NCBI GenBank assembly: GCA_937900875.1
Contig: CALCGD010000239.1
Span: 1-32,924 of the forward strand
From: an uncultured Flavobacteriales bacterium
GTDB lineage: Bacteria; Bacteroidota; Bacteroidia; UBA10329
Direction: 5' to 3'
DNA: 32,924 nt
Part shown: piece by piece, positions 1 through 32,924 of the stretch
Numbering within the stretch: position 1 is the stretch's first letter
How the letters are laid out: every line of letters begins with the position of its first letter
Translations under genes and position numbers: made by a program
Notes under the pieces: generated by a model
Databases searched by the model: none
Told to the model about the DNA's origin: nothing
What the model saw: the letters and a program-made list of their open reading frames with translations, nothing else

Positions 1-1023
1 CAAACCGCATTAAGCGATACATCTTACGGCTTTTACAGCAACAGAGATGTAAACGCAAGCATTAATATGAATACCACCCTTTACGGCTTGGTGCAATTTA
101 AAAAGGGTTGGATAAGAGGTATAAGGCACGTTTTTAACCCAACGGTAGGATTTACATACAGACCCAAACTGGCTAATGATGAGCATGGTTTTTATGGTGA
201 AAATGCTTCCTATGTTAGCTATAGTCGTGATGCATTGAGCATTTACGGTCGGCCGCCCACTTCTAATACTGGGGCAGTTAACTATGGTTTTGGAAACTCG
301 CTAGAAATGAAGGTTCGTGCGAAAAAAGACACCATTACTGGCTTTAAAAAGATTAAAATTTTAGAAGCACTTAATGTTGGTGGCAGCTACAATTTCTTTG
401 CCGATTCGTTAAACCTTTCCGACATAAGAATTAGCGGAAGAACGCGGATTCTTGAGCGATTAGGAGTGAACTTCAATATGAACTTATCGCCTTATGCGCA
501 AGATACCAACGGAAGAAGCATCAACAAATGGCTTGTAAACGAGACAGGAAAGTTGACCAGGTTAACCACCGCTAGTGTTGCACTTACTCTTAACCTCAAC
601 GGTAAAAGCAAGCAGTCTGATTATAAGAGCACAAAAGGAACCGATGCAGAATTGGCACAGATTAATGCAGCCAAAGCAGCTTATATAGACTTTAATGTGC
701 CATGGCGATTGGATATCAGTTACAATCTTACCATCAACAACTTGGCTAGTGCTGCCAATAGAATCGTTCAAACTTTACAGTTTCAAGGGGATATTTCATT
801 GACTCCGAAATGGAAAATTGGAATCAATTCTGGGTACGATTTTGTCAATAGCGATTTCAGTTATACCTCGCTAAGTATATACCGCGACCTGCATTGTTGG
901 GAATTTAGTATGACTTGGGTTCCGTTTGGTGCCCAGCAAATGTGGAGTTTTGACCTGAAGGTGAAATCAACCATCTTGCAGGACCTCAAACTGTCGAGGA
1001 GAAAAGATTACTACGATTTTTAA
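1..1023 (+). CDS. lptD: LPS-assembly protein LptD, C-terminal part (partial)
   Basis: The frame is open from base 1, so this is the 3' end (340 codons plus stop) of a longer gene; the first in-frame ATG at 67 is internal. The protein is a run of alternating amphipathic strands, such as the stretch around FNPTVGFTYRPK, and it ends in a closing segment with aromatic and charged residues (KDYYDF). This is what I recognise as the C-terminal beta-barrel of Bacteroidota LptD, the outer-membrane translocon that inserts lipopolysaccharide at the cell surface. Known for the family: the barrel acts with the lipoprotein LptE and an N-terminal periplasmic domain, which lies off the window here. The next gene starts 4 bp after the stop, so the two are probably cotranscribed. 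The assignment rests on family resemblance of the barrel; another large outer-membrane barrel is the alternative. Confidence 0.75.
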   Translation, partial: QTALSDTSYGFYSNRDVNASINMNTTLYGLVQFKKGWIRGIRHVFNPTVGFTYRPKLANDEHGFYGENASYVSYSRDALSIYGRPPTSNTGAVNYGFGNSLEMKVRAKKDTITGFKKIKILEALNVGGSYNFFADSLNLSDIRISGRTRILERLGVNFNMNLSPYAQDTNGRSINKWLVNETGKLTRLTTASVALTLNLNGKSKQSDYKSTKGTDAELAQINAAKAAYIDFNVPWRLDISYNLTINNLASAANRIVQTLQFQGDISLTPKWKIGINSGYDFVNSDFSYTSLSIYRDLHCWEFSMTWVPFGAQQMWSFDLKVKSTILQDLKLSRRKDYYDF

Positions 1024-1027
1024 GTCG

Positions 1028-2659
1028 ATGGAAACGCTGTTTATTCTCATTTCGTGGCTTCTGGCACTTGTTACATGGCTACCAAGTGGAGCTTACGTTC
1101 TGATAAAATTTGGTAATCCAATACAAGACCAACCTGTACATCGTCTAATCTTTTCGCTCCTACTTGGAGCGGCTACCACCTCGGGTTTACTTGGTGCAAT
1201 TTCTCTGTTCAGCCCTATCTCAGTCTTGTGGCCAGTCAGCATTTCTATTTTCACGGCTATCGGGTTTAGAAAATCGTGGATTCCTGTTTTACTTGAAGCT
1301 GTTTCTGGAATCAAGAAATGGCCAGTTTTATTGCTGATTGGAGCAGCGTTGTTCTTCGGCATAACGCTTTTAGTTTCGTCCCTAGAATCACTCAATAACG
1401 ATTCAGGATTGTATTACATCCAGTTTGTAAAGTGGATAAACAATTACGCTGTTGTTCCTGGGCTTGCCAATTTACACGACCGTTTTGGCTTCAATTCGCA
1501 TTGGCATTTACTAACTGCGGCATTCAATCTTCATCCGTTTGATCAATTTGAAGGCAACGATTTAAATGGATTACTACTGTGCCTTTTTGCGCTTGGCTCA
1601 CTAGATTCTGCTTCGCGACTAACAAAAGAGCAAGATTCCTTCAACCTAACCTGGGCTCTTTTCCCACTTCCTTTTTATCTTCTAGTTCGGTTTCTTACAA
1701 GCAGCGCACCCGACCTGCCATCAACCCTCATTCCATTGGCGTACTTCTCCCTTTTATTGAAGGAAAAGGACCGAAGTTCATTGCCAATTCTAGGCTGCTT
1801 ATTGATTTTTGCAGCCACTGTAAAGGTGCTTTCTGTATTACATGCTATTGCATTTTTGCCACTGCTTTATTGGGTTGCGAAACGAAGAGATTGGAAATCG
1901 ATCGGTTCTACAATAATTCTTGCCTCCATTATCCTAGCTCCATGGATTGCGCGAAATGTGGTGCAAACTGGCTATCTGGTTTTCCCGATGGAAAGTATTG
2001 ACTTGATTAATGTGGATTGGAAAGTTCCGAACGAGTTGGCAGGAAATGCCAGGAAAATGGTGGACACTCATGCTCGAACAGGGAGTTATGACCTCAGCAA
2101 ATATGGTGCTCCAACCTCTACGTGGATTGGGTTCTGGTTTAGCGTGCAATCTAAAAGTGTATTAGGATTACTGCTATTTGTACTTGCTGGAAGTTTTATG
2201 TTAGTGTTAGCTGACGTTTTTCTTATTGATAGAAGGATAAACTCGAAACAGACAATCCTTCATCTATTTTTAGGGCTAACGGTACTTATGAGTTTTGCTT
2301 TTTGGTGGAAATCTGGGCCAAACCCAAGATTTATTTACGGTATTGTCTTCTTCGTATTCGCTTACCTAATAGCTTTAATATGCTTGCAATTAAGACTAGC
2401 AAAATGGCTACGTTTTGCGCCATTGCTGGCTTTACTCCCGCTGGTAGCTATTACAAGAACTGTTCTGAATGAATCTGCGCCAAAAAAGCCAACGAACTTC
2501 TCTTCATTTCAAATTCCTGACGGTACAATTTTCTACCCAGATGGAACGGATAAATGTTGGAATGAAGACTTGCCCTGTGCCAACATGAGTAGACCTAATT
2601 TGAGGTTTAGAGGAGAGGATTTCCAGGACGGATTTAGAAATTCCGAATTATCGGAATAA
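1028..2659 (+). CDS. LIC_10190 family polytopic membrane protein
   Basis: A 543-residue protein with about a dozen hydrophobic segments. An extracytoplasmic loop after the fourth segment holds NDSGLYYIQFVKWI and LANLHDRFGFNSHWHLL, and a short soluble tail holds CWNEDLPCANMSRPNLRFRG. Both are signatures I associate with the LIC_10190 family, described from Leptospira and common in Bacteroidota. The topology resembles GT-C type glycosyltransferases that use lipid-linked sugars, but no reaction is established and I saw no definite catalytic residues. It follows lptD by 4 bp, which suggests a cell-envelope role. Its 3' end overlaps the convergent miaA gene by 12 bp. The family call is fairly secure; the function is inference. 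Confidence 0.75.
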   Translation: METLFILISWLLALVTWLPSGAYVLIKFGNPIQDQPVHRLIFSLLLGAATTSGLLGAISLFSPISVLWPVSISIFTAIGFRKSWIPVLLEAVSGIKKWPVLLLIGAALFFGITLLVSSLESLNNDSGLYYIQFVKWINNYAVVPGLANLHDRFGFNSHWHLLTAAFNLHPFDQFEGNDLNGLLLCLFALGSLDSASRLTKEQDSFNLTWALFPLPFYLLVRFLTSSAPDLPSTLIPLAYFSLLLKEKDRSSLPILGCLLIFAATVKVLSVLHAIAFLPLLYWVAKRRDWKSIGSTIILASIILAPWIARNVVQTGYLVFPMESIDLINVDWKVPNELAGNARKMVDTHARTGSYDLSKYGAPTSTWIGFWFSVQSKSVLGLLLFVLAGSFMLVLADVFLIDRRINSKQTILHLFLGLTVLMSFAFWWKSGPNPRFIYGIVFFVFAYLIALICLQLRLAKWLRFAPLLALLPLVAITRTVLNESAPKKPTNFSSFQIPDGTIFYPDGTDKCWNEDLPCANMSRPNLRFRGEDFQDGFRNSELSE

Positions 2660-3550
2660 CCCTAGTACAGTCTCAAAATCAGTAGGAGAAAACCAGATTA
2701 CCTCTTCGTCCTTTTTAAACCAAGTCATTTGCCGTTTAGCAAAACGCCTTGTGTTTATTTTGATTTTTTCTGTGGCCTCTTCCAACGTCATTTCGGCACC
2801 AAGATGGGCGAATAGTTCCTTGTATCCAACGGTGTTTAATGCATTCAAATGGCGCTGGTCAAAAACTGATTTAACCTCGTCTAGCCAACCACTTTTAAGC
2901 ATTGCATCAACCCGATTGTTAATTCGCTCAAACAATTCTTCTCGAGGTAATTCCAACCCAATTTTCACAATTCTGAATGATCGTTTCGGTTTTTCTCCTT
3001 CATGAAAGGACGAGAATGGCTTTTTTGTTGAAATACAAACCTCTAATGCGCGAATAATGCGTTGTGGATTTTTTGAGTCCATTTTATCAAAATGAGCAGG
3101 GTCTAATTGCTTCAACTGGTTTTGGAGAGATTCTAGGCCTTCCGATTCTAATCGTCCATTTAATTCTGCTCGCAAATTCACATCCGCATTTGGCATATCG
3201 TCCAACCCTTCGGTTAGTGCCTTTATGTACAGCCCAGTTCCTCCGCAGCAAACAATTGTATCGTGAGAAGCGAATAACTCGGCCAGCAACTTTAATGCGT
3301 CTCGCTCATACATTCCTGCATTGTAATCTTCTGAGATAGACCTACAAGCAATTAGATGATGTCGGATTTGAGCAAGTTCCTCTAAACTAGGTTGTGCTGT
3401 ACCGATAGGAATTTCTCTATAAAGCTGCCGGCTATCGGCAGATATTATTTCGGAATTAAAATGTTCGGCTAGCCGAATTGCGAACTCAGTTTTCCCAACT
3501 GCCGTGGGGCCGCAAACAACAACCAGTGTCTTTTCCGCTTTGGCGGTCAT
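2648..3550 (-). CDS. miaA: tRNA dimethylallyltransferase
   Basis: A 300-residue protein of the usual length for MiaA, which transfers a dimethylallyl group to N6 of A37 in tRNAs that read codons starting with U. A P-loop GPTAVGKT is at residues 14-21, followed by SADSRQLYREIPIGTAQP (about 38-54), which carries the DSRQ motif contacting the tRNA and the catalytic Asp. GGTGLYIKAL and the C-terminal TRRFAKRQMTWFK are also typical. The start codon overlaps the stop of the upstream gene by one base (TAATG), so translation is probably coupled. It is the last gene of the dapD-to-miaA operon, and its 3' end overlaps the convergent membrane-protein gene by 12 bp. Confidence 0.97.
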   Translation of the reverse strand: MTAKAEKTLVVVCGPTAVGKTEFAIRLAEHFNSEIISADSRQLYREIPIGTAQPSLEELAQIRHHLIACRSISEDYNAGMYERDALKLLAELFASHDTIVCCGGTGLYIKALTEGLDDMPNADVNLRAELNGRLESEGLESLQNQLKQLDPAHFDKMDSKNPQRIIRALEVCISTKKPFSSFHEGEKPKRSFRIVKIGLELPREELFERINNRVDAMLKSGWLDEVKSVFDQRHLNALNTVGYKELFAHLGAEMTLEEATEKIKINTRRFAKRQMTWFKKDEEVIWFSPTDFETVLGLFR

Positions 3551-4188
3551 TACATAAGGTCATCCATATCAAACTGCTCAAAACCATCTTCTGGTTTGTC
3601 TTTCTTTTTAGCAGCTTTTTTCAATTTGCTAAAATCAAAATCAGGGGCTTTAATTGCGCCTGCTTTGCTTGCGGCTTCAGCCTCTTTTCCCATTTGTTCA
3701 ATCTCTTCCTCCGAAGGTCCATCTCCGTCAAACATATCGTCACCTTCTACTGCAGAGGGAGAATCTTCAGGTCCATCCACAATTGGTTCTGGTGGTGGCT
3801 GTGTAAAGTATGGAGGCTCTCCTGAACTTTTTGACGTATGCGGATACTTTACCTCCGGGTCATCTTGCAGAATTTTCTGCAACTCCAAGGCTAAACCAAC
3901 CTCCTTGTAGCTACTCGTGACACACAAAAACCGCTGTCTGGGAACAGAAATGTGATTCACAATTTTCTGATGGTCGCCTTCCAAGTTTTCGTCCAAGACA
4001 ACTACTTCATCTCCTTCATACCATTGCTGGTCTGAATGATAATACGAAACCGCCTGACTGGGCTGAAAATTAAAACTCTTAACTACTTCCGAGTGCAAAT
4101 CCGCAAAACGCTGTTTTCCAAGCACATCTATGTCGCGAAACACCTCGTGATCATCTTCTATATAAACTCTGAATCTGTATACTGCCAT
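3550..4188 (-). CDS. plasmid pRiA4b ORF-3-like (PRiA4_ORF3) domain protein
   Basis: A 212-residue protein. The N-terminal 130 residues (MAVYRFRVYIEDDHEVFRDI..., then YYHSDQQWYEGDEVV...) resemble the PRiA4_ORF3 domain (Pfam PF07929), found in plasmid and transposon passenger proteins and in many Bacteroidota chromosomes; its biochemical function is not known. The C-terminal 80 residues are low-complexity and acidic, rich in Pro, Asp, Glu and Ser, and end in a Lys-rich stretch (KLKKAAKKKDK) and then an acidic tail (FDMDDLM). It lies between two tRNA-maturation genes: cca begins 27 bp upstream on the same strand side and miaA overlaps its stop by one base. A link to RNA metabolism is possible from this position but is only inference. 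Confidence 0.75.
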   Translation of the reverse strand: MAVYRFRVYIEDDHEVFRDIDVLGKQRFADLHSEVVKSFNFQPSQAVSYYHSDQQWYEGDEVVVLDENLEGDHQKIVNHISVPRQRFLCVTSSYKEVGLALELQKILQDDPEVKYPHTSKSSGEPPYFTQPPPEPIVDGPEDSPSAVEGDDMFDGDGPSEEEIEQMGKEAEAASKAGAIKAPDFDFSKLKKAAKKKDKPEDGFEQFDMDDLM

Positions 4189-4215
4189 GGCATAAAATAG
4201 ATTGCAAAAATAATG

Positions 4216-5646
4216 TTAGGAATTAGGTTGAAGCGGCTCTACGACTTTTAATCCCAATTCGTTCCCTTTCTCTACCATAAAATTGATTGCTGCGGTACGA
4301 TTATTCTCAATTTTACCGTCCATAATAGCATCTTTTATGGCGTCTTTTATAGTTCCCACTTCCCTACAAGGACGAATTCCGAACGCTTGCATTATTTCTT
4401 CGCCACTCAACGGAGGTTGCCAATTTCGCACATGATCTTTTCCTTCTACTTCCTTCATCTTCTGACGAACGATTTCGAAGTTTTTCATGTAGCGTTTAAC
4501 TCGGTCATCATTCTTTGATGTAACGTCAGCTTCGCACAAGGTCATCAGGTCATCTACATCTTCGCCAGCTTCAAAGAGCAACCTGCGAACGGCAGAGTCT
4601 GTAACCACATCTTGCACTAAGGAAATTGGTCTCAAATGCAACAAAACCAGTTTCTGCACATACTTCATCTTCTCGTTCAAGGGTAACTTCAAATCGCGAA
4701 AAACTTCAGGAACAACTCGAGATCCACGGTCTTCATGACCATGAAATGTCCAGCCAACTTTAGGATGAAACCGTTTGGTTATCGGCTTTTCTATATCGTG
4801 CATAATTGCTGCCCATCTCAACCACAGATTATCTGTGTTTTCAGAAATATTATCAAGCACTTGCAAAGTGTGATAGAAGTTGTCTTTGTGCGCTTTTCCG
4901 TTTACAATATCAACGCCAAAAAGCTCTGCCATTTTTGGAAAAACAAGATGGAGCAAACCAGTATTAAACAGCAACTTAAATCCTTTTGAGGGCACTTTAG
5001 CAAGAATAATCTTGTTCAGTTCGTCTGTAATTCGTTCCTGAGAAACGATGGAGATACGTTCGCGATGCCTGTAAATGGCTTGAAACGAATCATCTTCAAT
5101 TTGAAAATCAAGCTGGGTTGCAAACCGTATAGCGCGCATCATCCGCAAAGGATCATCACTATAGGTTTTGGCTGGTTCCAATGGTGTTTTTAGAATGCCT
5201 TTTTTAAGGTCTTCAACACCATTAAAAGGGTCAACCAATTCTCCCCAAGTCTTGGCATTCAAGCTAATTGCCATGGCATTGATGGTGAAATCGCGTCTAT
5301 CCTGATCGTCTTTAATTGTACCGTCTTCAACTGCTGGTTTGCGAGAATCTTCGCTATAAGATTCTTTTCGAGCACCAACAAATTCAACCTCCAAATCTTT
5401 GTGGTTGATCATGGCAGTACCAAAGCGTTTGAACACACTAATTTTTGCCCCTCCCAATCGCTTGGCTACCGATTGTGCCAATTCAATTCCCTTACCAGTA
5501 GAAACCACATCTATATCCTTGGTGTTTCTATCAAGTATGCAATCACGTACATAGCCGCCAATAACATAAGCCTCTACACCAAGGTCGGCTGCAGATTCAG
5601 AAATTAGCTTGAAAATGGGATGAGATATGTGCTGTTGCAATTGCAT
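4216..5646 (-). CDS. cca: CCA tRNA nucleotidyltransferase with HD domain
   Basis: A 476-residue enzyme that adds or repairs the CCA end of tRNAs. The class II nucleotidyltransferase head has GGYVRD at 30-35 and the metal-binding DID at 44-46, then RRDFTINA (117-124) and [13 protein letters not shown] (163-175), which read ATP/CTP and bind the tRNA. An HD-type hydrolase domain follows, with H258 and H282-D283 (MHDIEKP) as its likely metal ligands. HD-bearing members often have additional phosphatase or phosphodiesterase activity; that is family knowledge and not visible here. The tRNA-Glu gene in this window already encodes its CCA end, so repair may matter as much as synthesis. A poly(A) polymerase is the main alternative for this fold, but the HD layout favours Cca. 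Confidence 0.92.
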
Positions 5647-5664
5647 TGAAGCGCAAAACTAAGA

Positions 5665-6663
5665 CTAGCCCTGAGATTGACTAAGAACTTGAACCAATTC
5701 GTTCACATCAATAGATTGAGCACATTTGAAATGACCTTTCGGACATCTTGATTTACCGTGCATTCCGCATGGGCGACAATCCATCTGCTCTTTGCTTTGA
5801 ATGATGTGAGAATTGTCAGACAAAGGAGTAAACCCTAACTCTGGTATTGTTGAACAAAAAACTTCAGTTACAGGTGCGTTTACTGCCGATGCTAAATGGA
5901 CTGGCGCTGAATCATTCGCATAGTTCATAATCGCAGATTTCATCAATGCGGCAGTTTCAAGCAACTTTAATGCACCTGATAAGTCAACCACTTTTCTTCG
6001 GGCCTTCTCTTGAATTTCAGCTACGATAGCAGCGTCCGATTTCGCTCCAATTAAATAGATAGCTGTCTTATATGGGATCTGATTGATGAGCTCCACCCAT
6101 TTATCTACAGGAAGCTGCTTGGTAAACCACACTGAAGCTGGCGCGATGGTCACAAATGGTTTGTCGGTGTATTTCAATATTGAACCAAAATCTCCCTCTG
6201 TGGGATAAAGTTTCGGGTTCACTTGAGTAGCATTTTCTTCCAACAAATCGACCACGCGATTTACTTCATGCACGTTTTCAAACCCTGTTCCGAAGCGATG
6301 TTCTACAGATTTCGTAAAGCGAGACGACAAAGGATTGTTCTTGTATCCAATTTTATTATTCGCTTCTGAAAATGCAGTCAAAATTCCGCTGGCCAAGTAG
6401 CGCTGCACATTGTAAACAGCATCATACTTACGACTTCGAATTTCTTTTAGGGTAGAGAATAATTCGAGATATTTTGAGCCTTTTTTATCCCAAACCAACA
6501 CTTCGTTTAAGAACGGATGATTGGTAAACAGCGATTGATTTCCGTTTCTAACCAAATAATCAATTTTAGCATTAGGATATTTCTCATGTAGCTTTTCGAG
6601 AAGAGCCGTACCTAAAATTGCATCACCAATAAAGGCGGTCTGAATAACCAACACTTTATCCAT
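5665..6663 (-). CDS. glycosyltransferase family 9 (heptosyltransferase-like)
   Basis: A 332-residue protein with the GT9 (GT-B fold) layout. It opens with VLVIQTAFIGDAILGTALLEKL, typical of ADP-heptose:LPS heptosyltransferases. It has FVTIAPASVWFTKQLPVDKW at the start of the C-terminal nucleotide-binding half, and a late ANDSAPVHLASAVNAPVTEVF motif. The C-terminus carries a Cys cluster (CRPCGMHGKSRCPKGHFKC) common in GT9 proteins. The expected role is addition of a heptose or related sugar to the LPS inner core at the cytoplasmic face of the inner membrane. The donor and acceptor cannot be read from sequence, so I give no symbol, although waaF/rfaF-type naming is likely in databases. Its ATG overlaps the dapD stop by one base. 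Confidence 0.88.
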   Translation of the reverse strand: MDKVLVIQTAFIGDAILGTALLEKLHEKYPNAKIDYLVRNGNQSLFTNHPFLNEVLVWDKKGSKYLELFSTLKEIRSRKYDAVYNVQRYLASGILTAFSEANNKIGYKNNPLSSRFTKSVEHRFGTGFENVHEVNRVVDLLEENATQVNPKLYPTEGDFGSILKYTDKPFVTIAPASVWFTKQLPVDKWVELINQIPYKTAIYLIGAKSDAAIVAEIQEKARRKVVDLSGALKLLETAALMKSAIMNYANDSAPVHLASAVNAPVTEVFCSTIPELGFTPLSDNSHIIQSKEQMDCRPCGMHGKSRCPKGHFKCAQSIDVNELVQVLSQSQG

Positions 6664-7484
6664 TACACAGCCACGTTAAACTCGCGAAGCGAGTCGTTAA
6701 GAGACGTTTTTCTATCCGTGCTTTCCTTTCGCTTTCCAATAATTAAAGCACATGGAACATTATAAGTACCAGCAGGGAATTCTTTTGGATATGTGCCAGG
6801 AATAACAACTGACCTTGGCGGCACATAGCCTTTGGTTTCTATCGGTTCAGAACCCGTGACATCAATAATTCTTGTACTCATGGTAAGAACAACATTTGCG
6901 CCTAGTACCGCCTCTTTTCCAATACGCACGCCTTCCACAACTATACTTCTCGAACCTAAAAAAGCATCATCCTCAATGATTACTGGGGCCGCTTGTATCG
7001 GTTCCAAAACACCTCCAATTCCAACCCCACCACTCAGATGTACGTTCTTGCCAATTTGAGCACAAGAACCTACCGTTGCCCAAGTGTCAACCATCGTTCC
7101 GCTGCCTACATATGCACCAATGTTTACGTAAGATGGCATCATAATTACACCCTTTTCTAAGAACGAACCATAACGTGCTATTGCATGTGGGACTACGCGA
7201 ACACCTGCTTCCTTATGGCCTGTTTTCAAGGCTATCTTATCGTGAAACTCAAACGGGCCGACCTCAATCGTCTCCATTTTCTGAATAGGGAAGTACATAA
7301 TCACAGCCTTTTTCACCCATTCGTTCACCTGCCAATCATCTCCATTCGGTTCTGCTACTCGAAGCTTTCCTCCATCCAGCAACGCCACCACATCTCTAAT
7401 CGCTAAAACCGTTTTTTCGGAGCTTAGTAACTCGCGGTTTTCCCAAGCCTGCTCTATAATTGCGCGTAATTCATCTATCTGCAT
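6663..7484 (-). CDS. dapD: 2,3,4,5-tetrahydropyridine-2,6-dicarboxylate N-succinyltransferase
   Basis: A 273-residue protein of the standard DapD length. It catalyses succinyl-CoA-dependent acylation of tetrahydrodipicolinate in lysine and meso-diaminopimelate synthesis, which feeds peptidoglycan. The N-terminus (LRAIIEQAWENRELL, then GKLRVAEPNGDDW and VNEWVKKAVIMYF) matches the DapD helical domain. The middle is a left-handed parallel beta-helix of hexapeptide repeats (VNIGAYVGSGTMVDTWATVG, then GSRSIVVEGVRIGKEAVLGA), and the C-terminus has the usual strand-rich end. It is the first gene of a five-gene minus-strand operon and is divergent from ruvX. A TAnnTTTG-type box reads toward it only a few bases before the ATG, so the transcript may be leaderless or nearly so. 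Confidence 0.95.
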   Translation of the reverse strand: MQIDELRAIIEQAWENRELLSSEKTVLAIRDVVALLDGGKLRVAEPNGDDWQVNEWVKKAVIMYFPIQKMETIEVGPFEFHDKIALKTGHKEAGVRVVPHAIARYGSFLEKGVIMMPSYVNIGAYVGSGTMVDTWATVGSCAQIGKNVHLSGGVGIGGVLEPIQAAPVIIEDDAFLGSRSIVVEGVRIGKEAVLGANVVLTMSTRIIDVTGSEPIETKGYVPPRSVVIPGTYPKEFPAGTYNVPCALIIGKRKESTDRKTSLNDSLREFNVAV

Positions 7485-7488
7485 GCCG

Positions 7489-7509
7489 CAAAGATAATCC
7501 TTAACTTTG
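7489..7509. promoter_or_regulatory. divergent -7 boxes between dapD and ruvX
   Basis: Two matches to the Bacteroidota -7 consensus TAnnTTTG lie back to back in this short gap. TAACTTTG at 7502-7509 reads right, toward ruvX (ATG 7533). TATCTTTG on the minus strand (7496 down to 7489) reads left, toward dapD (ATG at 7484). No convincing -33 TTG element was found for either. The left one leaves almost no 5' leader. Confidence 0.5.
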
Positions 7510-7532
7510 CCGCGCTCTAAAAAAGCGTTTAA

Positions 7533-7961
7533 ATGGGCAGAATTCTAGCCATCGATTACGGAACAAAACGGGTGGGAATAGCCACAACAGACCCTTCGCA
7601 AATAATTGCGACTGGTTTGACAACGATTCATCCAAACGAATTGATTGCTTTCTTGAAGCAATATATGACCACCGAAACGGTAGATTGTATTGTGGTTGGA
7701 GACCCAAAACGTTTGAATAATGAGCCAGCACAAGCTGCTGCTGGGGCCAACCAAATGACGGCTAATATTCAAAAACACTTTCCGGAATTGAAGGTTGACA
7801 GAATGGACGAGCGTTTCACTTCAAAAATGGCATTTAGTGCTATGATTGAAGGTGGATTAAAGAAAAAAGCAAGAGCTGATAAGGCTACTATTGATAAGGT
7901 AAGTGCTACGATTATTCTGCAATCGTACATGGAACAACAGAACAGTCAGAATAGAATATGA
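7533..7961 (+). CDS. ruvX: RuvX/YqgF family Holliday-junction resolvase-like protein
   Basis: A 142-residue protein of the usual YqgF length with an RNase H-like fold. It starts MGRILAIDYGTKRVGIA, whose D8 is the first catalytic carboxylate. It continues with VVGDPKRLNNEP, MDERFTSKMA (about 92-101) and DKATIDKVSATIILQSYM near the end, where the last conserved Asp lies. The family is implicated in pre-16S rRNA 5' processing and in Holliday-junction or transcription-related nuclease activity; which applies here is not known. The start fits a -7 box 24 bp upstream. The stop overlaps the def start as ATGA, so ruvX, def and the following lipoprotein gene are one operon. Confidence 0.93.
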   Translation: MGRILAIDYGTKRVGIATTDPSQIIATGLTTIHPNELIAFLKQYMTTETVDCIVVGDPKRLNNEPAQAAAGANQMTANIQKHFPELKVDRMDERFTSKMAFSAMIEGGLKKKARADKATIDKVSATIILQSYMEQQNSQNRI

Positions 7962-8530
7962 GTAAGAGTAAAACCAAAATATTGCCAATTGTGGCGTATG
8001 GCGACCCTGTTTTAAAGAAAGTTGGGGAAGAAATTGAACCAGAATACCCAGAACTTGGGCAGTTGGTCGACAACATGTTTGAGACCATGTACGAAGCATC
8101 GGGTGTTGGCTTGGCTGCTCCACAAATTGGCCTAAGCATTCGTCTTTTCATTGTTGATGCGACCCCATTTTGCGAGGATCATCCCGAATTAGATGGTTTT
8201 GTAAAAGTGTTCATCAATCCTATTATTCTTGAAGAAACTGGCAAGAAATGGGACTTTAATGAGGGCTGTTTGAGTATTCCTGCAATTAGAGAAGACATTT
8301 CTAGACGACCTAAAATTCTTATTGAATATTATGATGAGAATTGGGAGCTGCAGGAGAAGGAATTTGATGGAATGGCAGCTCGTGTAATTCAACACGAATA
8401 CGATCACATTGAAGGAATTCTTTTTACGGATCACCTTCCCGCCCTGAAGCGCAGAATGCTGAAAGGAAAGCTAAACGACATTACCATTGGCAACATTGAT
8501 GTTGACTATAAAATGAGATTCCCAAAATGA
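7958..8530 (+). CDS. def: peptide deformylase
   Basis: A 190-residue metalloenzyme that removes the formyl group from the N-terminal Met of new proteins. All three signature motifs are present: GVGLAAPQIG at 49-58, EGCLSIP at 102-108 with metal-ligand C104, and HEYDH at 146-150 with two His ligands and catalytic Glu147. The C-terminus (KRRMLKGKLNDI) is slightly longer than in E. coli, as is usual in Bacteroidota. It overlaps ruvX and the following gene by 4 bp each (ATGA), which implies translational coupling. Confidence 0.97.
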   Translation: MSKSKTKILPIVAYGDPVLKKVGEEIEPEYPELGQLVDNMFETMYEASGVGLAAPQIGLSIRLFIVDATPFCEDHPELDGFVKVFINPIILEETGKKWDFNEGCLSIPAIREDISRRPKILIEYYDENWELQEKEFDGMAARVIQHEYDHIEGILFTDHLPALKRRMLKGKLNDITIGNIDVDYKMRFPK

Positions 8531-9063
8531 GATACTATCTGATTGCTTCCATCGCATTAACATGTGCGTTTAGCTCATGTAATCAAGGTCCATCCAGTTC
8601 AAACAAAGATTCTGTCGAAATAAAAATAGACAGCTTAGAGGCAATTGTTTATGCCGATGAGAGTACCCAAACAGATGCACGTGCTGGAATGCAGCTTATC
8701 AGAGAATACGCCAAATACTACAAGCTACATTCTTCCGACAGCCTTGCAATCGACAGATTGTTTAAAGCAGGAGAAATAAGTATGGATGTTAATCAAGGTA
8801 ACCTAGCTGTAAAGTATTTCAGAACAATTTCTGACGACCACAGCGCTTTTCACAAAGCGCCAGAAGCCCTATTTCTTAGTGGGTTTTGTGAGGAAAACTT
8901 GAACAAAGACACAGCTCAGGCACGTTTTTTCTACAACAGTTTTATCCAAACTTTTCCTAATCATTCACTAGCGAAGGATGCTGAATTTTCAATTCAAAAC
9001 ATGGGTAAGTCTGATTTGGATCTAATCAGAATGTTTGAGAAGAACCTTGAGGCACAGAAATAA
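8527..9063 (+). CDS. lipoprotein with TPR-like repeats
   Basis: A 178-residue predicted lipoprotein. The N-terminus MRYYLIASIALTCAFSSC is a short signal peptide ending in a lipobox-like sequence, with the likely lipidated Cys at residue 18. The rest is helical and contains TPR-like units (ADESTQTDARAGMQLIREYAKYY, then LAVKYFRTISDDHSAFHKAPEALFLSGFCEENLNK... as helix pairs, and ARFFYNSFIQTFPNHSLAKDAEF). These resemble the repeats of BamD and YbgF-type periplasmic proteins. No specific function can be assigned. It is the third gene of the ruvX-def operon and is followed by a hairpin terminator. Confidence 0.8.
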   Translation: MRYYLIASIALTCAFSSCNQGPSSSNKDSVEIKIDSLEAIVYADESTQTDARAGMQLIREYAKYYKLHSSDSLAIDRLFKAGEISMDVNQGNLAVKYFRTISDDHSAFHKAPEALFLSGFCEENLNKDTAQARFFYNSFIQTFPNHSLAKDAEFSIQNMGKSDLDLIRMFEKNLEAQK

Positions 9064-9065
9064 AA

Positions 9066-9096
9066 AAGACCGCTAGTTTATTCAACTAGCAGCCTT
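9066..9096. terminator. bidirectional terminator between convergent genes
   Basis: GCTAGTT (9072-9078) pairs perfectly with AACTAGC (9084-9090) around a 5-base loop. Short A-rich and T-rich flanks (AAAAAAG before, CCTTT after) extend the structure and would serve both directions. It lies between the stops of the lipoprotein gene (9063, +) and the Met-rich protein gene (9119, -). Confidence 0.6.
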
Positions 9097-9118
9097 TCAA
9101 TTTCTGTGATTGGAGAAT

Positions 9119-9823
9119 TTATTCTCCTACTATTCCTTTCAATTTTGTGAAGTCAATAAGGTTAATGAACTTTTCAGCTTGACCATCTTCAGTCAACCCA
9201 CTAGCTTCAACCATAATAAACGCTCCGCCTACGATTACCATAGCCGTTTCTGTTTTAGGTTGTCCCATCATCATTCCATCTCCTTGACCTTGACTTTCGC
9301 CACCAGAGGTTTTTAACAACCCACGGTAACCGTCAATTCTCACAGCCTGTGATTTTTGGTTACCATTCATCATTCCTTCTTCACTCATTGAATGGGCATT
9401 CTGCACTTCATTGGCCATCATCATGTTGGTAGTTATTGTCACTTTAATTTCCTGTGTACTACTCATTTCACCGCCCATCGTCATAGGGTCGTTAGCCATC
9501 CCATCACCATTTTCAGATTCAACTTTTTTCTCAACAGGCTTTCTAAATGCTTTCGTAACGCTTACGCCTTGCGTTTCCATTCCTCCTCCTCCATACGGAT
9601 TTATATAAACTACCATCTCTCCAAACTTTGCAGGAAGAACACTTGCCAATTCACTGGAAATAAGTTCGGTAATAGCCTTCTTAGCTTTGTTCAAATCATC
9701 AAGTGCAGCGATGTATTTTTTAGCCTCAACGTTTGTTTGAGCAGCTTTCAACTCAGTTTGCTGTGCGAAGGTCACGGTACTCGACACAAAGAAAGCAGCA
9801 AGAAATAGAATTCCTTTTTTCAT
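9119..9823 (-). CDS. uncharacterised Met-rich exported protein
   Basis: I do not recognise this protein. The likely start is the ATG at 9823 (234 residues), which gives the signal peptide MKKGILFLAAFFVSSTVTFA; an upstream in-frame start at 9877 would add 18 residues that block the signal and is rejected. After a helical segment (AAQTNVEAKKYIAALDDLNKAKKAI), the mature part holds Met-rich patches: DGMANDPMTMGGEM, TNMMMANEV, EEGMMNG and GDGMMMGQPK. It ends in a hydrophobic and Gly-rich region (AMVIVGGAFIMVEASG). Clustered Met in exported proteins can bind copper or other soft metals, but nothing else here shows that. It is convergent with the ruvX operon and divergent from the phosphohexomutase gene. 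Confidence 0.7.
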   Translation of the reverse strand: MKKGILFLAAFFVSSTVTFAQQTELKAAQTNVEAKKYIAALDDLNKAKKAITELISSELASVLPAKFGEMVVYINPYGGGGMETQGVSVTKAFRKPVEKKVESENGDGMANDPMTMGGEMSSTQEIKVTITTNMMMANEVQNAHSMSEEGMMNGNQKSQAVRIDGYRGLLKTSGGESQGQGDGMMMGQPKTETAMVIVGGAFIMVEASGLTEDGQAEKFINLIDFTKLKGIVGE

Positions 9824-9891
9824 TTTTTTAATTTTTATAGAGTTCAAAAATAGCCTTTTGAATATAGCTTCAGTCACTTGATTTGCAATTG

Positions 9892-9899
9892 TACTTTTG
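9892..9899 (+). promoter_or_regulatory. -7 box of the phosphohexomutase operon
   Basis: TACTTTTG matches the Bacteroidota TAnnTTTG box. It ends 17 bp before the ATG at 9917, which supports that start over the longer reading beginning at 9878. I see no clear -33 TTG at the expected spacing. Confidence 0.5.
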
Positions 9900-9916
9900 C
9901 GCCAAATTATACTCAG

Positions 9917-11641
9917 ATGAAAAATATCGTTCTTGAAAAAGCTGAAAAGTGGACCTCTGATGCTTTTGATGAAGTAACAAGAAACTCGGTAAGGGCGTTA
10001 ATTAGCGAGAACGGTGCAGAATTAACCGAAAGCTTTTACAAAGATTTAGAGTTTGGAACGGGGGGGTTACGCGGAATAATGGGTGTTGGTACCAATCGAA
10101 TAAACATATACACGGTTGGAATGGCAACGCAAGGGTTAGCCAATTACCTTAAGAATTCTTTCGATGGACCAATTAGTGTTGCCATCGCTCACGATTCTAG
10201 AAATAACAGCCCACTATTTGCACGAAAAACTGCAGAAGTGTTTGCTGCTAGTGGCATTAAAGCTTACTTATTTAGTTCATTAAGACCAACGCCAGAACTT
10301 TCGTTTGCCATTCGTCATTTAGGCTGCAAAGGTGGTGTTGTTATAACTGCATCTCACAATCCAAAGGAGTACAACGGGTATAAAGCTTACTGGGAAGATG
10401 GCGGTCAATTGGTTGCACCGCACGATAAAAACGTGATTTCTGAAGTTCAGAAAATAGGTGGCCCTCAGGATGTAAAATGGAATGCAGATGAGGAGATGAT
10501 TCAATTGGTTGGAGAAGAAATTGACGCGGCTTATATCGCTGGTTTAAAGTCACTTTGTCTTTCGCCAGAAGCAGTAAAAGCTCAATCTGATTTAAAAATC
10601 GTCTTCACATCACTCCACGGTACTGGCGGAACTATGGTTCCTAGAACCCTGAAAGAATTAGGTTTTACTAACGTAGAAACCGTGGCGGAACAAGATGAGC
10701 CGAATGGTAATTTCCCAACGGTTGTTTCTCCAAACCCAGAAGAAGCAGCGGCTCTAAAACTGGCGCTAGAACAAGCCGAAAAACTTGGTGCAGATTTGGT
10801 AATGGGAACTGACCCAGATGCCGACCGAGTTGGAATTGCTGTGAGAAACCTTAAAGGGGAATTACAACTTTTAAACGGGAACATGACTGGTTCCTTGTTG
10901 GTTTATTACCTCATCAAAAGATGGGAAGAGCTCGGCAAACTCAACGGGAAACAATTTACTGCCAAGACAATTGTAACCACCGCGCTTATCAAGAAGATTT
11001 CTGAATCTCAGAAAGTGCCTTGCTATGACGTACTTACCGGCTTTAAATACATCGCAGAACTCATTTTAAATCTAGAGGGTAAAGAAGAGTTTATTGGTGG
11101 TGGAGAAGAAAGCTACGGCTACCTAGCTGGCGATCTTGTAAGAGATAAAGATGCCGTATTAAGTTGTGTACTTATCGCTGAAATGTGTGCATGGGCTAAG
11201 AACAACGGTAAGAGCCTTTATGAAATCTTGATAGATATTCATTCTGAGTTCGGCTTCTATTTAGAAGACCTAATTAGCATTACTAAAAAGGGAAAAACTG
11301 GAGCTGAAGAAATTGCTAGTATGATGGAAGAACTGAGAAGTAATCCGCCAAAAAATTTAGCAGGTTCATCAGTACTTACGCTCCGAGATTATAAGTCTGG
11401 GAAAGTGACCGATTTGGGCACTGGCAACCAATCGGAAACGGGACTTCCCGCGTCTAACGTACTTCAATTTGAAACTGCCGATGGTACCGTGGTTACTGCC
11501 CGCCCTTCAGGTACAGAGCCTAAGATTAAATTCTATTTTTCTGTAAATAGTGAATTGAAAAACAGAAATGAATATGAAACAGTAAGAAATGAATTGCAAG
11601 ACAAAATAGCGGCAATTCAGTTAGACTTAGGATTGAAATAA
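9917..11641 (+). CDS. phospho-sugar mutase (phosphoglucomutase/phosphomannomutase family)
   Basis: A 574-residue alpha-D-phosphohexomutase that interconverts sugar 1- and 6-phosphates in the cytosol. From the start at 9917, the active-site loop TASHNPKEYNGYK carries the phosphorylated Ser at 146. The magnesium loop GTDPDADRVG has Asp 299, 301 and 303. The sugar-binding loop GGGEESYGY is at about 395-402, and the phosphate-binding RPSGTEPK at 529-536. The length and the GEESYG signature fit the long, PGM2-like class found in Bacteroidota; whether glucose, mannose or another sugar is preferred cannot be told. An in-frame start 39 bp upstream would include the promoter box and is less likely. 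The NRDE gene follows by 3 bp. Confidence 0.92.
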   Translation: MKNIVLEKAEKWTSDAFDEVTRNSVRALISENGAELTESFYKDLEFGTGGLRGIMGVGTNRINIYTVGMATQGLANYLKNSFDGPISVAIAHDSRNNSPLFARKTAEVFAASGIKAYLFSSLRPTPELSFAIRHLGCKGGVVITASHNPKEYNGYKAYWEDGGQLVAPHDKNVISEVQKIGGPQDVKWNADEEMIQLVGEEIDAAYIAGLKSLCLSPEAVKAQSDLKIVFTSLHGTGGTMVPRTLKELGFTNVETVAEQDEPNGNFPTVVSPNPEEAAALKLALEQAEKLGADLVMGTDPDADRVGIAVRNLKGELQLLNGNMTGSLLVYYLIKRWEELGKLNGKQFTAKTIVTTALIKKISESQKVPCYDVLTGFKYIAELILNLEGKEEFIGGGEESYGYLAGDLVRDKDAVLSCVLIAEMCAWAKNNGKSLYEILIDIHSEFGFYLEDLISITKKGKTGAEEIASMMEELRSNPPKNLAGSSVLTLRDYKSGKVTDLGTGNQSETGLPASNVLQFETADGTVVTARPSGTEPKIKFYFSVNSELKNRNEYETVRNELQDKIAAIQLDLGLK

Positions 11642-11644
11642 ACC

Positions 11645-12412
11645 ATGTGCCTTTGCCTCTTTTCTATCAACGAACATGATGAATTCCCGTTCATTTTACT
11701 TGCTAATCGAGACGAATTTCGAAAAAGGCCAGCGGCAAAAGCCAACTTTTGGACCGATAAACCGAATGTACTGGCTGGTCGAGATTTAGAAGGTATGGGA
11801 ACTTGGCTCGGTACCAATAAAAGTGGTAGCATCGCCTTTTTAACCAATTACAGACATCCTGATTATTTCAACAGAAAAGGTCCAACGCGCGGCACCTTAG
11901 TTTCGGATTTTCTAGCGCAAAAAAACGACCCAGAAGTGTATCTGAATGCGATACACAACCCGGATGATTACAACGGTTTTAATCTGGTGATTGGCAATGC
12001 CAAACAACTATTTTATTACTCTAATGTTGAAGGAAAAATACAACGGCTAGAAGCTGGTACGCATGGTTTAAGCAATGCATTTTTAAATACGAGTTGGCCA
12101 AAAGTAGATGATGGGAAACGAAAACTGAATGAAGCGGTTAAGACAAATAATCTTTCGTCAGATAATCTATTTTCCATCTTGTATGACGGTAATTTCGCTA
12201 ACGATAAAGACTTACCAAAAACAGGCGTCTCTTCGGAATTAGAGAGGATTCTTTCAGCAAAATTCATCAATACCAAAGAATATGGAACAGTGTGTTCCAC
12301 CGTTGCCAAAATAAACCAAGAAGGAAAATGCTTGTTTGAGGAACGAACCTTTGACTCTAATGGAAGTGTAATTGATAAGGTTAAGTACGAATTTCAAATA
12401 ACAGTTGATTGA
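11645..12412 (+). CDS. NRDE family protein (TANGO2-like)
   Basis: A 255-residue protein that starts MCLCLFSINEHDEFPFILLANRDEF. This gives the family's NRDE motif and a Cys at position 2, which in Ntn-hydrolase folds would become the N-terminal nucleophile after Met removal. DLEGMGTWLGTNKSGSIAFLTNYR and GTLVSDFL are also typical, as is the late YGTVCSTVAKI. The eukaryotic relative is TANGO2, whose function is still debated (haem or lipid handling has been proposed), and no bacterial reaction is established. It sits between the phosphohexomutase and mazG genes with short gaps and is probably cotranscribed. Confidence 0.9.
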   Translation: MCLCLFSINEHDEFPFILLANRDEFRKRPAAKANFWTDKPNVLAGRDLEGMGTWLGTNKSGSIAFLTNYRHPDYFNRKGPTRGTLVSDFLAQKNDPEVYLNAIHNPDDYNGFNLVIGNAKQLFYYSNVEGKIQRLEAGTHGLSNAFLNTSWPKVDDGKRKLNEAVKTNNLSSDNLFSILYDGNFANDKDLPKTGVSSELERILSAKFINTKEYGTVCSTVAKINQEGKCLFEERTFDSNGSVIDKVKYEFQITVD

Positions 12413-12440
12413 GAAATTGACTCCACCCAAAAGCAAAACC

Positions 12441-13208
12441 ATGGATAGAAGGCTAGCACAATTTGAGCGTTTATTGAACATTATGGACGAATTGCGTGAA
12501 AAATGTCCGTGGGATAAAAAACAAACGCTTGAGAGCCTAAGACATCTTACAATTGAAGAAACTTATGAGTTAGCTGACGCTATTCTTGACAATGATTTAG
12601 AAGAAATCAAAAAGGAACTTGGCGACATTCTTCTCCACATTGTGTTTTACGCTAAAATTGGCTCAGAACAGAAGGCTTTTGACATTGGAGATGTAGCCGA
12701 AGGAATTTGCGAAAAACTTATTCATCGTCATCCGCACATTTATGGAGATGTAGAGGTTGCGGATGAAGAAGAGGTAAAACAGAATTGGGAAAAATTAAAA
12801 CTGAAAGAAGGAAAGACTTCCGTTTTGGAAGGTGTGCCAAAATCTTTGCCAGCCATGATAAAGGCCACGCGAATTCAGGAGAAAGCTCGAGGTGTCGGTT
12901 TCGATTGGGACAATCAGGAGCAAGTTTGGGATAAAGTGAAGGAAGAACTGGGTGAATTAAAAGAGGAAATTGACAAGGGCGCTGAGCACAAACACATTGA
13001 AGATGAATTTGGTGATGTTCTATTTTCGATGATTAACTATGCTCATTTTGTGGATGTTGACCCAGAAATGGCTTTGGAACGAACCAACAAGAAGTTTATA
13101 AAACGATTTCAATACCTAGAGGCTGGAGCTAAAAAAGCGGGTCGTGAGCTTTCTGATATGACATTAGAAGAAATGGACGCGTATTGGAACGAAGCTAAAA
13201 AGCTTTAG
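12441..13208 (+). CDS. mazG: nucleoside triphosphate pyrophosphohydrolase MazG
   Basis: A 255-residue all-alpha NTP pyrophosphatase that hydrolyses nucleoside triphosphates to monophosphates, keeping aberrant nucleotides out of the pool. It has the tandem MazG layout. The first unit carries KCPWDKKQTLESL, then IEETYELADAI and EEIKKELGDILLH with the acidic EExxE and ExxD metal-binding residues. The second unit has GVGFDWDNQEQVWDKVKEEL and EDEFGDVLFSMINYA. I chose the ATG at 12441. An in-frame TTG at 12405 would add 12 residues and overlap the upstream stop by 8 bp; it cannot be excluded. The gene ends 2 bp before the convergent stop at 13211, so there is no room for a separate terminator. Confidence 0.94.
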   Translation: MDRRLAQFERLLNIMDELREKCPWDKKQTLESLRHLTIEETYELADAILDNDLEEIKKELGDILLHIVFYAKIGSEQKAFDIGDVAEGICEKLIHRHPHIYGDVEVADEEEVKQNWEKLKLKEGKTSVLEGVPKSLPAMIKATRIQEKARGVGFDWDNQEQVWDKVKEELGELKEEIDKGAEHKHIEDEFGDVLFSMINYAHFVDVDPEMALERTNKKFIKRFQYLEAGAKKAGRELSDMTLEEMDAYWNEAKKL

Positions 13209-13210
13209 TT

Positions 13211-14317
13211 CTACAGTTTTATAAGTAGGGCCTTTTGTAATCCTTCAGAAGAAATTCTGAGAACGAATACCCCTTTAGAAACTTGAAACTCGTTTGCAAA
13301 TATCCGATTCATTGATTTACCGGTTTGTATTAGCTTGCCGGCTTTGGTGTATAAATGCCATTCTACTGGCTGGTTTTCTGGCAACTTAATCTCGGTTAAA
13401 TGCAGCTTCAAATTGTACACTGGTTGCAAATCAAAGTCAACCAGCGTATTTGCAGCCGACACGAAAAGAACGGGGTTAATTCTGTACATCTTCCCTCCAA
13501 GGCCAAAAGACTCTTCGTCTGTTACATACAAAAAACCGTTTTTAAAGCAGACCCCTTCTTTCTGAGAGAAATCACCGAGTAAAAGCTCGCTTACCTGACC
13601 ACCAAAAAAATTGGTTCCAGTGTAATTTGTACAAAGCCAAATTCTGTCTGAATTGAGTAGTGCAATTGATTGACCGTCTTCAGATATATCGGCACTGGTT
13701 ACCGAATAAATGAAGCTAGTTCCACCCGTTTCTAAACTATCTATCAAATTTGCAATGTAGGTGCCGCCAGACGTGGGAAGCGTGTAATGTTTAGTGTAAC
13801 CTGTAGAAGGATTAGACCGGTCTTTTGAGAACAAATGCAACGAATCTTGATACCAGAAAAATGCTTCCATATCGAAATTTCCATAGCTCCCACTTGGAGG
13901 GAAATTCATTTGATCCGGATACGAGAAATTGATGATGTCAGTGACGAATGTTGTACCCGTGCAAGTGTCTATACTAGGCACCTTTACAATTCTTAAATCC
14001 GTTCGGTTTAATGAATTATTCCCAAAGTTTCCGATATACATATTGCCAAGATTATCCTTTGCAATGTCTTCCCAATCTGTGTTCGCATCTCCAACTACTG
14101 TAACCGTTCGTTGAATAACTCCTGTTGTATCTAAGCAGTACAATACGGATGGGTTTCCGCTGTCATTATGCGTCCAAAAACAATCATCAGGTCCATTTTC
14201 TAATCCTGAGGTTTCAATTACCTCAGAAGGTAATTCGCACAATTGCGTAATAATTAAAGTTTGGCCAAAAGCCACGGAGTTAACAGAGAGAAACGCAAAA
14301 AAAAGTAATCTTTTCAT
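13211..14317 (-). CDS. secreted propeller-like protein with T9SS-type C-terminal domain
   Basis: A 368-residue exported protein. Residues 1-18 (MKRLLFFAFLSVNSVAFG) are a signal peptide. The central part has WTHNDSGNPSVLYCLD, DANTDWEDIAKDNLGNMYIGNFGNN and the later DISEDGQSIALL, a pattern I associate with beta-propeller or esterase-like repeats. The last 70 residues (LKLHLTEIKLPENQPVEWHLY..., GKLIQTGKSMNRIF, KGVFVLRISSEG) look like a type A sorting domain of the type IX secretion system. It would cross the outer membrane and be attached or released at the surface; substrate and activity are unknown. It lies downstream of the peroxiredoxin terminator, so it is probably expressed separately. Confidence 0.75.
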   Translation of the reverse strand: MKRLLFFAFLSVNSVAFGQTLIITQLCELPSEVIETSGLENGPDDCFWTHNDSGNPSVLYCLDTTGVIQRTVTVVGDANTDWEDIAKDNLGNMYIGNFGNNSLNRTDLRIVKVPSIDTCTGTTFVTDIINFSYPDQMNFPPSGSYGNFDMEAFFWYQDSLHLFSKDRSNPSTGYTKHYTLPTSGGTYIANLIDSLETGGTSFIYSVTSADISEDGQSIALLNSDRIWLCTNYTGTNFFGGQVSELLLGDFSQKEGVCFKNGFLYVTDEESFGLGGKMYRINPVLFVSAANTLVDFDLQPVYNLKLHLTEIKLPENQPVEWHLYTKAGKLIQTGKSMNRIFANEFQVSKGVFVLRISSEGLQKALLIKL

Positions 14318-14338
14318 GACCGAAATTTACGGCAAATA

Positions 14339-14373
14339 AAAACCCCATTCCATAAATTATGGAATGGGGTTTT
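14339..14373 (-). terminator. terminator of the peroxiredoxin gene
   Basis: A 17-bp perfect stem around a single central base: AAAACCCCATTCCATAA pairs with TTATGGAATGGGGTTTT. The hairpin is preceded by A-rich sequence that reads as a T-run on the minus strand. It begins 18 bp after the peroxiredoxin stop codon on that strand. The symmetric T-tract means it could also stop transcription from the left. Confidence 0.8.
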
Positions 14374-14390
14374 ACAATGTTTGATATCGA

Positions 14391-15023
14391 TTAGTGAGCA
14401 GCTAAATAATCTGCTACGCCATCATGAGTTGCTTTCATTCCTTCAGATCCTTTTACCCAGTTTGCTGGACAAACTTCTCCGTTTTCTTCAAAGAAAGTTA
14501 AGGCATCTACCATTCTCAATGCTTCATCTACATTTCTTCCTAGAGGAAGGTCGTTAACCAATGCATGACGTACTGTTCCATCCTTATCGATAAGGAAAAG
14601 ACCACGGTATGCAATCATCGGTCCTGTAGCCATCAAGTTTCCATATTCATCCATATCGTAGTCTCCGAATAGCACTCCGTAGTTGGCAGAAATGCATTTA
14701 GAAGTATCTGCTACAATTGGATAAGTAACCCCTTTAATACCACCAGCTTCTTTGCCCATTTGCAACCAACCCCAGTGAGACTCTTCTGTATCTGTAGAGC
14801 AAGCAACAACTGCTGTATTTCTATCTTCAAACTCCTTTAGTTTAGCCTGAAAAGCATGTAATTCTGATGGACACACGAACGTGAAATCTTTTGGGTAAAA
14901 GAAAAACACAACATTCTTCTTTCCTAAATACTGATCTAGTGAGAAATCAGCCTCAACAACCCCTCCATTTACAACCGCTGCAGCCTTAAATGAAGGTGCT
15001 TTTTGTCCTACTAATGTTGACAT
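14391..15023 (-). CDS. 2-Cys peroxiredoxin (AhpC/Prx1 type)
   Basis: A 210-residue thiol peroxidase that reduces hydrogen peroxide and organic hydroperoxides. The active-site signature is complete: P44, T48 and peroxidatic C51 in YPKDFTFVCPSELHAF, and R140 in AYRGLFLIDKDG. The resolving C185 in NGEVCPANW marks a typical 2-Cys enzyme that works as an obligate homodimer or decamer. The long C-terminal tail after VCP is that of the Prx1/AhpC group. The electron donor is not encoded nearby (no ahpF or thioredoxin gene in view). It has its own promoter with a nearby inverted repeat and its own strong terminator, so it is a monocistronic unit. Confidence 0.95.
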   Translation of the reverse strand: MSTLVGQKAPSFKAAAVVNGGVVEADFSLDQYLGKKNVVFFFYPKDFTFVCPSELHAFQAKLKEFEDRNTAVVACSTDTEESHWGWLQMGKEAGGIKGVTYPIVADTSKCISANYGVLFGDYDMDEYGNLMATGPMIAYRGLFLIDKDGTVRHALVNDLPLGRNVDEALRMVDALTFFEENGEVCPANWVKGSEGMKATHDGVADYLAAH

Positions 15024-15061
15024 TTTATATTATGATTTTAGTTAAAATTCGATTTGGTGTG

Positions 15062-15100
15062 CAAAGATAACAGGATGGTTCGGGTCTTGTTCAACACAAG
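15062..15100 (-). promoter_or_regulatory. promoter of the peroxiredoxin gene with overlapping inverted repeat
   Basis: On the minus strand a TTG (complement of 15092-15094) and TATCTTTG (complement of 15062-15069) are separated by 22 bp. This matches the Bacteroidota sigma-factor consensus TTG...TAnnTTTG. The predicted start leaves a leader of about 30 bases before the ATG at 15023. An inverted repeat CTTGT-N5-ACAAG (15086-15100) overlaps the -33 element and could be an operator. The regulator is not known. Confidence 0.6.
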
Positions 15101-15104
15101 CGGA

Positions 15105-15797
15105 TTAAACCGATACAAATGCCAAAATAAAGCCCGCCACAATTGCGGTAAGCTTGGTAAGGTTAAAGGCATGTCCCTTATCTGATTCGAAAATTATTGT
15201 TGTGGCAATATGAAGAAATACACCAACCAAAATTGCTTGTACAATTCCCTGAAAAGCTCCAACATCAATTATCTGACCTTCTAACAAATGCGTGATGATA
15301 CCACCTAGTGGCGCCATGGCAGCAAAGCCAAATATGGCAAGCGCTCCTTGCGCAAGCGTAAAACCAGCACCGCGCAGTACAGTTCCCAAAATAAAAGCAA
15401 CAGGAATTTTGTGAATAATAACTCCCGCCAAAAGCGAATGATGTTCGTGTGCATGTTCACCACCAAATGGCAATCCTTCTAGCAGAGCGTGTAAGCCTAG
15501 TCCAATGAAAAGCGCAAATGGTAACTGTTTACCATGCAAGGCATGCGCGTGACCGTGTTCCATTCCGTTTGAAAGAATTTCGAGCATTATTTGAACCATG
15601 AACCCAGCCAAAACCCAAACTCCTGCAGTACTTCCAATCGTTTCATAGGCCTCTGGCAGCACATGAAAGAAGCATAAACCAAGCATAAAGGCACCACTGA
15701 AGGCCAATATTAGCTTCATCTTAGATTTTTCAACCTTTAATGCCCAAGCCAGCATTCCTCCTACAAATGCACCAATTAAAAGGATGAGCAGTTCCAT
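15105..15797 (-). CDS. ZIP family metal transporter
   Basis: A 230-residue inner-membrane protein with about eight hydrophobic segments, the ZIP topology. Conserved metal-path residues are seen in helix IV (GLHALLEGLPFG, with H103 and E107) and helix V (GVIIHKIPVAFILG, with H129). A His-rich loop between them (GGEHAHEHH, about 112-120) is the typical metal-sensing or delivery segment. An earlier loop, MEHGHAHALHG, is also His-rich. The family imports Zn2+ and sometimes Fe2+ or Mn2+ into the cytoplasm; specificity cannot be read from sequence. Its start overlaps the methyltransferase stop by one base, so the pair is translationally coupled. Confidence 0.9.
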   Translation of the reverse strand: MELLILLIGAFVGGMLAWALKVEKSKMKLILAFSGAFMLGLCFFHVLPEAYETIGSTAGVWVLAGFMVQIMLEILSNGMEHGHAHALHGKQLPFALFIGLGLHALLEGLPFGGEHAHEHHSLLAGVIIHKIPVAFILGTVLRGAGFTLAQGALAIFGFAAMAPLGGIITHLLEGQIIDVGAFQGIVQAILVGVFLHIATTIIFESDKGHAFNLTKLTAIVAGFILAFVSV

Positions 15798-16531
15798 TAA
15801 GCTTTTAGTTTTTTAGCTATTAGTATTAGTCTATCAGATGTTTCTTCATTAAACGGGTTTAGCTGATAGTCGCCAAAAACATTTTCTATCCGCATTCCAG
15901 CGTTTTCAAGATACGAAGTGAAATCTTTCAATTTCAGGGCATCAACTTCTTCTACAAAATCAAGCTCTATGTCTCCATCAATTACATGAATTCGTTTTAC
16001 AATTATGTCATTTTCAACGTCTCTTGTAATCTCATACTTGATACCACCTATAGTTTTTTCCTCATGCGTAATGAGTTCAGCAATCACTTTCTCAACATTC
16101 ATGAAATCTAGAACGAAAAGCCCACCTGGTTTTAACCCTTCGGAGACAGAATTGAGTGTCTTCTGATCATCTTCTTTATTATGGAAATAGCCAAAACTTG
16201 TAAACAGGTTTGCGACCAAATCAAAGTATTCGAACCAATACAAATCGCGCATATCGTGCTCAAAAAACTCTAAACCATCGGTTTCGTATATTTTTGCTTC
16301 TGCAATACTTTCTTCCGACAGGTCAATTCCAATTACATCAAAGCCTTTCTTTTTTAATTGTAACGAATGTCTTCCCTTACCGCAGGCTAAATCGAGGGCT
16401 TTTGCTCCGCGAGGAAAATCTAGAAACCCAACAAGTGAATCAATAAAATTTTCTGCTTCAAGCAAATTTCTATGCTTGTACAAGGTGTGGTAATACGGAG
16501 AATTAAACCAAGTGGCGAACCAGTTTTCCAA
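15797..16531 (-). CDS. class I SAM-dependent methyltransferase
   Basis: A 244-residue protein with a Rossmann methyltransferase domain. Motif I is ALDLACGKGRHSLQLKKKGF (about 44-63), followed by VIGIDLSEESIAEA for the ribose-binding acid, and MRDLYWFEYFDLVANLFTSF for the motif II region. The N-terminal WFATWFNSPYYHTLYKHR is common to a group of uncharacterised methyltransferases in Bacteroidota. The substrate is unknown. It is the first gene of the pair with the ZIP transporter; upstream it faces the SiaB gene across a 190-bp gap. A TAATTTTAG sequence reading toward it may be a weak -7 box. Confidence 0.88.
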   Translation of the reverse strand: MENWFATWFNSPYYHTLYKHRNLLEAENFIDSLVGFLDFPRGAKALDLACGKGRHSLQLKKKGFDVIGIDLSEESIAEAKIYETDGLEFFEHDMRDLYWFEYFDLVANLFTSFGYFHNKEDDQKTLNSVSEGLKPGGLFVLDFMNVEKVIAELITHEEKTIGGIKYEITRDVENDIIVKRIHVIDGDIELDFVEEVDALKLKDFTSYLENAGMRIENVFGDYQLNPFNEETSDRLILIAKKLKA

Positions 16532-16721
16532 TTGAATGTGTTAAGTGCTAAAATTATTCATTTGAATTGGTTTGAAATCGTACTAGATCCGCCTCAAAAT
16601 GAAGCGAAAAGTCGTTAAACTGATATTTTTTCGGTTTAGAAGTAACCTAATTGGAAGTTGCTAGTATAAGATTGAAAACCAGGTTCATTGGCCACCTAAT
16701 AAATACCAACGAACAAGCTTT
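16532..16721. other. 190-bp divergent intergenic region
   Basis: The gap separates the methyltransferase (-) and SiaB (+) genes. TAATTTTAG reading left toward the methyltransferase is a weak -7 match. I found no clear TAnnTTTG box toward SiaB and no hairpin or small ORF worth reporting. Confidence 0.4.
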
Positions 16722-17330
16722 ATGACCAACAATACAGCTACAACAGGAAGAAAATTTGAAGAGCGTGATTCTGCTATGAACATATTCGATTTATATCATA
16801 GAATGGAGTCTAATAAGGTGGTGTTATCCTTTAAGGGTGACGTTACTTCCGAGTTAATGGCCTCCATTCTCAATATTATTGAGCAGCGAATGGAGGATTT
16901 GAATGAGGCTCCGAAGCTTCGAAAGAAGGTTTACAACGTACTAGTAGAATGTTTGCAGAACTTGTATCACCATATTGATGATTTACCCGCTGAAGATGGA
17001 AAGAACGGAAGAGACAGATCGGCCATTTTTATGATAAGTCTTAATAGTAATAATGGCTATACCATTACAACGGGTAATTACATTCAAACGGACAGAAAAG
17101 CTTCTTTCGAGGACAGACTTAAGCGTATTAATTCATTGGATAAAATGGAATTGAAAGAACTTTACAAAGAAGTTCTTAGTGCAGATGGAAGATCAGCCAA
17201 AGGAGGTGGTGGATTAGGAATGATTGACATTGCGCGTAAAACAGGAAAAAAACTGAATTACGACTTTGCAACACTAAGCGATGAGTACTCGTTTTTCAGC
17301 TTGAATATTAACGTAGAAGAGAATAATTAA
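16722..17330 (+). CDS. SiaB family protein kinase
   Basis: A 202-residue protein of the SiaB family (DUF6272), which are GHKL-type Ser/Thr kinases. The helical Asn-box region VLVECLQNLYHHID holds N80, and the glycine-rich ATP lid is GGGGLGMIDIARKTG at 161-175. In Pseudomonas aeruginosa SiaB phosphorylates SiaC, and a phosphatase, SiaA, reverses this to control the diguanylate cyclase SiaD. Here the SiaC homologue follows 16 bp downstream. I see no SiaA-like phosphatase or GGDEF protein in the window. The function in Bacteroidota is not established. The kinase assignment is from family resemblance. Confidence 0.85.
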   Translation: MTNNTATTGRKFEERDSAMNIFDLYHRMESNKVVLSFKGDVTSELMASILNIIEQRMEDLNEAPKLRKKVYNVLVECLQNLYHHIDDLPAEDGKNGRDRSAIFMISLNSNNGYTITTGNYIQTDRKASFEDRLKRINSLDKMELKELYKEVLSADGRSAKGGGGLGMIDIARKTGKKLNYDFATLSDEYSFFSLNINVEENN

Positions 17331-17346
17331 TACAAAGATCGGTAAC

Positions 17347-17727
17347 ATGGATTCAATTTTAATAGAAGGAACACCAAAAACCCCGAACGTAAGTTTTGAC
17401 CATAATAAAGGAGCTTTGCTTCTTAAGGGACGGTCTATTCCAGAAAACTCAATTGAGTTTTACAAACCGTTAGTCGACTGGCTTGAGGCTTATTCGGCTA
17501 ACCCGCAATCAAAAACGGTATGTGATATTCAATTAGAATATTTCAATACCAGTTCATCCAAGTGTCTATTGGACTTGTTCAAGAAAATGGAGAACATGAG
17601 CAAAGGCGGTAGAGAGATTGTCATTAACTGGTACTACGAGGAAGATGATGAGGATATGCTTGAGGCAGGAGAAGATTACCAGAGTATTATAAATGTGCCT
17701 TTCAAAATGATTGAAATGCAGGAATAA
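17347..17727 (+). CDS. SiaC family phosphoprotein (DUF1987)
   Basis: A 126-residue single-domain protein of the DUF1987/SiaC family. The family's phospho-acceptor motif is visible as YFNTSSSKCLLDLF. Thr68 falls at the same position as the Thr that SiaB phosphorylates in P. aeruginosa SiaC, by my memory of that work. It resembles the anti-sigma-factor antagonist (STAS-like) partners that switch on and off by phosphorylation. The acidic stretch EEDDEDMLEAGEDY near residues 98-111 is also typical. It would be the substrate of the kinase encoded 16 bp upstream; its downstream effector is unknown here. A terminator follows the stop. Confidence 0.88.
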   Translation: MDSILIEGTPKTPNVSFDHNKGALLLKGRSIPENSIEFYKPLVDWLEAYSANPQSKTVCDIQLEYFNTSSSKCLLDLFKKMENMSKGGREIVINWYYEEDDEDMLEAGEDYQSIINVPFKMIEMQE

Positions 17728-17755
17728 TTTTGAGTAAAAACTTTTCTACCAAAAA

Positions 17756-17781
17756 AAAGCCTTCCAATTTGGAGGGCTTTC
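17756..17781. terminator. bidirectional terminator between SiaC and the M43 protease gene
   Basis: A 12-bp stem with one G-T pair (AAAGCCTTCCAA with TTGGAGGGCTTT, about 17757-17781) is flanked by an A-tract on the left and T-rich sequence on the right. It lies in the 80-bp gap between two convergent genes and can serve both. Confidence 0.75.
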
Positions 17782-17807
17782 TTGTTACCAGTAAAATGGA
17801 AGATCTA

Positions 17808-19109
17808 CTACAATATGCTGACTCGTTTTGTTACCATGCCTTCTAAAAACTGAAGTTTTAGCACGTAAATACCAGGTTTAGCACTCATCCGAAACGGATA
17901 TTCCTCTTCAAATAGTTGAATCAACCTTCCATTTAAATCAAATAATCTTGATTGAGTAAGATGTAAATCCGATGAATATTTCAGGTGTACTACTCCTTCG
18001 GTTGGGTTTGGAAAAACTGAAACCATCGAATTGGCTAATTCCAAATCCTCAATTCCTGATGGACTTACTGATCCGTCTGCCAAATCAACCCGTGCGGTTT
18101 CCAACATGCTCCGCATTATTCCGACCTGATTGGCAGTAAATAGGTTCATGCATTGGTCCTGTGCATAATCCATGTAATTCTCAATCATATCAGGATAATC
18201 GACAGGGGTATCTACACAAGTATTGTTGTTGAAATTGCAAACCTGAGCCGCATTGGACGCTGCATTTGGCGTGTCATCCAATCCATCATCTTCTGTGCAA
18301 CCATCAAAAAAAGCGTCTCCCCAAATGTGTCTTAGTCCGAGATAATGACCAACCTCATGTACTGCAGTTCTGCCTCTATCTGCAACGCTTAATGGCCCTG
18401 TGGCTAAAGGGTTTCCGTCTCCAAAAACTTCAAAATGAATAACTACACCTTCCAATTCTGGTGATGGAGCCGAATTGTTTTGCGGCCAATTGGGCGCTGA
18501 TGCTGGTGGATAGGCAAAGCCAAATATTTGGAAAATGCCACCAGTACCAATTAAGTCACAAACCCAAATATTAAGGTATTCATCAGTATCCCAAGAAGCA
18601 ACTCCGCCAAGGCTACTTTGCTTTACGTCATCTAATCCATTCCCTAAGAAGTCAGGGGCAAAATCAGTTCGCGTTACCTGAGTCCGAGTAATTCCTCCTG
18701 TAGGACTTCCATTTGGATCTGTTCCGGCTAAATAAAACTGAATACCAGCGTCAGCAGCTACTGGAAGAAATTCCGCCCGAGTATCAGTTGTATCATCATT
18801 TAATCTTCTGTAGTCTTTGTTCAATCTTGCAATTTGAGCATGAACTAAAGCATCAGAAATATTTTCTTCTGGCGTGTTGTATACAATATGCACGACCACT
18901 GGCACCATATAAATTGGGCTTGGCTCGTTCACATCTTTCTGAGAGGCATGCTGTTTTGCGCTATTGAAAGTATTCTGCACAGCTTTAGAATAACCAGCTT
19001 GTTCTGCATTCCGCAATTCAATAGCCTCAACCGAACCGCAACGCTGATAATCTTGTGCAAAAAGTGCCGAGGATAATAAAAGTCCTATTGCAGTGAATCC
19101 TATTTTCAT
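17808..19109 (-). CDS. secreted M43 (pappalysin-type) zinc metalloprotease with T9SS sorting domain
   Basis: A 433-residue exported protease. Residues 1-19 (MKIGFTAIGLLLSSALFAQ) are a signal peptide. The catalytic zinc motif HEVGHYLGLRH gives H251, E252, H255 and H261, with the Met-turn NYMDY at M313. Paired Cys in the DDGLDDTPNAAS region and around VCNFNNNTC are typical of the metzincin family M43. A C-terminal domain begins at about 350 with VFPNPTEGVVHLKYSS and ends GIYVLKLQFLEG...VSIL, the type A T9SS signal, so it is expected at the cell surface or secreted. Its substrate is unknown. The start abuts the stop of the PNP gene upstream. Confidence 0.93.
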   Translation of the reverse strand: MKIGFTAIGLLLSSALFAQDYQRCGSVEAIELRNAEQAGYSKAVQNTFNSAKQHASQKDVNEPSPIYMVPVVVHIVYNTPEENISDALVHAQIARLNKDYRRLNDDTTDTRAEFLPVAADAGIQFYLAGTDPNGSPTGGITRTQVTRTDFAPDFLGNGLDDVKQSSLGGVASWDTDEYLNIWVCDLIGTGGIFQIFGFAYPPASAPNWPQNNSAPSPELEGVVIHFEVFGDGNPLATGPLSVADRGRTAVHEVGHYLGLRHIWGDAFFDGCTEDDGLDDTPNAASNAAQVCNFNNNTCVDTPVDYPDMIENYMDYAQDQCMNLFTANQVGIMRSMLETARVDLADGSVSPSGIEDLELANSMVSVFPNPTEGVVHLKYSSDLHLTQSRLFDLNGRLIQLFEEEYPFRMSAKPGIYVLKLQFLEGMVTKRVSIL

Positions 19110-19931
19110 TTATAAGCTAGCTATCAATTCCTTCATAATAAGTGTCATTTTCGGTTCTGCCTTTGCGGCAACCTCGATTACGTCTTCATGCGTCACTTTC
19201 ACAATTTTACCAGGCACGCCTAGATCAGTAATAATCGAAACTGCAAAGCATCTCATTCCCCCATGTCGACCAGCAATCACTTCTGGTACTGTGGACATTC
19301 CTACAGTATCAGCTCCTATGTTCCTAACATACATATACTCAGCAGGCGTTTCTAAGCAAGGACCACTTAATCCAGCATAGATTCCAACTTGAACTGGAAT
19401 TCCGTTGGCTGCAGCAATTTGCTTTGCCTTGGCTATTAGGCCTTTATCGTATGCCTCGCTCATATCTGGGAAACGTGGCCCTAACTCTGGGTAATTTTTA
19501 CCCATAAGCGGGTTTGTAGGGAACAAATTAATGTGATCACTTAAAATCATTAAATCTCCAATTTCATAATCGGGGTTTACTCCGCCACTGGCGTTAGAAA
19601 CAATTAGGTCGTTCATTCCAAGCTGCTTCATTACTCTTACAGGGAATGTGACCTCCTTCATGTCGTAACCTTCATAGTAATGGAATCGTCCTTGCATAGC
19701 CATCACTGACTTGTTGCCAAGCTTTCCAAAAATCAACTTTCCTGAATGCCCTTCTACTGTAGAAACCGGGAAATTTGGAATCTCTTCATACGGCACAACG
19801 TGTTCGGCAGAAATCTCATTTACCAGTCCACCAAGACCAGTACCAAGAATAATTCCGACCTCTGGAGAACATCCTGTGCGTTGCCTTAAATAAGCTGCGG
19901 TCTCCTTAATTTTTTCAAGCATGTTTTCCAT
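19110..19931 (-). CDS. purine-nucleoside phosphorylase (PNP family I, trimeric type)
   Basis: A 273-residue enzyme that phosphorolyses inosine and guanosine to the free base and ribose-1-phosphate in purine salvage. GIILGTGLGGL (26-36) and the phosphate site TVEGHSG (58-64) are present, then MQGRFHYYEGY with R82 and H84. ASGGVNPDYEIGDLMILSDHIN and GADTVGMSTVPE are also family signatures. These match the PunA/PNP-I low-molecular-weight class rather than the hexameric DeoD class. It overlaps the upstream lpxK by 17 bp and abuts the M43 gene downstream, so the three form a compact minus-strand unit although their functions are unrelated. Confidence 0.93.
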   Translation of the reverse strand: MENMLEKIKETAAYLRQRTGCSPEVGIILGTGLGGLVNEISAEHVVPYEEIPNFPVSTVEGHSGKLIFGKLGNKSVMAMQGRFHYYEGYDMKEVTFPVRVMKQLGMNDLIVSNASGGVNPDYEIGDLMILSDHINLFPTNPLMGKNYPELGPRFPDMSEAYDKGLIAKAKQIAAANGIPVQVGIYAGLSGPCLETPAEYMYVRNIGADTVGMSTVPEVIAGRHGGMRCFAVSIITDLGVPGKIVKVTHEDVIEVAAKAEPKMTLIMKELIASL

Positions 19932-20931
19932 ACGATAATATCATTTTGTCAAATTGCGCTGCTGTGGTTTCGTTGAAAACAACATCCACAGGTAAATAGA
20001 ACACCGGAATTTGATCTAGTTGGTTTAAAAGATTAGAATTTACAAGCCGAGCAGCATCCTTTTCTGTAGTAACAATAGCCATCTCAGCCGCACCAAAACT
20101 ATTATATTTTTCTTGCAGCCGTTGAAGATCACTAGTGGTATAATTATGATGATCTCCGAATTGTAGGTGGCCCGATATTTTAAAATTCTTGGATGCAGTT
20201 TGTTCGAATCTTTCAGAATTGGCTATTCCTGAGAACAGCAACACCGATTTTATGTCATTCAGATTTCTTCGTTCTCCCGAAATCCAATTCAATTCACCAG
20301 ATTCCATACTGGATTGAAATACGTTTCCATTAAAATTAGCGAGAGCTTGCCTGTGCAAATTGCTAGAAACTACGACAGCTTCAGCTCTACGCAGTCCTAG
20401 CAAAGATTCTCTTAAGGTACCCACCGGCAACAAATAATTGTCTGACAGAGATTGTTTAGAAGATGCCGTAAGAATATTGAGTTTTGGTTTAATCCAACGA
20501 TGTTGAAAACCATCATCCAACAAGATTACATTCAAACCACCGTGCAATTCAATTAATTTCCTTACCCCTTCCACCCTATTCTCGCAAACTGCAACCGTAA
20601 CATTAGGAAACCGAAGTTTAGCTTGTATTGGCTCATCACCAACTTCTTGCGCGGCACAATCCTGATCAACTAGCCTAAATCCTGAGGTTTTCCTTCCGTA
20701 TCCACGACTTACAACAGCTACCTCTAAGCCATTTTCAGTCAACACTTTAAGCGTATACAAAATCAAAGGAGACTTACCTGTACCACCAACTTCGAGATTG
20801 CCAACACAAATAATCGGCACTTCAAACTCTTCGGATTTCAGCAATCCAAAATCGAATAATTTATTTCTAATAAAGACACCAAGCCCATAGAGAAACGCAA
20901 AAGGCCATAAAAAGTGACGGTACCAAGGCAT
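19915..20931 (-). CDS. lpxK: tetraacyldisaccharide 4'-kinase
   Basis: A 338-residue inner-membrane-associated kinase that phosphorylates the 4' position of the lipid A precursor, the sixth step of the Raetz pathway. The N-terminus has the hydrophobic segment HFLWPFAFLYGLGVF. The P-loop GNLEVGGTGKSP is at 44-55, SRGYGRK at 79-85 and LLDDGFQHR near residue 140, all diagnostic. It lies upstream of the PNP gene with a 17-bp overlap and is divergent from the Nif3-like gene. Together with lptD and the GT9 gene it supports an LPS-bearing Gram-negative envelope. Confidence 0.96.
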   Translation of the reverse strand: MPWYRHFLWPFAFLYGLGVFIRNKLFDFGLLKSEEFEVPIICVGNLEVGGTGKSPLILYTLKVLTENGLEVAVVSRGYGRKTSGFRLVDQDCAAQEVGDEPIQAKLRFPNVTVAVCENRVEGVRKLIELHGGLNVILLDDGFQHRWIKPKLNILTASSKQSLSDNYLLPVGTLRESLLGLRRAEAVVVSSNLHRQALANFNGNVFQSSMESGELNWISGERRNLNDIKSVLLFSGIANSERFEQTASKNFKISGHLQFGDHHNYTTSDLQRLQEKYNSFGAAEMAIVTTEKDAARLVNSNLLNQLDQIPVFYLPVDVVFNETTAAQFDKMILSYGKHA

Positions 20932-20988
20932 CGGTCGAAGATAGCAAGTAACCCCGCTTTCTTCTTAATATTGCTTCAAATCTCTACT

Positions 20989-22083
20989 ATGAAGGCATCT
21001 GAAGTAATTGAATTTTTGGAAGGACTGGCTCCACTTTCTTTGCAAGAAGGCTATGACAACTCTGGACTTATTGTAGGGGATTCTGCCACAGAAGTGACTG
21101 GAATTATGGTTAGTCTTGACTGTACAGAGGATGTGATTGAAGACGCAATTTCGCAAGGTTGCAACCTAATTGTGTCTCATCATCCAATCGTTTTTGGTGG
21201 GTTGAAAAAATTCAACGGTAAAAATTATGTGGAGCGCACAGTCATTAAAGCCATTAAAAACGATGTCTTATTGTATGCTATTCACACCAATTTAGACAAT
21301 GTATTTGACGGGGTTAACCTGAAAATTTGCGAGAAAATTGGGCTAAAAAACACGCGTATTCTCAGCAGGAAAAAGGGACTACTCAAAAAAGTGGTGACGT
21401 ACGTTCCTCATGAACATGCTAAAAAAGTAAGAAGCTCAATGTGCAATGCAGGAGCTGGCGGCATTGGTAATTACGACCAGTGCACCTTTAATACTCCTGG
21501 TATTGGCACATTTAGAGGAAACGAAAAGACAAACCCATTTGTTGGAAAAAAAGGTGAAATCCACTCTGAAAATGAAATTCGGATTGAAGTCATTGTACCA
21601 GACTATCAGTTAAAAAATGTGCTTAACGCTATGCGAATGGCACATCCCTATGAAGAGGTCGCGTTTGATATTTTCAGCATGGATAATGTTTGGAAAGAAG
21701 TTGGTTCAGGAATGATCGGTGATTTAGCTGAAGAAATGGATGCACTAGAATTTCTGAAGTCGCTGAAAGAGACAATGAACACCGATTGCGTTAGATACAC
21801 CCTCCCGCATCGAGAAAAAGTAAAACGAGTTGCAGTTTGTGGGGGATCTGGTAGTTTTCTTCTTCCTAATGCCTTGGCTGAAAAAGCAGACATTTTCATT
21901 ACTGGTGACTTCAAATATCATCAGTTTTTTGACGCAGAAAACAGCATAATAATTGCGGATATCGGGCACTACGAAAGCGAACAGTTTACGACTGAACTTT
22001 TAGCTGAAAAACTGGCGAAGAATTTTCCTACCTTTGTGCCCCGTTTGACAAGGGTAAAAACAAACCCAATCAATTATTTATAA
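20989..22083 (+). CDS. Nif3-like dinuclear metal centre protein
   Basis: A 364-residue protein of the Nif3/YqfO family, often hexameric with a dinuclear metal site. The conserved metal-binding residues are in VSHHPIVFGGLKK (H64, H65) and HTNLDNVFDGVN (D103), and in ITGDFKYHQFF and DIGHYESEQF near the C-terminus. The middle (about 125-230, including GNYDQCTFNTPGIGTFRGNE and VLNAMRMAHPYEEVAFDIF) is the CutA-like insertion seen in the longer family members. The best start is the ATG at 20989; an earlier in-frame ATG at 20914 would overlap lpxK and adds a non-conserved stretch. Its function is disputed (a GTP cyclohydrolase-like activity and regulatory roles have been proposed). A zinc-ribbon gene follows by 3 bp. 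Confidence 0.92.
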   Translation: MKASEVIEFLEGLAPLSLQEGYDNSGLIVGDSATEVTGIMVSLDCTEDVIEDAISQGCNLIVSHHPIVFGGLKKFNGKNYVERTVIKAIKNDVLLYAIHTNLDNVFDGVNLKICEKIGLKNTRILSRKKGLLKKVVTYVPHEHAKKVRSSMCNAGAGGIGNYDQCTFNTPGIGTFRGNEKTNPFVGKKGEIHSENEIRIEVIVPDYQLKNVLNAMRMAHPYEEVAFDIFSMDNVWKEVGSGMIGDLAEEMDALEFLKSLKETMNTDCVRYTLPHREKVKRVAVCGGSGSFLLPNALAEKADIFITGDFKYHQFFDAENSIIIADIGHYESEQFTTELLAEKLAKNFPTFVPRLTRVKTNPINYL

Positions 22084-22086
22084 AAC

Positions 22087-22854
22087 ATGGCGACTAAAAA
22101 AGCTACAGCAGGTTCAGATTTTACAGTTGAGGAAAAACTGAAAGCGCTTTTCAATCTTCAGACGATTGATTCTGAAATTGACAGAATAAGAACTATTCGA
22201 GGCGAACTTCCTTTGGAGGTTCAAGACCTAGAAGACGATATTGCAGGTCTTGAAACAAGATTGCAGAATCTTACCGATGAGGTGAATGCTTTCGAGGATG
22301 CAATCGTACAGCGTAAGAATATGATTACTGATGCTCTTACGGCCATCAAAAAATATGAGACACAACAAGGGAAGGTTAGAAACAACCGTGAATTCGATTC
22401 TTTGAATAAAGAAATCGAATTTCAAAACTTGGAAATTCAGTTGTGTGAAAAGAAAATGAACGAATTCAAGGCTAACATTGAAGCTAAGAATGAGTTAATT
22501 GAAGTAGCAAAAAACAACTTTTCAGAACGTCAGAAAGACCTTGAAGCAAAGAAAGCTGAGTTAGATTCAATTATTTCTGAAACCGAAAAGGATGAGGCAA
22601 AATTGACTAAGCAATCAAAAGCTGCTGAAAAGGTAATTGAAGACCGATTAATTACGGCATACTCTAGAATTAGAGAAAACGCAATTAATGGTTTGGCAGT
22701 TGTGAAAATTGAAAGAAGTGCTTGCGGAGGATGTTTCAATAAAATTCCACCTCAAAGAGTTCTTGATATCAGCCTTAGAAAGAAAATTATTGTATGCGAA
22801 CACTGCGGACGCGTACTAGTTGATCCTGCAATTGACGGAGTTGTAGAAGATTAG
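22087..22854 (+). CDS. zinc-ribbon coiled-coil protein (DUF164/zf-RING_7 type)
   Basis: A 255-residue protein. Residues about 15-200 form a long helical coiled coil with heptad character (EKLKALFNLQTIDSEIDRI, LEDDIAGLETRLQNLTDEV, AKKAELDSIISETEKDEAKL). The C-terminus is a Cys4 zinc ribbon: CGGC at 213-216 and CEHC at 237-240. This is the layout of the widespread DUF164 family (CT398 in Chlamydia), which often lies next to Nif3-like genes, as here with 3 bp between. Its molecular role is not settled; nucleic-acid or protein binding is expected. A terminator lies just after the stop. Confidence 0.92.
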   Translation: MATKKATAGSDFTVEEKLKALFNLQTIDSEIDRIRTIRGELPLEVQDLEDDIAGLETRLQNLTDEVNAFEDAIVQRKNMITDALTAIKKYETQQGKVRNNREFDSLNKEIEFQNLEIQLCEKKMNEFKANIEAKNELIEVAKNNFSERQKDLEAKKAELDSIISETEKDEAKLTKQSKAAEKVIEDRLITAYSRIRENAINGLAVVKIERSACGGCFNKIPPQRVLDISLRKKIIVCEHCGRVLVDPAIDGVVED

Positions 22855-22881
22855 TAAATCAATTTTGGTTTAAAAATTGAA

Positions 22882-22909
22882 GGGGATTCGGAATGAATCC
22901 CCTTTTTTT
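22882..22909 (+). terminator. rho-independent terminator after the zinc-ribbon gene
   Basis: GGGGATTC (22882-22889) pairs perfectly with GAATCCCC (22895-22902) around a 5-base loop and is followed by seven T (22903-22909). It ends the nif3-like / zinc-ribbon unit. The ATG proposed for the next gene (22893) lies inside this hairpin, which casts doubt on that start. Confidence 0.85.
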
Positions 22910-24392
22910 GTACAAGACTTTGAGACTACTGCTCACCATAACTTTAATTCTAGGCTTGTTGGTGCCGCTTACGGCACAGCACTTCACTGTCAATTCTAAG
23001 TTCGAAGAAAGCTATGCTCTACTTCTCAACTTAGAATTTGAAAAAGCTGACAAACTCATTAAAGAGTTAAAGGTTGAGGACCAAAGCAACCTAGCATCTT
23101 TTTATCTCGAAGACCTTTCAGACTTCCTGTTTATAGTAGTATCCGAAAACCAGGTTGAATTTGAAAAGAGGAAAGATCAACGGTCTGAAAGGCTTAGCCA
23201 ATTATCTAAACTCCCAAACAATTCTCCTTACAAACTATTGGCCATTGGAGAAGTGCATTTACACTGGGCCTTTTCCAAAATGAGATTTGGAGAATACTTA
23301 AGTGGTGCTAGAGATATAAATAAGGCGTTTCATGCGCTTGAAAGCAACGTTCAGAAATTCCCCGACTTTCTTCCTACATACAAAAGCATGGGGCTCTTAC
23401 ATACGCTTATTGGCACAGTTCCCGAGAATTACCGCTGGGCCACAAACCTAATGGGAGTGGATGGTACGATTGAACAGGGCGTGTTAGAAATGGAATCGGT
23501 AATTCAAAAATCTGAAGTAAAAAAAGAGCTTCAAAATCTGAGAAAAGAGACGCTATTTCTTCTAACATTTCTACACATTAACCTGTTAAATGATAGCGAA
23601 GCACTGCTAAAGTATCAGCAACATTTGCAGAGTGAAAATGGTCCCCTCATGGACTTCGCCAAGGCAAGCTTACTTAAAGAACTAGGGAAAACGGATGATG
23701 CCATTCTTGTTTTAGAGAGCAATTCAACTGCCACGAAACTGTTCCCGTATTTGAATTTTCTCCTTGGTGAAATGAGGCTTTCAAAAATGGATAAGAATGC
23801 CGATCAATCCTTAATAGAATACACAAAGTCCTTTCAAGGAAACAGTTACCTGAAAGCTGCTTATCAAAAACTTGCGTGGCATGCTTTATTGGTGAAAAAT
23901 GACCCTGCTCTTTATAAAAAGATGATGCAGAAAATTGATGGAATTGGAAATACCATGCTCGATGAAGACAAGGCGGCACAGAAGGAATCTGAAGCTGGAA
24001 AGACACCGCAAAAATCTTTGTTAAAGGCCAGATTGCAGTTTGATGGTGGGTATTATAAAAACGCTTTAGCCACGCTTATTTCCTCAAAAACTGACGGATT
24101 TACCGAAGAGGACCAATTAGAATTTATGTATAGGTTAGGGCGAATTCATGATAGACTTGAAAATCACAAAGAGGCCATTTCTTACTATCAGCTCACGATA
24201 AATACAGGAACGGAAAGCAAGCGTTATTTTGCTGCTAATTCATCTTTGATGCTTGGCCTTCTTCACGAGAGACTAGGGAATAATGAGAAAGCTAAGCAAG
24301 CGTATCAGGCTTGCACAGGCTTCAACAATACTGAATACAGAAACAGTATTAACCAAAAAGCTAAAGCTGGCCTAATCAGATTATCAGATTAA
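22893..24392 (+). CDS. TPR-repeat exported protein
   Basis: A protein of up to 499 residues with an N-terminal signal-like segment (LRLLLTITLILGLLVPLTA) and many helical repeats. The most typical TPR pair is near 415-470 (QLEFMYRLGRIHDRLENHKEAISYYQ and LMLGLLHERLGNNEKAKQAY). The earlier part (SYALLLNLEFEKADKLIKEL, then FLPTYKSMGLLHTLIGTVPE) resembles a group of Bacteroidota TPR proteins with no known function. The start is uncertain. The ATG at 22893 is inside the upstream terminator hairpin. In-frame TTG codons at 22908 and 22920 are alternatives; the latter would give MRLLLTITLILG, a clean signal peptide. The 3' end overlaps the convergent porin-like gene by 4 bp. Confidence 0.8.
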   Translation: MNPLFLYKTLRLLLTITLILGLLVPLTAQHFTVNSKFEESYALLLNLEFEKADKLIKELKVEDQSNLASFYLEDLSDFLFIVVSENQVEFEKRKDQRSERLSQLSKLPNNSPYKLLAIGEVHLHWAFSKMRFGEYLSGARDINKAFHALESNVQKFPDFLPTYKSMGLLHTLIGTVPENYRWATNLMGVDGTIEQGVLEMESVIQKSEVKKELQNLRKETLFLLTFLHINLLNDSEALLKYQQHLQSENGPLMDFAKASLLKELGKTDDAILVLESNSTATKLFPYLNFLLGEMRLSKMDKNADQSLIEYTKSFQGNSYLKAAYQKLAWHALLVKNDPALYKKMMQKIDGIGNTMLDEDKAAQKESEAGKTPQKSLLKARLQFDGGYYKNALATLISSKTDGFTEEDQLEFMYRLGRIHDRLENHKEAISYYQLTINTGTESKRYFAANSSLMLGLLHERLGNNEKAKQAYQACTGFNNTEYRNSINQKAKAGLIRLSD

Positions 24393-25870
24393 AACCTAAA
24401 TCCAACCGTAAATAAGATGTTGTGGTCTAGTGTCACGGTTTCTGCCAATGCAGTATATGCGTCATCATACATTTGGTAGTTGCTTACCGTCCTATTAAGA
24501 TTGTAGCCCAAATCGGTAAAAAACCGCTTCAACCGAAGCCCCAATCCTAGAGAATAACGAGTGTTGTCAAAATTATAAGCTCCCGTAAACGGGTCACCAT
24601 TAATACCAAATCCGCCTCTAATACTTAGCGCCTTAACTCGCCACTCGGTTCCAATTCTAATATTACCGGCCCAATGCAATCTACTTTGTACGTTCGCATT
24701 TTCAGCATCGAAAGAATAATTACGGGACTTTAGTTTGGCCATAGAGTAGTTGACGTATTCATAATCAGCTGATATCAATCCTACCTTACCAATTACGAAT
24801 CCTAAACTTCCAATAGCTCTGAAAGGAGTTTGAAGGTTATAATCGAAAGATCCTTGCATAGTAGATTGTGAATACGTGGTATTGTAAACGTTAGATGTGA
24901 GAACGCTTGTAAACTGCTCATCAATTTCAAAGAATGTTGGCGTGTGAATTGCTCCACCAATTCTCAACCATTTAACTGGTCGATATAATAATCCAAATTT
25001 TACATTGAAACCATTACCACTAGCCTTGAGATAATCTGTTTTTGTGAACGAAGAAAAATCTGCAATAGAATCTTGAGTATCGCTCTCCGTGTAAGCACGC
25101 TCCACCTCATAGCTAATTCTAGGAATTCCAACTGTCGCACCTACGTAGAGGGTATTGCCAAAATTCCCACCAAATGTTACGGCAATTTCTCCCATAGAAC
25201 CCTTACTCAACTCTCTTACTTGCTGGGTTTGCCCATAATTAGGAACCACATTACGCATGTAAGAATCTACAGAACCAGGCACGGTGTCAATTAAGAAAGT
25301 TCCCCAACCGAGATGAGCATTAGTGAGCTCGGCTCCTGGTATTAATTCTGAAGGAATATCCGTATAAACCGTTCCCGAAGAATTTAATTGGCCTACCCAA
25401 CTATCAACAATTGAACTCGTGGTGTTAACGCCAACCACAGAAGTTCTGCGGTTAAAATTTGCAGTTCTATTATATGAAACACCTAAATGGAATGCTTTCC
25501 AGGCCCACTGCTTTTCTTGTGCTTTTTTTCGATTAAATCGTGCAACAAAACCAGCGTTTGCAATATTCAGGTTAATCTTATTATCTGTAGAAGTTGAACC
25601 TAAATAAGTCGCATCGGTATTGGCAGTAAGTATTGAAATAGTAACAGACCCAGTGGTCTTATTGAACACCCCAATTCCAGCTGGATTGACACTCATTGAA
25701 GACATGTCTCCGCCCAAAGCCCCAAATGCCCCACCCATTGCAGAATACCTTGCAGAACCTAGCACATCAACCCGTGAATACCGCAGCGCGTCAAATTCAT
25801 TTTGAGCGTGTAGCTGCATGCTAACGCCAATCGTTAGGATTAACAGAGATACTTTTTTAAACCTTTTCAT
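24389..25870 (-). CDS. FadL/OmpP1-like outer-membrane protein
   Basis: A 493-residue protein with a signal peptide ending at LHAQ (about residue 22). The mature start NEFDALRYSRVDVLGSARYSAMGGAFGALGGDMSSMSVNPAGIG... is characteristic of the OmpP1/FadL/TodX family as found in Bacteroidota. The rest alternates in a beta-barrel pattern (VGATVGIPRISYEVERAYTE, FGLLYRPVKWLRIGGAIHTP), and it ends in Phe (FTVGFRF), the usual last residue of outer-membrane barrels. The family forms channels for hydrophobic compounds; the substrate here is unknown. It starts 11 bp after the Tyr/Gly-rich gene and is probably cotranscribed with it. Confidence 0.87.
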   Translation of the reverse strand: MKRFKKVSLLILTIGVSMQLHAQNEFDALRYSRVDVLGSARYSAMGGAFGALGGDMSSMSVNPAGIGVFNKTTGSVTISILTANTDATYLGSTSTDNKINLNIANAGFVARFNRKKAQEKQWAWKAFHLGVSYNRTANFNRRTSVVGVNTTSSIVDSWVGQLNSSGTVYTDIPSELIPGAELTNAHLGWGTFLIDTVPGSVDSYMRNVVPNYGQTQQVRELSKGSMGEIAVTFGGNFGNTLYVGATVGIPRISYEVERAYTESDTQDSIADFSSFTKTDYLKASGNGFNVKFGLLYRPVKWLRIGGAIHTPTFFEIDEQFTSVLTSNVYNTTYSQSTMQGSFDYNLQTPFRAIGSLGFVIGKVGLISADYEYVNYSMAKLKSRNYSFDAENANVQSRLHWAGNIRIGTEWRVKALSIRGGFGINGDPFTGAYNFDNTRYSLGLGLRLKRFFTDLGYNLNRTVSNYQMYDDAYTALAETVTLDHNILFTVGFRF

Positions 25871-25881
25871 GTCTCAAAACT

Positions 25882-27411
25882 TTATGGTCTTCCACCTTTA
25901 GATCTAGTGCCAGTGCTACCAGAAGTGCTTCTTCCGCCAGTACCTGAACCTGTAGACCTTGCTGGTGGTGTATAAGAACCTTTACTTGGCGTACTGCTTC
26001 TTGTAGGCTGAGTTGTTCTCACAGGAGTTTGAGTTCTCGTAGGTTGGGTTGTAGTCCTAGTAGGCTGTGTAGCGTTTCTGGTTGGCTGGCGATAGGTATT
26101 TGTTCGCTGCTGAGTTGCTGGTCTAGAATACTGATTACTATTACCAGAATTAGAACGAGACGGTTGTTGATATCCATTAGTGTTTCCACGATTGTATCCA
26201 TTCGTATTGGACCTCTGAGAATTCCGATATGTACTTGTCCGAGTTTGACTCTGAGCATTGTACGCGGGTCTGGTATTTCCTCTCTGGTAGGTGTTTGTTC
26301 GGGTTGTATTAGTTGAATACGTTCTAGGTTGCGCAGTGGTGGTTCTAACTCTATTCCTATCCACATTCACTGGGTTTCTGGCGGATGTACTAGAACGCTG
26401 CGCGGTTTGTCGTTGATAAGGGTTATTGCTTGCTACTGCGCTTCTAGTTTGCACTTCTCTAGTACTAGTATTCTGATCTTTGACCCTTGTTGAAGTAGAA
26501 GTAGAACCACTTGATGTTTTATCTACGAACCTTCTATCATTAAAACCATTAAGACTAGCCAGATCTATGGATTCCCCATCCTTCGTTTTCAGAATATTAT
26601 CTCTGTTGGCATGGCTAACTTTTCCGTCAATAGCGGCTTCATTATATGCGTTTGCAAAAGATTTGCTACGGAAACCTGAGCCTAGCCCCATGCCAGACGT
26701 TCCTTCCGAACCTCTATGTCCGTAATAAATACCGCTATTAGAATCGTAGGTGTTGTAATAGCCTCCATAACTCAGACCATCATTAAAGCCATTGTTGTAA
26801 CCATTCCAATAGCCGTTGTTAATACCTCCATAACCGTAGCCACCATAGCAAGCTGGGTAACCACCATAAGGCGAGTTCCAACCAAACCCACCGTAGCCGT
26901 ATCCATAGCCGTATGTATTTCCAAAACCACAATTCAAATTGCTGTAATAAGAAGGTCGGTAGCCTATGTAAATACTTGTTCCCCAAAAGAAAGGGTCATA
27001 CGTATAATAATACATGTTGGTGTACCATGGGTCGTAATAACCCCAAGAAGAATTGTAATTGTGAAATCTTCTAATTCTAGATGAGTACGAATAATCATTA
27101 TCGTCCTCATAATAATCTCCGTAGTAATTGTTCGTCACATTATTCCCATTCTCATCTACGTATTGTTCAGAATAATTCTGACTCGAGCCATTATCTTCAG
27201 AAACATATCCTTCTTCCGGATAGTAATCATCAGCCGTAGAATACCCATCTAAAGGCGAAACTGTGTCTTCCATAACCTCCTCAATTTCAGGAGTTTCATA
27301 GATGTCACCGTAAATGCCGTCATCATCCTGAGAAAAACTCAATGTTGATGATACAAGAACAACCAATAATGTGGCAAGGGTGTTTTTGGTAATCGATGGA
27401 AAATGATTCAT
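25882..27411 (-). CDS. exported Tyr/Gly/Asn-rich and Thr/Arg-rich low-complexity protein
   Basis: A 509-residue protein of a compositional type frequent in Bacteroidota but with no known function. A signal peptide (about 1-27, ending LSFSQ) is followed by an acidic segment with EEVMEDTVSPLDGYSTADD. Residues about 100-240 are rich in Tyr, Gly and Asn (GNTYGYGYGYGGFGW and similar). A more ordinary stretch (FANAYNEAAIDGKVSHANRDNIL) follows. The last 200 residues are Thr, Arg, Ser, Gln and Asn (QPTRTTTQPTRTQTPVRT), very basic, ending in a Gly/Ser-rich tail. The pattern suggests a disordered or adhesive surface or periplasmic protein, but that is inference. It precedes the OmpP1-like gene, a pairing that I believe recurs in relatives. 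Confidence 0.75.
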   Translation of the reverse strand: MNHFPSITKNTLATLLVVLVSSTLSFSQDDDGIYGDIYETPEIEEVMEDTVSPLDGYSTADDYYPEEGYVSEDNGSSQNYSEQYVDENGNNVTNNYYGDYYEDDNDYSYSSRIRRFHNYNSSWGYYDPWYTNMYYYTYDPFFWGTSIYIGYRPSYYSNLNCGFGNTYGYGYGYGGFGWNSPYGGYPACYGGYGYGGINNGYWNGYNNGFNDGLSYGGYYNTYDSNSGIYYGHRGSEGTSGMGLGSGFRSKSFANAYNEAAIDGKVSHANRDNILKTKDGESIDLASLNGFNDRRFVDKTSSGSTSTSTRVKDQNTSTREVQTRSAVASNNPYQRQTAQRSSTSARNPVNVDRNRVRTTTAQPRTYSTNTTRTNTYQRGNTRPAYNAQSQTRTSTYRNSQRSNTNGYNRGNTNGYQQPSRSNSGNSNQYSRPATQQRTNTYRQPTRNATQPTRTTTQPTRTQTPVRTTQPTRSSTPSKGSYTPPARSTGSGTGGRSTSGSTGTRSKGGRP

Positions 27412-27518
27412 GACCTAATAGTTTAAATTGCGTTCTTCATTCTAGACTCTCCCCGAAGCTTAATGTTTAATTTTAGCTTCGAAATTTTCAATAATTAATT
27501 AGCAAACATCATACCAAA

Positions 27519-28994
27519 ATGGCGAAGGATTTCACTTCACGTGCAGAGGATTATTCAAAATGGTACAACGAACTTGTTGTTAAGGCAGATTTAGCCGAAA
27601 ACTCAGCAGTAAGAGGTTGCATGGTTATTAAACCTTATGGGTATTCCATATGGGAAAGTATGCAAGCGGAACTTGATAAGAAGTTTAAGGCAACAGGGCA
27701 TAGCAATGCGTATTTCCCACTTTTTATCCCAAAAAGCTTTTTCGCTAAAGAAGCAAGTCATGTTGAAGGCTTTGCCAAGGAATGTGCTGTAGTTACCCAT
27801 TACCGCTTAAAAAGCACCGAAGATGGTGGAATTGAGGTAGACGAAACCGCAAAATTGGAAGAAGAACTAATCGTTAGGCCAACATCCGAAACCATTATTT
27901 GGAACACCTATCGGAACTGGATTCAGAGTTATAGAGATTTGCCAATTCTAGTAAACCAATGGGCCAACGTTGTCCGTTGGGAAATGAGAACTCGTTTGTT
28001 TTTACGAACTGCCGAGTTTCTTTGGCAAGAAGGTCATACTGCGCATGCCACCAGTGCTGAAGCGATAGCAGAAGCGGAACAAATGATGAATATTTATGCT
28101 GATTTCGCAGAGAATTATTTAGCTATTCCAGTTTGGAAAGGCACAAAATCGGCAAACGAACGATTTGCTGGGGCAATTGAAACTTACTGCATAGAAGCCT
28201 TAATGCAAGATGGGAAAGCGCTTCAAGCGGGCACTTCGCATTTTTTAGGGCAAAATTTTGCCAAGGCCTTTGATGTAAAGTTTACTGGAAAAGACGGAAA
28301 ACAAGATTTCGTTTGGGCAACATCTTGGGGAGTATCTACCAGATTGATGGGAGCGTTAATAATGACGCATTCTGACGATAGCGGCTTAGTCCTTCCTCCT
28401 AACCTAGCTCCGTTCAAGGTGGTTATTGTGCCTATTTATCGAAAAGATGAAGAGTATAATCTGGTATGCGATCGGGCAAGAGAAATTAAAACTAAGCTTG
28501 AAGCTCGTGGAATAAGCGTAAAACTTGATGATAGAGACACCCACAAACCTGGATGGAAGTTTGCTGAGTACGAATTTAAAGGAGTGCCTGTAAGAATTGG
28601 CCTCGGACCACGAGACATAGAAAATGGCACTCTAGAAGTAGCCAGAAGAGACACACTTACCAAAGAAACTGTTGCCGCTGAAGGGATTGACGATTATGTT
28701 GATGATCTGCTCAAGGAAATCCAAGACAATCTCTTTCAGAAAGCATTAAAACACAGAGAAGAGCATACCACCTCGGTTGATTCTTGGGATGAGTTTAAAG
28801 ATGTACTGGAGAACAAAGGCGGGTTTATTCTTGCCCATTGGGATGGGACATCTGAGACCGAACTTAAAATTAAGGATGAGACAAAGGCTACCATTCGACT
28901 TATTCCATTAGAAGACAAGTACAAAACTGAAGGTACATGCGTTTATAGCGGAAATCCATCAAACCAAATTGTCGTTTTTGCAAAATCTTACTAA
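27519..28994 (+). CDS. proS: prolyl-tRNA synthetase
   Basis: A 491-residue class II aminoacyl-tRNA synthetase that charges tRNA-Pro. It starts [19 protein letters not shown] and carries motif 2 and its surrounds in [17 protein letters not shown] and [44 protein letters not shown] and [15 protein letters not shown] (motif 3) follow. There is no INS editing insertion between motifs 2 and 3, and the C-terminal extension includes [20 protein letters not shown], so this is the archaeal/eukaryotic-type ProRS seen in many Bacteroidota. It starts 107 bp from the divergent Tyr/Gly-rich gene. The following gene overlaps its stop by one base. Confidence 0.97.
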
Positions 28995-29683
28995 TGGATT
29001 CAAAAGAGCAATACAACTCAATAGTTTCTTCTCTGAAGGAAAAGACAACCCTAAAGCAGAAAGTCTTAGACCAAACTAAAGATCAGTTTGAGTCTCTTAA
29101 AAAAGAAGCCGAGAAGATTGCCAATGAATTGTGTAAAGATGTGGAGTGCGTAAAAAGTGTCAATGTCCAATTCACCGAGAAAGGTGCATATCATGCAGAG
29201 TTAAAATTTGGCGAAGATGTATTGGTTTTTTTCCTGCATAATGACGTTTTTGACTTTGAGCCAAGTCATCGAATATGGAAAACTTCGTATGTCAGCAACG
29301 ACAGGATGAACGCTTATTGTGGAATGATTAGCGTTTTCAACTTTCTACATACTTCTTTTGAAATGAACAGAATGGGCGATTTGGGCTATTTGATAGGTCG
29401 CCTTTTTGTCAATCATGAAGGGGAATTTTTTATGGAAGGGAAAAAACAGTTAGGAATCTTGTATAATGATTTCGGACAAAAAAAGCTTGAATCTAATTCC
29501 CTGAGGTCCATGATCTTGTCCTCAATTGACCACTGCCAAGAGTTTGATATGTTAGTTCCTCCTTTCCGCAGTATGGCTGAGATTCAAGTTGGTCAAATGA
29601 TTGATATTTCGAATCAGATGAGTATAAAAACTGGTAAGCGGCTTGGCTTCAAATTCAGTGTAGAAGAAGATTCTGAAGAATAA
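28994..29683 (+). CDS. conserved hypothetical protein
   Basis: I do not recognise a named domain in this 229-residue protein. It opens with a charged helix (KEKTTLKQKVLDQTKDQFESL, likely coiled coil). A mixed region holds two Cys (ELCKDVECVKSV) and strands in FTEKGAYHAELKFGEDVLVFFLHNDVF. It ends with FEMNRMGDLGYLIGRLFVNHEGEF, EFDMLVPPFRSMAEIQVGQMI and an acidic tail. No signal peptide or membrane segment is visible, so it is probably cytoplasmic. Its ATG overlaps the proS stop by one base (TAATG), so it is coupled to translation of the synthetase. A tRNA-Glu gene follows after 61 bp. Confidence 0.75.
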   Translation: MDSKEQYNSIVSSLKEKTTLKQKVLDQTKDQFESLKKEAEKIANELCKDVECVKSVNVQFTEKGAYHAELKFGEDVLVFFLHNDVFDFEPSHRIWKTSYVSNDRMNAYCGMISVFNFLHTSFEMNRMGDLGYLIGRLFVNHEGEFFMEGKKQLGILYNDFGQKKLESNSLRSMILSSIDHCQEFDMLVPPFRSMAEIQVGQMIDISNQMSIKTGKRLGFKFSVEEDSEE

Positions 29684-29718
29684 TTTCGCCAAGTAGGTTT
29701 TCGTTTTTGAGAAAATTT

Positions 29719-29726
29719 TACATTTG
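29719..29726 (+). promoter_or_regulatory. -7 box of the tRNA-Glu gene
   Basis: TACATTTG matches the Bacteroidota TAnnTTTG consensus and ends 18 bp before the mature tRNA 5' end at 29745. No clear -33 element is at the expected spacing. It supports transcription of the tRNA as its own unit, separate from proS. Confidence 0.5.
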
Positions 29727-29744
29727 CACTCCGTTAAACAAAAC

Positions 29745-29819
29745 GGCCCGTTCGTCTAGGGGTTAGGACGCCAGGTTTTCATCCTGGTAACAGGGGTTCG
29801 ATTCCCCTACGGGCTACCA
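29745..29819 (+). tRNA. tRNA-Glu (anticodon UUC), CCA encoded
   Basis: The sequence folds as a 72-nt cloverleaf plus an encoded CCA (29817-29819). The acceptor arm is GGCCCGT with ACGGGCT, with a G-T pair at the first position. The anticodon stem CCAGG/CCTGG encloses the loop TTTTCAT, giving anticodon TTC. The T arm GGGG-TTCGATT-CCCC is standard. The gene appears intact, so whatever integrated next to it has left or restored a complete tRNA. Its 3' third is read antisense by the recombinase frame described separately. Confidence 0.95.
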
Positions 29820-31329
29820 AACGGGAAACATCCAATTTATCATGGAGTTTCCCGTTTTTATTTTCTCTGAAACCCTTATCAGCATTGAGACACAGCAAAA
29901 CAGCCTCGTTGATTTTGGGGGTTCGACATTTGTTTCCGTCAAATTCGATCATTTCGGGGAAAATCGAACCAAGAATTTTCACTTTCGTGCTTGCGTCCGC
30001 GTTCGAATAGACGGTTCCCAAGCTATCAACGCCCTTCACGGCTTTATGTAACAATTCCTCTTTTCCCGAATTGTCTTCCTGCAATGAAAGCAGCTGTTCT
30101 TGTGCAGTTCGTTTCGAACTTGCAAACCTTGTTTTCATAGACACGAAATCTTCCGATGAGAGTATGCCGTCTGCCAAATTATCTTGTAGCCTTTGAATTC
30201 GTTCCTCCTGCTTATCGATTTCGGCCTGAAGCTTTTTCCGTTTCGTGGCCTTATCCCGATTGTCGCCATTCAGCAAGCGCTTCACCAATTCTTCGTGCAC
30301 AACTTTACACGACCTGCTGAGTTTGATTCCTCCAATAACCTCTGCCAGAGTCTCATTCACCGCTTCTGCTCTGTACCGCTCGTTCCCACAATTATTGCAG
30401 TGATAGTAGGCGTATCGAGTTCCTCTTCTTCCTCTTGAACGACTCCCAGTTAATCTATATCCGCATTCAGAACAAGACAGGATTCCTCTTAGAGGAAGTA
30501 GGTCATTTTTAACGGATGATGGAATTCTATCGCATGGATTGTTGGCCGACAATGCTTGTTGCACCTGATAGAACAGTTTATCGCTTATTAGTGCTTCATG
30601 CTCACCTTCCACTATTTGATAGGGCTCATTTTCAAGGGCTGGAACTTGAATCTTTCCCGCATATACTGGGTTTCTGAGAATGAGAGATAGCTGACTCTTA
30701 CTGATTGGTGTTCCTTTCTCTTTGAAAGCGACAAGAACTTCTGACTGTTGGGTGCCTTTGGCCACTTGACGATAAGCCTCTCGTATTGGTTCTGCATACT
30801 CATTCGGAACTATAATTGGCCGATTGTTCTCGTCTCGAGAGTTACGGTACCCGTATGGAGCTTTCCTGCACCACCGCCCTGCCTTCAACGCTGCTCTCAT
30901 GCCCTCTTTCACCTTCATGGACCTCCGGTCATTGTCTATCTCTGGCATGACCAGATACATTGCCAAAAGCATCTTATTCTCCGGCACGGTCAGGTCTATC
31001 GGCTGCTCAATGGAATTGGCAGTGACTCCATGTCTCTTTAGGGTGTCTATCATGTGATAGGCGTCCTTAGCGTTTCTGGAAAACCTATCCCAAGTCGTGA
31101 ATAGCAATAGATCTATAGCGTTCTTGTTTCGTTTCAAATGCTCCAGAAACTCCTTGAAGCTAGGCCTGTCAAAATTCTTGGCAGAATGGTCTTCTCTGAA
31201 TGAGTAGACGATTTCTATATCGTTTCGATGACAGTAGTTCTCCAGTGCTTCGGACTGTATATCCAGACTATATCCTTTGGCCTGTTCATCACTTGACACT
31301 CGAGACATCAATGCAGCTCGTCTTCTCAT
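29779..31329 (-). CDS. large serine recombinase (integrase-like)
   Basis: A 516-residue site-specific recombinase. The N-terminal resolvase-type catalytic domain starts MRRRAALMSRVSSDEQAKGYSLDIQ, with nucleophile Ser most likely at 12 (the R-V-S of the family pattern) and DRFSR at 81-85. A Recombinase domain follows (about 150-265, with APYGYR and LSLILRNPVYAGKI), then a zinc ribbon with CSEC at 286-289 and CNNC at 311-314. A charged coiled coil spans about 350-410 (KKLQAEIDKQEERIQRLQDNL). The final residues (SRLVARRGIEPLLPG) are antisense translation of the 3' part of tRNA-Glu, and the preceding ones of its terminator. The native end of the protein is therefore uncertain. Such enzymes integrate and excise phages, integrative elements or cassettes. 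Confidence 0.9.
   Translation of the reverse strand: MRRRAALMSRVSSDEQAKGYSLDIQSEALENYCHRNDIEIVYSFREDHSAKNFDRPSFKEFLEHLKRNKNAIDLLLFTTWDRFSRNAKDAYHMIDTLKRHGVTANSIEQPIDLTVPENKMLLAMYLVMPEIDNDRRSMKVKEGMRAALKAGRWCRKAPYGYRNSRDENNRPIIVPNEYAEPIREAYRQVAKGTQQSEVLVAFKEKGTPISKSQLSLILRNPVYAGKIQVPALENEPYQIVEGEHEALISDKLFYQVQQALSANNPCDRIPSSVKNDLLPLRGILSCSECGYRLTGSRSRGRRGTRYAYYHCNNCGNERYRAEAVNETLAEVIGGIKLSRSCKVVHEELVKRLLNGDNRDKATKRKKLQAEIDKQEERIQRLQDNLADGILSSEDFVSMKTRFASSKRTAQEQLLSLQEDNSGKEELLHKAVKGVDSLGTVYSNADASTKVKILGSIFPEMIEFDGNKCRTPKINEAVLLCLNADKGFRENKNGKLHDKLDVSRLVARRGIEPLLPG
29819..29860 (+). terminator. terminator after tRNA-Glu
   Basis: AACGGGAAAC (29820-29829) pairs perfectly with GTTTCCCGTT (29847-29856) around a 17-base loop and is followed by a T-rich run. 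It begins at the CCA end of the tRNA and fits a rho-independent terminator. It lies within the antisense recombinase frame. Whether it belongs to the host or was supplied in part by the inserted element is not known. Confidence 0.65.
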
Positions 31330-31465
31330 CTTCTTCTGTTGTTAATTGTTCAACAATAAGCTGAGCTAATTCCGTTTGGAACGCCAGCATTGATTCTAAT
31401 TCTTGTTCTGTGTACTTCTTATAATTTTCTCCAAATAGTTCTTTGTACTCTTTTAGCGTTAGCAT
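31289..31465 (-). CDS. 58-residue ORF overlapping the recombinase start
   Basis: An open frame from the ATG at 31465 to the TGA at 31289, read in a different frame from the recombinase and overlapping its first 41 bases. The product starts MLTLKEYKELFGENYKKYTE and continues QELESMLAFQTELAQLIVEQ, then an acidic tail ending SSVK. It is a helical, acidic small protein with no signal or membrane segment. I think similar small ORFs precede Bacteroidota serine recombinases, but that is from memory. Translational coupling into the recombinase is plausible. No good ribosome-binding site is visible, as is usual in this phylum. Confidence 0.55.
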   Translation of the reverse strand: MLTLKEYKELFGENYKKYTEQELESMLAFQTELAQLIVEQLTTEEDEKTSCIDVSSVK

Positions 31466-31543
31466 TATTAATCACGTTGCATCGCACCCCGTTGGTCCGG
31501 TAGCTTGATACGTGTCTCAAAAGGCCTGATTTGTTCAGTACCA

Positions 31544-32500
31544 TCATTTCAGTTTCAGTTTTCGTGTGTTTTCGCAACGGACGATATTTCCATTTTCGGT
31601 CTTTACGGTTATGTCCTGATAGCCGTTGGTCAGCAACAGTTCCATCAACCGGGCGCGTTTGCTAACTTTTTCAGCTTTGGTGACTTCCAAAAAATCCATG
31701 TTATTTTTTCGATCAAACCGTATCATGACCGAAGCCAAATCGTTCTCTCTTAGAGCCTCCAATACCAGTGCCTCTTTTTCTGTTACCAGATGTAGTTTTT
31801 CAGAGACCTTTTGAATCGGGGCCAACGTAAGAACCCGTGCTAAAAGTTCGGTTATACTGATACTGACATGTGTCTTTTCCATCAGATCGGACAGAAAGTC
31901 ATTGGCCAGTGGCGTATCAAAGAAGATGGGGCTGTAGATCAATCCCGTTTCTTTGGTATCTATTACATAGGATACCGGCTGCTTGGTTACCAGCGCTATT
32001 AGTATCAGGACACCGAGGAGATTCATGCTGGTTGTGGCCTTACCAAAAGTTGCGACCACTTCCTTTCTGATCTTTGGGTCCGCCAATGCGGCTTCAAACT
32101 TGGCTCGATGTTCCTCACCATGCTTTTCGATTATCTGATCCATCAGACTGTCATAGTCCATTACCTCGGTTACGTCTATCCCCACAGGAATCGCCAACTC
32201 ATCCTTGATCTTCTTTATGGATGTAAAGGAAAAATTGTATTGGCGCAACTTTTCGATCATCTTAATCCACAGAAACTCCGATGCACTTAGGCGATGGTGT
32301 TTACGCGCAACCCTTGGCGAAAGCAGTAATCCTTCCCTGTTCCAGTCCGCTACTAGGTTCGGATGAACTTCGGTTTCAACCACCGTGAATGGTTTCTCAT
32401 TCATTGCAGCCATCAACTCAGGATACTGTTCGGATATACTCTTCGTATATTTAGTTAACCATTTCTCGTTAAGTGCTTCCTGTTGTTTTGAGTGGTTCAT
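31544..32500 (-). CDS. regulator-like protein with MerR-type N-terminal helix-turn-helix
   Basis: A 318-residue protein with no family I can name as a whole. Residues about 38-101 match the MerR winged-helix pattern: PNLVADWNREGLLLSPRVAR, then RLSASEFLWIKMIEKLRQ and YNFSFTSIKKIKDEL. Downstream are a helical linker, a hydrophobic stretch (MNLLGVLILIALVTKQPVSY, about 159-178) that is more like a buried core than a membrane anchor, and a C-terminal helical domain. The last 70 residues (SVMIRFDRKNNMDFLEV and KTENGNIVRCENTRKLKLK) are strand-rich and basic. I chose the ATG at 32500; an in-frame TTG at 32524 would fall inside the -7 box. It lies upstream of the recombinase on the same strand, 78 bp before the small ORF. 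Confidence 0.75.
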   Translation of the reverse strand: MNHSKQQEALNEKWLTKYTKSISEQYPELMAAMNEKPFTVVETEVHPNLVADWNREGLLLSPRVARKHHRLSASEFLWIKMIEKLRQYNFSFTSIKKIKDELAIPVGIDVTEVMDYDSLMDQIIEKHGEEHRAKFEAALADPKIRKEVVATFGKATTSMNLLGVLILIALVTKQPVSYVIDTKETGLIYSPIFFDTPLANDFLSDLMEKTHVSISITELLARVLTLAPIQKVSEKLHLVTEKEALVLEALRENDLASVMIRFDRKNNMDFLEVTKAEKVSKRARLMELLLTNGYQDITVKTENGNIVRCENTRKLKLK

Positions 32501-32521
32501 TATGCCTGGATTTGCTCGATA

Positions 32522-32529
32522 CAAATATA
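32522..32529 (-). promoter_or_regulatory. -7 box of the MerR-like gene
   Basis: TATATTTG on the minus strand matches the Bacteroidota TAnnTTTG consensus and ends 21 bp before the ATG at 32500. A TTTG lies 28 bp farther upstream inside the palindrome at 32555-32570, which is longer than the usual spacing. Confidence 0.5.
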
Positions 32530-32554
32530 CTTATATCCTTATAACATTTAGCAT

Positions 32555-32570
32555 CTACAAATATTTGTAG
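32555..32570. promoter_or_regulatory. 16-bp perfect palindrome, candidate operator
   Basis: CTACAAATATTTGTAG is a perfect dyad with no loop, placed about 26 bp upstream of the -7 box of the MerR-like gene. Its size and position suit a dimeric regulator, possibly that gene's own product, but binding is inference. Confidence 0.4.
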
Positions 32571-32593
32571 TGGTTTCTTGTTGCTAGTGAAAA

Positions 32594-32922
32594 CACTGGT
32601 CGGTTGCAATTTTTAGATCAGACCAGTGCAGTAAAATGCGAGGTTTTTTTTACAACTGGTCAGTCCCAAATGGAGGAGGTTTTGCACATCACGATGCATT
32701 AACTTTTTTCGCATTTTCGAAAACTTTTATATCCGAAAATGAATTCGAATAGGTTTTCGAAAAAAGCAGCTTTATCCAACTATTTGTGCTTGGAGGAACA
32801 TACCCATGCTGGTCTTTCGGTTCATAAACAGCATGAAATAACTGGATAGAATCTCCACTGGTCGCTTAGTCTAAACGGGCGATAATGGGGTGAAAATCAA
32901 GTACTCTTGAATCACAACTGGT
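32594..32922. repeat. dispersed CACTGGTC-type short repeats
   Basis: The 8-mer CACTGGTC occurs at 32594-32601 and 32856-32863 and in inverse orientation (GACCAGTG) at 32621-32628. The first and inverse copies form an inverted repeat with a 19-bp spacer. AACTGGTC at 32654-32661 and AACTGGT near 32916 are close variants. All lie in a non-coding stretch of about 330 bp at the right edge of the window. Confidence 0.55.
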
Positions 32923-32924
32923 AC

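Follow-up and report, generated by a model that had tools for sequence, protein, structure and literature searches.

Results

A Recombinase Gene That Ends inside a tRNA Gene

In the window, i.e., the whole 32,924-nucleotide stretch of DNA that we analyzed, a serine recombinase of 516 amino acids is encoded by a minus-strand open reading frame (ORF; 29779–31329) that crosses the terminator hairpin of a tRNA-Glu(TTC) gene (approximately 29820–29857) and stops, in antisense, inside the tRNA itself (29745–29819, plus strand). The stop codon TGA (29779–29781) falls on top of the anticodon, and the protein ends in ...KNGKLHDKLDVSRLVARRGIEPLLPG; the C terminus is thus antisense to the tRNA and its terminator, just as the initial annotation had it. 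As there is no in-frame stop before the tRNA, the full-length recombinase, if made, includes the tail. The protein contains Resolvase (PF00239), Recombinase (PF07508), and zinc-ribbon (PF13408) domains, all above the Pfam cut-off, and its relatives in the PDB include the A118 integrase. Matches to NCBIfam were sub-threshold only, the best being XisF and CcrB, and an AlphaFold2 model based on a three-sequence alignment had a mean pLDDT of 46.7, too low for use.

Upstream, most homologs with a tRNA tail have a small ORF (approximate consensus LSLxECKKILxxxGxxYTDEEIxxIRDFLYxLAxI) that overlaps the start of the recombinase or lies directly against it and is a candidate partner or directionality factor. 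A MerR-type regulator-like protein (31544–32524, minus strand) adjoins the recombinase and is possibly another gene of the element. The features of the locus are collected in Table 1.

Table 1. Features around the tRNA-Glu gene of the window
Feature	Position	Strand	Basis
tRNA-Glu(TTC), integration target	29745..29819	+	ARAGORN; sequence
tRNA-Glu landmarks	T-loop TTCGA 29797-29801; positions 71/72 at 29814/29815; C74 at 29817	+	Sequence
Host-coded recombinase end: 11 residues after Val505, ARRGIEPLLPG (29782-29814), plus stop TGA (29779-29781)	29779..29814	-	Tails track tRNA, not recombinase
Val505 codon GTA at the deduced crossover (antisense of tRNA positions 74-72); last codon common to host and element	29815..29817	-	
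Intrinsic terminator for the tRNA, element-borne (hairpin 29820-29857 and T-tract)	29820..29864	+	Empty sites have other terminators
Same stretch as right arm of the deduced attP (with conserved GGA, 29824-29826) and, in antisense, as codons of the recombinase	29820..29864		
Element-coded part of large serine recombinase (Resolvase, Recombinase, zinc-ribbon domains)	29815..31329	-	Pfam; PDB relatives
Gene-internal inverted repeat GTTCGA (29921-29926) ... TCGAACC (29964-29970)	29921..29970		Codon choice, base profile
Conserved small ORF (MLTLKEYKELFGENYKKYTEQELESMLAFQTELAQLIVEQL...) overlapping the recombinase start	31289..31465, approximate	-	Similar ORF upstream of most homologs

Antisense-tRNA Tails Are a Family Trait

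Two paralogs in the same genome (64% and 56% identical) lie on contigs that start inside tRNA-Ala(GGC) and tRNA-Pro(GGG), fragments that we identified by reading the sequence, and their tails are ...SGWVENTGVEPVTSTLPV and ...STLVGASGFEPPLSRPPDAHF, respectively. Relatives within the genus were located at tRNA-Val, -Arg, -Ala, and -Glu. In a class-level sample, homologs at E ≤ 1e-70 were present in 60 of 395 genomes; 69 loci were read and, with the outgroup proteins L103 and L112 set aside, 67 family members were counted. About 63 of the 67 end against the 3′ end of a tRNA or tmRNA gene, a few of them being degenerate or truncated where the contig ends. The targets cover Glu, Ala, Pro, Val, Arg (four isoacceptors), Phe, Ser, Lys (two), Leu (two), Asn, and Met, approximately 17 isoacceptors overall, as well as eight tmRNA genes. 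One frame is used throughout this sample, such that the T-loop is read in antisense as G[FIVL]EP. Most members of a second, phylum-wide sample, other classes included, likewise end in antisense tRNA, one divergent member (L195) using another frame. The antisense-tRNA end is a family trait, far above chance, and the initial statement that many Bacteroidota serine recombinases have such tails holds in both samples.

Among family members at non-tRNA or degenerate sites (L012 and L013) and those in tandem arrays (L059 and L083; see below), no homolog was found that shares the final 25 residues without adjoining a tRNA gene, the observation that would have spoken against a site-dependent tail; all four end differently. 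L012 and L013 are close family members, and in L013 the combination of TTCCA at 21 nt and a strong inverted repeat may represent a cryptic attB. The recombinase of L104 stops ahead of the crossover. A second serine recombinase in L084 proved not to be a family member; it belongs to another subfamily and has no tRNA tail. At L131 and L169, arrays of pseudo-tRNA fragments lie downstream of tRNA-Met and are possibly scars of earlier integrations. No close relatives were found in phage genomes, where 50,697 records gave matches of 24–27% only, in plasmids, or, by pattern search, in viral contigs; none of these sources yielded a homolog with a usable natural attP.

Attachment Sites and the Element Boundary

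At empty orthologous tRNA-Glu sites in the genus, different terminators lie directly 3′ of the tRNA, so the hairpin that follows the window's tRNA belongs to the element; the hairpin region travels together with the recombinase. Among aligned homologs, 61 of 66 have valine at position 505. Both ends of an element could be examined in G106, whose sequence flanking the tRNA agrees with that of empty sites in relatives. On the tRNA side we read GGTTCGAGTCCTGTTCCCGCTAC/TAATTGGGACAAAG and at the far end, 18.3 kb off, GATTCGAAAATTGTCCCGTTGGGGCTAC/TAAAAAC, after which comes a terminator similar to the one at the empty site. When the ends of the element are joined, the result is TTGTCCC GTTGGGGCTACTAATT GGGACAA, an inverted repeat centered between tRNA positions 71 and 72. 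The attP of five elements, deduced in the same way by joining two element ends and not read from a circular junction, has a GTCCC/GGGAC inverted repeat with its center at tRNA positions 71/72. From these palindromes of other elements we infer that the crossover of the window is likewise centered at approximately tRNA positions 71/72, together with its exact cut position. The crossover would thereby fall at the Val505 codon, in agreement with the initial proposal that integration places the 3′ end of the gene at the attachment site. A further part of that proposal, that roughly the last 25 codons depend on the site, stands for the 11 residues after Val505 and fails for the residues encoded by the terminator, which is element-borne, as empty sites differ.

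The far ends share with the tRNA side only the core and TTCGA, and a search covering as much as 18 kb of the element interior at the tested loci detected no displaced copy of the tRNA 3′ part (a long direct repeat). In G001 the far end (attR) lies upstream of icd, where the empty site of G006 has the tRNA. For the element in the window itself, the assembly lacks the far end, which could not be mapped via icd because icd does not adjoin the site in G000 or G005.

A Five-Base Shift of the T-Loop Motif

In the tRNAs, TTCGA starts 21 nt before C74; in the far halves (attP), it starts 26 nt before the corresponding position. In 1.1 Mb of element interior, we looked for far ends combining TTCGA with the element's own palindrome arm and its own tRNA end, trying 13 spacings. 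Five matches were at spacing 26 and one at spacing 24, the latter without a terminator after it, and the 11 other spacings gave none. The five matches at spacing 26 come from G301 (134.6-kb element), G368 (38.8 kb), G106 (18.3 kb), G178 (16.4 kb), and G165 (8.1 kb), and all of them directly precede an intrinsic terminator. The far end in G165 is backed by synteny, as G453 and G454 have the same flanks around another island at the same tRNA-Phe. Far ends are few, five by scan plus G001, with those of G301, G178, and G368 identified by the pattern and the terminator alone.

For large serine integrases, Rutherford et al. 2013 (PMC3783163) placed the zinc-domain motif at half-site positions 16–24 in attP and 5 bp closer to the center in attB. 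TTCGA occupies half-site positions 19–23 in attP and 14–18 in the tRNA, which fits their scheme. Because the geometry matches this 5-bp offset, we regard the T-loop as the motif of the zinc domain: the universal TTCGA is likely to be the recognition motif of the family, and the zinc domain would be what contacts it.

A Tail Written by the Abutting DNA

As the recombinase gene spans the insertion point, its last residues are spelled by the antisense of the host tRNA and would be rewritten at each insertion. Over the first nine residues of the tail, identity is 40% between recombinases that are >60% identical and located at different tRNAs, against a background of 39% for different tRNAs, and 56% between those that are <40% identical and located at the same tRNA. 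On these comparisons the tail tracks the tRNA, not the recombinase, and the earlier claim of a protein end that varies with the site of integration is upheld. The host-coded tail varies in length from 11 to >100 residues.

Reading the gene into the deduced attP gives the tails VAHTGQISN, VEKSGQNSN, VEDTGQKSN, VALTGQISN, and VAPTGQFSN, with the common pattern V..[TSK]GQ.SN; the excised form would thus presumably end in V..TGQ.SN. Two tandem arrays provide natural counterparts. In G115, tRNA-Arg is occupied by an element whose recombinase is 27% identical; 53 kb further along, the far half-site of this element abuts a second recombinase, L083, with the tail VAPRVENSNLLL...; the other array, on contig C183 of G038, contains L059. 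In both, the recombinase reads into a far half-site resembling the deduced excised junction.

In the alignment of tRNA-tail proteins there are no indels between the RT motif (Arg469) and Val505, and the last dozen element-coded residues vary widely despite this. The 12 codons before Val505 are free of stops in 58 of 58 correctly located members (L104 lies outside this set), and the other two frames contain stops in 15 and 44 of 60, respectively. Two seeming stops, in L088 and L098, turned out to be due to mislocated T-loops. The open frame is therefore kept up to the crossover, from which the usefulness of the host-coded part does not follow; by default, we read the change of tail as merely tolerated.

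Terminator and Gene-Internal Repeat

The 60 nt that come after C74 have a median folding energy of −20.4 kcal/mol in 57 representatives, nearly all of which show a T-tract behind the fold. The first arm of the hairpin has a conserved GGA located 10–12 bp from the crossover center, within the attP arm, so that a single stretch encodes recombinase residues, terminates the tRNA, and forms an arm of attP. Further inside the gene, the codon for Arg469 is CGA in 63 of 64 arginines, compared with 13% elsewhere, and that for Ser455 is TCG in 52 of 59. Through these choices of codon, the GTTCGA...TCGAACC pair is kept at the DNA level. The pair spans 47 bp from TTCGA to TCGAA, nearly twice an attP half-site, and lies ~131 bp from the crossover; the distance from the T-loop to the internal motif is 125 bp in most loci and 130 bp at the two tandem junctions. 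We take the repeat as a further, putative recombinase site. The far half-site of G001 has GGTTCGACATTTGT in common with the window's gene-internal site.

Discussion

We consider it highly probable that the window holds the attL of an element with a Bacteroidota-wide large serine recombinase that is guided by the T-loop and has its tail written by the abutting DNA. Under this model, nearly every tRNA or tmRNA gene would offer the family a target at its 3′ end, with the zinc domain reading the universal TTCGA and crossover taking place at approximately tRNA positions 71/72. The element would provide the bases past the crossover and a replacement terminator built from the attP right arm. The recombinase gene, convergent with the tRNA and without a stop of its own, would span the crossover, and its last residues would come from antisense tRNA in the integrated state and, in the excised or tandem state, from the half-site at the far end of the element. 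The attL/attB/attR structure, the match between tail and tRNA, the 5-bp spacing difference, the replacement of the terminator, and the codon-level motif can all be seen by comparing sequences.

The tail would instead stay constant on movement if the element carried the 3′ part of the tRNA along with the terminator, as islands of tyrosine integrases carry a tRNA fragment, and the elements here do carry their own terminator. We nevertheless regard this as very unlikely: the displaced copy of the tRNA 3′ part was not found in the element interior, the far ends have only a T-loop-like motif at a different spacing, and tails match the local tRNA even across distant recombinases. Mere coincidence, with the true protein ending earlier or the gene silent, is harder still to credit. 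The hairpin could end the recombinase transcript ahead of the stop codon, but on the recombinase strand it is followed by only a short T-run, no earlier in-frame stop exists, and the frame is open to the crossover in every located member, compared with stops in 15 and 44 of 60 in the other frames.

A different question is whether the tail acts as a state switch, with integrated and excised recombinase differing in activity, directionality, or stability. The deduced excised tails share V..[TSK]GQ.SN and the integrated ones G[FIVL]EP, and there are precedents in the Mx8 integrase, whose new 3′ end goes with altered specificity (PMC6070905), and in the BPs repressor, whose stability changes with integration (PMC4557955). 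Yet both motifs follow from constraints on the DNA (the T-loop, the attP arm, and the 5-bp shift), so their conservation alone is no evidence of protein function, and the remaining host tail, 11 to >100 residues, is whatever the tRNA gives. We thus think a switch unlikely. A more elaborate version, in which the recombinase senses integration via its C terminus, with G[FIVL]EP marking the integrated enzyme and V..TGQ.SN the excised one, and the internal TTCGA pair is a third recombinase-binding site regulating expression or synapsis, is a slightly longer shot; if true, the enzyme would be an integrase that reports on itself and whose tRNA address is universal.

Integrase genes lying across attP (Mx8, SSV) and integration-dependent C termini (BPs) are already known. 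The recombinase resembles large serine integrases of the A118/LI, phiC31, and Bxb1 type in its domain order, in an attP inverted repeat around a central core, and in the probable zinc-domain motif, here TTCGA, being shifted by 5 bp between attP and attB; it differs from them in its tRNA and tmRNA targets, in the gene lying across attP, in the gene-internal motif, and in not being found as a phage gene. The integrase of the Myxococcus phage Mx8 is a tyrosine integrase. It shares with our case an attP within the integrase gene and a new 3′ end upon integration, but Mx8 uses two neighboring sites (PMC6070905), whereas here a serine recombinase has many targets. The suicidal integrases of the SSV type in archaea also have attP in the integrase gene and target tRNAs, but are tyrosine enzymes whose gene is split in two by integration, whereas here only the tail is exchanged. 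By its sequence features, our gene would work like the Mx8 and SSV arrangements without being a relative. The tDNA islands of tyrosine integrases (Islander) similarly occupy tRNA and tmRNA genes at their 3′ end, but carry a tRNA fragment, restore the tRNA, and depend on another class of enzyme; the serine recombinase domains and the lack of a displaced tRNA repeat in the interior searched speak against an island of this type. In the integration-dependent immunity of mycobacteriophage BPs, attP again lies in a gene whose C terminus depends on integration, but that gene encodes a repressor with a shown degradation tag (PMC4557955), whereas a role for the recombinase tail is putative.

Our literature search, partial in its coverage, found no report of tRNA-targeting serine recombinases in Bacteroidota, and a survey of large serine recombinases by Durrant et al. 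2022 (PMC10083194) makes no mention of tRNA in its main text. The present finding would extend the enzymes targeting tRNA genes to serine integrases. Such targeting has long been assumed to be exclusive to tyrosine integrases. Recognition of the invariant T-loop would explain how one family uses nearly any tRNA or tmRNA gene, and the system offers a natural test of the 5-bp zinc-domain rule. Comparison of tails with the adjacent tRNAs gives a marker for mapping such islands across Bacteroidota, and the finding would account for the puzzling antisense-tRNA protein ends in databases. Finally, the arrangement turns the idea of an integrase reporting its own integration state into a testable question.
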